Of a stretch of 64,000 nt of DNA, positions 1 through 64,000 are shown piece by piece; the stretch's first letter is position 1, and the number at the start of each line of letters is the position of its first letter. The translations under genes were made by a program, and so were the position numbers. The notes under the pieces are model-generated. The model saw only the letters and a program-made list of their open reading frames with translations, did no database searches and was not told the origin of the DNA. This DNA comes from Mycolicibacterium tokaiense (lineage in GTDB: Bacteria; Actinomycetota; Actinomycetes; Mycobacteriales; Mycobacteriaceae), in contig NZ_AP022600.1 of NCBI RefSeq assembly GCF_010725885.1, forward strand, positions 3,410,001 through 3,474,000, given 5' to 3'.

Positions 1-746
1 AGAAGCCCCGCACCACGATCGGCTGGAAAGGCCTGATCAACGACCCGGACATGGACGGCACCTTCGACGTGGCGCGTGGCCTGCGCACCGCCCGCCAGCT
101 GTTGCTCGACATCATCGACATCGGCCTGCCGGTGGGCTGCGAGTTCCTCGAACCCACCAGCCCGCAGTACATCGCCGACGCGGTGGCGTGGGGCGCCATC
201 GGCGCCCGTACCACCGAGTCGCAGGTGCACCGCCAGCTGGCCTCGGGACTGTCGATGCCGGTCGGGTTCAAGAACGGCACCGACGGCAACGTCCAGGTGG
301 CCGTCGACGGTGTGGGCGCTGCATCGGCCGCGCATGTGTTCTTCGGGATGGACGACATGGGCCGCGGCGCGTTGGTGAGCACCATGGGTAACGACGACTG
401 CCACGTCATCCTGCGCGGCGGTACCGACGGCCCCAATTACGATGCCGCCGCGGTGACTTCGGCCGCTGCCACCTTGGCCACGGCCGGCCTGCCGGGTCGC
501 GTCGTGATCGACTGCAGCCACGCCAATTCCGGGAAGGATCACATCCGCCAGGCCGTGGTGGCCACCGAGGTGGCACAGCTGGTGCGCGACGGCCTGCCGA
601 TCAGCGGAGTGATGCTGGAGAGCTTCCTGGTCGCCGGTGCACAGTCCCCTGATGCCCGGCCGTTGACCTACGGCCAGTCGGTCACCGACAAGTGCATGGA
701 CTGGGCGGCAACCGATTCGGTGTTGCGCGAGCTGGCCCGCGGCTAG
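1..746 (+). CDS. Class I DAHP synthase, 3' part
   Basis: Condenses phosphoenolpyruvate and erythrose-4-phosphate to DAHP, the first step of the shikimate pathway. The reading frame is open from base 3 and the gene starts before the window; 247 residues are visible. Signatures of the E. coli AroF/G/H type are clear: KPRTTIGWKGLINDP, WGAIGARTTESQVHR, PVGFKNGTDG, CHVILRGG, IDCSHANSGK and the terminal ITDKCMDW region equivalent. The E. coli enzymes are about 350 residues, so roughly 100 are missing upstream. As far as I recall, mycobacteria rely on the unrelated class II enzyme (M. tuberculosis Rv2178c), so a class I enzyme would be a second isozyme. A flavoenzyme gene follows after 11 bases and may be co-transcribed. 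Confidence 0.93.
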   Translation, partial: KPRTTIGWKGLINDPDMDGTFDVARGLRTARQLLLDIIDIGLPVGCEFLEPTSPQYIADAVAWGAIGARTTESQVHRQLASGLSMPVGFKNGTDGNVQVAVDGVGAASAAHVFFGMDDMGRGALVSTMGNDDCHVILRGGTDGPNYDAAAVTSAAATLATAGLPGRVVIDCSHANSGKDHIRQAVVATEVAQLVRDGLPISGVMLESFLVAGAQSPDARPLTYGQSVTDKCMDWAATDSVLRELARG

Positions 747-757
747 CCACCGCTGGT

Positions 758-1930
758 ATGACGGGCACAACCCGGGCGGGGGTGGTCGTCGTCGGTCTCG
801 GGTCCATGGGGTCGATGGCGTTGTGGCAGTTGGCCGAACGCGGTGTCGACGTGGTGGGCGTCGAGCAGTTCGGCCGGGTTCACACCTGGGGCGCGTACGC
901 CGGTGAGTCACGGTTGTTCCGGGTGGCTGCCAAAGAGGGCAGGGTGTTCACTCCGGCACTGCTGCGCGCACGCGAACTCTGGGTGCAGCTGGGTGCGGCG
1001 TACGGCCAGGACCTGCTGATCCCCGCGGGCGCGCTGAGCGTGGGGCCACGTGGCCATCCCGACCTGGAGGCCGGCCTGGCGGCCATCGCCGATCTGTCTC
1101 TGCCGCATGAGGTACTCGACGCCGGGCAGCTGCGGGCCCGCTTTCCACAGTTCTACGCCGATGACGGGGACATCGGGGTGCTGGACACCCTCGGCGGGGT
1201 GGTGCGGCCCGAGTTGGCGGTGGTGGCGGCCACCGAGCTGGCGCTGGCGCGCGGCGCCACCACCCACTACGGCACCACGGTGAAAGCCATCGAGCCCGGC
1301 CCGGCGGGCGTCCGGGTGGTCACCGACCACGGCGACCTGTTGGCCGAGAGGGCAGTGGTGAGCGCTGGGCCGTGGACCGCGCGGCTGCTGCCGGAGCTGG
1401 ACGATGTCGTCAAGGTGGTCAGCTACCCGCTGATCTGGTTCCTGCCCCGCCACATCGACATGTTCACGCCGGACCGCCTTCCGGGGTTCATGCGTGACCT
1501 GCACGGTGTGCACGCGTTCGGCATACCCAGCCTCGACGGCTACAGCATCAAGGCCACTCCCGACATGCATCTCCCGCTGGCCGACGACTGGTCCGACCGC
1601 ACCACCGCACTGACCGATGCGCAGCTGCAGCGAGCCGGCGTCCAGATGCAGAAGATGATCCCCGACCTGATCCCGGCCGCGTCCCGGTGGTCGGTGCACG
1701 CAGAATCGTTGGCCGCCAACAAGATGCCCATCATCGACAGCATGGCCGAGGGCCGCATCGTGGTGGCGACCGCGCTGAGTGGCAACGGATTCAAATTTGC
1801 GCCCGTCTGGGGCGAGGTGTTGGCGGATCTCGCCGCCGTGGGGGAGTCCCGATTCTCCGAGGCGGTCTTCACCGTCGATCACCACAAGAAGTTCGCGCTC
1901 TGGGGAGTGAGCGCAACCCGCACCGGCTAG
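758..1930 (+). CDS. Sarcosine oxidase / N-methyltryptophan oxidase-like FAD enzyme
   Basis: Predicted FAD-dependent amine oxidase of the monomeric sarcosine oxidase/SolA family, 390 residues, the usual family length. The dinucleotide motif is GLGSMG near residue 13, followed by the family sequence WGAYAGESRLFRVA; SGNGFKFAPVWGE lies near residue 340. The ATG at 758 puts the Rossmann strand right after the start; an upstream in-frame start at 692 would only add residues overlapping the preceding gene. The protein contains no cysteine, so the 8-alpha-S-cysteinyl FAD link of classical sarcosine oxidases cannot form (the usual site reads AESLAANK). The substrate is therefore uncertain: a secondary amine, an N-methyl amino acid or another amine. 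Confidence 0.85.
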   Translation: MTGTTRAGVVVVGLGSMGSMALWQLAERGVDVVGVEQFGRVHTWGAYAGESRLFRVAAKEGRVFTPALLRARELWVQLGAAYGQDLLIPAGALSVGPRGHPDLEAGLAAIADLSLPHEVLDAGQLRARFPQFYADDGDIGVLDTLGGVVRPELAVVAATELALARGATTHYGTTVKAIEPGPAGVRVVTDHGDLLAERAVVSAGPWTARLLPELDDVVKVVSYPLIWFLPRHIDMFTPDRLPGFMRDLHGVHAFGIPSLDGYSIKATPDMHLPLADDWSDRTTALTDAQLQRAGVQMQKMIPDLIPAASRWSVHAESLAANKMPIIDSMAEGRIVVATALSGNGFKFAPVWGEVLADLAAVGESRFSEAVFTVDHHKKFALWGVSATRTG

Positions 1931-1940
1931 GTTGCGGATA
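1928..1940 (+). promoter_or_regulatory. Leaderless -10 overlapping a stop codon
   Basis: TAGGTT at 1928-1933 fits the mycobacterial TANNNT -10, with 6 bases to the ATG at 1940. Its first three bases are the TAG stop of the preceding gene. No convincing -35. Confidence 0.45.
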
Positions 1941-2845
1941 TGACACTGCGGTACTGGGTTGCGCTGGTGCTCGGCTTGTTCGCTGTCGCGACGATGCTGA
2001 CCGCGTGCGGTGGGGGTGGCGAATCCTCCCGGCCGGAATCCGGATCGGGGGTGGCCGCCGACAACGTCGCCCCTGTGCCGCAGAACGTGCCGGGGGAGGC
2101 GCCGATCGCCAAGCGCGACGTCGTGAAGACCGCAACCATGCAGATCACGGTGGCCGATCCGTCCGCTGCCGCCGACGAGGCCGCGGTACTGGTCGAGGAA
2201 GCCGACGGTCGGGTGGACAGCCGCACCGAAGACGCCGGATCGGGCACCGGGCGCGCGCAGACCTCGATCGTGCTGCGGGTACCGGTCGCCGAGCTCGACA
2301 CCGTGGTGCGCGAGCTCAAGGAACTGGGCACGGTCGAGTTCGCCGAAACCACCGCCGAGGACGTCACTGCCCAACGGGTGGACCTGGACGCGCGCATCCG
2401 GGCGCTACAGACCTCGGTGGACCGGCTGTTGGCCATCATGGCCGAGGCCCGCGACCCGGAGGCGTTGATCACCGCCGAGGAGGCGCTGTCGCAGCGCCAG
2501 GCCGAACTCGACAGCCTGCGCGCGCAGCGCCAGGCGCTCGGCGAGCAGATCGACTTCAGCACGGTGAGCGTCTCTTTCACCGCCGAGCGGATCGGCGGGC
2601 CGGCTCAGTACCAGGGCTTCTTCGGGCAGGTCGAGCGCGGCTGGGACACGCTGGTGTCGGCCCTCGGCAGCGCGGTACTGCTGTTCGGGCTGGTGCTGCC
2701 GTGGTTGCTGCTGCTGGCCGCTTTCGCCGCCGTCTGTTACGGCCTGACCCGGTGGCTCGGCCGCGGAAAACGCACGCCCGCGCCCACCGCCGCGGCCCCA
2801 CCCGCGCCGGTGCCCGCGGCGCCACCCGCCGAGACCGAGGAGTAG
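1940..2845 (+). CDS. DUF4349 lipoprotein
   Basis: Predicted membrane-anchored lipoprotein, 301 residues, function unknown. The signal peptide ends in a lipobox, LTAC, giving lipidated Cys23 followed by a Gly/Ser-rich spacer. The DUF4349 domain spans roughly residues 60-215 and has a coiled-coil-like stretch (about 130-190, LDARIRALQTSVDRLL). One hydrophobic segment follows at about 238-262, then a Pro/Ala-rich tail ending in acidic residues. A lipid anchor plus a C-terminal transmembrane helix would hold the domain on the outer face of the membrane. It starts 9 bases after the preceding stop and has its own likely -10. A strong hairpin terminates it before the convergent whiB3. Confidence 0.85.
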   Translation: MTLRYWVALVLGLFAVATMLTACGGGGESSRPESGSGVAADNVAPVPQNVPGEAPIAKRDVVKTATMQITVADPSAAADEAAVLVEEADGRVDSRTEDAGSGTGRAQTSIVLRVPVAELDTVVRELKELGTVEFAETTAEDVTAQRVDLDARIRALQTSVDRLLAIMAEARDPEALITAEEALSQRQAELDSLRAQRQALGEQIDFSTVSVSFTAERIGGPAQYQGFFGQVERGWDTLVSALGSAVLLFGLVLPWLLLLAAFAAVCYGLTRWLGRGKRTPAPTAAAPPAPVPAAPPAETEE

Positions 2846-2860
2846 TGGCGCACACAGAAG

Positions 2861-2889
2861 CGCCCGGCTTCCGATGCAGAAGCCGGGCG
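2861..2889. terminator. Bidirectional hairpin terminator
   Basis: Perfect 11-bp stem, CGCCCGGCTTC pairing with GAAGCCGGGCG, with a 7-base loop. It sits between the convergent DUF4349 lipoprotein gene and whiB3. There is no U-run, as is usual in mycobacteria. Confidence 0.7.
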
Positions 2890-2912
2890 TCCCCGAATGT
2901 CTGTGTCCGCGC

Positions 2913-3203
2913 TCAGGCGGTGCGGCGTATCCCGCGCTTGAGCAGAAGTTCACGCTCGGACTCCGAGAGCCCTCCCCAGATGCCGTACGGCTCGCCGACT
3001 GCCAGCGCGTGCGAACGGCACTGTGCGATCACCGGGCAACGACGGCACATCTCCTTGGCGCGCATTTCACGCTGCGCCCGGGCGCGGCCACGCTCACCAT
3101 CGGGGTGGAAGAACATCGAGGAATCGACGCCCCGGCAATGTCCCTGCATCTGCCAGTCCCAGATGTCGGCGTTGGGGCCAGGTAGCTGTTGCGGCTGTGG
3201 CAT
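2913..3203 (-). CDS. whiB3: WhiB3 redox-sensing iron-sulfur regulator
   Basis: WhiB-family [4Fe-4S] transcription factor that senses NO, O2 and redox state and in M. tuberculosis controls lipid anabolism and virulence. The 96-residue product has the four cluster cysteines C23, C53, C56 and C62 (C-X29-C-X2-C-X5-C), the GIWGG turn, and a basic C-terminus ending LLLKRGIRRTA. The start MPQPQQLPGPNADIW is the WhiB3 N-terminus as I recall it and has GAGAGGGG about 7 bases upstream. An upstream GTG would add 30 residues with no family resemblance. It is divergent from the Rv3415c-like gene, as in M. tuberculosis. Confidence 0.95.
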   Translation of the reverse strand: MPQPQQLPGPNADIWDWQMQGHCRGVDSSMFFHPDGERGRARAQREMRAKEMCRRCPVIAQCRSHALAVGEPYGIWGGLSESERELLLKRGIRRTA

Positions 3204-3284
3204 TTGGAAACCCCTCTCTCCGCGCACATTTGATGCTGCGAGAGTTGTGGACTCGATCCGAGTGCTGTCGCCGATGACTACTCG

Positions 3285-3321
3285 TGAGGACAAAGTAGGT
3301 GCGCTTAGGAAATTCCGTCAA
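3285..3321 (-). promoter_or_regulatory. whiB3 promoter
   Basis: On the minus strand TTGACG (3321-3316; five of six match TTGACA) is followed after 18 bases by TACTTT (3297-3292). This predicts transcription from about 3285 and an 80-base leader before whiB3. Confidence 0.6.
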
Positions 3322-3602
3322 TCCCCTCAGCCTGTGCTTAATGGCATAGAGACGACGCGAGATTTAACACCACGTTCATCATTGAGCGTGTTGCGGAGCG
3401 GAATTCGTGGTAGGGGCTTGAGCTCGGTGTGGCGCGATCCGGAAAATCCGCAGTTCGGATTCATCTTCACCCGGGCGTTGTTTCCTAGCGCTCGGCAGGC
3501 AGTTGATCTGCCGTTAACATGGCGACGACAAACTGTTAACCAGCAAAGCCGTAAAAACCTTTGAATCGTTACAGCGCCGGCCGCTCGTCCCACGTTGATA
3601 CC
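3322..3602. other. whiB3–Rv3415c-like divergent intergenic region
   Basis: No gene is seen between the whiB3 promoter and the next start. The stretch is visibly richer in A+T than its surroundings. It contains two GTTAAC hexamers (3513-3518 and 3535-3540) 22 bp apart and a short CGGCAG/CTGCCG hairpin at 3493-3513. These could be regulator sites, but I recognise none. Confidence 0.5.
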
Positions 3603-4391
3603 GTGCCGTCGGTGACGTCGCAGACCGAAGCGCTGACCGCCGCCGCATTCGGAGCCGATGTGCACCGTTGGCCGCTGCCGGTCCCCGACACCGCCACGCA
3701 GGCCTGGCTGCGGGCCGTGGCAGCAGCCGGCCAGGGGCGCTATGGCGCGGCCCATGCCGACCTGGCGACGGTCCGTCGTACCGCGCCGTCCTCGGCGCTG
3801 CTGTCTCTGGCGCACAGCACCACCGGTTCACTGCTGCGCCAGCTGGGCTGGCACATCCGGGCCCGCCGATGGGATGGCATCGCCTTGCGCCTGGCCGGAA
3901 ATCACCCGGAAGCCAGAGCCGACGCGCTGGTGGGTCTGGCCGCCGACGCGCTGGGGGTGGGGCGGTTCGGGGTATCGGCGACACTGCTGGATGCGGCGCG
4001 CACGCTCTCGGGCGCTCCGCCGCGATGCAGTGTCCGCTTGGCCTGGGTCAGCGCGGAGCTGGCGATGGCACGAGGCGACGGCGCCGGTGCCGTAGGGTAT
4101 GCGCGGGCGGGCATCGAGGCCGCGGATGCCACCTGGCTGCGGCACCGCACCAAGAGCGAAGTGGTGCTGGCCGCGGCCCTGTGCACTGCCGGTGACCTGG
4201 ATGCCGCGCGCGACGTGGCCGACGCCGCACTGATCGCAGCCACCCGTCACGGGCTGGTGCCCCTGCAGTGGGCGGTGGCGAGTCTGCTGGCAGCGGTGGG
4301 CAGCACAACACTGACCGCCGGGCAGCTCGCCGACACGCGGGATCGGGCCGCCGCCCTGATCGCCGCGCGCGGCGGCGACCTGCGCAGCTGA
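3603..4391 (+). CDS. Conserved mycobacterial hypothetical (Rv3415c-like)
   Basis: Function unknown. The 262-residue protein is Ala/Arg-rich and predicted all-helical, with repeated helix pairs such as AGQGRYGAAHADLATV and AALCTAGDLDAARDVADAAL that resemble TPR-type repeats. The context (divergent from whiB3, upstream of sigD) and the early motif FGADVHRWPLPVPD identify the M. tuberculosis Rv3415c family. The start is uncertain: GTG at 3603 is preferred because homology begins just after it, but TTG at 3561 and GTG at 3612 are in frame and none has a good ribosome site. Confidence 0.75.
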   Translation: MPSVTSQTEALTAAAFGADVHRWPLPVPDTATQAWLRAVAAAGQGRYGAAHADLATVRRTAPSSALLSLAHSTTGSLLRQLGWHIRARRWDGIALRLAGNHPEARADALVGLAADALGVGRFGVSATLLDAARTLSGAPPRCSVRLAWVSAELAMARGDGAGAVGYARAGIEAADATWLRHRTKSEVVLAAALCTAGDLDAARDVADAALIAATRHGLVPLQWAVASLLAAVGSTTLTAGQLADTRDRAAALIAARGGDLRS

Positions 4392-4522
4392 GCTGGGATC
4401 CGGCGACTCGCCGGGCCGTCGGGCGGCTGGGGGACGTCTGGGATGCGCCCCGGTCGCTATTGTTTAGCTGAGCCAATCAGCCGTGCTACTTCCGGTTCGT
4501 AACGTTGGAGATACCGCCGTCG

Positions 4523-5101
4523 ATGACAATTCCAGGAGAACGTCTCGACGCCGTCGTTGCTGACGCGGTGGCCGGCGATCGGAATGCGCTCCGGGAAGTG
4601 CTGGAGACCATCCGCCCGATCGTCGTCCGCTACGTGCGGGCACGCATCGGAACCGCGGAACGCAGCGGTCTCTCAGCTGATGACGTGGCTCAGGAGGTGT
4701 GCTTGGCCGCCATGCAGGCGTTGCCGCGGTACCAAGATCAGGGACGACCGTTCCTGGCCTTTGTGTACGGCATTGCAGCGCACAAGGTAGCTGACGCACA
4801 TCGTGCGGCCGGCCGGAACAAGGCTGACCCCACTGATGTCGTGCCCGAGCGCTTCAGCGTGGACGCGGGTCCCGAACAGCTTGCGATGAACGCCGACGCG
4901 GCGTCCCGCATGGATGCGCTGTTGAAGATCCTGCCGGAGAAGCAGCGCGAGATCCTGATCCTGCGTGTGGTGGTCGGAATGTCCGCCGAAGAGGTGGCCG
5001 AGGCCGTGGGCAGTACCGCGGGTGCGGTGCGGGTTGCCCAGCACCGGGCGCTGGCTCGGTTGAAGAACGAGATCACGGCGACGGGGTTCGACTATGCCTG
5101 A
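4523..5101 (+). CDS. sigD: ECF sigma factor SigD
   Basis: Group 4 (ECF) sigma factor, 192 residues, directing RNA polymerase to the SigD regulon. Region 2 spans about residues 25-95 (SADDVAQEVCLAAM, FLAFVYGIAAHKVADAHR). Region 4 lies at about 125-185, with the helix-turn-helix ILPEKQREILILRVVVGMS and SAEEVAEAVGSTAGAVR. ATG 4523 is preferred, with GGAG about 12 bases upstream; a TTG at 4505 adds six residues. It overlaps its anti-sigma gene by 8 bases, implying coupled translation, as in the M. tuberculosis sigD-rsdA pair. Confidence 0.93.
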   Translation: MTIPGERLDAVVADAVAGDRNALREVLETIRPIVVRYVRARIGTAERSGLSADDVAQEVCLAAMQALPRYQDQGRPFLAFVYGIAAHKVADAHRAAGRNKADPTDVVPERFSVDAGPEQLAMNADAASRMDALLKILPEKQREILILRVVVGMSAEEVAEAVGSTAGAVRVAQHRALARLKNEITATGFDYA

Positions 5102-6287
5102 TTTCGGGAGGGGTCCAAGCGAGCCGGAATCGCTGGACGACATCAACCGCAGTGACCGTCTGCTCGACGCGCTGGCCGGTGGCCAGCAGCGCATCCGCCC
5201 CGGGGACGCGGGCGAGGCCGAGCTGCTGAACCTGCTGGAGGGCTGGCGCGACGGTGTGCGCGCCCCCGGCACCAACGTGCTCAGCGAACAGGACGCGGTC
5301 AGCGCCCTGCACCGCGGACTGTCTCAGCCCTCCCCGCAGACCAAGGGCGCACGGAGGCATCTCGCTGTCGTGGGTTCCGTGGCCGCTGCGGTGCTGTGCA
5401 TCGGTGGGTTCGGCGCCGTCGTGGCCGGCGCCGGCCCGGGTGACTCGCTCTACGGCATGCGCACCGCGTTGTTCGGTGAACCGCAGTCGGTGCGAGACGA
5501 TCGGGTGGCGTTGGCCGCCCAGACCGAGATGGCCGAGGTCCAGCGGCTGATCGACCAGGGCGACTGGGATCAGGCGCAGCAGAAGCTGCAGACCCTGACC
5601 ACCTCGGTGGTGCAGGTCGAAGACGCCACCCGCCAGCAGCAGCTGGTCGACGAGTGGAATCTGCTGAACGTGAAGGTGGAGAGCCAGGATCCAGCGGCCA
5701 CCTTGCCGCCGCCCGAGCCGGGCGCTCCGCCGCTGACCCTGCCGGAGATCACGCTCCCGTCGGAGACCACATCGCCGGAGACCACATCACCGGAGACCAC
5801 GTCGCCCGACACGACGGCGCCCGACACGACGACGCCCGACACGACGACGGCGCCGTCGGAGACCACCTCTCCGTCGGAGACCAGCCCGCCGTCGGAGACG
5901 AGCCCGACCACCACCGAGCCGAGCCCGACCCCCACGTCGACGCCGGCGACCACCACACCATCACCGACGACCACGGCGAGCAGCACGACCAGCCGGCCGC
6001 CTACCACGACGACGACCACCACCACGTCCGCGCGCCCGACAACGAGCACGACGACCACCACCACTGCGGTGGCGGAAGCCGAGGAGTCGGCGTCGACGCC
6101 GGTCACGACGACGGCGGCCGAGGCTGTGGTGCCCAGCACCACGTTGATGGAGGTGGAAACGGGAACTCCCGCGCCGTCAGCTGAGTCGGAAGCCCCGCAG
6201 GCTCCGGAGACGGCGGTGAGCACACCCACCACGACGACGGTCCCGAATGGACCGCTGATTCAGCTGCCCATCCCGGGCTTGAACTGA
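5094..6287 (+). CDS. rsdA: Anti-sigma-D factor RsdA
   Basis: Membrane anti-sigma factor that binds and inactivates SigD (Rv3413c family). The 397-residue product has an acidic N-terminal cytoplasmic segment (LDDINRSDRLLDAL) that is the likely SigD-binding part, a single transmembrane helix at about 90-112, a short helical extracellular region (about 145-200), and then about 190 residues of Thr/Ser/Pro-rich repeats. The M. tuberculosis protein is about 300 residues, so the tail is longer here. Part of it is encoded by a 15-base tandem repeat. The tail is probably cell-wall spanning and possibly O-mannosylated. Confidence 0.88.
   Translation: MPDFGRGPSEPESLDDINRSDRLLDALAGGQQRIRPGDAGEAELLNLLEGWRDGVRAPGTNVLSEQDAVSALHRGLSQPSPQTKGARRHLAVVGSVAAAVLCIGGFGAVVAGAGPGDSLYGMRTALFGEPQSVRDDRVALAAQTEMAEVQRLIDQGDWDQAQQKLQTLTTSVVQVEDATRQQQLVDEWNLLNVKVESQDPAATLPPPEPGAPPLTLPEITLPSETTSPETTSPETTSPDTTAPDTTTPDTTTAPSETTSPSETSPPSETSPTTTEPSPTPTSTPATTTPSPTTTASSTTSRPPTTTTTTTTSARPTTSTTTTTTAVAEAEESASTPVTTTAAEAVVPSTTLMEVETGTPAPSAESEAPQAPETAVSTPTTTTVPNGPLIQLPIPGLN
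5763..5852 (+). repeat. 15-base tandem repeat in rsdA
   Basis: Six consecutive 15-base units, the first being GAGACCACATCGCCG, encode ETTSP/DTTAP-type pentapeptides. Units 1-3 are almost identical and units 4-6 diverged. Further imperfect units continue to about 5905. The array stays in frame. Confidence 0.85.
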
Positions 6288-6301
6288 CGCGGGGTCAGCC
6301 G

Positions 6302-6706
6302 TCAGCGATATCCGTCACTGTCCGACGTGGCCTCGTTCAGCGAGGCGTCGGCGTAACCGCGGCAGTAGTCCCAGGTGACGTAGGAGTCGGGTTCCGGGTC
6401 GTAGGCCGGTTCGTGCGGGCGGACGGTGCCGTCGATCAACAGCTGGAGCAGATTCGCCCGCAACATGTCCCAGTCGTGGTAGTGATCCTGCTGGCATTCG
6501 TCACAGCAGACCACCAGGCCGCGAATTCCCTTGTGCGCCAACAATGCTTCGTACACCGCGAGGTCGGCGAGATCCGCTTCCACAGCGGTGCGCTCCTGGG
6601 GATCGAGCGGTTGCCCAGGCTCGATCGCGTCGAGGGCCGCCGACGGGTCGGCAGGATCATCGGCGAAGGGGTCGGGCGGCAAACCCGGGGGGAGGTGGTC
6701 GCGCAC
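6302..6706 (-). CDS. DUF5319 protein (Rv3412-like)
   Basis: Conserved actinobacterial protein of unknown function, 134 residues. It is acidic and soluble and contains CCDECQQDHYHDW (about residues 67-79), a Cys/His cluster that could bind a metal, plus TWDYCRGYADASL near the end. It starts at GTG 6706 and has a likely leaderless -10 (TACTGT). It converges on rsdA with 14 bases between the stops and is divergent from guaB2, the same arrangement as Rv3412 in M. tuberculosis. Confidence 0.85.
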   Translation of the reverse strand: MRDHLPPGLPPDPFADDPADPSAALDAIEPGQPLDPQERTAVEADLADLAVYEALLAHKGIRGLVVCCDECQQDHYHDWDMLRANLLQLLIDGTVRPHEPAYDPEPDSYVTWDYCRGYADASLNEATSDSDGYR

Positions 6707-6718
6707 GCCTCTACAGTA
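6706..6718 (-). promoter_or_regulatory. Leaderless -10 of the DUF5319 gene
   Basis: On the minus strand TACTGT (6718-6713) lies 6 bases before the GTG start at 6706. No ribosome site separates them. Confidence 0.5.
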
Positions 6719-6799
6719 CGCAGCCGCGCTGTGATCGCGCTAGCTGATGAGCGTCTGCACGGCCCCGTGGCGGCGTCGGAATCTGCTCCGGTGAGCCGA

Positions 6800-6805
6800 T
6801 AAGAT
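6800..6805 (+). promoter_or_regulatory. Possible guaB2 -10
   Basis: TAAGAT fits TANNNT and would give a leader of about 50 bases before the well-formed ribosome site at 6849. The -35 is not evident. Confidence 0.35.
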
Positions 6806-6807
6806 AG

Positions 6808-8436
<1,629 letters not shown>

Positions 8437-8447
8437 GGGTCACATCA

Positions 8448-9584
8448 ATGCGTGACATGGTTGAGATCGGCATGGGCAGGACCGCCCGTCGCACCTACGA
8501 ACTCGACGACATCAACATCGTCCCGTCGCGGCGGACCCGGTCCAGCAAGGACGTCTCGACGGCGTGGCAACTCGACGCCTACCGCTTCGAGATCCCGGTG
8601 CTCAGCCACCCGACCGACGCGTTGGCGTCCCCGGAGTTCGCCATCGAGATGGGTCGCCTCGGCGGCCTCGGGGTGCTCAACGGCGAGGGGTTGATCGGCC
8701 GGCACGCCGATGTCGAGGCCAAGGTGGCCCAGGTGATCGAGGCGGCCGCCAAAGAACCAGAGCCCTCGGCGTCGATCAGACTGCTGCAGCAGTTGCACGC
8801 CGCGCCGCTGGACCTCGATCTGCTGGGCGCCGCGGTCGCCCGGGTGCGCGACGCGGGAGTTACCACGGCGGTGCGGGTCAGCCCCCAGAACGCCAAGGAA
8901 CTCACGCCCACCCTGGTGGCCGCGGGCATCGACCTGCTGATCATCCAGGGCTCCATCATCTCGGCCGAGCGCGTGGCGTCCGACGGTGAACCCCTCAACC
9001 TCAAGACCTTCATCTCCGAACTCGACGTGCCCGTGGTGGCCGGCGGCGTGCTCGACCACCGCACCGCCCTGCACCTGATGCGAACCGGTGCCGCAGGCGT
9101 GATCGTCGGCTACGGCTCCACCTGGGGAGTGACCACCAGCAACGAAGTACTCGGCATCAGCGTGCCGATGGCCACCGCCATCGCCGACGCCGCCGCTGCC
9201 CGTCGCGAATACCTCGACGAGACCGGCGGCCGGTACGTGCACGTGCTGGCCGACGGCGACATTCACACCTCGGGTGAGCTGGCCAAGGCCATCGCCTGCG
9301 GCGCCGACGCCGTGGTGCTCGGCACGCCGCTCGCCGCGTCGGCCGAGGCACTCGGCGACGGCTGGTTCTGGCCGCCGGCCGCCGCCCACCCGTCACTGCC
9401 TCGTGGTGCGCTGCTGCAGGTGGCCCAGGGGGAGCGGCCGTCGCTGGCACAGGTGCTCAATGGGCCGTCCGACGATCCGTTCGGCACGCTGAACTTGGTC
9501 GGCGGCCTGCGTCGCTCGATGGCCAAGGCCGGCTACTGCGACCTCAAGGAGTTCCAGAAGGTCGGGCTCACCGTCGGCTCCTGA
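8448..9584 (+). CDS. guaB3: GuaB3, IMPDH-family protein without CBS domains
   Basis: Second IMP dehydrogenase/GMP reductase-family barrel, 378 residues, lacking the CBS pair. The ribosome site AGGGGT lies 8 bases before ATG 8448; a second ATG at 8457 is possible and matches the M. tuberculosis Rv3410c start as I recall it. The loop that carries the catalytic Cys in IMPDH reads GYGSTWGVTTS here (about residues 222-232), with no cysteine, so classical IMPDH or GMP reductase chemistry at this loop is not expected. The family is universally retained next to guaB2 in mycobacteria; its role is unsettled. Confidence 0.92.
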   Translation: MRDMVEIGMGRTARRTYELDDINIVPSRRTRSSKDVSTAWQLDAYRFEIPVLSHPTDALASPEFAIEMGRLGGLGVLNGEGLIGRHADVEAKVAQVIEAAAKEPEPSASIRLLQQLHAAPLDLDLLGAAVARVRDAGVTTAVRVSPQNAKELTPTLVAAGIDLLIIQGSIISAERVASDGEPLNLKTFISELDVPVVAGGVLDHRTALHLMRTGAAGVIVGYGSTWGVTTSNEVLGISVPMATAIADAAAARREYLDETGGRYVHVLADGDIHTSGELAKAIACGADAVVLGTPLAASAEALGDGWFWPPAAAHPSLPRGALLQVAQGERPSLAQVLNGPSDDPFGTLNLVGGLRRSMAKAGYCDLKEFQKVGLTVGS

Positions 9585-9590
9585 ATTCTG

Positions 9591-9650
9591 CCGAGCAGAC
9601 GCGAACTCGGGTTCAGCGGCCCGTCATCACCCGAGCTCGCGTCTGCTCGG
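9591..9650 (+). repeat. 60-base palindromic element, copy A
   Basis: Arms of 22 bases, beginning CCGAGCAGACGCGAACTCGG on the left, pair with the right arm with one mismatch around a 16-base loop. It lies between guaB3 and the convergent DUF559 gene and covers that gene's last codons. It may act as a terminator, but related 60-base copies lie at 10587-10646 and 32991-33050, so it is a repeat family. Confidence 0.8.
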
Positions 9651-10520
9651 GGCGCTCAGGTGGTAGGTCAGCCGTTCGGCAAGCCGGCCCGGACTCGCGC
9701 GTACATCGCTGCCGATGATCGGCACCACCAGCCACCCCATCTCCTGGAGTGCGGCTGTGCGCTTCTTGTCCCGCAGCATCTCCAGCGCGCCGGCGTGCCA
9801 GTCGATGCTCTCGTACTCCGCGGCCACCCTCTGATCCGGCCAGGCGAAGTCGACGCGGTACACGGTCCCGTCCTTGGTGACGATCTCGTACTGAAGTTCA
9901 GGAGTCGGCAGCCGGTGGTCGATCATCACCAGGCGCGCTTCGCTTTCCATCGCTGATTCCGCACGGCCGTCGGCGTGGGCGAGCAATTCGCGCACGTGGA
10001 CAATGCCTCGGCGGCCATGCTGCTCCCAGACGGCTCGCGCCAGTTCGGCCGGCGTGCACCACCTCGAGTGCAGTGCCGCGTCCAGGGTCGCCAGCGCCCG
10101 CGGCCGCGGTACCTGCCGGGCCACTTCGATCGCGGTCCAGGCGGGGCCGGTGGCCAGCCGCCCGTGGACTCGTCGCAGCGGGGCGCCGAGGCGTTGATGC
10201 ACCATCAATCCGATCTGCGGGCGCAGTCGAATGCCCGGATCCAGAACGTGCACGGCCGTCACCCCTTCGGTGTCGAATCCGTACAACGACGCCGCCGTCC
10301 CCAGGCACGCAACCACCTCTTGGCCGAGGTGCAGATCCAGCGCCCGCAGGCGGTCCAGCCGGTCGGGTATCCCTGCCGCGTAGATCCCGCGCCGCAGCCG
10401 GACCAGGTGTCCGGACTTGACCTGCCAGTCGAGCTGATCGCGGGTGATGATCTCAAGGAGCTGGCGTGTGGTTGCCATGCCACCGAGAACGTCAAGGAGT
10501 TGTTGCACCGCGGGATTCAT
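9627..10520 (-). CDS. AbiEi-like wHTH plus DUF559 nuclease-fold protein
   Basis: Function unknown; 297 residues. The N-terminus (about 1-55, MATTRQLLEIITRDQLDWQV, LVRLRRGIYAAG) resembles the winged-helix domain of AbiEi-type antitoxins. The C-terminal third resembles DUF559/Vsr-type PD-(D/E)XK endonucleases: an early Glu in ESEARL, Asp in YRVDFAWP, Glu in RVAAEYESIDWH, then LRDKKRTAALQEMGWLVVP. ATG 10520 has GGAGAA upstream. The gene lies between guaB3 and choD, neighbours in M. tuberculosis as I recall, and is bracketed by two palindromes of one family; its own 3' end lies inside copy A. This suggests recent insertion. It may be a defence or selfish-element nuclease, or an orphan antitoxin-type regulator. 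Confidence 0.75.
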   Translation of the reverse strand: MNPAVQQLLDVLGGMATTRQLLEIITRDQLDWQVKSGHLVRLRRGIYAAGIPDRLDRLRALDLHLGQEVVACLGTAASLYGFDTEGVTAVHVLDPGIRLRPQIGLMVHQRLGAPLRRVHGRLATGPAWTAIEVARQVPRPRALATLDAALHSRWCTPAELARAVWEQHGRRGIVHVRELLAHADGRAESAMESEARLVMIDHRLPTPELQYEIVTKDGTVYRVDFAWPDQRVAAEYESIDWHAGALEMLRDKKRTAALQEMGWLVVPIIGSDVRASPGRLAERLTYHLSAPSRRELG

Positions 10521-10586
10521 GGCGTGGATGGTTCTCCGGTGACACGCCGCCGGTGTGCACGCGCAACGACGCTGTGGATGATTTCG

Positions 10587-10646
10587 CCGAGCAGACGCGA
10601 GCTCGGGTTCTGGAGCTCGTGATCATCCGAGTTCACGTCTGCTCGG
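10587..10646 (+). repeat. 60-base palindromic element, copy B
   Basis: Same length and design as copy A and in the same orientation; the loop shares 11 of 16 bases. The left arm begins CCGAGCAGACGCGAGCTCGG; the right arm has three mismatches to it. It lies between the divergent DUF559 gene and choD, where a terminator has no obvious use. Confidence 0.8.
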
Positions 10647-10673
10647 CAAAGAACTTAGGGCACCCTCGCTAGC

Positions 10674-10706
10674 TTGTTACCGGTCAGTAAGTTCATAATG
10701 TGGCCA
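10674..10706 (+). promoter_or_regulatory. choD leaderless promoter and possible operator
   Basis: CATAAT (10694-10699) lies 6 bases before ATG 10706, so transcription may begin at the start codon. TTACCGGTCAGTAA at 10678-10691 is an imperfect inverted repeat of TetR-operator type overlapping the -35 position. Confidence 0.5.
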
Positions 10707-12442
10707 TGGCTCCTGATTACGACGTGCTGGTCATCGGGTCGGGGTTCGGCGGCAGCGTCACGGCGTTGCGGCTGACGGAGAAGGGTTATCGGGTCGGCGT
10801 ACTCGAGGCCGGTCGGCGCTTCGCCGACGAGGAGTTCGCCAAGACCTCCTGGAACCTGCGCAAATTCCTGTGGGCGCCCCAGTTCGGGTGCTACGGCATC
10901 CAGCGCATCCACCTGTTGCGTGACGTGCTGATCCTGGCGGGCGCCGGGGTGGGCGGCGGATCGCTGAACTATGCCAACACCCTCTATGTCCCGCCAGAGC
11001 CGTTCTTCAACGACCCGCAGTGGCGCGACATCACCGACTGGCGTTCGGAGCTGATGCCGCACTACGACCAGGCGCAGCGGATGCTCGGCGTGGTGACCAA
11101 CCCGACCTTCACCGATGCCGACCGCATCATGAAGGAGGTCGCCGACGACATGGGCGTGGGGGACACCTTCGTGCCCACCCCGGTCGGGGTGTTCTTCGGC
11201 CCCGACGGCACCCAGACCCCGGGCAAGCGTGTGCCCGACCCCTACTTCGGCGGAGTGGGCCCGCAGCGCACCGGCTGCATCGAGTGCGGCTCCTGCATGA
11301 CCGGCTGCCGGTTCGGTGCCAAGAACACGCTGGTGAAGAACTACCTCGGTCTGGCCGAAACCGCAGGCGCACAGGTGCATCCGATGACCACCGTCACCAG
11401 TCTGCGCCAGCGCGGCGACGGGCTGTGGGAGGTGGCGACGGTGCGCACCGGGCGCAAGGTGCGCCGCCGCAAGCGCACCTTCACCGCTGAGCACGTGGTG
11501 CTGGCGGCCGGCACCTTCGGCACTCAGAAGCTGCTGTTCAAGATGCGGGACACCAACACCCTGCCGCAGCTCTCCGACTCACTCGGCGTGCTCACCCGCA
11601 CCAACTCCGAGTCCATCGTGGGCGCCGGCCGACTGCGCGTCTCCGACGACCTGGACCTCACCCATGGTGTGGCCATCACGTCGTCGATCCACCCCACTGC
11701 CGACACTCATATCGAGCCGTGCCGCTACGGCAAGGGGTCCAACGCCATGGGTCTGCTGCAGACGCTGATGACCGACGGCAACGGCCCGGACGGCACTGAC
11801 ATTCCGCGGTGGAAGCAGTTGCTGCACAATGCCTCTCAGGATCCGCGTGGGACCATGCGGCTGCTGAATGCGCGACGCTGGAGCGAGCGCACCATGATCG
11901 CCCTGGTGATGCAGCACCTCGACAACTCCATCACCACCTTCACCAAGCGCACCAAGTGGGGCACCCGCAGGCTGACCAGCAGGCAGGGCCACGGGGAACC
12001 GAACCCGACCTGGATCCCGGTGGGCAACGAGGTGACCCGGCGCATTGCCAAGAAGATCGACGGCGTGGCAGGCGGCACCTGGGGGGAGATGTTCAACATC
12101 CCGCTGACCGCCCATTTTCTCGGTGGCGCAGCCATTTCCGACAGTCCCGAGCATGGAGTCATCGACCCCTACCATCGGGTGTACAACTACCCGACGTTGT
12201 ATGTCACCGATGGCGCGGCGATCTCGGCGAACCTCGGGGTCAACCCGTCGCTGTCGATCACAGCGCAGGCAGAACGCGCCGCGTCGCTGTGGCCGAACAA
12301 GGGCGAAGAGGATCTGCGGCCCGCGCAGGGGCAGCCCTACCGTCGGCTGGCTCCCATCGCCCCCCGCAATCCTGTGGTGCCCCACGACGCGCCGGCGGCC
12401 CTGCGGCAGTTGCCGATCGAACCGGTCAACACCGCCCGCTGA
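10706..12442 (+). CDS. choD: Cholesterol oxidase ChoD (GMC-type)
   Basis: Predicted FAD-dependent oxidase or dehydrogenase of the GMC superfamily, named for cholesterol 3-beta-ol oxidation in M. tuberculosis (Rv3409c); its true physiological substrate is debated. The 578-residue length equals the M. tuberculosis protein. The N-terminal FAD motif is VLVIGSGFGGS. A Cys-rich segment GCIECGSCMTGCRFGAKN lies at about 190-207. The C-terminal HFLGGAAI and DGAAISANLGVNPSLSI complete the FAD site. ATG 10706 is preferred over the in-frame GTG at 10700 because it fits the leaderless -10. There is no signal peptide, so it is cytosolic. Confidence 0.9.
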   Translation: MAPDYDVLVIGSGFGGSVTALRLTEKGYRVGVLEAGRRFADEEFAKTSWNLRKFLWAPQFGCYGIQRIHLLRDVLILAGAGVGGGSLNYANTLYVPPEPFFNDPQWRDITDWRSELMPHYDQAQRMLGVVTNPTFTDADRIMKEVADDMGVGDTFVPTPVGVFFGPDGTQTPGKRVPDPYFGGVGPQRTGCIECGSCMTGCRFGAKNTLVKNYLGLAETAGAQVHPMTTVTSLRQRGDGLWEVATVRTGRKVRRRKRTFTAEHVVLAAGTFGTQKLLFKMRDTNTLPQLSDSLGVLTRTNSESIVGAGRLRVSDDLDLTHGVAITSSIHPTADTHIEPCRYGKGSNAMGLLQTLMTDGNGPDGTDIPRWKQLLHNASQDPRGTMRLLNARRWSERTMIALVMQHLDNSITTFTKRTKWGTRRLTSRQGHGEPNPTWIPVGNEVTRRIAKKIDGVAGGTWGEMFNIPLTAHFLGGAAISDSPEHGVIDPYHRVYNYPTLYVTDGAAISANLGVNPSLSITAQAERAASLWPNKGEEDLRPAQGQPYRRLAPIAPRNPVVPHDAPAALRQLPIEPVNTAR

Positions 12443-12445
12443 CAG

Positions 12446-13297
12446 TCAGTCCGGAAACGCCACCGACGCGGCCGCGTCGCGCTGCGATTCCATGGCGGCC
12501 AGGCGTTCGGTGAGTTCGGTGCGGATCGCCTCGTAGCTGTCCAGCCCTGCGGGTAGGCGCAGTGGCGGGTCAGGCCGCCGAGTGCTGTCGTAGATCAGCG
12601 CCGCGATCCTCGCGGGATCACCGGTGAGATCGGCCGGATCCAGCGACTGCTGGGCCCGGCGCGCTGCGCCCACCGCCGTATCGCGGTACGGCTGCGTCTC
12701 CTCGGTGAACCGCATCCCGGACAGGAAATCGGTGCGGGTGCCGCCGGGTTCGACGATGGTGAACCGGATGTCGAAGTCCGCCACTTCCTTGGCCACGCTC
12801 TCGCTGAAGCCTTCCAGGCCCCACTTGCCCGCGTGGTAGCAGCTGTAGCTGGGCACTGTCGTCTGCCCGCCCAGGCTGGCGATCTGGATGATCCGGCCGC
12901 CGCCCCGTTCCCGCATGGATCCCAGGAACGCGCGGGTGATCAGCATCGGGGCCACCAGTAGCACCTCGACCTGGTCCCGGATCTGGTCGACGCTCATCTC
13001 CTCGAACGCGCCCACCAGCGCGTACCCGGCGTTGTTCACCACGATGTCCACCGGTCTGGCGGCTTGAGTGCGGGTCACCACGTCGTCGACCGAGACCGGC
13101 GGGCTGAGGTCGAGCTCTTCGACGGTCAGCAGCTCACCGTGCTGCTGTTTGAGATCATCGAGGGCCGAGGTGCGGCGAACGGTGGCTGTCACGAAATCAT
13201 GCTGCTGCAGCGCATATTCGGCGATGGCGCGACCCAGGCCCCCGGACGCACCGGTGATGAACCAGTGGCGCGCTTCGGCGGTGTGGAGTTCTGGCAT
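12446..13297 (-). CDS. Short-chain dehydrogenase/reductase
   Basis: NAD(P)-dependent classical SDR, 283 residues, substrate unknown. The cofactor motif TGASGGLG is at about residues 15-22, NNAG near 90, and the catalytic Ser-Tyr-Lys appears as ASLGG…SYSCYHAGKWG (about 140-160). The long C-terminal tail (SYEAIRTELTERLAAMESQ) is typical of the oxidoreductase group related to retinol dehydrogenases. The ribosome site AGGAAAGGA lies about 6 bases before the ATG. It converges on choD with 3 bases between stops, and lies just downstream of the trehalose phosphorylase gene on the same strand. Confidence 0.88.
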   Translation of the reverse strand: MPELHTAEARHWFITGASGGLGRAIAEYALQQHDFVTATVRRTSALDDLKQQHGELLTVEELDLSPPVSVDDVVTRTQAARPVDIVVNNAGYALVGAFEEMSVDQIRDQVEVLLVAPMLITRAFLGSMRERGGGRIIQIASLGGQTTVPSYSCYHAGKWGLEGFSESVAKEVADFDIRFTIVEPGGTRTDFLSGMRFTEETQPYRDTAVGAARRAQQSLDPADLTGDPARIAALIYDSTRRPDPPLRLPAGLDSYEAIRTELTERLAAMESQRDAAASVAFPD

Positions 13298-13318
13298 GCT
13301 GCGTCCTTTCCTGCCGGG

Positions 13319-15672
13319 TCAGGTGCTGCGGCGGCGGTGCACCGGCTCGCAGCCGGGCGGTTGTTTCGGGGTCGGCATCAGAGGTTGGCGGCGATAGACC
13401 GTCAAGGTGGTGGGCTTGTCGGTCGTGAGCGTCACCTCCTCGCCTGCGTGGCGGATGGTGAGTTCGGCATGCGGCCCGTCGCGCAGCGTGTAGGTGACGG
13501 AGTTGTGCACCACGTCGAGAGCCGGAAGTTGCGCCACGCCAGCCGAAACCGCAGCCGGGAGATGCCGTCGGGCAGGTGGGGGTTGAGCACGAGGAGCCCC
13601 TCGTCGTCGCGCAGACCACCGAATCCGGCCACCAGAGCCGTCCACGCACCGGCCAGTGAGGCCATGTGCAGGCCGTTGCGGGTGTTCTTGTGCAGGTTGC
13701 GCAGATCGATCAGCGCCGCCTCGTAGGTGTAGTCGTGGGCCAGTTCCAGGTGGCCGACATCGGCGCACATCACCGCCTGCGTGCAGGCCGACAACGAGGA
13801 GTCGCGGGTGGTACGACGCTCGTAGTAGTCGACGTTGCGGGCCTTCTGCTCGTCGGTGAAGGCGTGGCTCTGCCATTGCATGGCCAGCACCAGATCGGCC
13901 TGCTTGACCACCTGCGAGGGGTACAGCCGCACGTACGCCTCGTTGAGCAGCAGGGGGTACTCGGTGTTGGCGTGAAAGTCCCACTCCCGCAACGTGGTGA
14001 AGCCGTCGTGCTGCTGATGTACGCCCAGTTCCTCGTCGAACGGGATGTGGGCGGCGGCAGCGGCATCCCGCCACGCCGAGGTCTCCTCGGTGGACACGCC
14101 GAGGTCGTGTGCGGCGTCGGGGTGTCGCAGGCAGGCCTGCGCGGCGGCGCGCAGATTGCTCGCGGCCATCAAATTGGTGAACACGTTGTCGCGCACCACC
14201 GCGGTGTACTCGTCGGGCCCGGTCACCCCGTCGAGGTGCCAGACACCGTGGCGGTCGTGGTGGCCCAGCGACATCCACAGCCGGGCCGTCTCCACCAGGA
14301 CCTTGAGCCCGCAGCTGCGCTCCAGGGAGTCGTCACCGGTCACCCACCGGTAACGCTCGAACGCCATGGCGATGTCGGCGTTCACGTGCCAGGCTGCGGT
14401 CCCGGCCGGCCAGTACGCCGAGCATTCCTCGCCCCGGATGGTGCGCCAGGGGAAGGCCGCTCCTTTCAGGTTCAGCGTCCTGGCCCGTTCCTTGGCCAGA
14501 TCGAGAGTGCTTTCCCGCCAGCGCAATGCGTCGGCAGCCGCGGTCGGCATGGTGTAGGTGAGCACCGGCAGCACAAAGCCTTCGGTGTCCCAGAAGGCAT
14601 GTCCGTCGTAGCCGTTGCCGGTCAGTCCCTTGCCGGGGATGGCGCGACGCTCGGCGCGGATGCTGGCCTGCAACACGTGGAACAGGCCGAACCGCACGGC
14701 CTGCTGGATGTCGGCGTCGCCTTCCACCTCGACGTCGGCGCCATCCCAGAACTCGTCGAGGAAGGCCCGTTGAGCGTCGATCAGGCCCTGCCAGCCGGAG
14801 TACCGGGCGCCGGCGATGGCTGCGGCCGCCTGATCGCGCAGGGCCGGTCGTGACCGCAGGCTCGACCAGCCGTAGGCCAGATACTTGACGATGCGCAGCT
14901 TCTGCCCCGGGCGCAGTCCGCAGATCACGGTGGTGCGGGCCAGATCGTCGTGCGAGTCGGTGGTGGTCTGGACGCGCCCGGGCACGTCGATCTCGTGATC
15001 CATCGCGGCCGCCATCATCAGCTCGCTGCCGCGGGTCTGGTGCACCAGCAACGCCGAGTAGTCGGTGTGCTCGTGGTGTATCGCCTGCAGCGGATCCTTC
15101 AGTGCCGCCGAGACCCGCGGATCATCTTCGGTCTCGGGCTGGTCCTCGTTGGTGACCAGTTCGGATTGCACTGTGACGCGGGTGAATTCGTCGACCGCTT
15201 CGACGATGTACTCGATCGCGGCGACTCCGCGGTGCACCAGCGACACCAGCCGGGTGGAGTGCACCTTGATCTGCTTGCCGGCCGGCGAACACCAGTGCGC
15301 GTCGCGCGTCAGCGTTCCCGCCCGCATGTCCAGCACGCGTTCGTGGGAGAGCAGCTCGCCATAGCGCAGATCGAACGGCTCATCGTCGACGAGCAGGCGG
15401 AACAGCTTGCCGTTGGTGACGTTGACCAGCGTCTGCCCGGCTTCCGGATACCCGTATCCCGCTTCGGCGTACGGCAGTGGGCGGGTTTCGAAGAACCCGT
15501 TCAGATACGTGCCGGGCAGCCCGCTCGGCTCTCCCTCGTCGAGGTTCCCCCGCAGGCCCAGGTGACCGTTGGACAGCGCGAACAGGGACTCGGCTTCGTC
15601 GAGCAGATCGAAGTCCAGGCGGGTTTCCCGGACACACCAGGGCTCGACGGGGAAGATCTCCGGGCTGATCAC
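13319..15672 (-). CDS. GH65 trehalose phosphorylase-like enzyme, apparent frameshift
   Basis: Glycoside hydrolase family 65 phosphorylase (Rv3401 family), probably splitting trehalose or a related disaccharide with phosphate into glucose and beta-glucose-1-phosphate. The catalytic acid is Glu488 in [11 protein letters not shown]; the conserved HAFWDTEGF lies upstream of it. The continuous frame from GTG 15672 ends at 13432, but its last ~30 residues are foreign to the family. From about 13518-13524 the neighbouring frame continues sensibly ([16 protein letters not shown] … [10 protein letters not shown]) to a stop at 13319. The two parts total about 783 residues, close to the roughly 786 of Rv3401. 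A one-base deletion or sequencing error near 13520 is likely. GTGA overlap with the upstream gene. Confidence 0.85.
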
Positions 15673-16406
15673 GGGGTGGGGTTCTCCATCAGTTCGGCCA
15701 GATCGGCGACGACGATGTCGGCGCCGTGTTCACGTAACGCTTCGCCCTGCTGGTGCCGGTCGATGCCGATCACCAGCCCGAAGCCGCCGGCGCGGCCCGC
15801 TTCGACGCCGGCGAGCGCGTCCTCGTACACCACCGCCGCCGACGGGGGAGTGTCCAGCAGTTGGGCGGCGCGCAGAAAGGAATCGGGCGCCGGTTTTCCG
15901 GGGATGTGCTCCTCGCGCATGGTCACGCCGTCGACGCGGACGTCGATGTAGCGCGCCAGCCCGGTCAGGTCGAGCACCTCGCGGGTGTTGGCGCTCGACG
16001 ATACGACCGCCACGGCCAGGCCGGCATCCCGGACGGACTGCAAGTAGCGCTCGGATCCCTCGAAGACCGTCACCCCGTCGGTGTGCAAGGTCTTCTCGAA
16101 CAGAGCGTTCTTGCGGTTGCCCAGGCCGTAGACGGTCTCGGCGTCGGCGCTGTCGGACAGCTGCCCGTCGGGCAGAGTGATGTCGCGGCTGGCCAGGAAG
16201 CTGCGCACGCCGTCTTCGCGTTTGCGCCCGTCGATGTACTTCCGGTAGTCGGTCACCGGGTCGAACGGGGTGTACCCGTCGCCACAACGCCGGTGCAGAA
16301 AATCATCGAACATGGCGGTCCAGGCCTTGTTGTGCACGCTGGCGGTGTCGGTGAGCACACCATCGAGGTCGAACAGACACGCGCGTATGTGCTCTGGGAG
16401 TCCCAT
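15669..16406 (-). CDS. Beta-phosphoglucomutase-like HAD enzyme
   Basis: Haloacid dehalogenase-superfamily mutase (Rv3400 family), 245 residues, predicted to convert beta-glucose-1-phosphate to glucose-6-phosphate. The catalytic Asp pair is D13 and D15 in [12 protein letters not shown]; the cap domain follows (about 20-110), then [12 protein letters not shown], the Lys motif [11 protein letters not shown], and [16 protein letters not shown] 16406 has AAGGGTG about 9 bases upstream; a GTG at 16427 would lengthen it by seven residues. Its stop overlaps the GTG of the phosphorylase gene by 4 bases, so both are translated together and presumably act in sequence. Confidence 0.9.
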
Positions 16407-16488
16407 CACAGCTACACCCTTACCCACTCTGGCTCCTGACCATGTGTGGGCGGCTGTGGCTGGGCAGGTGGCCGGGCCCGCCCCTGAC

Positions 16489-16500
16489 TAGACTGGCGCG

Positions 16501-16501
<1 letters not shown>
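16489..16501 (+). promoter_or_regulatory. guaA leaderless -10
   Basis: TAGACT (16489-16494) is followed by 6 bases and then the GTG start; no ribosome site is present. Confidence 0.55.
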
Positions 16502-18077
<1,576 letters not shown>

Positions 18078-18243
18078 GTTCTCCAGGGTCTGATCCTCTA
18101 GTCGTCGCGGCGGGGCGGCGCGTGCTGCGCACCCGCGCCGAGAATCGGTGGCTCGCGCGCCCCGTCCGCCACAGTGGTCCCGCCCGTATGCCGGCGCCCC
18201 AAGCCGCTTGATTCTGTCGGTGGGTGGGTGTTTACTCGTTGTA

Positions 18244-18259
18244 TCGAACATACATTCGA
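18244..18259 (+). promoter_or_regulatory. LexA (SOS) box upstream of imuA'
   Basis: TCGAACATACATTCGA matches the mycobacterial SOS box TCGAAC-N4-GTTCGA with a single mismatch, 35 bases before the start codon. Confidence 0.85.
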
Positions 18260-18294
18260 ACATCGAGCTGCCGGCCAGGCTGGGAGGGTGAGTG

Positions 18295-18984
18295 ATGACG
18301 GCTGCGGTAGCGCCTGATCACGCGGGTTCTGGGCGTGCTGAGCTGCTCAAACAGCTGCGCAGTCAAATGGCGGGTGTCTCGGGGAAGGTGGGAGCGGGGC
18401 GGCGGTCACAGCCTACCGCGCCGCAGTCCTCTGCTCCCGAGCCTGCGTCGGAAAGTTTGCTGCCGGTGCCCGAAACGCTGCGTGAGCTGATGCCGGCGGG
18501 GTTGCCCAGGGGAGTCGTCGCAGTGGTGACCGGGGCCCGGTCGCTACCGCTGAGCATGGCGGCGGCGGTCACCGCGGCAGGTGGGCACGTGGCGATCGTC
18601 GGCCATCCCGAGGCCGGCCTGCTGGCAGCAGTCGAGATGGGGGCGGACCTGACCCGTATTGCGGTCATTCCGGACCCCGGCACTGATCCGGTGGAGGTCG
18701 CCGCGGTGTTGATGGACGGGATGGATCTGGTGGTGCTCGGGTTGGGTGGCCGATCTGTGACGCCCACCCGCGCGCGGGCGGTGACGGCCCGCGCGCAGCA
18801 CCGGGGCTGCACCCTGCTGGCCACCGGCGGAGACTGGCCAGGGGCATCCCTGCGGCTGGAGGCCAGGGTGCGCGGGTACGACATGACGGTGGGTGCGGTG
18901 CCCGGACACGGCCGGATCGGCCGCGTCCAGGTGGCTCTGCGAGGTACCGGGCGTGGGGCGCGTTCCCGGTCGTTGGCCGGTTGA
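18295..18984 (+). CDS. imuA': ImuA', SOS mutagenesis accessory protein
   Basis: Component of the mycobacterial mutasome (Rv3395c family), 229 residues, with a degenerate RecA-like fold; it partners ImuB and DnaE2 in translesion synthesis. The central segment ([15 protein letters not shown] … LVVLGLGG) is the RecA-like core; the canonical Walker A lysine is not evident. The N-terminal ~60 residues are low-complexity Ser/Pro/Gln. The ribosome site GGGAGGG lies 6 bases before ATG 18295; GTG at 18292 is an alternative. A LexA box lies upstream, and the stop is one base from the imuB ATG. Confidence 0.85.
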
Positions 18985-18985
18985 G

Positions 18986-20602
18986 ATGGCGCGTTCACCA
19001 TCTCGGGTGCTGGCTGTCTGGTGCATGGACTGGCCCGCCGTGGCGGCGGCGCTGTCGGCGCAGTTGCCTGCCACCGCGCCCGTGGCGGTCACCCTGGCCA
19101 ACCGCGTCATCGCCTGTTCGGCGGCGGCCCGTGCGGTGGGGGTCAAACGCGCGCTGCGCCGGCGGGAGGCGCAGGCGCGGTGCCCGGATCTGCATGTGGT
19201 GACCGCGGATTCGGCCCGCGATGCCCGTTATTTCGAAGAGGTGACGTCGGCCGTCGACGCACTGGTACCGCGGGCCGAGGTGCTGCGGCCGGGGCTGCTG
19301 GTGCTCCCGGTGCGGGGGGCGGCACGGTTCTTCGGCTCAGAGGAGGCCGCCGCCGAGCGGCTCATCGATGCGGTGGCCGCCGGCGGTGCCGAATGCCAGG
19401 TCGGCATTGCCGATCAGTTGCCCACCGCGGTGTTCGCGGCCAGGGCCGGACGCATCGTGGCTCCCGGCGGGGATGCCGCCTTTCTGGCGCCACTGTCCAT
19501 CCGGCAGCTCTCCACCGAGCCCAGCCTCAGCTCACCCGGTCGTGTCGAGCTGGCGGACCTGTTGTGGCGGATGGGTATCCGGGATTTCGGTCGGTTCGCC
19601 CAGCTGTCTCGCAGCGATGTCGCCTCGAGGTTCGGAGCCGATGCGGTGCTGGCGCACCGGTTGGCCCGCGCCGAACCCATGCGGGGGCCGTCCGGGCGGG
19701 AGGCGCCTGCCGATCTGGCTGCGGTGATGACCTGCGATCCGCCCATCGACCGGGTGGACGCCGCTGCCTTTGCAGGGCGGTCGCTGGCAGGTTCACTGCA
19801 TCGCAGCCTGGAGTCGGCGGGGGTGGGGTGCACCCGGTTGGGCATCCACGCGTTGACGGCCAAAGGCGAAGAGCTGGAACGGGTGTGGCGGTGTGCCGAG
19901 CCCCTCACCGAGGATGCCACCGCCGACCGCATCCGCTGGCAGCTCGACGGTTGGCTCAACCGGCGCAATCCCGGTGACCGACCCAGTGCACCCATCGTCG
20001 AGTTGCGGCTCGAACCGGTGGAGGTGGTGTCGGCCGGTGCCCTGCAGCTGCCCCTGTGGGGCGGCCTCGGTGAGGAGGACAGGCTGCGGGCCCGCCGGGC
20101 CCTGGTGCGGGTGCAGGGTCTGCTGGGGCCCGAAGCAGTGCAGATCCCCGTGCTCAGCGGGGGGCGTGGTCCGGCCGACCGGATCACGTTGACACCGCTG
20201 GGAGACGAACTGGTGCCCCGGGCGGACCCGTCCCAGCCGTGGCCGGGCCAGTTGCCGGAGCCGTCGCCCACAGTGCTGCTCGACGAACCGGTGGAACTGC
20301 TCGATGCCCAGGGTGGCCCGGTGCGGGTCACCGGGCGCGGACTGTTCAGTGCCGATCCGGTCCGATTGGATTCACCTGCAGCGCAGGGAGTCCGGGCCGG
20401 GATGTTCCGCGGTGACCTGCAGTGGTGGGCAGGGCCGTGGTCGGTCGACGAGCGCTGGTGGGACGTCAAGGCACCGGCTGCGGGCCGCACCGCGCGGGTA
20501 CAGGTCTTGTTGGAAGGTGACGCCCGGGCTGACGGCTGCGCCCGGGCGTTGCTGTTGTGTTATCGACGCAGGCATTGGTATGTAGAGGGGGTATATGAAT
20601 AA
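18986..20602 (+). CDS. imuB: ImuB, catalytically inactive Y-family polymerase adaptor
   Basis: Y-family DNA polymerase-like hub of the mutasome, 538 residues. It tethers ImuA' and DnaE2 to the sliding clamp. The N-terminal palm retains one Asp (VLAVWCMDWPA), but the second acidic pair expected near residue 100 is replaced by LLVLPVRGAARFFG, so polymerase activity is not expected, as known for ImuB. The clamp-binding motif QLPLWG is at residues 354-359. A helix-hairpin-helix-like part lies at about 190-230. ATG 18986 follows the imuA' stop by one base. A perfect 10-bp hairpin lies inside the 3' end. Confidence 0.92.
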   Translation: MARSPSRVLAVWCMDWPAVAAALSAQLPATAPVAVTLANRVIACSAAARAVGVKRALRRREAQARCPDLHVVTADSARDARYFEEVTSAVDALVPRAEVLRPGLLVLPVRGAARFFGSEEAAAERLIDAVAAGGAECQVGIADQLPTAVFAARAGRIVAPGGDAAFLAPLSIRQLSTEPSLSSPGRVELADLLWRMGIRDFGRFAQLSRSDVASRFGADAVLAHRLARAEPMRGPSGREAPADLAAVMTCDPPIDRVDAAAFAGRSLAGSLHRSLESAGVGCTRLGIHALTAKGEELERVWRCAEPLTEDATADRIRWQLDGWLNRRNPGDRPSAPIVELRLEPVEVVSAGALQLPLWGGLGEEDRLRARRALVRVQGLLGPEAVQIPVLSGGRGPADRITLTPLGDELVPRADPSQPWPGQLPEPSPTVLLDEPVELLDAQGGPVRVTGRGLFSADPVRLDSPAAQGVRAGMFRGDLQWWAGPWSVDERWWDVKAPAAGRTARVQVLLEGDARADGCARALLLCYRRRHWYVEGVYE

Positions 20603-20688
20603 ACCGTAATTCGCACTTCGTCCACCACGCGGTGACCACCGGCTAGCGTCCGACGGGAGTACCCCCACGTCGAAGGGCGAGCCACACC

Positions 20689-21945
20689 ATGCCGGCAGAA
20701 ACGGCCATCCACTTCTTCCTGCAACTCGCCGTCATCCTGGCGGCGTGCCGACTGGCAGGTCTGATGGCGCAACGGCTGGGGCAGCCCCAGGTGGTCGGCG
20801 AGATGATCGCCGGCGTGGTGCTGGGGCCCTCGCTGCTGGGCCGGTTCGCACCTGAGCTGCAGGAATTCCTGTTTCCGACCGGGACGGCGAATGTGGTGCT
20901 GTACACCACCGCGCAGGTGGGGCTGGTGCTGTACATGTTCATCATCGGCCTCAACTTCGACGTCGCGCACGTCAGACAGCGGGCCGGCACCGCGGTGGCC
21001 GTCTCGACGGCGGGCACCGTGGTGCCCCTGGCGCTCGGGGCGCTGGCCGCCATTCCCCTGCTGCACAGCGGCGGCTTCTTCGGCGGCGAGGTCACCCTGG
21101 GCATGGCGATGATGTTCCTGGGCGCTGCACTGGCCATCACCGCGTTTCCCATGCTCGCTCGGATCATCTTCGAAAAAGGGCTCTCGGGAACCACATTGGG
21201 CACGCTGGCGCTGGCCTGCGGCGCCACCGCCGATGCGATCTCGTGGTGCATCCTGGCTGTCGTGCTGGCGGTGCACCGGGACAGCCCGGCCACTGCCGCG
21301 GTGGCCATTCTCGGGGGCCTGGCCTACACGGTGGTGCTGCTGACCGTCGGACGACGGGTGCTGGGCATCCTCGGCCGGCAGGCGGATGCGCGGGGGTCCA
21401 TCTCGGCACCCGCGCTCAGCACCGTGCTCATCGTGCTGATGGCATGCGCCTGGTTCACCGACGTGGTCGGCATCTATGCCATCTTCGGCGCCTTCATCCT
21501 CGGGGTGGCGATGCCGTCGGGCTTCTTCGCCCGCCGCCTCACCGATCACCTCGAACCCCTCACCACCACCTTGCTGTTGCCGTTGTTCTTCGTCTACTCC
21601 GGCCTCAACACCCAGATCGGTCTGGTCAACACCCCAGGGCTGTGGGCGCTGACGCTGGGCCTGCTGATCATCGCCGTGGTGGGCAAAGGGGTCGCGTGCG
21701 CGGCGGCGGCCCGGCTGAGCGCGGTGCCGATGCGGGAATCCGTCGCACTGGGATCACTGATGAACGCCCGCGGGCTGATCGAACTGATCCTGCTGAACAT
21801 CGGGCTGCAGGCCGGGATCATCACCCCGACGTTGTTCACCATCCTGGTGCTGGTTGCCATCGTCACCACCTTGATGGCGTCGCCGGTCTTCGAGTGGGTA
21901 TACGGTCGCCACCAACGTGCCCACAGCCCGGTCGTGGTCGACTGA
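20689..21945 (+). CDS. CPA2-type cation:proton antiporter
   Basis: Polytopic membrane exchanger of the Kef/NapA (CPA2) family, 418 residues, about 12 transmembrane segments, with no C-terminal TrkA-N domain. Conserved pieces are VVGEMIAGVVLGPSLLG (about residues 37-53), LYMFIIGLNFD, ITAFPMLARII, and CGATADAISWCILAVV, which holds an Asp of the ion-binding region. It probably exchanges Na+ or K+ for protons. The ribosome site GAAGGGCGA precedes ATG 20689. It begins the non-syntenic block downstream of imuB and points the same way as the halogenase/PKS genes; a role in that cluster is only inferred. Confidence 0.85.
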   Translation: MPAETAIHFFLQLAVILAACRLAGLMAQRLGQPQVVGEMIAGVVLGPSLLGRFAPELQEFLFPTGTANVVLYTTAQVGLVLYMFIIGLNFDVAHVRQRAGTAVAVSTAGTVVPLALGALAAIPLLHSGGFFGGEVTLGMAMMFLGAALAITAFPMLARIIFEKGLSGTTLGTLALACGATADAISWCILAVVLAVHRDSPATAAVAILGGLAYTVVLLTVGRRVLGILGRQADARGSISAPALSTVLIVLMACAWFTDVVGIYAIFGAFILGVAMPSGFFARRLTDHLEPLTTTLLLPLFFVYSGLNTQIGLVNTPGLWALTLGLLIIAVVGKGVACAAAARLSAVPMRESVALGSLMNARGLIELILLNIGLQAGIITPTLFTILVLVAIVTTLMASPVFEWVYGRHQRAHSPVVVD

Positions 21946-22045
21946 CGGAGGAATAACGGCAATTCTTTTCCCGGGAGGCGCGTGGTGGCCGCGTGTAACG
22001 TGGACTGCGCTGAGGGAGCCCTCGGCACCTGCGAAAGGCAAGCGC

Positions 22046-23815
22046 GTGACCGGTCGAGCAAACATCTCGCATCTCGACGCAGCCACCCGAGAGGCGTTGG
22101 CGCACAAGATCAGGAGCCAGCTCGGCGCGGATCGGCCGGCAACGGCCGACCAGGACGTGGTGATCGCCGGGGGTGGTGTCGCCGCCCTGACGCTGGCGCT
22201 TGAGATCCGTGGCGAACGGCCCGGCACGCGCGTCCTGGTGGTCGAGCCGGATGCCTACCCCGTGCCCGAGGTGACGCACACTGTCGGCGAGTCCACCGTT
22301 GAGGTCTCCGCCCATTACCTGCGCGAGCGCATCGGGCTGGCCGAACATCTCAGTTCGTCACAAATTCGTAAGATGGGGCTGCGGATGTTCTTCTCCCGCA
22401 ACGGCAACACCGACATCGCCCAGCGCATGGAGGTGGGTAGCTCCTCCTTCGTACCGCAGGTCACCTACCAGATCGACCGCGGAAGGCTGGAGAACGAGCT
22501 ACACCGGCGGTGCCTGTCCGAGGGCGTCGACGTCACCTGCGGACGCGTCCGGTCCGTCGACTTCGGGACCGGCGATCAGCCGCACACCGTGCACGTCCAG
22601 AACGGCGACACACTCACCGACACCACAGCGCGTTGGGTGGTCGACGCCTCGGGCCGCAACCGTCTGCTGGGGCGCCAGCTCGATCTCAAGCGCGCCAATG
22701 CCCACCAGTGCAACGCCGTCTGGCTGCGGGTGGCCACCGAGATCGACGTCGGCCGCTGGAGCGACGACCCGGAATTCCAGGGTCGGCTGGTCGAGGGTGA
22801 CCGCGCCATGTCCACCAATCACCTGATGGGGCAGGGCTACTGGGTCTGGCTCATCAGGCTGGCGTCCGGGGCCACCAGCGTCGGCATCGTCGCCGACCCC
22901 GCCTTTCACGATTTCGACGGGTTCAACACCCTCGACAAGGCCCGTGGCTGGCTGCGTGAGCACGAACCACAGTGTGCCGCAGTGCTGGCCGACAACGAGC
23001 ACCTGATCCGTGACTTCCGGGTGATGAAGAAGTACAGCCACGGAGTCAGCAAGATGTTCGACGGACACCACCGCTGGGCGCTGACCGGCGACGCCGGCGT
23101 GTTCCTGGACCCGCTGTACTCCTCGGGCCTGGATCTCGTGGCCATCGGCAACGGTCTCATCACCGACATGATCGTCCGCGACCTGGACGGACAGGATGTG
23201 GCGGTACGGGCGCAGATCAGCGATTCGCTGTTCCGGTCGCTGACCGACATGTGGCTGAACATCTACCAGGACCAGTACACGCTCATGGGCACACCGACGG
23301 TGATGTCGGCCAAGGTCATCTGGGATGTGGCGTTCTACTGGGGATTCGTCGGATTCCTCTACATGAACCGCAGTTTCGTGCGGGTCGCCGACGACCCGGG
23401 CTTCGTCCCTCACCTGGAGGGCCTGATCGCCCTGAGCAACCGGATGCAGCAGTTCTTCCGGGAATGGGCTGCCGTGGAATCCGGCGCGCCGTCGGTTCCT
23501 TTTGTGGACCTGTACGCACCGCTGAACTTCATGGTCACCCTGCACGCCGCCATGATGGGCCCCAGCGCCGACTTCACCGGACAGTTCGACGCCAACGCAC
23601 GTCTGCTCCGGCAACTGGCCGGTCAGCTGGTCGACAGTGTCCTGGCGGACAAGTCCGCCCTGTTCGACGACGACGCGGCCGTTCACCAGGTGCAGGCCTG
23701 GCAGCGGGATTCCCTTCTGCGGCAATGGCGATCGGTCTATCGGCAGGAACAGGCCGACAACCCGGTCAGCGACGGCTGGATCGTCAGCACCACACCGGAG
23801 CTGTTGCCCCGTTGA
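22046..23815 (+). CDS. Flavin-dependent halogenase-like oxidoreductase
   Basis: FAD-dependent enzyme of the tryptophan-halogenase superfamily, 589 residues. The FAD motif is VVIAGGGVAAL (about 38-48), then THTVGEST (77-84), RKMGLRMFF with Lys109 at the place of the catalytic Lys in halogenases, WVVDASGRN, and TGDAGVFLDPLYSSGLDLVAIG. The diagnostic WxWxIP motif appears as WVWLIR (W266, W268, I270), with Pro replaced by Arg. GTG 22046 has AAAGG about 7 bases upstream; residues before it in the open frame lack family resemblance. The last bases overlap a possible TTG start of the polyketide synthase, so it probably modifies the polyketide. Halogenation or other oxidation cannot be decided from sequence. 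Confidence 0.72.
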   Translation: MTGRANISHLDAATREALAHKIRSQLGADRPATADQDVVIAGGGVAALTLALEIRGERPGTRVLVVEPDAYPVPEVTHTVGESTVEVSAHYLRERIGLAEHLSSSQIRKMGLRMFFSRNGNTDIAQRMEVGSSSFVPQVTYQIDRGRLENELHRRCLSEGVDVTCGRVRSVDFGTGDQPHTVHVQNGDTLTDTTARWVVDASGRNRLLGRQLDLKRANAHQCNAVWLRVATEIDVGRWSDDPEFQGRLVEGDRAMSTNHLMGQGYWVWLIRLASGATSVGIVADPAFHDFDGFNTLDKARGWLREHEPQCAAVLADNEHLIRDFRVMKKYSHGVSKMFDGHHRWALTGDAGVFLDPLYSSGLDLVAIGNGLITDMIVRDLDGQDVAVRAQISDSLFRSLTDMWLNIYQDQYTLMGTPTVMSAKVIWDVAFYWGFVGFLYMNRSFVRVADDPGFVPHLEGLIALSNRMQQFFREWAAVESGAPSVPFVDLYAPLNFMVTLHAAMMGPSADFTGQFDANARLLRQLAGQLVDSVLADKSALFDDDAAVHQVQAWQRDSLLRQWRSVYRQEQADNPVSDGWIVSTTPELLPR

Positions 23816-23847
23816 CCACAGAATCCACGCGCACAGCAGGGCAGGGG

Positions 23848-26800
23848 ATGACCATGCACAACCACCACCACCCCCGACCGCCGCTGGCGATCGTCGGAGT
23901 CGGCTGTCGACTGCCGGGCGATGTCAGCTCTGCACAGCAGTTCTGGGACCTTCTGTACACCGCGACAGACGCCACCAGCGTGGTTCCGGAAACCCGTTGG
24001 GACGCCGCACGTTACCACGACGCGGACCCGGCGAAGGTCGGCAAGATCGTCACCCGTCGCGGCGGGTTCCTCGACGAGATCGACCAGTTCGATCCCCAGT
24101 TCTTCGGCATGTCCCCGCGGGAGGCGCATTCCCTGGATCCGCAGCAGCGACTGCTGCTGGCTGCCAGTTGGGAGGCGCTCGAGGACGGCGGCATCCCCGC
24201 CGCCGAGCTGGCGGGCACCGACGTGGGCGTGTTCGTCGGTGGCTTCACCCTGGACTACCAGCTGCTGCAGAACCTCGGACGCACCAGTCGTTACCGGTTC
24301 AAAGCGCATTCGGCCACCGGCATGATGATGACGATGCTGGCCAACCGCATCTCCTACGCGCTGGATCTGCGCGGGCCCAGCATGACGGTCGACACCGCGT
24401 GCTCGAGCTCGCTGGTCGCGGTTCACCTTGCCGCGCAGAGTATCTGGAACGGTGAATGCCATCTGGCGCTGGCCGGCGGGGTCAACGTCATGATCGGACC
24501 CAACACCGCGATCGCCGAATCCAAGAGCGGGTTCCTCAGTCCGGAAGGACGGTCCAAGGCCTTCGACGACGCCGCAGACGGTTACGCCCGCGGCGAAGGC
24601 GGCGCGATCGTGGTGATCAAACCATTGGAGGCCGCGCTCGCCGACGGCGACCACATCTACGCCCAGATCCTCGGCACGGCCATCTCCCAGGACGGTCACA
24701 CCGACGGCATCACTGTGCCCAGCGAGCTCGCCCAGGAAGCAGCCATCCGGGCCGCACTGGACCGCGCCGGCATCGACGCCACCGAGATCGGCTATGTCGA
24801 GGCGCACGGTACCGGGACCCCGGTCGGCGACCCCATCGAGATGCGGGCGCTGGCCGCGGCGCTGACCGCCGACCGCGATGCCGGCGACCCCCTGCTGATC
24901 GGGTCGGTCAAGACCAACATCGGGCACCTCGAGGCCGGTGCCGGGGTGGCCGGGCTGATCAAGGCCGCCATGGTGCTCGAACACGGCTACATTCCCGCCA
25001 ACCTGCACCTGCGGACTCCGACGCGGCACGTCAGCCTGGCCGACCTCAAGCTCGACATCCCCGCTGCGGGACGGCCGTTCCCGGACCGCGCGCGCCGCCT
25101 CGCCGGGGTCAACTCCTTCGGCTTCGGCGGCACCAACGCCCACGTGGTGCTGGCCGAGCCGCCCGCCCCCACACCGGTGCCGCCGCCGGACAGCCCGCCA
25201 CTGCCGCTGGCCGTGCTGCCGATCTCGGCGCGCAGCGAGGAGGCGCTGGTCGCCACGGCGCAGAACCTGGCCGCGCACCTCGATGCGCACCCGGAGATCA
25301 CACTTCCGGATCTGGCGTACACCCTCGGGCGGCGGCGTTCCCACCTCAATCACCGCTTCACTGCGGTCGCCACCGACATCGCCGATGCGCGCGATCAGCT
25401 GCAGGCACTGGCCGACGGCGGCCGGCTCTCGATCGGCCGCACGGGCTCGGCGTCGCCCAAGATGGCCTTCGTGTGCACCGGGATGGGCCCACAGTGGTGG
25501 GGGATGTGCCGTGGACTCCTCGCGGAGTTCCCGGTCTTCGCCGCCAGTATGGAACGCACCGACCGCGAATTGTCCCGTTACGCGGACTGGTCGCTGCTGG
25601 CCGAACTGGGCGCCGACGAGGCGCATTCCCGGATGGCCGAGACCGAGATCGCCCAGCCGGCGAACTTCGCCGTGCAGGTGGCCCTGGCCGAACAGTTGGC
25701 CGAATTCGGCGTCGTCGCCGATGCCGTGATCGGGCACAGCGCCGGAGAGGTGGCAGCCCATCATCTCGCCGGGTTGCTCACCTTCGAGCAGGCTGTGCAC
25801 GTGATCTACCACCGCAGCCGGCTGCAGCAGCGCACCAGCGGCCGCGGCCGGATGCTGGCCGTCGGTGTCGACGCTGAAACACTGCTGCAGACACTGGATC
25901 CGGCCACCCGCGACGAGTTCGGCAGGCGGGTGTCGGTGGCGGCCATCAACAGCCCGTCTGCGGTCACCGTGGCCGGGGAGGGCGCGGTTCTCGACGACAT
26001 CGCCCGGCATTGTGAACAGGCTGGGATCTTCCATCGTCGGCTGGCGGTGAAGGTGCCCTATCACACGCACTACATGGACGACATCAAAGCCGACCTGATG
26101 ACGGCTTTCGAGGGGCTGTCGTCCAAAGCTGCTGCCCGGCCTCTCTATTCGACGGTCACCGGTGAGCTGTTGGACGGCTATCAGGCCGGAGCCGCGTACT
26201 GGTGGCAGAACACCCGCGCCACCGTGCTCTTCGAACCGGCACTGCAGCGCATGCTCGACGACGGGTACACCCACTTCCTGGAGCTGGGCCCGCATCCGGT
26301 GCTGGCGGCGTCCATCCTGGAAACCGCAGGGACGCAGAAGGTGTCGACACTGGCGGCGCAGCGCCGTGACCAGGACGACACCCGCACCCTGCTGGGCTGT
26401 GTCGGTGCGCTGTACAGCCACGGTTGTGACCTCGATTGGGCTGCACTGCATCCGGGCGGCGAGGCCGCGCTGGTCGCGCTGCCGTCCTATCCCTGGCAGA
26501 CCAGGCGGTACTGGAACGAGACCCCGGAGGCGGCCGAGGCGCTGTTCTACCGGCCGGTGCACCCGCTGCTGGGGCAGCCGGTCAGCGGGGTGCACCCCAC
26601 TTGGGAAGCCGAGATCAGCGCCGACAGTGTCGCTTTCCTGGCCGATCACCGGATCCAGGGCAGCGTCGTGGTCCCCGGCGCGGTTTACCTCGAGATGGCG
26701 ATGGCTGCCGCCGCCGAGACCTACGGCTCCCAGCACAGCGTGGACAACCTGGTGCTGCACCGGGCGGTCATCCTGGATTCGACCTGCGACCCCATCCTGC

Positions 26801-29289
26801 GGACCACCCTCAACCAGGACGACGGCACCCTGGAGTTCACGGCGTTCACCGCCGCCGCCGACGGCGATCTGAAGTGGTACATCACCGCCACCGCCGAACT
26901 CAACATCCTGCCCGCGCCGCGCAGGCGCATCGGGACGAGCGCCGACGACGACACGGTGATCAGGCTGACCGGCGACGAGTTCTACGACCGAACCCAGGCG
27001 CTGGGCTTCGATTACGGCCCCGCCTTCCGGTCGGTGCGCAGCGTGGCCGCCGGACACGACTGGGCCCAGGCCGACATCAGCGTCCCGGCAGCCGTGGCCG
27101 ATGAGCTCGGGGAGCACCGATTTCACCCCGCGCTCATCGACGGCGCCTTCCACACCCTGTTCGGGGCGCCCTTCCTGGGGCAACAGGCCAGCAATGAACC
27201 CTTCCTGCCGACCGCGGTGCGGCACTGCGCGATCTACGGTGCACCACAACAGGAGATGACGGTCCGCGTCGACGTCCGCTCGGCGACCCGCGAGCAGGTG
27301 GTCAGCGACATCACGGTCACCGATCGGCACGGGACGGTGCTGGCTGTCATCGACGGTTTCGCGGTGCAGTCGCTTGCCACCTCGGCGCGCATGTCCGCAG
27401 AGCGCATCGACAAGGGCCTGTACCAAGTGATCTGGCGGCCGGCCGACACCCCGGACAGCACCGGTGAACCCGCCCACGGCTCCTGGCTGGTGCTGACCGA
27501 CGACACCGGAGTGGGCGCGCAGGTGGCGCAGCGGCTGCAGGGCCTCGGTGCCCGGGTGCACACGCTGGGCTACCGCGACGCCGCCCAGCTCGACGATCTG
27601 ATGGCCACCAGCGAGCTCGCCGGCGTCGTCGACTGCTGGCCGCTGGACATCACCGCCGAGTCCGACCACGGCAGGGGTGTCTTCGCCCTGCTAACGGTGG
27701 TGAAGACCATTGCGCAGCACAATCTCTCATCGACCAAGGTGTTCGTGCTCACCGCCGACACCCAACCCGTACCGGGTTCGGCGGTCACCGGGGTGGCCCA
27801 GGCGCCGCTGTGGGGTCTGGGCCGCGTCATCGGCCACCAGGAGTTCGCCGACCAGTGGGGTGGACTGATCGACGTCGACCTCACCGACGATCCGCAGCGG
27901 CTGGCCGAACGGATCAGCGCGCACCTGACCGGCGGCGGGGACGAAGACCAGGTCGCCCTGCGCGGCGAAGCCACCTATGTGCCGCGGCTGGCGTTGTGTA
28001 CGGGCCTGACGCGGCCGTTTCCCACCAAACTCGCCGCCGATGCCACCTACCTGGTGACCGGTGGCCTGGGCGCCCTCGGCCAGGTGGTGACCGGCTATCT
28101 GGCGCAGCGCGGCGCCCGGCACATCACCCTGCTCAGCCGCAGCGCACTGCCCCCGAGGCGGCAGTGGGCCACCCTGACCGAGGCCGATCCGCACCACCGC
28201 GCCGTCTCGATGATCCAGGCGGTGGAACGGCTGGGTGTACACGTCGAGACGGCCAGCGTCGATGTCGCCGACGCCACGCAGCTGCGCACCTGGCTGGAGG
28301 ATCACCACCGCGACGGAGGGCGCCGGATCCGGGGCGTGGTGCACGCCGCCGGAACGGTGGCCGATCAACTGCTGGTGAACATGAGCGAGGACGATTTCGC
28401 CGCGGTGCTGCGACCCAAGGTCCACGGCGCCCGGGCACTGCACGACGCCTTCGCCGACCGGGATCTGGACTTCTTCGTCCTGTTCGGCTCCGCCGGGTCC
28501 ACCATCGCGGCTCCGGGGCAGGGCAACTACGCCGCTGCCAACGCCTACCTCGACGCGCTGGCGAATCACCGCCGGGCCCAAGGCCTTCCGGCGCTCACCA
28601 TCGGCTGGGGCCCGTGGTCGGTGGGCATGGTCGAAGAACTGCATCTGGAAGATGTCTACGCCCGCCGCGGAATCGAACTGATCACCCCGGCGGTGGGAGC
28701 CCGCATCCTCGATCGCCTGATCAACCAGCCGGTGACCGATGTCGTTGCGATCACCGCGGACTGGAGCCGGGCGCGGCACGCCGGCCTCGGCGGCCGGTTG
28801 CCGCAGATGTTCGCCGAACTCGGCGCCGAGCCCACCGCCCCGGACGCCGCGGCGGGCTCGTCGCTGCTCGATGTCCTGGCCGCCACCCCGGAGGCTGAGC
28901 GCCCCGCGGTGATCACCGGGCAGGTCCGGGGTTTGGTGGCGTCGGTGTTCGACTGTGCGGTTCAGGACATCGAGCCCGACGACATCCTCGACGACATCGG
29001 ACTGGATTCCATGATGGCGATGGACTTCCGGGTGCGGATCAACACGATGTTCTCGATCGATCTGCCGGTGCTCGAGATTCTGCGCGGGGTCAGTGTGAAC
29101 TCGTTGTCAGAGCGCGTGCTGACCGAACTGCGCGCGATCCACGGCCAGGCGCCGGCCGCGTCGGAACCCGTCGAGGAGCCTGACGCCGAGCAGATGCTGG
29201 CGAACCTGTCCGAAGCCGAGTTGCGGGAACTGCTGGCCGAATTGGAGGCCGACCCCGCTGATCCGGACGCCGGGGCCAGGCAGACGTGA
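23848..29289 (+). CDS. Type I polyketide synthase, KS-AT-DH-KR-ACP
   Basis: Single-module multidomain synthase, 1813 residues, building a polyketide by decarboxylative condensation. Order: ketosynthase (about 10-435; Cys185 in VDTACSSS, His in EAHGTGTPVGD and NIGHLEAGAG), acyltransferase (about 545-850; Ser631 in GHSAGE; the specificity motif reads VPYH instead of HAFH or YASH), dehydratase (about 905-1190; His934 in LADHRIQG, Asp1098 in LIDGAFH), ketoreductase (about 1400-1580; TGGLGALG, Tyr1561) and acyl carrier protein (Ser1721 in GLDSMMAM). There is no enoylreductase or thioesterase. A charged C-terminal helix (LSEAELRELLAELEAD) follows. ATG 23848 is chosen; TTG 23812, overlapping the halogenase stop, is possible. 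GTGA overlap with the ABC ATPase gene. Confidence 0.93.
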   Translation: MTMHNHHHPRPPLAIVGVGCRLPGDVSSAQQFWDLLYTATDATSVVPETRWDAARYHDADPAKVGKIVTRRGGFLDEIDQFDPQFFGMSPREAHSLDPQQRLLLAASWEALEDGGIPAAELAGTDVGVFVGGFTLDYQLLQNLGRTSRYRFKAHSATGMMMTMLANRISYALDLRGPSMTVDTACSSSLVAVHLAAQSIWNGECHLALAGGVNVMIGPNTAIAESKSGFLSPEGRSKAFDDAADGYARGEGGAIVVIKPLEAALADGDHIYAQILGTAISQDGHTDGITVPSELAQEAAIRAALDRAGIDATEIGYVEAHGTGTPVGDPIEMRALAAALTADRDAGDPLLIGSVKTNIGHLEAGAGVAGLIKAAMVLEHGYIPANLHLRTPTRHVSLADLKLDIPAAGRPFPDRARRLAGVNSFGFGGTNAHVVLAEPPAPTPVPPPDSPPLPLAVLPISARSEEALVATAQNLAAHLDAHPEITLPDLAYTLGRRRSHLNHRFTAVATDIADARDQLQALADGGRLSIGRTGSASPKMAFVCTGMGPQWWGMCRGLLAEFPVFAASMERTDRELSRYADWSLLAELGADEAHSRMAETEIAQPANFAVQVALAEQLAEFGVVADAVIGHSAGEVAAHHLAGLLTFEQAVHVIYHRSRLQQRTSGRGRMLAVGVDAETLLQTLDPATRDEFGRRVSVAAINSPSAVTVAGEGAVLDDIARHCEQAGIFHRRLAVKVPYHTHYMDDIKADLMTAFEGLSSKAAARPLYSTVTGELLDGYQAGAAYWWQNTRATVLFEPALQRMLDDGYTHFLELGPHPVLAASILETAGTQKVSTLAAQRRDQDDTRTLLGCVGALYSHGCDLDWAALHPGGEAALVALPSYPWQTRRYWNETPEAAEALFYRPVHPLLGQPVSGVHPTWEAEISADSVAFLADHRIQGSVVVPGAVYLEMAMAAAAETYGSQHSVDNLVLHRAVILDSTCDPILRTTLNQDDGTLEFTAFTAAADGDLKWYITATAELNILPAPRRRIGTSADDDTVIRLTGDEFYDRTQALGFDYGPAFRSVRSVAAGHDWAQADISVPAAVADELGEHRFHPALIDGAFHTLFGAPFLGQQASNEPFLPTAVRHCAIYGAPQQEMTVRVDVRSATREQVVSDITVTDRHGTVLAVIDGFAVQSLATSARMSAERIDKGLYQVIWRPADTPDSTGEPAHGSWLVLTDDTGVGAQVAQRLQGLGARVHTLGYRDAAQLDDLMATSELAGVVDCWPLDITAESDHGRGVFALLTVVKTIAQHNLSSTKVFVLTADTQPVPGSAVTGVAQAPLWGLGRVIGHQEFADQWGGLIDVDLTDDPQRLAERISAHLTGGGDEDQVALRGEATYVPRLALCTGLTRPFPTKLAADATYLVTGGLGALGQVVTGYLAQRGARHITLLSRSALPPRRQWATLTEADPHHRAVSMIQAVERLGVHVETASVDVADATQLRTWLEDHHRDGGRRIRGVVHAAGTVADQLLVNMSEDDFAAVLRPKVHGARALHDAFADRDLDFFVLFGSAGSTIAAPGQGNYAAANAYLDALANHRRAQGLPALTIGWGPWSVGMVEELHLEDVYARRGIELITPAVGARILDRLINQPVTDVVAITADWSRARHAGLGGRLPQMFAELGAEPTAPDAAAGSSLLDVLAATPEAERPAVITGQVRGLVASVFDCAVQDIEPDDILDDIGLDSMMAMDFRVRINTMFSIDLPVLEILRGVSVNSLSERVLTELRAIHGQAPAASEPVEEPDAEQMLANLSEAELRELLAELEADPADPDAGARQT

Positions 29290-30122
29290 GCGCCGCAGTG
29301 CAGGTGCGGGGTCTGTCGAAGACCTACGGCTCCACGGTGGCGGTGCGGAACCTCGATCTCGAGGTCGCCTATGGCGAGATCTTCGCCATTCTGGGTCCCA
29401 ACGGGGCCGGCAAGTCGACCACCATCGAAATCCTGGAGGGCAACCGGCGGCGTGATTCCGGTCAGGTGACGGTCCTGGGGGAGGACCCTGCCGTCGCTGG
29501 GCGGACGTGGCGCACCCGCATCGGGATCGTGTTGCAGGAGGTCAGCGACGCAGGGATGCTGACCGTGCACGAAACGGTGCAGATGTTCACCCGGTGTTAC
29601 GGCCGCGCACGCGAACCCGCAGACGTCCTGGACCTGGTAGGCCTGGGGATGGTGGCGGGCTCGCGGGTGCGCGCGCTGTCCGGCGGCCAGCGTCGGCGTC
29701 TCGATGTTGCGCTCGGCATTGTGGGCTACCCGGAACTGGTGTTCCTGGACGAGCCCACCACCGGGTTCGACCCCGAGGCGCGGCGGCAGTTCTGGGATCT
29801 GATCAGGCTGATGGCCGCCGACGGCACCACCATCGTGCTCTCCACCCACTACCTGGAAGAGGCTGCGGCGCTGGCAGATCGGGTGGCCGTCGTCGCCGGT
29901 GGGCGCGTGGTGGCGGTGGACGCGCCGGCGAAGTTGACCGGTTACGCGGGTGCGGCGGCGACGGTGCGGTGGATGGACGGCGACACCCTGCGGGTGGAGC
30001 ACACCGATCACCCCACCGAGCTGATCCGCCATCACAGCCGCCACGGCAGGGAACTCGACCAGCTGACGGTGACGAGGCCGACGCTGGAGGATGCGTATCT
30101 GCACCTGATCGGGGCGGTGTGA
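29286..30122 (+). CDS. ABC exporter ATPase (DrrA-like)
   Basis: ATP-binding subunit of a two-gene drug/lipid exporter, 278 residues. Walker A is GPNGAGKST (about 38-46), the Q-loop IVLQEVSD, the signature LSGGQRRRLD, Walker B LVFLDEPTTG, and the switch histidine STHYLEE. The first part resembles DrrA/CcmA-type ATPases that pair with a separate ABC-2 permease. It starts with GTG overlapping the PKS stop by 4 bases and its own stop overlaps the permease GTG by 4 bases. It is likely to export the product of the synthase. Confidence 0.93.
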   Translation: MSAAVQVRGLSKTYGSTVAVRNLDLEVAYGEIFAILGPNGAGKSTTIEILEGNRRRDSGQVTVLGEDPAVAGRTWRTRIGIVLQEVSDAGMLTVHETVQMFTRCYGRAREPADVLDLVGLGMVAGSRVRALSGGQRRRLDVALGIVGYPELVFLDEPTTGFDPEARRQFWDLIRLMAADGTTIVLSTHYLEEAAALADRVAVVAGGRVVAVDAPAKLTGYAGAAATVRWMDGDTLRVEHTDHPTELIRHHSRHGRELDQLTVTRPTLEDAYLHLIGAV

Positions 30123-30940
30123 CCACAGCCCAGCCGGCCCCGCGGGTTCCGCCCTCGGCGGTGCGGATCGGATTGTCGCGGGTGATACCGGAATTGAAGA
30201 TGTTCTACCGCCGGCCGGAGCAGGTGGCGCTGACGTTCTCGATGCCGGCGGTGATCTGTGTGCTGCTGGGGTCCATCTTCACCGCGCAGGTTCCCGGGGC
30301 GCCGGTCAACACCGGGGCGGTGATCGCGGCCAGCATGTTGGCCTACGGCATCCTGTCGACGTCGTTCATCAACCTCGGAACCAGCATTGCCGCCGACCGC
30401 GACACCGGGGCGCTGCGGCGGTTGCGGGGGACGCCGGCGACGGCGACGTCCTACTTCATCGGCAAGATCCTGTTGGTGGCCATCGTCAGTGTGGCCGAAG
30501 CAGTAATCCTGCTGATGGTCGGCGTGTTTGTCTTCGATTTGCAGCTGCCGGCAACCGTTTTCGGCTGGTTCACCCTGGCCTGGGTGTTCGTCCTCGGCAT
30601 TGTCAGCTGCTCGCTGGTGGGCATCTTGATCAGCAATCTGGCCAGCAACGCGGTGTCGGCGGCCGTACTCACCAACGGGCCGGCTGTCGGGCTGCAGTTC
30701 GTCTCGGGCACCTACGTGCCGCTGATGCTCCTGCCCACCTGGATGCTGGTGATCGGGTCGGTGTTCCCGGTGAAGTGGATGGCGCAGGGCTTCCGGTCGG
30801 TGCTGTTGCCGCCGGAGATGGTGGCCTTCGAGCCGGCCGGCAGCTGGGAGCTCTGGCGGGTGTTCTTCGTCCTGCTCGCCTGGACCGTGGGCGGGTTGAT
30901 CGGGTGCCGCTCGGTGTTCCGCTGGTCTGACCGAAGGTAA
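30119..30940 (+). CDS. ABC-2 type permease (DrrB-like)
   Basis: Membrane subunit of the exporter, 273 residues with six predicted transmembrane segments (first at about 35-55, ALTFSMPAVICVLLGSIF; last near the C-terminus, VFFVLLAWTVGGLIG). The ABC-2 signature region RDTGALRRLRGTP lies at about 95-110. GTG 30119 gives the 4-base coupling with the ATPase; a longer open frame upstream is only the shadow of the ATPase gene. Its TAA is immediately followed by the OhrR operator, so the operon probably ends here. Confidence 0.9.
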   Translation: MTTAQPAPRVPPSAVRIGLSRVIPELKMFYRRPEQVALTFSMPAVICVLLGSIFTAQVPGAPVNTGAVIAASMLAYGILSTSFINLGTSIAADRDTGALRRLRGTPATATSYFIGKILLVAIVSVAEAVILLMVGVFVFDLQLPATVFGWFTLAWVFVLGIVSCSLVGILISNLASNAVSAAVLTNGPAVGLQFVSGTYVPLMLLPTWMLVIGSVFPVKWMAQGFRSVLLPPEMVAFEPAGSWELWRVFFVLLAWTVGGLIGCRSVFRWSDRR

Positions 30941-30942
30941 AG

Positions 30943-30977
30943 ATTGTGCACAATTCAATTGTGCTAAGCTCATCGGT
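30943..30977 (+). promoter_or_regulatory. ohrR operator and leaderless promoter
   Basis: GCACAATTCAATTGTGC (30948-30964) is a perfect inverted repeat and overlaps a second perfect palindrome, ATTGTGCACAAT (30943-30954). TAAGCT (30965-30970) is a -10 placed 7 bases before GTG 30978. The AATTGTGC/ACAATT half-sites resemble known OhrR boxes, so autoregulation is likely. Confidence 0.75.
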
Positions 30978-31430
30978 GTGGCGGCTCTCCGGCTCGGCGA
31001 CCATCTGTGTTTTGCGTTGTACGCGGCGTCGCGCGCGGTGGCTGCCGCCTACCGCCCGTTGCTGACCGAGTTCGGTATCACCTATCCCCAGTACCTGGTG
31101 CTCGTCGTGCTGCGCGAGGACGGGGCGATGAGCGTGCGAGAACTGGGGGAGCGGCTCCAACTGGATTCCGGCACTCTCTCTCCGCTGCTGAAGCGGATGG
31201 AGTCCGCCGGACTGCTGGTGCGGCAACGCTCCGAACTCGACGAGCGGTCAGTGCACGTCGACCTCACCGACGCCGGCCGCCAGTTGGAGGTCACGGTGCG
31301 GTGCGTGCCGCAGCGGCTCGCCGAGCTCGTCGGTGATTCGGGCTGGACCGAGGCAGACGTCGTCGCGCTGCGCGACGACGTCAACAAGCTCACCGCGCTG
31401 GTGCGTCACAGCGACAACCCCGATCAGTAG
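30978..31430 (+). CDS. ohrR: OhrR, MarR-family organic peroxide sensor
   Basis: Winged-helix repressor of the MarR family, 150 residues, that releases DNA when oxidised by organic hydroperoxides. The reactive cysteine of OhrR corresponds to Cys11 in DHLCFALYAASRA. The DNA-binding part is MSVRELGERLQLDSGTLSPLL and the wing RQRSELDERSVHV. The start is GTG with a leaderless -10. The ohr gene follows after 30 bases and is the typical target. Confidence 0.92.
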   Translation: MAALRLGDHLCFALYAASRAVAAAYRPLLTEFGITYPQYLVLVVLREDGAMSVRELGERLQLDSGTLSPLLKRMESAGLLVRQRSELDERSVHVDLTDAGRQLEVTVRCVPQRLAELVGDSGWTEADVVALRDDVNKLTALVRHSDNPDQ

Positions 31431-31460
31431 CACCCCATCGAATCGAAAGGAATCACCGAT

Positions 31461-31883
31461 ATGAACACCCTCTACACCGCCGAAGCCCTGGCCACCGGCG
31501 ACGGCCGGGACGGCCACGCCACCACCTCCGACGGCAAGGTCGACCTGGACCTGTCCATCCCGAAAGAGATGGGCGGCACAGGCACCGGCACCAACCCGGA
31601 GCAGCTGTTCGCCATCGGCTATGCCGCCTGCTACCACTCCGCGCTGCGGCTGGTGGCCCGCGAAGCCAAGGCTGATGTGAGCGATTCCGCCGTGGGCGCC
31701 AAGGTCAAGCTCGGCAACCTCGACGGCGGTGGCTTCGGCCTCGCCGTCGAACTGGAGATCACCCTGCCGCACGTCGACCACGACGCCGCCGCCGAACTCG
31801 CGGAGAAGGCGCACCAGGTTTGCCCGTACTCCAACGCCACCCGAGGCAACATCGAGGTGACGCTGACGGTCACCGACGACTAG
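31461..31883 (+). CDS. ohr: Ohr organic hydroperoxide reductase
   Basis: Thiol-dependent peroxidase of the Ohr/OsmC family, 140 residues, reducing organic and lipid hydroperoxides. The two catalytic cysteines are Cys57 in YAACYHSAL and Cys121 in HQVCPYSNATRGN; EQLFAIGYA is also conserved. AAAGGA lies about 9 bases before ATG. It is co-transcribed with ohrR. Its stop overlaps the stop of the convergent iunH gene. Confidence 0.95.
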   Translation: MNTLYTAEALATGDGRDGHATTSDGKVDLDLSIPKEMGGTGTGTNPEQLFAIGYAACYHSALRLVAREAKADVSDSAVGAKVKLGNLDGGGFGLAVELEITLPHVDHDAAAELAEKAHQVCPYSNATRGNIEVTLTVTDD

Positions 31884-32941
31884 ACGAGCCCGCGGGCGTA
31901 GCGGCCCACCCGGTCGGTGAACCGTTCGAAGAACACCGCCGGGTCGACGTCCACCCCGATCAGGGCGTTGGGGCCGCGACCCCAGATCCCGGTCCAGTCG
32001 GCGACCGTCATCCCGCGGGTCAGGGTGCCCGTCAGTTCCACATCCACCGTCGCCGCCGCGGTCCGCACCAGGTCCGGCTCCAGTGCCACCGCGGCGGCCA
32101 GCGGGTCGTGGACGTGCGCCAGGTAACCCTCGCCCTGGTCGTAGTGGAACTCGAAGTAGAAACGCATGGCGTCCTCGAGCACCCGGATCACCGGGTTCGC
32201 CGCGTCCGAGCGGGTACCTCGGGAGTCGAGCACACTCATGGTCACCGTCGGCGAACCCGCGGCGGCCGCCAACCGGGCCAGCCCGGTCGGGGTCATGGCC
32301 ACCCGTTCGGTCAGGTTGAGCCCCAACACGATCGGCAGATGGGACGGGGTGTCCAGGCCCCACGCGGCACCCCAGCCGGCGAACACCTCGGCAGCGGCCT
32401 CGGGGTCCACGGCGATGTTCCACTCCGAGACGGGAGTGGTGTTGCCCTTGTATCCGAACGCCCCGCCCATGATCACCAGCCGCCGCAGCAGCCGCGGCAG
32501 GGCCGGCTCCAGGCGCAGTGCCAGCGCCAGGTTGGTCAGCGGTCCACATGCCAACGCCACCAACTCACCCGGGTGGTCGTGGGCGGCCTGCACCCACGCG
32601 GCGGCCGCGTCGTGGTCGGTGAGCCGGCGCTCGGTCGCGGGCAGTTCGGCGTAGCCCAGGCCCGAGGGCCCGTGGGTGTCCTCGGCGGTGCGCAGCGGGA
32701 TCACCAGCGGCTGCGGTGCACCCGCCGACACCGGGATGTCCGGGGCGCCGCACAGTTCCAGCAGCCCGAGGTTGTTGACGCACACCTGCTCCATCGGCAC
32801 GTTGCCGCCTGTGGAGGCGATGCCCACGATCTGCGCGTCGTCGCTGGCCAACAGGTAGGCCAGCGCCATCGCATCGTCGACGCCGGTGTCGACGTCGACG
32901 AAAACCGGGATGCGCGCTACCGATTCAGCCGCCGTCGTCAT
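31880..32941 (-). CDS. iunH: Inosine/uridine-preferring nucleoside hydrolase
   Basis: Splits ribonucleosides into base and ribose for salvage (Rv3393 family), 353 residues; the M. tuberculosis protein is about 308. The Ca2+-binding motif is VDVDTGVDDAMA near residue 14-25; IMGGAF and EWNIAVDPEAA are the other family signatures, and HVHDPLAAAV carries the conserved His-Asp. ATG 32941 fits a leaderless -10 (TAGGGT) on the minus strand; an upstream in-frame start would add 16 residues. It converges with ohr, the stops overlapping by 4 bases. Confidence 0.93.
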   Translation of the reverse strand: MTTAAESVARIPVFVDVDTGVDDAMALAYLLASDDAQIVGIASTGGNVPMEQVCVNNLGLLELCGAPDIPVSAGAPQPLVIPLRTAEDTHGPSGLGYAELPATERRLTDHDAAAAWVQAAHDHPGELVALACGPLTNLALALRLEPALPRLLRRLVIMGGAFGYKGNTTPVSEWNIAVDPEAAAEVFAGWGAAWGLDTPSHLPIVLGLNLTERVAMTPTGLARLAAAAGSPTVTMSVLDSRGTRSDAANPVIRVLEDAMRFYFEFHYDQGEGYLAHVHDPLAAAVALEPDLVRTAAATVDVELTGTLTRGMTVADWTGIWGRGPNALIGVDVDPAVFFERFTDRVGRYARGLV

Positions 32942-32954
32942 GCCGCAGACCCTA
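32941..32954 (-). promoter_or_regulatory. iunH leaderless -10
   Basis: TAGGGT (32954-32949, minus strand) is 7 bases from the ATG at 32941. Confidence 0.5.
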
Positions 32955-32990
32955 ACGCAAGCCGGGGCCGTCAGCCGCGCACCAAACACC

Positions 32991-33050
32991 GCGAGCAGTG
33001 GCCAACTCGGGTGATCCGCGCCGCAGTCACCCGATTTGGCGTCTGCTCAC
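32991..33050 (+). repeat. 60-base palindromic element, copy C
   Basis: Same design and overall length as copies A and B: GAGCAG at 32993, the common core TCGGGTGAT on the left, and TCACCCGA…GCGTCTGCTC on the right; arms of about 22 bases with three mismatches. It lies between iunH and acrA1 and covers the acrA1 stop codon. In M. tuberculosis cmaA1 occupies this position, as I recall. Confidence 0.75.
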
Positions 33051-34867
33051 CAATGGATACCGGGCACCAACCGGGCCACCCGCTTCGCCGGCTTGGGCAC
33101 GCGGGTGCGGCGCCGAGACCGGGGCCGTGAGTCAATGACCGGCGCCGGCGCCGGCGACGGGGCGACACCGCGCGCCGCTGCGGAGTCCGGATAGCCGAGG
33201 TACAACTGGTGCAGCACCCGGCGCGACAGCTTGGGCAGCAGGTAGCGGCCGGCGTCGCCCAGGGTGCCCAGCGGGGTGTCGATCCGCACCGGCTTGTCGA
33301 CCAGTGCCCGAACCACCATCGCGGCGGCGTGCTCGGCGGTGATCGCGGGAACGGGATTCAGCCGGCTGGACGGCGCGATCATCGGCGTGCGTACCAGTGG
33401 CATGTGGATGGTCGTGAAGGTCACGTGGTCCGACAGCGTCTCGGCTGCCACCACTTCCGCGAAGGCGTCAAGTGCGGCCTTGGTCGGTACATAGGCCGAG
33501 TACCGCGGCGAGCTGGCCTGCACACCTGCGCTGGACACGTTGACGACATGGCCGAAACGGCGCCGCTGCCAGTGCGGCAGCAATGCCAGCACCATCCGCA
33601 CCGCGCCGAAGTAGTTGACCGCCATCACCCGCTCGTAGTCGTGGAAGCGGTCGGTGGACGCTCCGATAGAGCGCCTGATGGACCGGCCGGCGTTGTTCAC
33701 GAGGTAGTCGACGTGGCCGAAGCGGTCGAGGATCTCGGTGACGGTGTGCTGCACGGAATCTGCGTCGGTGACATCGCAAGCGAAGGCATGGGCCTGTCCG
33801 CCGTCGGCTCGGATCTCGGCGATCAGCTCGTCGAGCGCGGCGCTGTTGCGGGCCAGGGCGAACACCGTGGCTCCGCGGGCGGCGACGGCGACGGCCGAGG
33901 CACGGCCGATGCCGCTGGAGGCGCCGGTGATGACGACGTGACGCCCCGCCAGCGGGTCACGGCTGCGGTGCTGAGCCCAGAAGGTCCACAATGCCGGTGC
34001 ATAGGTGCCGAAGGCGGGGGCCTCGATACCCGTGCCGCGCAACGCCTCCTGAGTGTGGTCGGCGGTGAACTCCGACGTCATGCCCACGGTGTCGAGCACC
34101 CCGGCCGGGATGCCGACCTGGGTCACGGCCATGTTCCGCCACACCTTCAATCTGCCCTGGGCGCCCAGCACCGGGCCGGCGACGGCATCGGGCATGGTCA
34201 CCGGACGGACCGGCAGCCCGGCCGCAGGCGCCAGGGCACGATAGAAGCCGCGAAGGCTCACCGACTCGGACGCGGTGAGGTGGAACGTCTGGCCGTCGTG
34301 CCCGTCGGCGTGCATCAGGGCCACCAGTGCGTCGGCGACATAGTCGACCGGCACCACGTTCATCCGACCCACCTGCGGTAGCGCCACCGGGGCGAACCAT
34401 GGCAGTGCCGTGAGCTTGGCCAGCAGGCCGAAGAGGTGGTGCAGGCCGCCGGTCGTGTCGATCTCACCGGTGCGGGAGTCGCCCACCACCACACCGGGCC
34501 GATAGATGCGAAAGCGCAGGCCGGGGGTCTGGCGCACCCGCCGCTCGGCGTCGAACCTGTTCTGCTGGAACGGAGTCGGTAGATCCTGCCCCACGTCGAA
34601 GTCGTCCTCGGTGAACGTCCCGGCGAAGTTGCCCGCTACCGCGATCGAGGACACGAGATGCAGCGTCGCCCCCCACCGAAGGGTGAGTTCGATCAGCGCG
34701 CCGAGGTCGTCGTCGGTCCCGCAGTGCACCACGTGATCGACGACGAGGCCGTCCAGATCCGCGGGTGGAGGCGACACCTGGATGTCGGCGTCAGGGTCGT
34801 TCAGGTGGATCCGGTCCGCGATGTACCGGGCCAAGAACCCGGTACCGCAGGTAACGATATACTGCAT
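33047..34867 (-). CDS. acrA1: AcrA1-like fatty acyl-CoA reductase, two SDR-type domains
   Basis: Two-domain NAD(P)-dependent protein (Rv3391 family), probably reducing fatty acyl-CoA to aldehyde/alcohol for wax-type lipids. The C-terminal SDR domain (about 310-540) is complete: VITGASSGIG, NNAGRS, and SSAGVQASSPRYSAYVPTKAA. The N-terminal extended-SDR domain looks eroded: its glycine motif reads TCGTGFLA rather than TGGTGFIG, and at 606 residues the protein is about 45 shorter than the M. tuberculosis one, the gap falling between the first strand and VVDHVVHC. LHLVSSIAVAGNFAG and RIYRPGVVVGDSRTG remain. The basic tail may contact membranes. Confidence 0.85.
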   Translation of the reverse strand: MQYIVTCGTGFLARYIADRIHLNDPDADIQVSPPPADLDGLVVDHVVHCGTDDDLGALIELTLRWGATLHLVSSIAVAGNFAGTFTEDDFDVGQDLPTPFQQNRFDAERRVRQTPGLRFRIYRPGVVVGDSRTGEIDTTGGLHHLFGLLAKLTALPWFAPVALPQVGRMNVVPVDYVADALVALMHADGHDGQTFHLTASESVSLRGFYRALAPAAGLPVRPVTMPDAVAGPVLGAQGRLKVWRNMAVTQVGIPAGVLDTVGMTSEFTADHTQEALRGTGIEAPAFGTYAPALWTFWAQHRSRDPLAGRHVVITGASSGIGRASAVAVAARGATVFALARNSAALDELIAEIRADGGQAHAFACDVTDADSVQHTVTEILDRFGHVDYLVNNAGRSIRRSIGASTDRFHDYERVMAVNYFGAVRMVLALLPHWQRRRFGHVVNVSSAGVQASSPRYSAYVPTKAALDAFAEVVAAETLSDHVTFTTIHMPLVRTPMIAPSSRLNPVPAITAEHAAAMVVRALVDKPVRIDTPLGTLGDAGRYLLPKLSRRVLHQLYLGYPDSAAARGVAPSPAPAPVIDSRPRSRRRTRVPKPAKRVARLVPGIHW

Positions 34868-34912
34868 GCAGCCATCGTGGACCGCCGCGGCGGCGCCGTC
34901 AACGCCGCAGCG

Positions 34913-35596
34913 TCAGCCCGACAGGCCGTCCCAGCTGACCAACTGCCAGCCGGTCACCGGATTGCCCTCGATCACCACCTGCCCGACGTTGGGCAACGGA
35001 TGCGACATCAGCAGGTTCGCATCGGTGTTGGAGACCGTCAGTTGCGTCCAGACGGCGATGGCCGCACCGTGGGAGAAGGCAACCACGTTCTTGTCGCCGC
35101 TGTCGTAGATGCGTTGCATCGCGCCGGTGAACTCGTCGATGAACTCGTTGCCATCGATGGCGCCGGGGATCCGCGCGCTCCGCTGGCCCTGCAGCCAGAG
35201 CTCCGGGGCCAGGAAGTAGGTCATTGCAGCGGCGTCCTGTGGGCTGCCCTCGAACCAACCCGCGGGGATCTCTTTGAGACCGGGTAGGACGTCGACCTGC
35301 TCGCCCAGCTCCCGGGCCAGCGGGGCCGCGGTCTGCTGGGTGCGGATCATCGACGAGGCGTAGATCCCGTCGAAGTCCTTGCCGCGCAGTTCATCTGCCA
35401 CCTGCTGGCCCTGCTGCTCCCCTTCTCCGGTGATGCCGGGCCCCGGCACCGTGGTGTCGATGACGCCGTCGGCGTTGGCCTGGGACTGGGCATGGCGGAC
35501 GAAGGTGACGGTGATCGATTCCGGCGGCGCGGGATCGGAGCCGCAGCCGCTGAGCAGCACGGTCAGAGCCAGTAATGGTGCGACAAACCTGGGCAT
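34913..35596 (-). CDS. lpqD: Lipoprotein of the histidine phosphatase family (LpqD)
   Basis: Exported lipoprotein with a phosphoglycerate mutase/histidine phosphatase domain, 227 residues (Rv3390 family). The lipobox LLSGC gives lipidated Cys18. The phospho-acceptor motif is FVRHAQSQAN (about residue 32-41) and the second catalytic His is in VAFSHGAAI. It is expected on the outer membrane face, acting on an unknown phosphate ester. The ATG directly abuts the stop of the upstream thioesterase gene (TAGATG), so translation is probably coupled. Confidence 0.9.
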   Translation of the reverse strand: MPRFVAPLLALTVLLSGCGSDPAPPESITVTFVRHAQSQANADGVIDTTVPGPGITGEGEQQGQQVADELRGKDFDGIYASSMIRTQQTAAPLARELGEQVDVLPGLKEIPAGWFEGSPQDAAAMTYFLAPELWLQGQRSARIPGAIDGNEFIDEFTGAMQRIYDSGDKNVVAFSHGAAIAVWTQLTVSNTDANLLMSHPLPNVGQVVIEGNPVTGWQLVSWDGLSG

Positions 35597-36466
35597 CTAG
35601 CGCCGCCTTCCCAGATAACCTTCCTGCGTCACCGTACAGACCAGTTCGCCACTGCGGTTGTAGATCAGCCCAGATGCCAGACCCCGCCCGCCGATGGCGC
35701 TGGGCGCGCGCTGGTCGTAGAGCAGCCAGTCGGAGAAGTCGACCGGCCGGTGAAACCACATCGTGTGGTCCAGCGACGCCATGGTTTCCATCGACTGCCA
35801 GGTCTTGCCCACCCCGACCTGTACCGGATCCAGGATCGTCCAGTCGCTGACGTATCCCAGCAGACACTGGGCCAGCATGGGGTCGGTCAGCAGCGCGCGC
35901 GGCGGTGCGGACTCCACCCGGAACCACACCCGGCACACCGCTTCCTCGGGTACGCCGGCGTCCACCGCCACCCGCGGCGGCGGGTCGATGTAGCGCATCT
36001 CGAACAGCTTCAGCCGGGCCAGTTCGGCGTAGCCCTCGTCGATGTAGGGCGCCAGCTGCTCGTCCAGGGTGGGCAGCGCTTCCGGCGGCGTGACCAGCGG
36101 CATGGGCTGCTGGTAGTCGTCGCCGGCGATGGGTTCGATGAACGACGCCATGGCTTCCATCACCACCACGTCCCCCTGGACGGTGGTGACCCGGCGGGTG
36201 GAGAAGGTGCGTCCCTCCCGCAGTGAGGTCACCTCGTAGCGCAGCGGCACCGCGGGGTTGCCCGGCCGCAGGAACGACGCGTGCAGGCTGTGCAGCAGCC
36301 GTCCGCTCACCGTGCGCGCCGCTGCGGCCATGGCCTGGGCCACCACCTGCCCGCCGAACACCCGTACGCGGGGGACGTCGTCGACGGGCTGCGCGCCCCG
36401 ATAACTGGCTCCACCCAGATCCTGGACGTCGAACAGGTCCAGAACATCCTGCAATGATTGCGGCAC
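35597..36466 (-). CDS. Acyl-CoA thioesterase II (TesB-like)
   Basis: Hydrolyses acyl-CoA to free acid and CoA. The 289-residue product is a double hotdog: VFGGQVVAQAMAAA in the first half (about 36-49) and LDHTMWFHRP in the second (about 230-239), with the conserved Asp/Thr/Gln-type active site region GLIYNRSGELV near the end. It starts at GTG 36466, divergent from htdY with 75 bases between. It forms an operon with lpqD. Confidence 0.9.
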   Translation of the reverse strand: MPQSLQDVLDLFDVQDLGGASYRGAQPVDDVPRVRVFGGQVVAQAMAAAARTVSGRLLHSLHASFLRPGNPAVPLRYEVTSLREGRTFSTRRVTTVQGDVVVMEAMASFIEPIAGDDYQQPMPLVTPPEALPTLDEQLAPYIDEGYAELARLKLFEMRYIDPPPRVAVDAGVPEEAVCRVWFRVESAPPRALLTDPMLAQCLLGYVSDWTILDPVQVGVGKTWQSMETMASLDHTMWFHRPVDFSDWLLYDQRAPSAIGGRGLASGLIYNRSGELVCTVTQEGYLGRRR

Positions 36467-36541
36467 GTATCTATAGAGCCACGTGCCCGCCCGGGCCGCT
36501 CACCCGGGTCAGTAAGGTCGGGGAAACTGCAAAGGAGCCCC

Positions 36542-37411
36542 ATGGCGATCGACCCGACGGCCATCGGCGCGAAGGCCGACCCGTACACCTTCACCTGGAC
36601 CGACCGCGACACCATGCTCTACGCCCTCGGCGTCGGCTGCGGCACCGCGGATCTCGCGTTCACCACCGAGAACAGCCACGACACTGCCCAGCAGGTGCTG
36701 CCCACCTATGCGGTGATCGCCTGCATCGGGTTCCCCGCCCTCGGCAAGATCGGCGAGTTCAACTTCGGGATGCTGCTGCACGGCTCCCAGCAGATCCGGC
36801 TGACCAAGCCCCTGCCGGCGGCGGGCCGGCTGGTGGTGGAATCCGAGGTCGCCGACCTGCAGGACAAGGGCGAGGGCAAGAACGCCATCGTGATGTTGCG
36901 CGCCCGCGGCAGCGACCCCGCGACCGACGAGGTGGTGGTGGAGACCCTGGCCACCTTCGTCATCCGTGGTGCCGGTGGCTTCGGAGGCGAACCCGGTACC
37001 CGCCCGCAGGCGCCGGAAGTGCCGCAGCGCGAGGCGGATTCACGCACCGCGATGCCCACCCGGGAGGACCAGGCGCTGATCTACCGGCTCTCCGGGGACC
37101 GCAACCCTCTGCACAGCGACCCGTGGTTCGCCCAGAACCTCGCCGGTTTCCCCAAGCCGATCCTGCACGGGCTGTGCACCTACGGGTTCGCCGGGCGGGC
37201 CCTGGTGGCCGATCTGGGCGGCGGTGACGCTGCCCGCATCACCGACATGTCGGCCCGGTTCACCTCGCCGGTGTTCCCCGGGGAGACGCTCACCACGTCG
37301 ATCTGGCGCACCGGGCCCGGGCAGGCGGTGTTCACCACCGAGGCCGCCCAGCCCGACGGTTCCGGCGCCCGGCTGGTCCTCGAAGACGGGGTGGCCGCCT
37401 TCCAGGCCTGA
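36542..37411 (+). CDS. htdY: 3-hydroxyacyl-thioester dehydratase HtdY
   Basis: (R)-specific enoyl hydratase/dehydratase of the MaoC type, 289 residues (Rv3389c family, about 290). It interconverts 3-hydroxyacyl- and enoyl-CoA of long-chain lipids. The C-terminal hotdog has hydratase-2 motif YRLSGDRNPLHSDPWFA (Asp and His of the catalytic pair) followed by FPKPILHGLCTYG; the N-terminal hotdog is non-catalytic. AAAGGAG lies 5 bases before ATG 36542, which decides the start. Confidence 0.94.
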   Translation: MAIDPTAIGAKADPYTFTWTDRDTMLYALGVGCGTADLAFTTENSHDTAQQVLPTYAVIACIGFPALGKIGEFNFGMLLHGSQQIRLTKPLPAAGRLVVESEVADLQDKGEGKNAIVMLRARGSDPATDEVVVETLATFVIRGAGGFGGEPGTRPQAPEVPQREADSRTAMPTREDQALIYRLSGDRNPLHSDPWFAQNLAGFPKPILHGLCTYGFAGRALVADLGGGDAARITDMSARFTSPVFPGETLTTSIWRTGPGQAVFTTEAAQPDGSGARLVLEDGVAAFQA

Positions 37412-37443
37412 ATCGCCCGTCCAGGAGCCTTTCATCCGGCAGG

Positions 37444-38328
37444 ATGAGCCGCATGAGGCTCATCGTCGGGTACCTGGCCACTCCGAGCGGCGACGACGGT
37501 CTGGCGCTGGGGGTGCGGCTGGCCCGCACCCTGGGCGCTGCGCTGGACCTGTGCATGGTGCTGCCCCACGACCGTCTCGGCACGGTGGGCGGCTTCGACC
37601 AGTTCCTGGCCGACCAGGCCCAGCAGTGGCTGGACGAGGCCGCCGCCACGGTGCCCGACGACATCGAGGTGGCCACCCATGTCAGCTTCGGTGAATCGTT
37701 CGCCGAAGGGCTGATCGAGGAATCGGCCCGCTTGGGCGCCGAGGCGATCGTCGTCGGCGCCGCCGGGGACGGTCTGATCGGGCGCTACTCGGTCGGCTCG
37801 GTTACCGGCGAGCTGCTGCACTCGTCGCCGGTGCCGCTGGCGCTGGCGCCGCGCGGCACCCGGCATTCCACGGCGCAGCGGGTCCGGGAGGTCACCTGCG
37901 CGTTGGGCCGCCGCCAGGGCGCCGACCTGTTGCTGGCCACCGCGGTACGCGCCAGTGCGGCGGCGGGCACTCCGCTGCGCCTGGTGTCGCTGGTGGCGCT
38001 GGACCCGGCGTTCGGCACCCTCCGCGACGATGCGGAGTCGACCCGAGACCGGGCGATCGCCCATGCGCGCCAGACCCTGGATGCCGCCAAAGCCGAATTG
38101 CCCGAAGGATTTCCGGTGGAGTCCACGATTGTCGACGGGCCGTCGGTGGAGGCGGCGGTCAACAAGCTCGACTGGCATGACGGTGACCTGATCATGGTCG
38201 GGTCCAGCCGGCTGAGTGCGCCGCGGCGGCTGTTCCTGGGGTCGACGGCGGCCAAGATGTTGCGCGTCCTGGAGGTCCCCATGGTTGTGGTGCCCCGCGA
38301 GCAACTGGGCGAGGAGGACCTGCCGTGA
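37444..38328 (+). CDS. Tandem-domain universal stress protein
   Basis: Two UspA folds in 294 residues (about 4-137 and 150-285). The second ends with IMVGSSRLSAPRRLFLGSTAAKML, matching the ATP-binding G-x2-G-x9-G(S/T) pattern approximately; the first has VVGAAGDGLIGRYSVGSVTG. The start is uncertain between ATG 37444 and ATG 37453. Its stop overlaps the GTG of the following permease by 4 bases, so the two are translated together; the stress protein may modulate the transporter, as seen for some Usp-transporter pairs. Confidence 0.88.
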   Translation: MSRMRLIVGYLATPSGDDGLALGVRLARTLGAALDLCMVLPHDRLGTVGGFDQFLADQAQQWLDEAAATVPDDIEVATHVSFGESFAEGLIEESARLGAEAIVVGAAGDGLIGRYSVGSVTGELLHSSPVPLALAPRGTRHSTAQRVREVTCALGRRQGADLLLATAVRASAAAGTPLRLVSLVALDPAFGTLRDDAESTRDRAIAHARQTLDAAKAELPEGFPVESTIVDGPSVEAAVNKLDWHDGDLIMVGSSRLSAPRRLFLGSTAAKMLRVLEVPMVVVPREQLGEEDLP

Positions 38329-39821
38329 CCGATCAGGCCACCGACGGCCGCAGCGCCAAGGGGCTGGCCGCAGGCAAGGTCGGCACCTTCTCCGGCGCCG
38401 TGCTCGGGATCTCCTCGGTGGCGCCGGGGTACACGCTGACCGCCAGCATCGGGCTGATCGTGGCCGCGGTGGGACTGAAGATGCCCGCGATCTTCATCGC
38501 CGGCTTCATCCCGATGTTTTTGACCGCCTACGCCTACCGCGAACTCAACTCCCGCACGCCGGACTGCGGTGCGTCGTTCACGTGGTCCACCAAGGCATTC
38601 GGGCCCTACGTCGGCTGGATGTGCGGTTGGGGCATGGTGATCGCCACCATCATCGTGCTGTCCAATCTCGCGGCCATCGCCGTGGAGTTCTTCTACCTGT
38701 TCATCGCCAAGTTGGTGAACCAGCCGTCCATCGCCGACCTGGCCTACAACACCGCCGTCAACATCGTCAGCACCCTCGCGTTCCTGGGTCTGGCCACGCT
38801 CATCGCGAGCCGGGGCATCACCACCAGCGAGCGGGTGCAGTACGTGCTGGTGGGTTTTCAGATGGTGGTGCTGGTGGCGTTCGCCGTCGTGGCGATCACC
38901 CACGTGGGTGCCGGTGACGCCCCCGCCGGTCTGAGTTTCGACCTGGACTGGTTCAATCCGTTCACCGGACTGGCCATGGGCGCGTTCGTCATCGGGGTGA
39001 CCGGCTCGATCTTCGCCTTCTGGGGCTGGGACACCTGCCTGACGTTGGGGGAGGAGTCCAAGGACCCCACCAAGGTGCCCGGGCGGGCCGGATTGCTCTG
39101 TGTCACCTCGATTCTGCTCACGTACCTGCTGGTGTCCGTGGCGGTGATGATGTACGCCGGCATCGGGACCGACGGTCTGGGGCTGGGCAACGAGGACAAC
39201 GCCGCCAACGTCTTCGGTGCCCTGGCCGATCCGGTGCTGGGCCCCGCCGGCGGCCTGGTGCTCTACCTGGCGGTCTTCGCCTCGTCGGTGGCCAGCCTGC
39301 AGACCACGTTCCTGCCCGCCGCCCGCGCCATGCTGGCGATGGGGGCCTACGGGGCGTTCCCGGCGAAGTTCGCGGAGGTCAGCCCCCGGTTCCTCACCCC
39401 GTCGTTCAGCACCGCCGTGGCCGGGATCGTCACCGGCACCTTCTACACCGTGGTGAGCCTGCTCTCGGAGTCGGTGTTGCTGGATACCATTGCCGCGCTG
39501 GGCATCATGATCTGCTGGTACTACGGCATCACGGCCTTCGCCTGTGTCTGGTATTTCCGTCGCGAGCTGTTCTCCAGCGTGCACAACCTCGTCTTCAAGT
39601 TCCTGTTCCCGCTGCTGGGCGGCATCATCCTGGCGGCGGTGTTCGTGATCTCGGTCAAGGAGAGCATGAACCCCGACAACGGCAGCGGTGCATCGCTGGG
39701 CGGCATCGGGCTGGTGTTCTTCCTGGGCTTCGGGTTGCTGGCGCTCGGTGCGGTGTTGATGGGGGTGATGCGCACCCGCAGCCCGGCCTTCTTCCGGGGC
39801 CAGACCATCAGCCGCGACTGA
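38325..39821 (+). CDS. APC-superfamily amino-acid permease
   Basis: Amino acid/polyamine/organocation permease, 498 residues, about 12 transmembrane segments; substrate unknown. The first helix contains the typical GISSVAPGYTLTASIG (about 27-42), and the consensus region TGSIFAFWGWDTCLTLGEESKDP (split here as FAFWGWD and EESKDP) lies at about 225-250. The GTG start overlaps the universal stress gene stop. No binding-protein partner is encoded nearby. Confidence 0.9.
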   Translation: MTDQATDGRSAKGLAAGKVGTFSGAVLGISSVAPGYTLTASIGLIVAAVGLKMPAIFIAGFIPMFLTAYAYRELNSRTPDCGASFTWSTKAFGPYVGWMCGWGMVIATIIVLSNLAAIAVEFFYLFIAKLVNQPSIADLAYNTAVNIVSTLAFLGLATLIASRGITTSERVQYVLVGFQMVVLVAFAVVAITHVGAGDAPAGLSFDLDWFNPFTGLAMGAFVIGVTGSIFAFWGWDTCLTLGEESKDPTKVPGRAGLLCVTSILLTYLLVSVAVMMYAGIGTDGLGLGNEDNAANVFGALADPVLGPAGGLVLYLAVFASSVASLQTTFLPAARAMLAMGAYGAFPAKFAEVSPRFLTPSFSTAVAGIVTGTFYTVVSLLSESVLLDTIAALGIMICWYYGITAFACVWYFRRELFSSVHNLVFKFLFPLLGGIILAAVFVISVKESMNPDNGSGASLGGIGLVFFLGFGLLALGAVLMGVMRTRSPAFFRGQTISRD

Positions 39822-39865
39822 AAATCGGTTGGGTCGGGCGACGCTGCTGTGGCACTGTGGACGCA

Positions 39866-41038
39866 ATGACCACATGGGCGGTACGGTCGGCGACCGACGA
39901 CGATCAGCAGGCGATGTCACGCCTGGCGGCAACAGGTTTCGGTGTCTACATGGCGCCGGAGAGCAAGCGGCCGTGGCGGGTGATGGTGGCCGACGGTGGT
40001 TCGGTGGTGGTGTCCGACGGCCCCGAGATCGTGGGCATGGCCTGTTACCTGGACATGGAGCTCACGGTGCCGGGTGGGGTCACCCTGCCCATCGCCGGCG
40101 TCTCGGCGGTTGTGGTGTCCCCGACCCACCGCCGCCGCGGCATCCTGCGGGCCATGGTGACCGACCTGCACCGGCGCATCGAGGCCACCGGTGCGCCCAT
40201 CGCCGCCCTGACGGCCAGTGAAGGCGGGATCTACGGTCGCTTCGGATACGGCCCGGCCACCATCGAGCGCTCCATGGTGGTGCAGCGGCGACTGGCCGAG
40301 TTCCACGCCGACGCCCCCGACGACGGCCGGGTGCGCCTGGTGGCTCCGGCGCAGCACCGCGACCAACTCATGGAGATCTACGACCGCTGGCGCCGCCGCA
40401 CACCGGGCGGGCTGGCGTGCCCACAGGTGCTCTGGGATGACGTGCTGGCCGACCGGGACAGCGACCGCGACGGTGGCAGCGCCTGGTTCGCGCTGCTACA
40501 TCCCGACGGCTACGCGCTGTACCGGGTGCGCCACGGCGACAAGGCCGTGGTGCGCACCGGGGTCACCGCCGTCACCCCGCAGGCGCACGCGGCGTTGTGG
40601 CGGACGCTGCTCGGGCTCGACCTGATCGACGAGGTGCAGATCGACACCCACCCGGCCGATCCGCTGCCCTACCTGCTGGCGGATTCGCGGCGGGTGCAGA
40701 CCACCTCGATGGTGGACGCACTGTGGCTGCGCATCATGGACATCCCGGCGGCCCTGCAGGCCCGCACCTACCCCGCTGACGCGCACCTGGTGCTCGAGGT
40801 GGGTGACGGCCGGTTCGCGCTCGACATCTCAGGTGGCCGGGCCACGTGTGTCCCGACCGACGCCCCGGCGGATCTGCACCTGGATCTCGACGTGCTCGGC
40901 AGCATCTATCTGGGCACCCACTCGGCGCGGGATCTGGCTGCGGCCAACCGGATTCGCAGTGCGTCAGATGAGGCGCTGTACATGGCCGACGCGGCCTTCC
41001 GCAGTACGGTGCCCGCGCAGATGGGGTTTCACTTCTGA
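39866..41038 (+). CDS. Eis-like GNAT N-acetyltransferase
   Basis: Acetyl-CoA-dependent acetyltransferase of the Eis family, 390 residues, with two GNAT lobes and a sterol-carrier-like C-terminal lobe. The acetyl-CoA motif is VVVSPTHRRRGILRAM. The Tyr that serves as general acid in Eis lies in ASEGGIYGRFGYGPAT, and the chain ends in Phe (MGFHF), as in Eis, where the terminal carboxylate is the general base. It may acetylate aminoglycosides or protein lysines; the in vivo substrate is not deducible. ATG 39866 is preferred over GTG 39857. Its 3' end overlaps the convergent nitroreductase gene by 10 bases. Confidence 0.87.
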   Translation: MTTWAVRSATDDDQQAMSRLAATGFGVYMAPESKRPWRVMVADGGSVVVSDGPEIVGMACYLDMELTVPGGVTLPIAGVSAVVVSPTHRRRGILRAMVTDLHRRIEATGAPIAALTASEGGIYGRFGYGPATIERSMVVQRRLAEFHADAPDDGRVRLVAPAQHRDQLMEIYDRWRRRTPGGLACPQVLWDDVLADRDSDRDGGSAWFALLHPDGYALYRVRHGDKAVVRTGVTAVTPQAHAALWRTLLGLDLIDEVQIDTHPADPLPYLLADSRRVQTTSMVDALWLRIMDIPAALQARTYPADAHLVLEVGDGRFALDISGGRATCVPTDAPADLHLDLDVLGSIYLGTHSARDLAAANRIRSASDEALYMADAAFRSTVPAQMGFHF

Positions 41039-42015
41039 CGCTGCACCCGCAGGATGTCCGACAGGGCGCGCCGCGGTGTCGGCGTCGGGGGCGCGGTCAG
41101 ACCGGCGGCGCGACCCACCCGGACCAACACCTGCGGCACGCCGCTGCGGCCGATCAGCTCGGCGACCACCGCGCGAGCCGCAGGCAACTCGGTCACGTGC
41201 GACACCGTGCACGTGGCCAGCCCGGCGGCGGTGCATTCCAGCAGCACCGTCGACAGCGCCTCCCCGCAGGACAGGGCGTCGGCTCTGGTGTCCTCCGGAG
41301 TCGAGAGCACCAGAACCGCCGCCTCGTCGGCGCTGACGTCGGTGTGTGAGGCGTGGACGCCGGCCGGGAAGTTCCGGTTGACGGGCACCCGGTCATTGTC
41401 GATGACGCCGTTCAACAGGTCGGGCGGAATGCCCTGGTCCAGGTCGAAAGGTGCGGTCCACCAGTCGAGTTCGGCAACGTAGCCCGCGTCCTGGCGCCGC
41501 ATCGCCTCGGTGAGCGCGGATGCCTCGAAGAGGTCGGGCAGCAGCGGCTCCGGCAGCACGGCCAACCGGGTGTCGGTGTCGTCCAGCAGATGGGTGAGCA
41601 CGGGAACCAGCAGGTTCAGGTCGTCCGGGGCGCGCATCGGCAGCCGGTCGGTACGGCGCTGCGTGATGGCGGCGGCCCGGGCGCGGGTGGCCGCGGAGAC
41701 GAAACCTGCCGGCCAGAACTCGACGGTGACCAGGTGCTCGGGGCGGTTGGGGTCGGGGAACCGGTCGACGAACGTCTGCCATCCGGCCGCGGCGGCCGCC
41801 ACCCGCAGGTGGTCTAGGGCGGCGCCGCAGCTGATCAGCGCCTGGCGCGCGCCGTGGTCGGTGTTGCGCACCAGCCGGCTGTGGTCCAGGTGTAGCTGCA
41901 GGGTGTTGCCGTCGAGCACCCATAACCAGGGTTGGCTGTTGTGCAGGGACGGTGCCCGGCCTGCGAGTTCGACGGCTGTGCTGATCAGATCGGTGCTCAC
42001 CGCCGTGTTGCCCAT
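41029..42015 (-). CDS. Acg-type nitroreductase-fold protein
   Basis: Member of the Acg/Rv2032 family, which in M. tuberculosis is under DosR control and binds FMN in a nitroreductase fold without clear reductase activity. The 328-residue product has APSLHNSQPWLWVLDG near the start, RRTDRLPM, and CGEALSTVLLECTAAGL in the C-terminal half. ATG 42015 is chosen because homology begins there; a longer frame adds 22 residues. It is divergent from dnaE2 and converges with the Eis-like gene. I saw no DosR box upstream. Confidence 0.85.
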   Translation of the reverse strand: MGNTAVSTDLISTAVELAGRAPSLHNSQPWLWVLDGNTLQLHLDHSRLVRNTDHGARQALISCGAALDHLRVAAAAAGWQTFVDRFPDPNRPEHLVTVEFWPAGFVSAATRARAAAITQRRTDRLPMRAPDDLNLLVPVLTHLLDDTDTRLAVLPEPLLPDLFEASALTEAMRRQDAGYVAELDWWTAPFDLDQGIPPDLLNGVIDNDRVPVNRNFPAGVHASHTDVSADEAAVLVLSTPEDTRADALSCGEALSTVLLECTAAGLATCTVSHVTELPAARAVVAELIGRSGVPQVLVRVGRAAGLTAPPTPTPRRALSDILRVQRQK

Positions 42016-42095
42016 GGCGCCATCTTCGGCCCACGCGGGGTGGGCGCCCAAGACCGCTTGGTCACCGGGGGCGGGGACCAAAGGCCTCTCGTCAG

Positions 42096-42124
42096 TCGAA
42101 CATCAGTTCGATACACTCGGGTAC
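42096..42124 (+). promoter_or_regulatory. LexA box and leaderless promoter of dnaE2
   Basis: TCGAACATCAGTTCGA (42096-42111) is a perfect match to the SOS box TCGAAC-N4-GTTCGA. The -10 TACACT (42112-42117) abuts it and lies 7 bases before GTG 42125, so LexA would sit on the spacer of a leaderless promoter. Confidence 0.88.
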
Positions 42125-45100
42125 GTGGACAAGTTCCTGGGGCCGCCCACCTGGGGTGAGATGCAGCGGGTGCTCAACAGCAAACCCCGCCGCGCCGGGC
42201 TGCCCATGAAGGAGCCGGTGGGTGACGGCGGGGACAGCCCCGCCTGGTCGCGCAAGCGGGAAGCGTTCGAACCGGCAGGGGAGCGGCGGATCCGTTCCCG
42301 GGTGCCGTATGCCGAACTGCACACCCACTCGGCCTACAGTTTCCTCGACGGCGCCAGCACCCCGGAGGAACTCGTCGAGGAGGCCGCGCGGCTGGACCTG
42401 CGGGCCATCGCACTGACCGATCACGACGGTCTCTACGGCGTGGTGCGTTTCGCCGAAGCGGCTCAGGAACTGGACATCAGCACCGTCTTCGGGGCCGAAC
42501 TGTCTCTGGGCGACGGGTCCCGTACCGAGGTCCCAGACCCGCCGGGGCCACATCTGCTGGTGCTGGCGCGCGGAGCGGAGGGCTACCGCCGGCTGTCGCG
42601 CCAGATCTCGGCGGCGCATCTGGCCGGCGGGGAGAAGGGCAAGCCGCGCTACGACTACGACGCGGTCACCGCCGCCGCCGGTGGGCACTGGCACATCCTC
42701 ACCGGCTGTCGTAAAGGCCATGTCCGCCAAGCCCTTTCCGCCGGTGGGCCCGACGCCGCGGAGAAGGCCCTGGCCGACCTGGTGGACCGCTTCGGCGCTG
42801 ACCGGGTGAGCATCGAGCTCAGCGGTCACGGCGGCCCGCTCGACGACGAACGTAATGCGGTGCTGGCCGCGCTCGCGCCGAAGTTCGGGGTCGGTGTGGT
42901 CGCCACCACCGGTGCCCACTTCGCCGCTCCTCAGCGTGGCCGGCTGGCCATGGCGATGGGGGCGATCCGCGCCCGCCAGTCCCTGGACCAGGCGGCCGGC
43001 TGGCTGGCACCACTGGGTGGCGCGCATCTGCGTTCGGGTGAGGAGATGGCCCGGATGTTCGGCCAGTTCCCGCACGCGGTCACCGCTGCAGCAGAGCTGG
43101 GGGAACAGTGCGCGTTCGGGTTGCAGCTCATCGCCCCGCAGCTACCGCCGTTCGACGTACCGACCGGGCACACCGAGGGCAGTTACCTGCGCGAGCTGAC
43201 CATGCGCGGCGCCGCCCGCCGTTACGGTCCGCGCGACGGTGCTCCGCAGGCCTACGCACAGCTCGAGCGTGAGCTCGACATCATCTCCCGGCTGAACTTC
43301 CCGGGGTACTTCCTGGTGGTCAACGACATCACCCAGTTCTGCCGGGACCACAAGATCCTCTGCCAGGGCCGGGGTTCGGCGGCCAACTCCGCGGTGTGTT
43401 ACGCCCTCGGGGTCACCCACGTCGACCCGATCGCCAACGAGCTGCTCTTCGAACGCTTCCTGTCCCCGGCGCGTGACGGGCCACCGGACATCGACATCGA
43501 CATCGAATCCGACCTGCGGGAAGAGGCCATCCAGTACGTCTACACCAAGTACGGCCGCGACTATGCCGCCCAGGTGGCCAACGTCATCACCTACCGGGGT
43601 CGCAGTGCCGTCCGCGACATGGCCCGGGCGCTGGGGTTCTCGCAGGGCCAGCAGGATGCGTGGAGCAAGCAGATCGGCCAGTGGGGTGACCTCGCCGAGA
43701 GTCAGCACGTCGACGGCATCCCCGAACCGGTGATCGACCTGGCGTGTGAGATCAAGAACCTGCCGCGGCACATGGGCATCCATTCCGGTGGGATGGTGAT
43801 CTGCGACCGGCCCATCGCCGACGTGTGCCCGGTGGAGTGGGCGCGCATGGAGAACCGCAGCGTGCTGCAGTGGGACAAAGACGACTGCGCGGCAATCGGA
43901 TTGGTGAAGTTCGACATGCTGGGCCTGGGCATGCTCTCGGCGCTGCACTACGCCATCGACCTGCTGGCCGAGCACAAGGGGCTGGAGGTGGACCTGGCCA
44001 TGCTCGACCTGTCCGAGCCCGCGGTGTACGAGATGCTGCAGAAGGCGGATTCGGTGGGCGTGTTCCAGGTGGAGTCGCGGGCGCAGATGGCCACGCTGCC
44101 GCGGCTCAAGCCCCGGGTGTTCTACGACCTGGTGGTCGAAGTCGCGCTGATCCGTCCCGGGCCCATCCAGGGCAACTCGGTGCACCCGTACATCAGCAGA
44201 CGCAACGGTCTCGAACCCGTGGTGTACGACCACCCGTCGATGGAGCCGGCGCTGCGCAAAACCCTTGGCGTGCCGCTGTTCCAGGAGCAGCTGATGCAGC
44301 TGGCGGTGGACTGCGCGGGATTCACCGCCGCCGAAGCCGACCAGCTGCGCCGGGCGATGGGCTCCAAGCGCTCCACCGAGAAGATGCGCCGGCTCCGGGC
44401 CCGGTTCTACGAGGGCATGCACCACACCCACGGCATCACCGGCGACGTGGCCGACCGGATCTACGAGAAGCTGGAAGCCTTCGCCAATTTCGGTTTCCCG
44501 GAAAGCCATTCGCTCAGCTTCGCGTCGCTGGTGTTCTATTCGTCATGGATCAAACTGCACCACCCGGCGGCGTTCTGTGCGGCGCTGCTGCGGGCCCAGC
44601 CCATGGGCTTCTACTCACCGCAGACGCTGGTGGCCGACGCCCGCCGCCACGGGGTGCTGGTGCACGGCCCGGACGCCAACGCCAGCCTGGCCCACCCCAC
44701 CCTGGAGAACGCCGGACTGGAAGTGCGCCTCGGCCTCGGCGACGTCCGCCACATCGGTGCCGAGCTGGCCCAGCGCATCGTCGACGAGCGAGATGCCCAC
44801 GGCGCCTTCCGTTCTCTGCTGGATCTCACCGGCCGGGTCCAGCTCAGCGTGCCGCAGACCGAAGCCCTGGCCACCGCGGGCGCGCTGGGCTGCTTCGGCA
44901 TCACCCGCCGCGAGGGACTGTGGGCGGCGGGCGCAGCAGCCGCCGAGCGTCCCGACCGGCTGCCGGGGGTGGGCTCGTCGTCGCATGTGCCCACCCTGCC
45001 CGGCATGAGCGATGTGGAACTGGCCGCCTCCGACGTCTGGGCCACCGGCGTCTCGCCGGACAGTTATCCCACCCAGTTCCTGCGCGCCGATCTCGACGCC

Positions 45101-45418
45101 AGGGGGGTGGTGCCTGCGTCCGGCCTGCAGGACGTGCCCGACGGCACCAGGGTCCTGGTGGCCGGAGCGGTGACCCATCGGCAACGGCCGGCCACCGCCC
45201 AGGGCGTGACGTTCATGAACCTCGAGGACGAGACCGGAATGGTGAACGTGGTGTGCTCGGTCGGTTTGTGGAGCAAACACCGCAAACTCGCGCAGACGGC
45301 GTCGGCGCTGGTGATCCGCGGAGTGGTGCAGAACGCCTCCGGCGCGGTGACCGTGGTCGCCGACAACATGGAGAAGCTGTCGATGCGGGTCAGTTCGAAA
45401 TCCCGCGACTTCCGCTGA
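42125..45418 (+). CDS. dnaE2: Error-prone DNA polymerase III alpha subunit DnaE2
   Basis: Damage-inducible C-family polymerase, 1097 residues, performing mutagenic translesion synthesis with ImuA' and ImuB. The N-terminal PHP domain begins at about 60 (AELHTHSAYSFLDGAS, IALTDHDG). Palm carboxylates are in GPPDIDIDIESD (about 453-463). The finger and helix-hairpin-helix regions follow, and the C-terminal OB fold (about 1010-1080, VLVAGAVTHRQRPATAQG, NLEDETG) ends the protein; there is no clamp- or tau-binding tail of replicative DnaE. GTG 42125 is chosen from the SOS promoter; the open frame continues upstream only by chance. Confidence 0.96.
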   Translation: MDKFLGPPTWGEMQRVLNSKPRRAGLPMKEPVGDGGDSPAWSRKREAFEPAGERRIRSRVPYAELHTHSAYSFLDGASTPEELVEEAARLDLRAIALTDHDGLYGVVRFAEAAQELDISTVFGAELSLGDGSRTEVPDPPGPHLLVLARGAEGYRRLSRQISAAHLAGGEKGKPRYDYDAVTAAAGGHWHILTGCRKGHVRQALSAGGPDAAEKALADLVDRFGADRVSIELSGHGGPLDDERNAVLAALAPKFGVGVVATTGAHFAAPQRGRLAMAMGAIRARQSLDQAAGWLAPLGGAHLRSGEEMARMFGQFPHAVTAAAELGEQCAFGLQLIAPQLPPFDVPTGHTEGSYLRELTMRGAARRYGPRDGAPQAYAQLERELDIISRLNFPGYFLVVNDITQFCRDHKILCQGRGSAANSAVCYALGVTHVDPIANELLFERFLSPARDGPPDIDIDIESDLREEAIQYVYTKYGRDYAAQVANVITYRGRSAVRDMARALGFSQGQQDAWSKQIGQWGDLAESQHVDGIPEPVIDLACEIKNLPRHMGIHSGGMVICDRPIADVCPVEWARMENRSVLQWDKDDCAAIGLVKFDMLGLGMLSALHYAIDLLAEHKGLEVDLAMLDLSEPAVYEMLQKADSVGVFQVESRAQMATLPRLKPRVFYDLVVEVALIRPGPIQGNSVHPYISRRNGLEPVVYDHPSMEPALRKTLGVPLFQEQLMQLAVDCAGFTAAEADQLRRAMGSKRSTEKMRRLRARFYEGMHHTHGITGDVADRIYEKLEAFANFGFPESHSLSFASLVFYSSWIKLHHPAAFCAALLRAQPMGFYSPQTLVADARRHGVLVHGPDANASLAHPTLENAGLEVRLGLGDVRHIGAELAQRIVDERDAHGAFRSLLDLTGRVQLSVPQTEALATAGALGCFGITRREGLWAAGAAAAERPDRLPGVGSSSHVPTLPGMSDVELAASDVWATGVSPDSYPTQFLRADLDARGVVPASGLQDVPDGTRVLVAGAVTHRQRPATAQGVTFMNLEDETGMVNVVCSVGLWSKHRKLAQTASALVIRGVVQNASGAVTVVADNMEKLSMRVSSKSRDFR

Positions 45419-45428
45419 CCAGCTGCGG

Positions 45429-45842
45429 TTAGCCCTCGGTGGGCGTGGTCCATACCTTGTCGATGCTGATCGCGAGGCGGGTGCTGTAGTCGCCCATCAC
45501 CTCGGTCAGCCCCGCCTGCGCCGCGAGGGCTTCGTACTTGGCCCAGTAGGGGCCGTCGTCGCGGCAGTCGACGCCGTCGGCGTCGATCCGTGCGGTGCCA
45601 CCGACGACGATGATGCCGCCGCCCCGGCCGTCGGAATCCAGGTTCAGGCTCACCTGCGGATGCCGCCGGATGTGGGTCACCTTGGCCGCGTTCGGCATGG
45701 TGTAGACGAACAGCTCCGTCCCATCGAAGAAGAACCAGATCAGCCTGGGTACCGGCAGCCCGGATTTGGCCACGGTGGTCAGCCATCCGAAGTCGTCGCC
45801 CGTGAGACGTTCGGTGACTTCCGGAGTCAGTTCAGCGGTCAT
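45429..45842 (-). CDS. Pyridoxamine oxidase-fold F420/flavin protein (Rv3369-like)
   Basis: Small split-barrel protein of the PNPOx/F420-dependent reductase family, 137 residues. Recognisable pieces are FGWLTTVAKSGLPVPRLIWF, LFVYTMPNAAKVTHIRRHPQVSLNLD and the Gly-rich GGIIVVGGTARI. The cofactor could be FMN, F420 or heme. It converges on dnaE2 with 10 bases between stops and is divergent from a nitroreductase gene through a 23-base shared promoter, the arrangement of Rv3369/Rv3368c. Confidence 0.85.
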   Translation of the reverse strand: MTAELTPEVTERLTGDDFGWLTTVAKSGLPVPRLIWFFFDGTELFVYTMPNAAKVTHIRRHPQVSLNLDSDGRGGGIIVVGGTARIDADGVDCRDDGPYWAKYEALAAQAGLTEVMGDYSTRLAISIDKVWTTPTEG

Positions 45843-45865
45843 GGGTGCGAATGTAGTCTCCGATC
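45843..45865. promoter_or_regulatory. Bidirectional leaderless promoter
   Basis: Plus strand TAGTCT (45854-45859) is 6 bases from ATG 45866. Minus strand TACATT (45855-45850) is 7 bases from ATG 45842. The two -10 elements share the TA at 45854-45855, so both genes can be transcribed from one symmetrical site. Confidence 0.65.
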
Positions 45866-46507
45866 ATGACCCTGCACCTCACTGTCGATGAACTGCTCAC
45901 CACCACGCGCTCGGTTCGCAAACGGCTGGATTTTGACAGGCCGGTACCGCGGGAAGTGCTGCTGGAATGCCTGGATCTGGCGCTGCAAGCTCCCACCGGC
46001 TCCAACTCCCAGGGCTGGCAGTGGATGTTCGTCGAGGATGCCGAGAAGAAGAAGGCCATCGCCGACGTGTACCGGATCGCCGCGACGCCGTATCTGGAGC
46101 AGGAGAAGCCCAGCTACGGCGACGCCCGCGACGAACGCACCCCCAAGGTGGTCGACTCGGCCAAGTACCTCAACGAGCATCTGCACGAGGTGCCGGTGAT
46201 GCTGATCCCGTGCCTGGAGGGCAGGCCCGACGGAGCACCTGCGGGGATGAGCGCCGGGTTCTGGGGCTCACTGCTGCCCGCGGTGTGGAGCTTCATGCTG
46301 GCGTTGCGCTCCCGTGAGCTGGGGTCGGCCTGGACCACGCTGCACCTGATGGGCGACGGGGAGAAGCAGGTCGCCGACATCCTGGGTATCCCGTTCGAGA
46401 AGTACTCCCAGGGTGGGCTGTTCCCCATCGCCTACACCAAGGGCACCGACTTCAAGAAGGCCAAGCGGCTGCCCGCCGCCGACCTGGCGCACTGGGACAC
46501 CTGGTGA
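45866..46507 (+). CDS. FMN-dependent nitroreductase (Rv3368c-like)
   Basis: Nitroreductase-family oxidoreductase, 213 residues, using NAD(P)H and FMN. The phosphate-binding start is TTRSVRKRLDFDRPV (about 13-27); LALQAPTGSNSQGWQWMFVED and the C-terminal GLFPIAYTKG complete the FMN site. The physiological substrate is unknown, perhaps quinones or nitroaromatics. It converges on the spoU gene with no gap. Confidence 0.92.
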   Translation: MTLHLTVDELLTTTRSVRKRLDFDRPVPREVLLECLDLALQAPTGSNSQGWQWMFVEDAEKKKAIADVYRIAATPYLEQEKPSYGDARDERTPKVVDSAKYLNEHLHEVPVMLIPCLEGRPDGAPAGMSAGFWGSLLPAVWSFMLALRSRELGSAWTTLHLMGDGEKQVADILGIPFEKYSQGGLFPIAYTKGTDFKKAKRLPAADLAHWDTW

Positions 46508-46972
46508 CTACACGGCGCCGGTGAAACCGTGCTGGCGCCAGGCCTCGTACACCACCACCGCCGCCGCGTTGGACAGGTTCAGCGACCGCCGGCCCGCCAG
46601 CATCGGGATCCGCAGCCGCTCGGTGATGTGCGGGTCGGCCAGGGTCTGCTGATCCAGGCCGGTGGGTTCGGGTCCGAACATCAGAACGTCGTCGGCCTGG
46701 TAGGCGATGTCGGCGAAGGACGTGGTGGCGTGCGCGGTGAAGGCGTACACCCGACGGGGTTGCAGAGCCTCCCACGCGGCGGGCAGCGACGGGTGCACCG
46801 TCACCGACGCGAGGTCGTGATAGTCCAGACCGGCACGTCTCAATTTGGGCTCGGAGAGATCGAATCCGAGGGGTTCCACCAGATGCAGCGCAGCACCCGT
46901 CGCCGCGACCATCCGAATTGCATTTCCGGTGTTGGGTGCGATGCGGGGCGAATAGAACATCAATCGGAACAT
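46508..46972 (-). CDS. spoU: SpoU/TrmL-type tRNA 2'-O-methyltransferase
   Basis: SPOUT-class methyltransferase with a C-terminal trefoil knot, 154 residues (Rv3366 family), predicted to methylate the ribose at tRNA wobble position 34. Motif 1 is NTGNAIRMVAATGA, motif 2 DDVLMFGPEPTGL, motif 3 IPMLAGRRSLNLSNAAAVVVYEA. E. coli TrmL usually has FGxE(S/T)xG at motif 2, so the GPEPTGL form agrees. The start is ATG 46972 or the GTG three bases earlier. Confidence 0.92.
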   Translation of the reverse strand: MFRLMFYSPRIAPNTGNAIRMVAATGAALHLVEPLGFDLSEPKLRRAGLDYHDLASVTVHPSLPAAWEALQPRRVYAFTAHATTSFADIAYQADDVLMFGPEPTGLDQQTLADPHITERLRIPMLAGRRSLNLSNAAAVVVYEAWRQHGFTGAV

Positions 46973-47155
46973 CACCCGATGATGTCAGTTCGATCACGAA
47001 TTGTTTGCTCCGGATCGGTTTTCCGTACTTTCGCGGCACCGGGGCGGTCGCGCTGTTCATGCAGAACTGTGCAGTCGCCGTCCCTGCCCTGTCATACTTC
47101 AAGAATTGCCAGGCGAATTGAGCACACGCGCGGGTCGAATTAGCAGGAAAGTCAC

Positions 47156-47227
47156 ATGAATCAGGCGCAGACACCACGCGGCGGCGCGCAGCATTGCGCG
47201 CCCCGGGACACGGACGCGTCGCGGTGA
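47156..47227 (+). CDS. 23-codon upstream ORF coupled to the sensor kinase
   Basis: Short frame beginning MNQAQTPRGG and ending at TGA 47227, encoding 23 residues. AGGAAAG lies 5 bases before its ATG, a better ribosome site than any in front of the kinase gene. The stop overlaps GTG 47224 of the kinase gene by 4 bases. It is rich in Arg and Ala, contains one Cys, and resembles no family I know. It is either a leader peptide that controls kinase translation or a spurious frame. Confidence 0.45.
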   Translation: MNQAQTPRGGAQHCAPRDTDASR

Positions 47228-49767
47228 CCCACGATTCACCCGCCCCCATGTTCGACCAGCCCGGGTTGATCCCGCCGGCCGGACCCGTCATCCGCAAGCC
47301 GGCCCGCTGGTCACTGAGCAACTGGCCGGTGCGCTGGAAAGTGGCGGCCATCGCGGCGATCCCGTTGCTGCTGGCCGCGGTGTTCGGCGGCGTCCGGGTG
47401 TACGCCAGTGCCGTGGAGGCACGTGACCTGGCAGCGGCTGCGGACCGCACCGAGCTGGTGCCCGCGATCGACGACTACATGGCGGCGCTGCAGGATGCGC
47501 TGGTGGCCACCGCATCCGGCGGTGACACCGCCACCGCCGATGCCGACTACCAGGCCCGCAGCACCGAACTGCAGGAGCGGGTGGATTCCGTCGACCCGGT
47601 GTCCGATGTCCGCCTCGCGGTCACCGATCTGCTGACGCTGGGTCGGCAGCTGGTTGCCGACGCCGGCAGCTCGTACCTGCCCGAGCAGGTGAGTTCGTTT
47701 TCCCCCTTGCTGCTGACCGCCGAGACCGCGATCACCGGCTCGGTGCGGGGGGCTGATGAGTCCGTCCGGGTGCAGGCCGAGGGCCTGGCGCGGGCGGTCG
47801 GTGCGCGCGGCCAGATGGCCATGCAGCGCCTGCTGGTCCAGTCCGGCGGCGCCGTGGGCGAACCGGAGCTGCGGTCGTCGATGGTGGCACTGGCCGGCAC
47901 CGAACCGTCCACCGTGCGCGGCATGGCCGAACTGTTGGGCCCGACCTCCGAGGAGGCCGCCGCCCTGCGCTCGCAGATGGTGCAGCGGCTCGACATCCTG
48001 TCCGACCCGGCAGCCCCGCTGACCGGTAACCCGCAACTGCTGCAGTCCATCCAGACCACCGACGACATCGCGGCGCGCCTGGTGGACGACACCGCCTCGG
48101 GCATCACCGCCGCAGTGCGCGACGAGGCCGCCGACGCACGTGCTGACGCGATCCGCGACGCCGCGGTGGTGGTGCTCACCTTCCTGCTGGTGGTGCTGAT
48201 CGTCGTCCTGGTGGCCCGCTCGCTGACCCGCCCGCTGCGGCGGCTGCGCGACGGCGCGCTGAGCATCGCCCACCGGGACCTGGTCGACGAGATCGAACGT
48301 GTCAAAGCCGGTGACGAACGCGAGCCTGACCCACTGCCCATCCACACCACCGAGGAGATCGGGCAGGTGGCACACGCGGTCGACGAACTGCACACCCAGG
48401 CGCTGCTGCTGGCCGGGGACGAGGCGCGGCTGCGGGTGACCGTCAACGACATGTTCGAAACCATGTCGCGACGCAACAAATCGCTTGTCGACCAACAGTT
48501 GTCGCTGATCGACCGGTTGGAGCGCAACGAAGAGGACCCCGGACGTCTCGACAGCCTGTTCCGGCTCGACCACCTGGCCACCCGGATGCGCCGCAACGGC
48601 GCCAACCTGCTGGTGCTCGCCGGCGCCCAGATCAGCCGCGAACACAGCGCCCCGGAGCCGCTGGCCTCGCTGATCGCGGCGGCTGCCTCCGAGGTGGAGG
48701 ACTATCAGCGGGTGCACACCCGCGCCGTGCCCGACTGTTCGGTGGTCGGCTCCGTCGCCGGTGACGCGGTACATCTGCTGGCCGAGCTGATCGACAACGC
48801 CCTGCGGTACTCACCGCCCAGCGCACAGGTCCGGGTGAATGCCGTGCACACCAGCAACGGCGGTGTCCTCGTCGACGTGGAGGACGACGGCCTGGGGATG
48901 ACCGACGGCGACCTGCGGATCGCCAACATGCGGTTGACCGCCGGCGGTGAGGTGACCCCGGACAGCGCACGGCACATGGGCCTGTTCGTGGTGGGCCGGC
49001 TCGCGCGCCAGCACGGCATGACCGTGCAACTACTGGTCGGCGACACCGGCAGCGGGACCAAGGCCCAGCTCTACGTCCCGCCAGAACTGCTCGAGAACGT
49101 CACCGTCGCCCCGCAACCCGAGCCCGAACCCGAACCCGCGCCCCCGGCTGTTGCGCCGTCGCTGTTCGAGGCCCCGGTGCCCGAGCCGGCTGACGAATCC
49201 GGCACTGCGCTGCCCCGCCGGACGCCGGGATCCAGCGGCATCACCGGCGAGCCCCCGGCTGCCGATGAGCAGCCCGCCTGGTGGCCCGGTGAGGGTGCCG
49301 CGCGCAGCGGCGCACCCGCCGACACCTCCGAGTTCTTCTCCTCCCGCAGGCGCGCGCAGTGGGAAACCCAGGAGGAGACTGGGCACACCGAACCCGAGCC
49401 GGCCGAGCCCGCCACCTCCGACGTCGACCTGATCTACCAGAACATGATGTCCGAGTGGTTGGTGGACCCCGAAGACCTGCAGCAGCTGGCCACCCCACAG
49501 GATTGGAAGTCGGTGTGGGACAACGGCTGGGCCACCGCGGCCGAGGTCGAGGACGTGCCCGTCGAGACGCACACCGACCACGGGCTGCCGGTGCGCCGGC
49601 CCGGGGCACGCCTGGTGCCCGGCGGCACGTCGGCCGGTGCGCCGGAACAGACCTCTGAACGCGACCCCGACGCCATTCGCGCGTCCCTGGGTGCACACTT
49701 CTCCGGTGTCCAAGCCGGGCGCACCCACGGCAGCGACACCCCGACCGAAGGACCCGATCAGACATGA
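47224..49767 (+). CDS. Conservon-type membrane sensor histidine kinase (Rv3365c-like)
   Basis: Membrane sensor of the actinobacterial cvn systems, 847 residues. The first transmembrane helix is at about 42-62 ([17 protein letters not shown]), then an extracellular nitrate-sensor-like domain to about 320, a second helix ([17 protein letters not shown]), a HAMP-like segment, the dimerisation region [20 protein letters not shown], and an ATPase domain with N-box [15 protein letters not shown] and G-box [10 protein letters not shown]. The last ~220 residues are Pro/Glu-rich and disordered. GTG 47224 is preferred over TTG 47194 because of the overlap with the 23-codon frame. Four-base overlap with the roadblock gene. 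Confidence 0.88.
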
Positions 49768-50171
49768 CAGCGTCGCAGGAGAACCCGCTGGACTGGCTGG
49801 TGTCGAAGTTCGCCCGCGACATCCCGGGGGTGGCGCACGCGGTGCTGGTGTCGGTCGACGGTCTGCTGATCGCGTCCAGCGCGCACCTGCCTCCCGAACG
49901 CGCCGACCAACTCGCCGCCGTCACCTCCGGGCTGGCCAGTCTGGCGGCGGGTGCCGCGCAGCTCTTCGACGGCGGTCGGGTGCTGCAGTCGGTGGTGGAG
50001 ATGGACCACGGTTACGTCCTGATCATGCAGGTGGGCGACGGCAGCCAGCTGGCCACGCTGGCGGCGAAGAACTGCGACATCGGGCAGGTGGGCTATGAGA
50101 TGGCGCTGCTCGCCGAGCGGGTGGGCGGTGTGGTGTCCGCCACCCGTCGGCAGGCTCCGCAGACCTCGTGA
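49764..50171 (+). CDS. Roadblock/LC7 domain protein (Rv3364c-like)
   Basis: Roadblock/LC7 regulator of the small GTPase in cvn-type operons, 135 residues. The fold signature is [30 protein letters not shown], split as [13 protein letters not shown] and [13 protein letters not shown], with LAALAAKN-like [12 protein letters not shown] and [11 protein letters not shown] later. ATGA overlap with the sensor kinase gene. The M. tuberculosis homologue has been reported to act outside the cell on host cathepsin G; the conserved operon points to an intracellular GTPase-regulating role. Confidence 0.92.
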
Positions 50172-50177
50172 GCCGCG

Positions 50178-50540
50178 ATGGCGCCCGCTGATCCCGACCC
50201 TTACCGTGAGGCCAGCCTGGTCCGGCCCTACACGCTGACTTCCGGTCGCACCGACACCACCGTCGACCTGCCGCTGGCCGCGCCCATCCAGGCGGTGGGC
50301 GCCCACCGCTGGCCGTCGGGTGACCTGCGTGCCCGGATCGTCGACCTGTGTGTCGAGAGCCCGTCGGTGGCCGAGATCGCCGCACGCCTGGATGTCGCGC
50401 TCGGTGTTGCCCGTGTCCTGGTCGGAGATCTGGTCACGTCGGGTTACCTTCAAGTGCAGACGACGCTGACCGACGCGTCGAGCGCCGACGAACGTCGTGA
50501 ACTGATCGGAAGGACGCTCCGTGGGCTACGCGCACTCTGA
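50178..50540 (+). CDS. DUF742 protein (Rv3363c-like)
   Basis: Third member of the cvn-type set, 120 residues; a small winged-helix-like DUF742 protein of unknown biochemical role. Family signatures are LVRPYTLTSGRT near the N-terminus, IVDLCVESPSVAEIAARLDV and LGVARVLVGDLVTSGYLQV. The start is ATG 50178, 6 bases after the roadblock stop. Its 3' end overlaps the GTPase gene by 20 bases. Confidence 0.92.
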   Translation: MAPADPDPYREASLVRPYTLTSGRTDTTVDLPLAAPIQAVGAHRWPSGDLRARIVDLCVESPSVAEIAARLDVALGVARVLVGDLVTSGYLQVQTTLTDASSADERRELIGRTLRGLRAL

Positions 50541-51099
50541 CACGGCCCGGCGTGACGCCGCGTCCACCAAGATCGTCATCGCGGGCGGCTTCGGCGTGGG
50601 CAAGACCACGTTCGTGGGTGCGGTCTCGGAGATCATGCCGTTGCGCACCGAGGCCATGGTCACCAACGTCTCGGCCGGCGTCGACGAACTCGCCGCCACA
50701 CCCGCAAAGTCGACCACCACCGTGGCCATGGACTTCGGCCGGATCACCCTGGGTGAGGACCTGGTGCTGTACCTGTTCGGCACACCGGGGCAGCGCCGCT
50801 TCTGGTTCATGTGGGACGACCTGGTGCACGGGGCCATCGGCGCCATCGTGCTGGTGGACACCCAGCGCCTGCAGGACAGCTTCGCTGCCGTCGACTTCTT
50901 CGAGGACCGCAAGATCCCGTTCATCGTGGCCGTCAACGAGTTCGACGGCGCGCAGCGGTTCGCTGTCGAGGAGGTGCGGGCGGCGCTGGCGCTGTCCGAG
51001 CGCATCCCGGTGATCACCGTCGACGCCCGTGACCGCGACTCCGCCAAGCATGCGCTGATCGCCGTCAGTGAGTACGCGCTGGAGTCGCTGTCGGCGTGA
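50521..51099 (+). CDS. mfpB: Small GTPase of the conservon type, MfpB-like
   Basis: Ras-like GTPase, 192 residues (Rv3362c family). G1 is GGFGVGKTT (about 22-30), G3 FGTPGQRRF, and G4 appears as NEFD where NKxD is usual. In mycobacteria this GTPase has been named MfpB and reported to regulate MfpA, the gyrase-binding protein encoded next. GTG 50521 lies inside the preceding gene. GTGA overlap with mfpA. Confidence 0.9.
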   Translation: MGYAHSDTARRDAASTKIVIAGGFGVGKTTFVGAVSEIMPLRTEAMVTNVSAGVDELAATPAKSTTTVAMDFGRITLGEDLVLYLFGTPGQRRFWFMWDDLVHGAIGAIVLVDTQRLQDSFAAVDFFEDRKIPFIVAVNEFDGAQRFAVEEVRAALALSERIPVITVDARDRDSAKHALIAVSEYALESLSA

Positions 51100-51650
51100 C
51101 CGGATCCTGGATCGACCGGGAGTTCGTGGGTGAGGACTTCCGCGACGACGACCTGGTGGGGCTGCGCACCGAGCGCGCGGTGTTCACCGACTGTGATTTC
51201 AGCGGGGTCAACCTCGCCGAGTCCGAGCACACCGGGTCCGCCTTCCGCAACTGCCGCTTCGACCGGACCTCGCTATGGCACAGCACGTTTCGCGGGTGCA
51301 GCCTGATGGGCTCGGTGTTCTCCGACTGCCGCCTGCGGCCGGTCACCTTCGACGAGGTGGACTTCACGCTGGCCGTGCTGGCCGGCGCCGACCTGCGCGG
51401 GGCGAATCTGACCGGGTGCCGGCTGCGCGAAGCCGGGCTGGTGGAGACCGATCTGCGCAAGGCGGTGTTGCGCAACGCCGACCTGTCCGGCGCCCGAGTG
51501 CGCGGACTGAAGCTCGACTCCGCGGATCTGCGTGGCGCGCGGGTGGATCCGGACCTGTGGACGCAGGCGTCGCTGCGCGGGGCGCGCATCGACCTGCCGC
51601 AGGCGCTGGCCTTTGCCGCCGCCCACGGGCTGGACGTGCACGGCGACTGA
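51096..51650 (+). CDS. mfpA: Pentapeptide-repeat protein MfpA
   Basis: Right-handed beta-helix protein that mimics B-form DNA, binds DNA gyrase and lowers fluoroquinolone sensitivity, 184 residues (Rv3361c is about 183). Repeats of the A(D/N)LXX type run from about 15 to 165, for example FTDCDF, FRNCRF, LAGADLRGANLTG, LRNADLSGARV and LDSADLRGARV, with the central Phe/Leu ladder. The C-terminal helix LPQALAFAAAHGLDV is the dimerisation segment. Coupled to the GTPase gene. Confidence 0.94.
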   Translation: MTGSWIDREFVGEDFRDDDLVGLRTERAVFTDCDFSGVNLAESEHTGSAFRNCRFDRTSLWHSTFRGCSLMGSVFSDCRLRPVTFDEVDFTLAVLAGADLRGANLTGCRLREAGLVETDLRKAVLRNADLSGARVRGLKLDSADLRGARVDPDLWTQASLRGARIDLPQALAFAAAHGLDVHGD

Positions 51651-51671
51651 CTTTCCGCCGCCCGTTTTCCG

Positions 51672-51685
51672 GCACACATGTGTGC
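51672..51685. other. Perfect 14-base palindrome between convergent genes
   Basis: GCACACATGTGTGC lies in the 103-base gap between mfpA and the convergent FHA-ABC gene. It may be part of a weak terminator or a protein site; no U-run or longer stem is seen. Confidence 0.35.
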
Positions 51686-51753
51686 TCAGATAGGCCCGGA
51701 CCGGCGTGTCGCGGAGTAAACCGCACAGTTGTCGAGTGCCGCGGAGGTGAACC

Positions 51754-54357
51754 TCAAGCAGCCTTGAGCCGGATCTTCCACCGCACGAAGCCGAGATAGG
51801 CGATGCACAGCGCAACCAGCATGCCCATGTCGAAGTACCACGCCTTGGTGGTGTGCTCCCACAGCGCGTCCTTGGGCGTCAGCGGCCCGGGCACCAGGTG
51901 GATCAGGTCGACCGTCGACGCCGAGGCGGCGAATCCCCAGCGGGCCGGGGTGATCCAGGACAGCTGATCGAGCACCAGGCGGTCGGTCACCGGGATCATG
52001 CCGCCGGAGAACACCAACTGGCTCATCACCGCCACCACCAGCAGCGGCATGATCTGCTCGGCCGACTTGGCCATCGCCGACAGCGCCAGACCCACCATCG
52101 CGGCGGTCACCGTCGTCGCACCCATCACCACGAACAACTCCGCGGTGGGCGGCAGGAACGAGACCGAACCCTGCGTCGGGCCGCCCTTGCCCAGCACCGC
52201 GATGGCCGTGACGATCGAGGACTGCACGATCGCGAACACCGCATAGATGCACACCTTCGCCAGCAGGTAGGCGGTGGTGGACAGCCCGACGGCCTGTTCG
52301 CGGCGGAAGATGGCGCGCTCGCCGATCAGGTCACGCACCGTCAGCGCGGTGCCCATGAAGATCGCGCCGACGTTCAGCAGCACCAGGATCTGGCCCGGCT
52401 CGTTCGGGGCGTCACCCAATGGGTCGGGCACGCCGAAGCCGACGGTGCCGGGCACCGACAGCGACAGCACACCCATGATGAACGGCAGCAGTGCCAGGAA
52501 TATGAAGTAGCCGCGGTCGGAGATGATCAGGCGCATCTGCCGGCGACCGATGGTCGAGAACTGCCGCCGGAAGCTGGTCTTGGCGGGCTTGCCCAGATCC
52601 CCGGGTTCCTCGGTGGAGGCCTCCGCCTCCGGGGCGGGCCCGGTGCGCTCGATATAGCGTCTGCCCGCCTCGTCGGGGTCGCCGGCGACGGTGGAGAAGA
52701 TGTCAGCCCAGTTGGTGGTGCCCAACTGCGGACCGATCTGGCTGGGCGGTCCGTAGAACGCGGTCTTGCCGCCGGGGGCCAGCAGCAGCACCTGATCGCA
52801 GACGTCGAGGTAGGTCAGCGAGTGCGTGACCACCAGCACCACGCGTCCGGCGTCGGCCAGCTGGCGCAACATCGTCATGACCTGGCGATCCAGCGCCGGG
52901 TCCAGACCGGAGGTGGGTTCGTCGAGAATCAGCAGCGACGGTCCGGTCAGCAGCTCGAGGGCCACCGATGCGCGTTTGCGCTGACCGCCGGAGAGCTTGT
53001 CGACGCGGGTGTCGAGGTGCTTGGTCATCTCGAGTTCCTCGAGGACCTGCATGACGACGTTCTCGCGGTCTTCCTTCGTGGTGTCCGGCGGCAGCCGCAG
53101 CTCGGCGGCGTACATCAGGGCCTGGCGCACGGTCAGCTGGCCGTGCACCACGTCGTCCTGCGGCACCATGCCGATCCGGGAACGCAGCGAGGCGTACTCG
53201 GCGTGGATGTCGTGGCCCTCGAAAGTGACCCGGCCGCTGGTCGGGTGGGTCAATCCGGCGACCTGCTTGGCGAAGGTCGACTTGCCGGCACCGGACGGGC
53301 CGATCACCGCGGTGAGCGTGCCGGGCCGCGCGTCGATGGAGATGTTGTTGAGCAGCGTCTTGTTGTTCTCGATGGTCCAGGTGAGCCCGCGGACCTCGAG
53401 GCCGCCGGTGCGGGTGGCAGCCTGGGTTTCCGACCGCCGCGCCAGCGTGCCGCCGGTGAACACCAGGTCGACGTTGCCGATGGTGACGACGTCGCCCTCA
53501 CGCAGCGTGGCCTGCTCGACCCGCTGGCCGTTGACGAACGTGCCGTTGATGCTGCGGTTGTCGATGATTTCGGCGCCACCGGCGGAGGGCACCAGCGTCG
53601 CGTGATGCCGCGACGCCAGGACGTCGGGGATGACGATCTCGTTGTCGGTGGCGCGACCGATCTTGATGCCGCCCGCCGGCACCTCGGGAGTGCGACCCGG
53701 GCGCAGGATCTTGAGCATGCTGGTTGCGAGGTTGCCGTCGCCGGTGCTGCTGGTGACCGAGCGCGGCGGGATGGCCGTGGGCCCCATCTGGGTGGGCATC
53801 GCGCCCGAGGCGGGCGGATGCGCGGTCGGGTGCGCCTGGCTGGGGTAGTGCGTCGGAGGCGGCGTCACGGGTGGGCGCGCTCCGGTCGGGTACTGCGGAG
53901 GACGCGAGACCGGCGCCGGCGCCGGGGACTGCCACACGCCGCTGGCCGGGTAGTGCGGGGGCTGATAGTTCGACGGGGTGGTCCCGGTGACAGGCCGGTG
54001 CGCGACGGGCACCGCCGCGGTCTGCGGGGGAGTGCCCACCGCGCCGGTGTGCCGGCCGACCTCGAACTCCAGCCGGGGGCCGTCGGGGTTGCCGATGTTC
54101 AGCGCCAACCCGTCGTGCAGGTCGACGCTGGCGACCCGCCGATTGTTGACGAACATGCCGTTGAGCGAGCCGTTGTCGATCGCGATCCAGCGTCCGTGAT
54201 CGAAGCGCAGCACCAGATGGGCACGCGAAATCAGCGGGTGCGCGATACGAACGTCTGCGCGCAGGTCACGGCCGACAACAACATCATTGCCTGCGGCGAA
54301 ATTACGCGAAGACCCGTCGTGCCGAACGGTCAGTGCAGGTGCGACTGGTCGAGACAT
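51754..54357 (-). CDS. ABC transporter with two FHA domains (Rv1747-like)
   Basis: Fused ABC-2 exporter of 867 residues (Rv1747 has about 865). FHA 1 is at about 25-100 (VVGRDLRADVRI, HPLISRAHLVL), a Pro-rich linker at 110-205, FHA 2 at about 225-305 (KIGRATDNEIVI, SRHHATLV), then the ATPase at 325-550 (Walker A GPSGAGKST, signature LSGGQRKRASVALE, Walker B LLILDEPTSGLD), and six transmembrane segments from about 625. In M. tuberculosis the FHA domains bind threonines phosphorylated by PknF and the transporter affects phosphatidylinositol mannosides. No Ser/Thr kinase gene is adjacent here. Confidence 0.92.
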   Translation of the reverse strand: MSRPVAPALTVRHDGSSRNFAAGNDVVVGRDLRADVRIAHPLISRAHLVLRFDHGRWIAIDNGSLNGMFVNNRRVASVDLHDGLALNIGNPDGPRLEFEVGRHTGAVGTPPQTAAVPVAHRPVTGTTPSNYQPPHYPASGVWQSPAPAPVSRPPQYPTGARPPVTPPPTHYPSQAHPTAHPPASGAMPTQMGPTAIPPRSVTSSTGDGNLATSMLKILRPGRTPEVPAGGIKIGRATDNEIVIPDVLASRHHATLVPSAGGAEIIDNRSINGTFVNGQRVEQATLREGDVVTIGNVDLVFTGGTLARRSETQAATRTGGLEVRGLTWTIENNKTLLNNISIDARPGTLTAVIGPSGAGKSTFAKQVAGLTHPTSGRVTFEGHDIHAEYASLRSRIGMVPQDDVVHGQLTVRQALMYAAELRLPPDTTKEDRENVVMQVLEELEMTKHLDTRVDKLSGGQRKRASVALELLTGPSLLILDEPTSGLDPALDRQVMTMLRQLADAGRVVLVVTHSLTYLDVCDQVLLLAPGGKTAFYGPPSQIGPQLGTTNWADIFSTVAGDPDEAGRRYIERTGPAPEAEASTEEPGDLGKPAKTSFRRQFSTIGRRQMRLIISDRGYFIFLALLPFIMGVLSLSVPGTVGFGVPDPLGDAPNEPGQILVLLNVGAIFMGTALTVRDLIGERAIFRREQAVGLSTTAYLLAKVCIYAVFAIVQSSIVTAIAVLGKGGPTQGSVSFLPPTAELFVVMGATTVTAAMVGLALSAMAKSAEQIMPLLVVAVMSQLVFSGGMIPVTDRLVLDQLSWITPARWGFAASASTVDLIHLVPGPLTPKDALWEHTTKAWYFDMGMLVALCIAYLGFVRWKIRLKAA

Positions 54358-54370
54358 CGCGTCAACTCTA
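54357..54370 (-). promoter_or_regulatory. Leaderless -10 of the FHA-ABC gene
   Basis: TAGAGT (54370-54365, minus strand) is 7 bases from ATG 54357. Confidence 0.5.
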
Positions 54371-54400
54371 ACCGCAGGGCTCCATTCGATGCGGGTGCGC

Positions 54401-55582
54401 TCAACGGTCCGGCGCGCCGGTCAGCACGCAGTGGGTGTGGCTGTAGATGGTCGGCATGCACAGGTTGCAGTGTGTGCACTTCGACCGCACCGAGCTGTCG
54501 GCGCGGATCCGGTTGATCAGGTCGGGCTCGGCGAGCACCGCGCGGCCCATCGCGACGAAGTCGAATCCCTCGGCCATCGCCTTGTCCATGGTCTCGCGGT
54601 TGGTGATGCCACCGAGGAGGATCAACGGCATGGTGAGCTCGGCGCGGAACAGCCGCGCCTCCCGCAGCAGGTACGCCTCGCGGTAGGGGTACTCGCGCAG
54701 GAACTTCGTGCCCATCATCTTCACGCCCCACCGCATCGGCGGCTTGAACGCACCGGCGAACTCCTTGACCGGGGCGTCGCCGCGGAACAGATACATCGGG
54801 TTCACCAGCGAGCTGCCCGCGGTCAACTCCAGGGCGTCGAGGCCGCCGTCGTCCTGCAGCCAGCGGGCGGTCTGCAGTGACTCCTCGGTCGAGATGCCGC
54901 CGCGCACGCCGTCGGCCATGTTGAGTTTGGCGGTCACGGCGATCTGGTCTCCGACCGCGCGCCGGACTGCCAGCACGGTGCCGCGCGCAACTTTCGCCCG
55001 GTTCTCCAGCGAGCCGCCGAACTCGTCGTCACGCCGGTTGAGCAGGGGAGAGAGAAACGAGCTGGCCAGATAGTTGTGCCCGAGGTGGATCTCGACGGCG
55101 TCGAAGCCGGAGTCGATGGCCAGCCGGGCGGCGTTCGCGTGCGCGTCCATGACAGCGCGGATGTCGTCCTTGGTGGCCTTCTTGGCGAACCGCATCGACA
55201 TCGGGTTGAAGAACCGCACCGGTGCCAGGGCCTGGGCCTTGTTGGTCTTGGCGTTGGCGACCGGTCCAGCGTGGCCGATCTGCGCGCTGATGGCCGCGCC
55301 TTCGGCATGGATGGCCTCGGTGAGCCGGCGCAGCCCCGGGACCGCTTCCGGGCGCATCCAGAGTTGCCAGCCGTCGGTGCGTCCACCGGGGGCGACGGCG
55401 CAATAGGCCACCGTGGTCATGCCGATGCCACCCGCCGCGGGCTTGCGGTGGTAATTGATCAGGTCGTCGGTCACCAGCGCATCAGGGGTGGCCGCCTCGA
55501 AGGTCGCGGCTTTGATGATGCGATTGCGCAGCGTCAGCGGCCCGAGCTTCGCGGGACTGAACACATCTGGGCTGGTGTTCAC
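54401..55582 (-). CDS. NADH:flavin oxidoreductase, old yellow enzyme family (Rv3359-like)
   Basis: FMN-dependent TIM-barrel oxidoreductase, 393 residues. FMN- and substrate-site signatures are [20 protein letters not shown] at the start, [32 protein letters not shown] (in part), [14 protein letters not shown] and [12 protein letters not shown]. The C-terminal CTHCNLCMP could bind a metal or cluster, although the linked second half of 2,4-dienoyl-CoA reductases is absent. GTG 55582 has TTGGAG about 9 bases upstream; the much longer open frame is antisense to folD. Substrate unknown. Confidence 0.88.
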
Positions 55583-55639
55583 TCTGGCACTCCAACACGG
55601 TGGCGGGGCAGTGTCAATGGATCTGAAACAATGGCCGCT

Positions 55640-56488
55640 GTGGGAGCACAGGTGCTGGACGGCAAGGCCACGCGCGACGAGATCTTTGTCGACCTCAAGG
55701 AACGGGTGGCGGCGCTGACCGCTCAGGGGCGCACCCCTGGTCTGGGGACCATTCTGGTGGGTGACGATCCGGGGTCGCAGGCCTACGTGCGGGGCAAGCA
55801 CGCCGACTGCGCCAAGGTGGGCATCAACTCGATCCGCCGGGACCTGCCCGCAGACATCAGTCAGGCGACGCTCGACGAGACCATCGATGAGCTGAACGCC
55901 AACCCGGAGTGCACCGGGTACATCGTGCAGCTGCCCCTGCCCAAGCATCTGGACGAGAACGCCGCGCTGGAGCGCGTCGACCCGGGTAAGGACGCCGACG
56001 GTCTGCACCCCACCAACCTCGGTCGCCTGGTGCTCAACGAGCCTGCGCCGCTGCCGTGTACCCCGCGCGGCATCGTGCACCTGCTGCGCCGTTACGAGGT
56101 GGAGATCGCAGGGGCGAACGTGGTGGTGATCGGCCGTGGCGTGACGGTCGGGCGGCCACTCGGGCTCCTGCTGACCCGTCGGTCGGAGAACGCCACGGTC
56201 ACGTTGTGCCACACCGCAACCCGCCATCTCCCGCAGCTGGCACGCGAGGCGGACATCATCATCGCCGCGGTCGGGGTGCCGCACATGGTGATCCCCGAGA
56301 TGGTCAAGCCCGGCGTCGCGGTGGTCGACGTGGGGGTGAGTCGGGTGGACGGCAAGCTCACCGGCGACGTGCACCCCGATGTGTGGGACGTGGCCGGGTT
56401 CGTCTCCCCGAATCCCGGCGGCGTGGGCCCGCTGACGCGGGCGTTCCTGCTGACGAATGTTGTTGAGAGGGCCGAGAAGTCGCTGTGA
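55640..56488 (+). CDS. folD: Methylenetetrahydrofolate dehydrogenase/cyclohydrolase
   Basis: Bifunctional one-carbon enzyme, 282 residues (Rv3356c is 281), oxidising 5,10-methylene-THF with NADP+ and opening methenyl-THF to 10-formyl-THF. The catalytic Lys is in [47 protein letters not shown] (NADP loop) and [14 protein letters not shown] are all present. GTG 55640 is chosen from family length; ATG 55631 is an alternative. The stop overlaps the next gene by 4 bases. Confidence 0.96.
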
Positions 56489-56766
56489 GGCTGCGGGCGC
56501 GGCTGCAGAGTCAGTGGCCGATCGTGGTGGTCGGGCTGATCTTCGTGGCCGCGTTCGTCCTGGTGGCGGCCGGCTACTGGCGCCGCGGGGCGTTGCTGAT
56601 CGGGATCGCCGTGGGGGTGGCGGCGGCGCTGCGTCTGGTGCTTCCCGACGATCGCGCCGGGCTGCTGGCGGTGCGGACCAAGACCATCGACCTCATCACC
56701 ACGGGTTCGGTGAGCGCCGCGGTGGTGTACATCGCCTGGACCATCGACCGGCTGGGCACCAGCTGA
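56485..56766 (+). CDS. DUF3017 membrane protein (Rv3355c-like)
   Basis: Small membrane protein, 93 residues, three predicted helices (about 12-30, 34-52, 70-88) with short basic loops. Function unknown. It is coupled to folD by a GTGA overlap, the same arrangement as Rv3356c-Rv3355c in M. tuberculosis. A strong terminator follows. Confidence 0.9.
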
Positions 56767-56772
56767 CAACAC

Positions 56773-56800
56773 GGGCCGCGGAGCGTGTGCTCCGCGGCCC
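56773..56800. terminator. Strong bidirectional hairpin
   Basis: Perfect 12-bp stem GGGCCGCGGAGC/GCTCCGCGGCCC with loop GTGT between the convergent DUF3017 and ABC binding-protein genes. Confidence 0.8.
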
Positions 56801-56821
56801 GGTCGGTGTTCGATGGGTGGG

Positions 56822-57934
56822 TTACTCGTTGTAGCCGAACATCGCATTCCAGGACCGTTGATCCTGCTCGGCCCATTCGATCGACTCGGCCGGGGTGATG
56901 CGGTGCACCCGCGGGTCGTCGAAGTCGGGCAGCTGGACCCCCCGCACCACCGGTGCCGGAACATCTTGTCGCACAGAGTATTCGCCGATGTCGCGGAGCA
57001 CGTTCTGGCCACGCTGTGAGAGGTTCCAGTTCAGGAACACCTTGGCGGCGGCCAGGTTGGTGGCCGTCGAGGCGACTCCGGTGTAGTAGTCGTAGGCGGT
57101 GACGCCCTCGTCGGGAACGACGAAGTTCACCGGGGCGTTCTCGTTCACCGCGATGTTGACGCTGCTGACCACCACGGTGCCGGCGTCGATCTCACCCCGG
57201 GCCAGGCTGTCCAGTTCGGCTCCGAGGGAGTCGAACACCCGGGCCTGAGCGGCGTAGGCGCGCAGATAGTCGTCGCCCAGCACATCCCGCTGGAAGCGGG
57301 TCAGCGCCAGCGCGCTGCCGCCGGCGCCGGCCTGCGCGATGCCCAGCTTGCCGGCCCACTGGGGTCCCAGCAGGTCCTGCCAGCTCTTCGGTGCGTCCTC
57401 GGGATCCACCAGTGCGGTGTTGTAGCCGAACGTGTAGATCGGGTCAAAAGTCCGGTAGTAGTTGCCGTTGTCGAACACCACGTCGTCGCGCAGGTTGGTC
57501 GCGGTGGGCGGGGTGTAGGGCTGGAAGACCCCGCGTCGGCTCAGCCCCGAGACGAAGCCGGCATCGGAGATGCGCACCACGTCGGCGTTGAGCTTGCCCG
57601 CACCGTGTTCGGCGACGATGCGCTCGTAGAGCCGGTTGGGGGTCAGGCGGACCAGCTTGACGTCGAGCCCGGTGTCGGCTTCGAACTGCTCCAGTACGGT
57701 GGCCTCGCTGTCGGCGGTGTAGCCGCTGTAGAGAGTGATGTGGCCTTCCTCTTGGGCCGCCGCCCAGAGGTCGGGATCGGCGATCTGCTCACCGTTGATC
57801 ACCAGCGCGGTGTCGCGTTCGATGGTGTCGGCGGGCCGGGCCAGCTCCGGCGTCGGGGGCGGCGGCGAACAGGCGGCCAGAACCGTTGCGACCGTGGCGA
57901 ACCCGAGGGCCAGGCGGGCGGACAACTTCCTCAT
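56822..57934 (-). CDS. ABC importer solute-binding lipoprotein
   Basis: Extracytoplasmic binding protein of the iron(III)/AfuA-like class, 370 residues. The lipobox LAAC gives lipidated Cys22, followed by a Pro-rich spacer. ITLYSGYTADSEATVLEQFEADTGLDV (in part) and WQDLLGPQWAGKLGI are typical of this class, which also includes binding proteins for phosphonates, polyamines and carboxylates. The metal-binding Tyr pair is not obvious. It is the last gene of the importer operon, overlapping the permease gene by 4 bases. The ligand may be a carboxylate, judging from the isomerase gene at the operon's head. Confidence 0.88.
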   Translation of the reverse strand: MRKLSARLALGFATVATVLAACSPPPPTPELARPADTIERDTALVINGEQIADPDLWAAAQEEGHITLYSGYTADSEATVLEQFEADTGLDVKLVRLTPNRLYERIVAEHGAGKLNADVVRISDAGFVSGLSRRGVFQPYTPPTATNLRDDVVFDNGNYYRTFDPIYTFGYNTALVDPEDAPKSWQDLLGPQWAGKLGIAQAGAGGSALALTRFQRDVLGDDYLRAYAAQARVFDSLGAELDSLARGEIDAGTVVVSSVNIAVNENAPVNFVVPDEGVTAYDYYTGVASTATNLAAAKVFLNWNLSQRGQNVLRDIGEYSVRQDVPAPVVRGVQLPDFDDPRVHRITPAESIEWAEQDQRSWNAMFGYNE

Positions 57935-59694
57935 GAGATCTCCTTGGAGCCGAAGCGGCGGGCGAGCACGGCCAGCACGCCGATGACGGCGCAGTACAAC
58001 AGGCTGAGTTCGGCCGCGGATTGGAACGACCCGTTGTCGTAGGCGTCGAAGATGGCGATCGACAGCAGCCGGGTGTCGGAGGTGAACAGGAACAGCGCGG
58101 CGGTCAGCTCACGCATCGCGAGCATCATCAGCAGCAGGAAGGTCGACGACAGACCCACCCGCAGCAGCGGTGCGGTGACGAAGGTGATGGCGCGGTGCCT
58201 GCGGGCGCCGAGCATCACCGCACTGTCCTCGAGGTCCTTGTCCAACTGGACGATCGAGGCCGACACCCCGCGGTAGCCCTGCGGCAGGAACACCGCCACG
58301 AAGGCGATGACCAGCACCGCCAGCGTGCCGTAGACCGGGATCGGCAGCGCCAGCCACGTCCACAGCAGGCCCAGGCCCAAGACGATGGCCGGTACCGCCA
58401 GCGGCAGCATGGCGACGTACTCGAGAAGTTTGCGGCCCGGCGCCTTGGTGCGGTAGCGGGTGTAGGCCAGAGCGAAGCACAAGGCGGTGCCGATGCCGGC
58501 GGTGGCCACACCGACCACCACGCTGTTGATCACGACCTGGTGGAAGTCGCTGCTCTGCAAGGTCTGTCCCATGTTCCACAGCGACAGTGCGCCGGGTGAG
58601 CCGAGCTGACCCAGGTTGGCGACGTAGGGGCTGGTCTGCATGGCGGCGACGATGAGGGCGAGTACGGGCAGCAGCACGGCCAGTACGAAGTACGCCCAGG
58701 CGAAGACGGCGGCCGGGGTGCGCCAGCCGCGCAGTGAAACCTGGCGGGCCCGTACACCTTTACCGCTGACGGTGGTGTATTCCTTGCCGCCCATGGCCCG
58801 TTGTTGGAAGGCCACCACGACCACCAGCAGGACGGTGAGCACCACGGCGAGTGCGGCGGCGTCGTTGGAGCGGGCCGGTGAGGCGTTCATCAGTCGGTAG
58901 ATCAGGGTGGGCAGGGTGTCCACCCCGCCGGGGACGCCGATCACCTGGGCGACGGGGAAGTTCTCAACGGTCAGCGCGAACACCAGGATCGCCGAACCCA
59001 GCACTGCGGGCATCACCAGCGGGAAGGTGACCTCCCGCAGCATCCGGCGCACCGGGGCACCGTGCAGGCTGGCCGCATCCTCCAGGTCGGGGTTCATCAG
59101 CGACAGTGCGGAGTGCACCATGAGGAAAGGATATGGGGCGTAATATAATCCGAGCACAAAGATCATCCCGGTGAAGCTGTAGATGTCGATCAGATGGGGC
59201 ATTCCCATCGCTCCGAACGCCAGGTTCAGGTACCCGGTGGCCGGGCCGGCCAGCAGCGCCCAGGCCAGAGCGCCCACCAATGCGGGCAGGAACAGCGGCA
59301 TGATGGCGATGCCGTAGATCAGTTTGCGGCCCGGGATGTCGGTACGGGCGGCCAGGAACGCCAGCAGGCAGCCGATGATCAGCGCCACCGCCGATGAGCC
59401 GATGCCGACGGCGGCGGAGTTCAGCAGCGCGGTCTGCGCCGTACCCGAACCCAGCACCGCGAAGTTGTCGAAGGTGAAACTGCCGAAGTCGAACAGGTTG
59501 TCGCGCTCGGTGTTCTCGCTGAACGCTCCGGCGAGGATGAAGAACATCGGGCACAAGACGATGACGGTCAGCACCGCCAGCTGGATCAGGACGGGCATGG
59601 TGCCGCGTAGTCGGAGCCGGCGGCGGCGCGGCGGTTCACCGGCCGGCGCGGTCGACGTCTGCGGTACCGGTGGTGTTACGGTGGGAGCGCTCAT
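57931..59694 (-). CDS. ABC importer double permease (FbpB-like)
   Basis: Fused two-copy membrane subunit, 587 residues, about 12 transmembrane segments. Each half carries a binding-protein-dependent transport signature: EDAASLHGAPVRRMLREVTFP at about 195-215 (split as EDAASLHGAP and MLREVTFP) and EDSAVMLGARRHRAITFVTAP at about 490-510 (EDSAVMLGARR). The N-terminal 35 residues are Pro/Arg-rich and cytoplasmic. ATGA overlaps link it to both neighbours. Confidence 0.92.
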   Translation of the reverse strand: MSAPTVTPPVPQTSTAPAGEPPRRRRLRLRGTMPVLIQLAVLTVIVLCPMFFILAGAFSENTERDNLFDFGSFTFDNFAVLGSGTAQTALLNSAAVGIGSSAVALIIGCLLAFLAARTDIPGRKLIYGIAIMPLFLPALVGALAWALLAGPATGYLNLAFGAMGMPHLIDIYSFTGMIFVLGLYYAPYPFLMVHSALSLMNPDLEDAASLHGAPVRRMLREVTFPLVMPAVLGSAILVFALTVENFPVAQVIGVPGGVDTLPTLIYRLMNASPARSNDAAALAVVLTVLLVVVVAFQQRAMGGKEYTTVSGKGVRARQVSLRGWRTPAAVFAWAYFVLAVLLPVLALIVAAMQTSPYVANLGQLGSPGALSLWNMGQTLQSSDFHQVVINSVVVGVATAGIGTALCFALAYTRYRTKAPGRKLLEYVAMLPLAVPAIVLGLGLLWTWLALPIPVYGTLAVLVIAFVAVFLPQGYRGVSASIVQLDKDLEDSAVMLGARRHRAITFVTAPLLRVGLSSTFLLLMMLAMRELTAALFLFTSDTRLLSIAIFDAYDNGSFQSAAELSLLYCAVIGVLAVLARRFGSKEIS

Positions 59695-60803
59695 GCCGTC
59701 ACCACCGCGACGTCGGTGCGGTCGTCGATCAGCAGTTGGGCCGCGCCGGGGCGGGCGGTCACGATGGCCGATTCACCGATCCCCAGCACCGGGCTGCCGT
59801 TGCCGGTGGCAACGGCCTCGATCTCGGGGCCGTTGTCCAGGGTCACGCGGTAGCGGATCGAGGCCCCTTGGTAGCTGGCCACCTCGACGCGACCGGTCCA
59901 GTGTTGGCCCTGCGGTGCGGGTTCGGTGATACCGGTGACCAGCAGATCTTCGGGCCGCAGGCAGACCACCAGTGGCCCGTCGGCAGCGGGGGATTCGTCG
60001 GTGGCCACCGTGATGGCGGGGTGGTCGTTGAGCAGATAGCTCTGCCCCGACGAGGCGGCCGAGGCGGCGAAGATGTTGCCGATGCCGAGAAACTGAGCGA
60101 TCGAGGCGCACGAGGGGTTCTTGTAGATCTGTTCGGGCGAACCGATCTGGACGATCCGGCCCTTCTGCATCAGGGCGATCCGGTCGGCCAGGGCGAAGGC
60201 CTCCACCTGGTCGTGGGTGACGTAGACGGTGGTCAGGCCCAACCGCAGCTGAAGTTCGCGCAATTCCATGCGCAGACGCTCGCGCAGTCGCGCGTCCAGG
60301 TTGGACAGGGGCTCGTCGAGCATCAGGACGCTGGGCCGCATGACCAGGCTGCGGGCCAGCGCGACGCGCTGCATCTGCCCGCCGGAGAGCTGGCTGGCGC
60401 CGCGGTCGGCCAGGTGGCCGAGGCCCACCAGGTCCAGAGCTTCCGAGACCCGCTGCTGGGTCTCGGACTTGCCCACCTTCTGCATCTTGAGGGCGAAGCC
60501 GACGTTCTGGGCGACAGTGCGGTGCGGCCACACGGCGTAGGACTGGAACACCATGCCGACGTTGCGTTTGTGGGGTGGCACCGACTTGCCGGTGGTGCTG
60601 TCGTGGACCACCCGGTCGCCGATGGTGATGGTGCCGATGCTGGGTGTCTCCAGCCCGGCGACGCAGCGCATGGTGCTGGTCTTGCCGCAGCCGGATTGCC
60701 CCAGCAGCACCAGGGATTCGCCGTCGGCGATGTCGAGGTCGAGATCGCGGACCACGGTGTTGCCGTCATAGGAGAGCGTCAGGTTGTCGATGGTGACTTT
60801 CAT
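59691..60803 (-). CDS. ABC importer ATPase (FbpC/PotA-like)
   Basis: ATP-binding subunit, 370 residues. Walker A is GQSGCGKTS (about 35-43), the signature LSGGQMQRVALARSL, Walker B VLMLDEPLSNLD, and the switch His VYVTHDQVEA. The C-terminal ~120 residues form the TOBE regulatory domain (VVCLRPEDLLVTG). It lies 31 bases downstream of the isomerase gene, so the four genes form one operon. Confidence 0.94.
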   Translation of the reverse strand: MKVTIDNLTLSYDGNTVVRDLDLDIADGESLVLLGQSGCGKTSTMRCVAGLETPSIGTITIGDRVVHDSTTGKSVPPHKRNVGMVFQSYAVWPHRTVAQNVGFALKMQKVGKSETQQRVSEALDLVGLGHLADRGASQLSGGQMQRVALARSLVMRPSVLMLDEPLSNLDARLRERLRMELRELQLRLGLTTVYVTHDQVEAFALADRIALMQKGRIVQIGSPEQIYKNPSCASIAQFLGIGNIFAASAASSGQSYLLNDHPAITVATDESPAADGPLVVCLRPEDLLVTGITEPAPQGQHWTGRVEVASYQGASIRYRVTLDNGPEIEAVATGNGSPVLGIGESAIVTARPGAAQLLIDDRTDVAVVTA

Positions 60804-60834
60804 GATGTCCTTCTGTGGTGTGGGTGGCGGTGGA

Positions 60835-61977
60835 TCAGGAGGCGGCCAGAGCGCGGGTGGTGTCGCGGCTTTGCTCGGCCAGAAACAGTTCGGCCCGGGC
60901 GATCCGGCGTGCGGCCCGGTGCAGGGCGATGTCGCGGGGGAGGAGATCGCCGTCGAGGGTGACGCTGGTGTCGATCACTCCGGCGGCGGTGCCGATCCGC
61001 AGCGACGACGGCGAGCGGCGCGGGCTGACGTTGCGGGCCACGATGCTGCCGTCCACGGTGGCCGCTGCCGCCACCGCCACCGCCGAGGTGAGGCCGATCG
61101 CGGGGTGCGGCGCCAGCATGGACACCATCCGGACGGCCACGTCGTATTCGCCTGCGGCCAAGAGATTTTCATCGCTGGTCGTGTAGTCCAGAGCAGGTCC
61201 GACGATCCCGACCTTGGGGACCGCGTGCTGCACTGGCTCCCCGGGTCTGGTCAATCCCATCGCCAGTGCGGCCCGGTGGCGCAGCTCGATCAGTAGCGGC
61301 AGCCGCTCCGCCAGCGCGCCGGTGTCCTCGGACCCGGTGAGGCCGAAGTCGTCGGCGTGCAGCAGCGCCGCGGGGGCACCCGCGTTGATCAACGTGGCCT
61401 CGTAGCGGTGCCCGCCTGCCTCCAGCAGATCCACGGCGTGGCCGGTGGGCAACAGAGCCGCCCGATTCGGCGCAACATCGGTGAACGTCAATGCAACCGG
61501 CACCCCGAGGGCCGTCGTTCCCGGTACGGTTGCGGCGCCGTCAGCCGGGACCACACCACCGGGAGTGGCGATCTCGGCAGACAACATGGCGCCGGTGTTC
61601 TGGTTGCGCATCCGCACCACCGTCAGCTCGGAGTCGACGGCCACCATGCCGGTCTGCAGGGCGTAGAGCCCGATCGCGGTGGCGCAGTTGCCGCAGTTGC
61701 TGCCCCATTCGACGGCGCGTTGGCCGAGGGCCACCTGGGCGAACAGGTAGTCAACGTCCACGCCATCGACCGGCGAGCGTCGCACCACGGCGGCCTTGGA
61801 GGTGGTGGACGTGCCGCCACCCACCCCGTCGAGCTGCAGCGGGTCGCCGGAGCCGAAGGCGGACACCAGGATCTCGTCGAGGCCGGTGGTCCGTAACAGT
61901 GGGTCGACGTCCACGGCGTTGAACAGCCAGCACTTGCTGGTGCCTCCCCGCATCCACGTGCCCCACAAGCTGGTCAT
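60835..61977 (-). CDS. PrpF-family carboxylate isomerase/tautomerase
   Basis: Member of the PrpF/4-oxalomesaconate tautomerase/methylitaconate isomerase family, 380 residues, two diaminopimelate-epimerase-like lobes. Signatures are WMRGGTSKCW at the N-terminus, GGGTSTTSKAAVV, EWGSNCGNCATAIGLYA and VPKVGIVGPA. It moves a double bond or proton in a di- or tricarboxylate. ATG 61977 is preceded by GAGGAGAGGAGG about 9 bases away; a longer frame from 62031 bypasses this. First gene of the importer operon, divergent from the LysR gene. Confidence 0.88.
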   Translation of the reverse strand: MTSLWGTWMRGGTSKCWLFNAVDVDPLLRTTGLDEILVSAFGSGDPLQLDGVGGGTSTTSKAAVVRRSPVDGVDVDYLFAQVALGQRAVEWGSNCGNCATAIGLYALQTGMVAVDSELTVVRMRNQNTGAMLSAEIATPGGVVPADGAATVPGTTALGVPVALTFTDVAPNRAALLPTGHAVDLLEAGGHRYEATLINAGAPAALLHADDFGLTGSEDTGALAERLPLLIELRHRAALAMGLTRPGEPVQHAVPKVGIVGPALDYTTSDENLLAAGEYDVAVRMVSMLAPHPAIGLTSAVAVAAAATVDGSIVARNVSPRRSPSSLRIGTAAGVIDTSVTLDGDLLPRDIALHRAARRIARAELFLAEQSRDTTRALAAS

Positions 61978-62097
61978 GAGGTCCGGCCTCCTCTCCTCGG
62001 CTGGGGTGGCCAGCAAAGTGACCCGGCTCACCCTCGACTGCTGTTTCAGCGTGCATCACGTGAGGGTCGAGTACAATTTCGGAAAAGTCGATAACCA

Positions 62098-62114
62098 TTA
62101 AGTTCAACTGAAAG
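62098..62114 (+). promoter_or_regulatory. Putative LysR site, copy 1
   Basis: TTAAGTTCAACTGAAAG lies 7 bases before the LysR start and contains the inverted half-sites AGTT-C-AACT. A close copy lies before the MatC-like gene at 63064. Confidence 0.55.
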
Positions 62115-62121
62115 CGGCAGC

Positions 62122-63054
62122 ATGCTGGATCCCCGACGGATGCTCCTCCTGGTCGACGTGGTGCGGGCCGGCTCGCTCACCGCGGCGGCCAACCGGCTCA
62201 GCTACACCACCTCGGCCATCTCCCAGCAGATCGCCAAGCTGGAGGCCGAGGCCGGGCAGCCGCTGCTGGAACGGCACGCCCGCGGGGTGCGGCTGACCGA
62301 GGCGGGCGCGGCTCTGGCGCGCCGGGCCGAACGGATCGAGACCCAGCTGCAGGCCGCCCGAAGCGAGCTCGACGACATCGCCGGCCTGCGGTCGGGCACC
62401 GTGCGGATCGGCACCTTCCCCACCGTCGGGTCGAGCCTGCTGCCGCAGGTGGTCAAGCTGTACAAGTCCCGCCACCCCGCCGTCCGGCTGACGGTGCGCA
62501 GCTCCCGCTTCACGGCGCTGCGAGCCATGCTGGACACCGGCGAGGTCGAGCTGTCGCTGCTGTGGGACTACGAGTGGGCGCCGGTGACCGACCGTGAGCT
62601 GGTGGTCCGCGAGCTGCTGGTCGATCCGCCCACCCTGGTGGTTTCGGTCAACCACCGATTCGCCCACCGGGAGTCGCTGGACATGGCCGAGCTGGCCGAC
62701 GAGCAGTGGATCACGCGAGAGGACAACCACCCCGTCGGTGCTGCGCTGGAAAAGGCATGCCAGAAGGCGGGTTTCGTGCCATCGGTGGCCTTTGCGGCCA
62801 ACGACTACCAGGAGGCCCAAGCCATGGTGGCCGTGGATCTCGGGGTGTCCATGGCCCCGCGACTGGCCTTGTCCAACCTGCGGGAGGACGTCAAGGTCAT
62901 CCCGCTGCGGGGGGCGCCGTCGCGGCGCATCCTGCTGGCGCATCTCGCCGAACACCGGCTCACTCCCGCAGAGGCGACCCTGGTCGACACCTTCGAAGAG
63001 GTGGCCTACCGCCATGACGGGAAGTCGTCGCCGGTCCGTAGATCGCGGCCCTGA
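62122..63054 (+). CDS. LysR-family transcriptional regulator
   Basis: LysR regulator, 310 residues. The N-terminal helix-turn-helix is FVDVVRAGSLTAAANRLSYT-like (here LVDVVRAGSLTAAANRLSYT at about 10-29), with TSAISQQIAKLEAEAGQPLLE following; the effector domain starts at about 90 (VRIGTFPTVGSSLLP). It is divergent from the isomerase/importer operon and upstream of a MatC-like carrier, so it probably controls carboxylate uptake. ATG 62122 follows GAAAGCGG at a suitable distance. Confidence 0.92.
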   Translation: MLDPRRMLLLVDVVRAGSLTAAANRLSYTTSAISQQIAKLEAEAGQPLLERHARGVRLTEAGAALARRAERIETQLQAARSELDDIAGLRSGTVRIGTFPTVGSSLLPQVVKLYKSRHPAVRLTVRSSRFTALRAMLDTGEVELSLLWDYEWAPVTDRELVVRELLVDPPTLVVSVNHRFAHRESLDMAELADEQWITREDNHPVGAALEKACQKAGFVPSVAFAANDYQEAQAMVAVDLGVSMAPRLALSNLREDVKVIPLRGAPSRRILLAHLAEHRLTPAEATLVDTFEEVAYRHDGKSSPVRRSRP

Positions 63055-63063
63055 CGTACGGGC

Positions 63064-63079
63064 TTAAGTTCAGCTAAAG
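63064..63079 (+). promoter_or_regulatory. Putative LysR site, copy 2
   Basis: TTAAGTTCAGCTAAAG shares 14 of 16 bases with the element at 62098-62113. It lies about 130 bases before the MatC-like gene. Confidence 0.55.
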
Positions 63080-63211
63080 TGCTCTGCGGATTTTCGAGAT
63101 TGTTGTGGAGGCACGTCGTTCCTACTGTGATCTGAGTAATGATTCATCGGGGCGTGTGATTGCCGAGGGATGTACTCCGCTCGCACCACGGTCCGGAACC
63201 GAGGGAACACC

Positions 63212-64000
63212 ATGTCTTCTGTCGAGATTCTGCCTCTGATCGCGCTGGTGGCGATGTTCGTCATCGCCACGTTCTTCCCGATCAACATCGGCATCCTGGG
63301 ATTCATCGGCGCCTTCGGCGTCGGTGCCTTCCTGCTGGGTTATGACGACAAGGAGATCCTTGCCGCCTTCCCCAGCTCCATCGTCCTGACCATCATCGGG
63401 GTCACGTACTTCTTCGGCATGGCCAAGAAGAACGGCACCATCGATCTGCTGGTCAACGCTTGCATCCGCGCCGTGCGCGGCCGCGTGACCGTGGTTCCGT
63501 GGGTGTTCTTCTTCTGCGCCTCGGTGCTGACCGCGCTGGGCACCTTCAGCCCCGCGGCCGTCGCACTGATCTGCCCTGCTGCCCTGTCCTTCGCGGCCAG
63601 GACCAAGATGAGCCCGCTGGTCATGGGGATCATGACCATCAACGGTGCCCACGCCGGTGCGTTCTCGCCCATCTCGGTCTCCGGCGTGCTGGTGCATGAC
63701 CTGGTCGAAAAGAGTGGACTGACCATCGCCCCCTGGACGCTGTTCTTCGCCAGTTACGGCATGAACCTGCTGCTCTCGGTGCTGACCGTGGTCGGCTACG
63801 CGGCGCTGGCCCGGATGCGCAACCTGGAGTACAGCGCCACCGGCACCCGCATCGACGATGACGCCGACGGCAGCGGCGGCGCCGGTACGCACCCCGCGTC
63901 CGGTCCCGCCGGCGGGGGTGGCACCGGCACCCAGGTGCTGACCCGTCCGGTGCGCCCCGACGCGCTGATCACCCAGGTGCACCCGGTCACCGTGGTGCAG
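63212..64000 (+). CDS. MatC-like dicarboxylate carrier, 5' part
   Basis: Secondary carrier of the ion-transporter/MatC (malonate/dicarboxylate) group, open to the window edge; 263 residues visible. The N-terminal membrane domain begins MSSVEILPLIALVAMFVIAT and shows five or more helices, with FSPAAVALICPAALSFAA and NGAHAGAFSPISVSGVL as probable substrate-binding hairpins. A Gly/Asp/Ser-rich loop at about 215-245 divides it from a second half beyond the window. GAGGGAAC precedes ATG 63212. It lies downstream of the LysR gene and shares its putative binding motif. Confidence 0.85.
   Translation, partial: MSSVEILPLIALVAMFVIATFFPINIGILGFIGAFGVGAFLLGYDDKEILAAFPSSIVLTIIGVTYFFGMAKKNGTIDLLVNACIRAVRGRVTVVPWVFFFCASVLTALGTFSPAAVALICPAALSFAARTKMSPLVMGIMTINGAHAGAFSPISVSGVLVHDLVEKSGLTIAPWTLFFASYGMNLLLSVLTVVGYAALARMRNLEYSATGTRIDDDADGSGGAGTHPASGPAGGGGTGTQVLTRPVRPDALITQVHPVTVVQ

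What the first reader, a model, noticed from the sequence alone, without database searches (positions are those of the whole stretch)
9591..10646. DUF559 nuclease-like gene bracketed by two direct copies of a 60-base palindrome
Copies A (9591-9650) and B (10587-10646) have the same length, the same 22-base arms starting CCGAGCAGACGCGA, and partly conserved loops that show both face the same way. Between them lies one gene with an AbiEi-like winged helix and a PD-(D/E)XK-type C-terminus, whose stop lies inside copy A. guaB3 and choD are neighbours in M. tuberculosis as I recall, so the 1056-base unit looks inserted. This recalls REP elements with their RAYT enzyme, but with a nuclease-fold partner. 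A selfish palindrome-plus-nuclease unit is my inference.
Basis: partly seen in the sequence, partly recalled or inferred. Interest (0 to 1): 0.78.

Follow-up and report, generated by a model that had tools for sequence, protein, structure and literature searches.

The report
Nuclease genes bracketed by matching palindromes
In mycobacteria and some related bacteria, a family of DNA-cutting-enzyme-like genes often sits between two copies of a roughly 60-letter palindrome that is private to that gene, and further copies of the palindrome are scattered over the genome, which looks like a repeat-spreading system built on a different enzyme from the one best known so far.

Summary
In detail: palindromes A (9591-9650) and B (10587-10646) bracket one gene (9627-10520, minus), whose stop lies inside A. 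It encodes an AbiEi-like N-terminus fused to a Vsr/I-Bth0305I-type nuclease fold. The palindrome is a repeat (20 places found in this genome); in 42 of 52 genomes with choD downstream of guaB3 the gap is too small for the gene. The main result is wider. Many genes of this family have their own palindrome pair: 7 of 13 in this genome by my reading, 54 of 81 subfamily loci with hairpins on both sides, 8 of 20 best-scoring loci outside the genus. Inner arms differ between genes but match within a pair (0 of 10,000 permutations), also at one conserved site. All 59 genomes with the window's clade carry its palindrome (median 18 copies); 56 without have a median of 1; the sister clade shows no such link. 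This works like REP/RAYT, but REP's defining enzyme and tag are absent. I propose that the nuclease recognises its palindrome and drives its spread and homogenisation. Recognition is strongly implied; cutting and copying are inferred. My searches of an open-access library found no paper making this link.

The parts
9591..9650 (.). palindrome copy A (family GAGCAGACGCGAACTCGG), at the 3' end of the nuclease gene and of guaB3
   Evidence: model R1 E 3.4e-18 (this copy is in the model)
10587..10646 (.). palindrome copy B, upstream of the nuclease gene, in the divergent region before choD
   Evidence: model R1 E 3.3e-17 (this copy is in the model)
9627..10520 (-). 297-aa AbiEi-Vsr fusion gene (palindrome-associated nuclease-like gene)
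   Evidence: Pfam; AlphaFold2 model pLDDT 94.5; folds
10368..10520 (-). N-terminal winged-helix part, residues 1-51
   Evidence: AbiEi_4 hit; winged-helix chains aligned to residues 1-50/52
9969..10367 (-). AbiEi_1-like (nucleotidyltransferase-like) middle part, residues 52-184
9642..9962 (-). Vsr/EDxHD-type nuclease domain, residues 187-293; conserved E192, D224, E235, D251
8448..9584 (+). guaB3, left neighbour, ends 6 nt before copy A
   Evidence: used as anchor
10706..12442 (+). choD-like cholesterol-oxidase-family gene, right neighbour (ATG 10706 chosen; a GTG lies at 10700)
   Evidence: used as anchor
32989..33052 (.). third, worn copy of the same palindrome family in the window (solo)
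   Evidence: model R1 E 2.5e-7; sequence

Best explanation
This is a two-part system: a nuclease-like gene (AbiEi-like DNA-binding half fused to a Vsr/homing-endonuclease-type catalytic half) and the ~60-bp palindrome that brackets it and is scattered as solo copies over the chromosome. The palindrome has a conserved outer end (CGAGCAGAC in this clade) and a variable inner arm that is private to each gene. Proposed mechanism: the AbiEi half binds the inverted arms of its own palindrome, probably as a dimer; the Vsr-like half cuts at or beside it; repair copies the palindrome to new sites and overwrites old copies. This gives spread, homogenisation of the copies in a genome, and a joint shift of both bracketing copies when specificity drifts. 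SHOWN: the bracketing, the private match within pairs, solo copies matching the local gene, presence or absence of palindromes at orthologous sites, co-occurrence of gene clade and repeat, nuclease fold with conserved catalytic residues. INFERRED: binding, cutting, and nuclease-driven copying.
Against: No binding, cutting or movement was observed. Seven of 56 genomes without a clade I gene still hold 10-31 copies (relics or missed genes). Two own-genome families (L027, L028) have no clear solo copy. Many family members have no or one hairpin: 77 of 173 catalytically intact genes are not bracketed at my threshold, and 3 of 16 with a changed residue are bracketed (L330, L334, L351). Some hairpins counted among the 54 pairs are evidently not cognate palindromes (for example L146, L163, L175 upstream). 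No target-site duplication or exact insertion point could be resolved. The third syntenic group (n 4) gave only 416 of 10,000. Genomes share ancestry and no tree correction was made, so the p-values overstate independent evidence. A nuclease of this fold is not known to join DNA, so host repair must do the copying.
Confidence: 0.6

Rival explanations
1. Autoregulator with operators: the AbiEi half represses its own gene from the upstream palindrome; other copies are further operators, and the nuclease half does something else. The repeats do not move through the protein.
For: AbiEi-type fold; the upstream copy lies roughly 100-200 bp before the aligned start of the protein in most loci that have one.
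Against: The second copy lies at the stop codon; of 18 further copies in this genome automatic calling puts 2 between divergent genes and 8 between convergent ones, poor places for operators; up to 104 copies per genome; hairpin-free orthologous sites.
Confidence: 0.15
2. The palindromes are terminators or other structural elements, spread by some other route, and the nuclease genes merely sit between two of them. The 'TRIT' terminator motif of M. tuberculosis (Gardner et al. 2011, recalled) may be the same kind of sequence.
For: Hairpins sit at gene ends, 8 of 18 between convergent genes by automatic calling; a TRIT model exists in the literature (PMC3526491 passages).
Against: No T-tract: the terminator scan finds 0 sites in 9000-11300. 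Terminator function does not predict a private arm shared by both sides of one gene, many arm sequences, or copy number tracking one gene clade but not its sister.
Confidence: 0.1
3. Self-marking or addiction: the palindromes are decoys or marks that hold the nuclease in check, so that cells losing them, or DNA lacking them, are cut.
For: A PADLOC AbiEi model matches all 14 members of A3; a DUF559 Vsr-like protein is responsible for a DNA-damage response in Caulobacter lacking a methyltransferase (PMC12907096 passages).
Against: Genes with only the bracketing pair and no clear other copy exist; the neighbours in the window are guaB3 and choD, not a methylase or toxin.
Confidence: 0.1

Closest known systems
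REP elements with RAYT transposases (REPtrons, REPINs)
   Same: One gene flanked by two copies of a short palindrome; copies scattered between genes; palindrome sequence differs per gene; several families per genome (compared with passages, including the abstract, of PMC2817692 and PMC3733652 and passages of PMC3116915).
   Different: Enzyme is an AbiEi-Vsr fusion, not an HUH tyrosine transposase; no GTAG tag; palindrome about 60 bp; pair orientation is direct in 22, inverted in 11 and undecided in 21 of 54, whereas RAYT genes are described as always flanked by inverted REPs.
EDxHD homing endonucleases (I-Bth0305I) and Vsr repair endonuclease
   Different: The gene lies between two genes, not in an intron; the partner DNA is a multi-copy palindrome; the N-terminal half is AbiEi-like.
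AbiEi antitoxins (type IV toxin-antitoxin)
   Different: Carries a C-terminal nuclease domain; neighbours are guaB3 and choD.
TRIT terminator motif of M. tuberculosis (recalled; paper not held)
   Same: Conserved hairpin at mycobacterial gene ends (recalled).
   Different: Sequence not compared; no T-tract here.
MITEs (recalled)
   Same: Short non-autonomous repeats related to an enzyme-coding parent.
   Different: No DDE transposase fold in the partner gene; no target-site duplication resolved.

Membership tests
REP/RAYT (REPtron) | enzyme gene flanked by two copies of the palindrome | tested here: met
REP/RAYT (REPtron) | palindrome repeated between genes in the same genome | tested here: met
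   20 places in own genome, mostly between genes by automatic calling; up to 104 in a relative
REP/RAYT (REPtron) | enzyme is an HUH/Y1 tyrosine transposase of the IS200/IS605 group | tested here: not met
   model is AbiEi (1-184) plus Vsr/I-Bth0305I fold (187-293), which leaves no room for another domain; Pfam
REP/RAYT (REPtron) | GTAG tetranucleotide tag at one end | tested here: not met
   14-copy alignment shows CGAGCAG/CTGCTCG ends and no shared GTAG
REP/RAYT (REPtron) | flanking palindromes in inverted orientation | tested here: not met
   window pair is direct; of 54 pairs 22 direct, 11 inverted, 21 undecided
Vsr/EDxHD homing endonuclease superfamily | fold of the catalytic domain | tested here: met
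Vsr/EDxHD homing endonuclease superfamily | conserved acidic catalytic residues | tested here: met
   E192 57/57, D224 56/57, E235 56/57, D251 56/57 in A6; their catalytic role is inferred from the fold
Vsr/EDxHD homing endonuclease superfamily | DNA cleavage | not testable with these tools
   needs purified protein
Homing element | insertion interrupts the enzyme's own recognition site | tested here: inconclusive
   the unit lies between two genes; the cut site is unknown and junctions could not be read
AbiEi/AbiEii toxin-antitoxin | adjacent AbiEii nucleotidyltransferase toxin gene | tested here: not met
   neighbours are guaB3 and choD
Intrinsic (L-shaped) terminator | hairpin followed by T-tract | tested here: not met
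   0 terminator-like sites in 9000-11300 (the scan allows loops of 3-8)
TRIT | match to the published TRIT model | not tested
   paper not held; no Rfam family reached its gathering score in 8800-11600

The most novel reading that the evidence does not exclude
A REP-like world that arose independently of transposases: Vsr-type nucleases, aimed by an AbiEi half at a private palindrome, 'home' short hairpins through actinobacterial genomes by cut-and-repair, with many mutually orthogonal gene-palindrome specificities coexisting in one chromosome and drifting together by gene conversion.
Probability: 0.45. Interest if true: 0.95.

Novelty: categorically new. Interest (0 to 1): 0.86.

Why it matters
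The best known enzyme partner of bacterial palindromic repeats is the RAYT transposase; [quoted passage not shown] A second, unrelated enzyme partner would show that the palindrome-plus-enzyme arrangement evolved more than once, would give a role to a large gene family known mainly by domain names such as DUF559 and AbiEi (1-17 matches in each of 118 mycobacterial genomes), and could explain mycobacterial hairpins that may now be counted as terminators. It also supplies many natural, apparently orthogonal enzyme-site pairs for testing recognition.

Tried and rejected
Terminator-only reading: my first idea after seeing convergent gene contexts; dropped as sole explanation when other DUF559 genes turned out to have other, private palindromes.

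Rfam: only microRNA hairpin models below their gathering scores; set aside as chance hairpins. TAL-effector hits to A3 cover profile positions 122-171, do not recur with the larger alignment A6, and were set aside as helical similarity. Search for the literal motif GAGCAGACGC in papers gave 54 papers; the 20 listed are on unrelated topics by title.

The first co-occurrence test (p 9e-11) mixed two gene clades; it was replaced by the clade-resolved test. The score cut (about 430 bits and above versus 399 and below) was set after seeing the bimodal list and agrees with the palindromes at fetched loci; three genomes with only a fragment were kept apart; a few clade I matches carry an internal stop. 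The palindrome counts include the bracketing copies themselves and exact outer ends only.

The first catalytic-residue count (98 of 173 versus 3 of 17, p 0.004) contained the same gene under two locus ids in three cases and left out two loci (L307, L309) by mistake; it was redone with identical proteins dropped (10 duplicates, 6 loci at contig edges and L032 without an ORF left out; 189 counted). The hairpin background was likewise redone without duplicates.

Insertion points: alignments to the nearest relative show hairpin-free sites but no clean duplication. Gene on mobile records: no hit in the phage collection, one 31% hit in a Nonomuraea record of the plasmid collection; palindrome: none in either.

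Not done: strain-level comparison, tree-corrected statistics, search for RAYT genes in this genome, comparison with the TRIT model, a named M. tuberculosis check.

Full report
OBSERVATION. They fold with z -5.25 to -6.94 against shuffles. Between them lies one gene, 9627-10520 minus, with its stop inside A. guaB3 ends 6 nt before A; a choD-like gene starts 60 nt after B.

THE REPEAT IN THIS GENOME. A covariance model from 14 copies finds 20 places in the 6.33-Mb genome at E 0.01 or better, one of them weak at E 0.003; only 150 of 9,298 first-look candidates were scored, so this is a lower bound. Besides A and B, a worn copy lies in the window at 32989-33052. For the 18 places other than A and B, automatic calling gave 8 convergent, 2 divergent and 8 tandem contexts; several tandem calls overlap the palindrome and are doubtful, and I read one of them (L016) as convergent.

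THE SITE IN RELATIVES. guaB3 was found in 59 of 60 genomes, the window's own included. In 52 of the 59 loci choD follows within the fetched stretch; in 7 it was not seen (two of these end at a contig edge). In 42 of the 52 the gap is at most 214 bp; in 10 it is 707 bp or more, among them the window gene, two orthologs of 64-65% identity (L058, L061) and a distant family member with a 35% match (L089). L058 and L061 are bracketed by two palindromes with different arms (GCAGACACAAACT), again alike within the genome. Among the 42, 12 hold a hairpin, by my reading 6 of the GAGCAGAC kind and 6 of others; median gap 141 bp with and 78 bp without.

THE GENE FAMILY. This genome has 13 homologs at E 0.01. 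At hairpin score 12 or more, five are bracketed by a matching pair, each with its own sequence: L021 (the window), L027, L028, L029, L033. Two more (L022, L023) have weaker pairs that I read as matching (L023 stays under the threshold used later); L026 has an upstream hairpin only; L028's reading frame is broken. In L021, L027, L029 and L033 the stop codon lies inside the downstream palindrome. Of 126 loci given, 125 have an ORF of the family (L032 has none); 86 have an upstream hairpin, 84 a downstream one, 68 both at score 11 or more. The set includes four repeats of the same gene (L120, L122, L197, L198). With these dropped, hairpins scoring 15 or more number 131 in 51.4 kb of flanks and 6 in 541.5 kb elsewhere in the same 121 loci; the flank zones were set after seeing the first pairs.

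PAIRS MATCH. Of 81 window-subfamily loci (80 best named Mycobacteriaceae loci of 230 relatives found, plus the window) 54 have hairpins on both sides; 41 of the 54 pairs show the outer CAG(A/T)C end in both copies as detected, and a few are evidently not cognate (L146, L163, L175 upstream). With outer ends removed, own-pair similarity is 22.6 against 9.6 for cross pairs; the own partner ranks first in 26 of 54; 0 of 10,000 permutations reach it. The 80 loci fall into 13 syntenic groups; in the largest (20 usable of 25) own 21.5, cross 12.0, 0 of 10,000; in the second (15 of 16) own 22.6, cross 18.1, 1 of 10,000; in the third (4 of 9) 416 of 10,000. So both copies change together in place. Protein distance and upstream-arm distance correlate (Mantel r 0.59, 0 of 2,000), as shared descent alone would also give.

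OTHER SAMPLES. Counting hairpins of score 10 or more on both sides with pair similarity 25 or more: 6 of 12 genes in G004, 5 of 12 in G011, 5 of 12 in G065 (12 was the number of candidates scored per genome, so these are the best 12) and 3 of 5 fetched of 6 in G029. Among the 20 best-scoring loci outside the genus (L316-L335) 8 show such pairs with wholly different sequences (L319, L325, L326, L328, L329, L330, L333, L334).

SOLO COPIES BELONG TO THE LOCAL GENE. In this genome the L033 family has 16 further copies, L029 four plus one weak, L026 two, L027 and L028 none that is clear. In the four genomes with both listed solo copies and a clade I bracket at hand (own, G034, G097, G089), 35 of 36 solo arms are nearest to their own genome's bracket (the listing was capped). 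Pattern CGAGCAGACN{30,50}GTCTGCTCG occurs in 94 of 118 genomes, up to 104 copies, reversed control 0 in all. With a clade I profile: 59 genomes with a full-length clade I match, median 18 copies, none with zero; 3 with a fragment only, median 25; 56 without, median 1, 24 of them zero; p 2e-15. Genomes with only sister clade II (19, median 2) do not differ clearly from those with neither (37, median 0), p 0.12. Against: seven genomes without clade I have 10-31 copies, and four with it have only 2-3. Clade II genes have another outer end, GAGCGTGCG.

PALINDROMES AS UNITS. Eleven solo sites were compared with the nearest relative G056. Hairpin-free: 424351, 605618, 1410898. At 58822 there is no hairpin over threshold, but by eye a remnant resembling the L033 family. 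Same site with that genome's own arm version: 432994, 5275528. Essentially the same palindrome: 4981036. Other hairpins: 1138508, 17495, 2398630, 6209627. Nine further stretches from six other genomes are hairpin-free, but these were picked because they matched contiguously across the junction. Exact junctions could not be read.

MECHANISM. The data ask for something that couples each gene to its palindrome sequence, at both ends and at distant copies, and holds this through sequence change at a fixed site. The simplest coupling is recognition by the encoded protein. Its fold offers DNA binding and a nicking or cutting domain from a superfamily with homing and mismatch-repair members. Cutting followed by repair from another copy would both spread and homogenise the repeat. 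Binding and cutting are inferred.

KNOWN SYSTEMS. [quoted passage not shown] REPINs (PMC3116915, passages); GTAG and CGTC REPs (PMC3733652, abstract and other passages). Here the enzyme, the tag and often the orientation differ, so it works like REP/RAYT and is not a member. That this link is unpublished rests on search listings in an open-access library; subscription papers, and Gardner et al. 2011 on TRIT, were not seen.

Noticed in passing
G000:C1:4535808-4536563 (L116 about 4809-5564): Two copies of the window's palindrome, with similar centres, bracket an unrelated gene of about 200 aa in the same upstream/downstream arrangement as the nuclease gene: possible cargo, or an old unit whose nuclease gene was replaced.
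   Followed up: partly
window 32989-33052: Worn third copy of the palindrome family in the window.
   Followed up: partly
L260, L262, L258 (G056): At sites where this genome has the window's palindrome, the nearest relative has hairpins of another family (two close together in L260, one in L262) or, by eye, a remnant like the L033 family (L258): sites seem to be shared targets for different families.
   Followed up: no
L089, start of the guaB3-choD gap (G044): Short tandem array of a GTGTCGACTCCACGCC-like unit shortly after guaB3, in the same gap as a distant family member.
   Followed up: no
L028 (G000:C1 about 3075100-3076160): Family member with a broken reading frame that keeps both bracketing palindromes and has no clear solo copies.
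   Followed up: no
L030 (G000:C1:2922112-2922939): Family member lacking three of the four catalytic residues and without a palindrome pair.
   Followed up: partly
G100, G085, G107, G051, G071, G046, G095: Genomes with 10-31 GAGCAGAC palindromes but no clade I gene found: relic repeats after gene loss, or a missed partner.
   Followed up: partly
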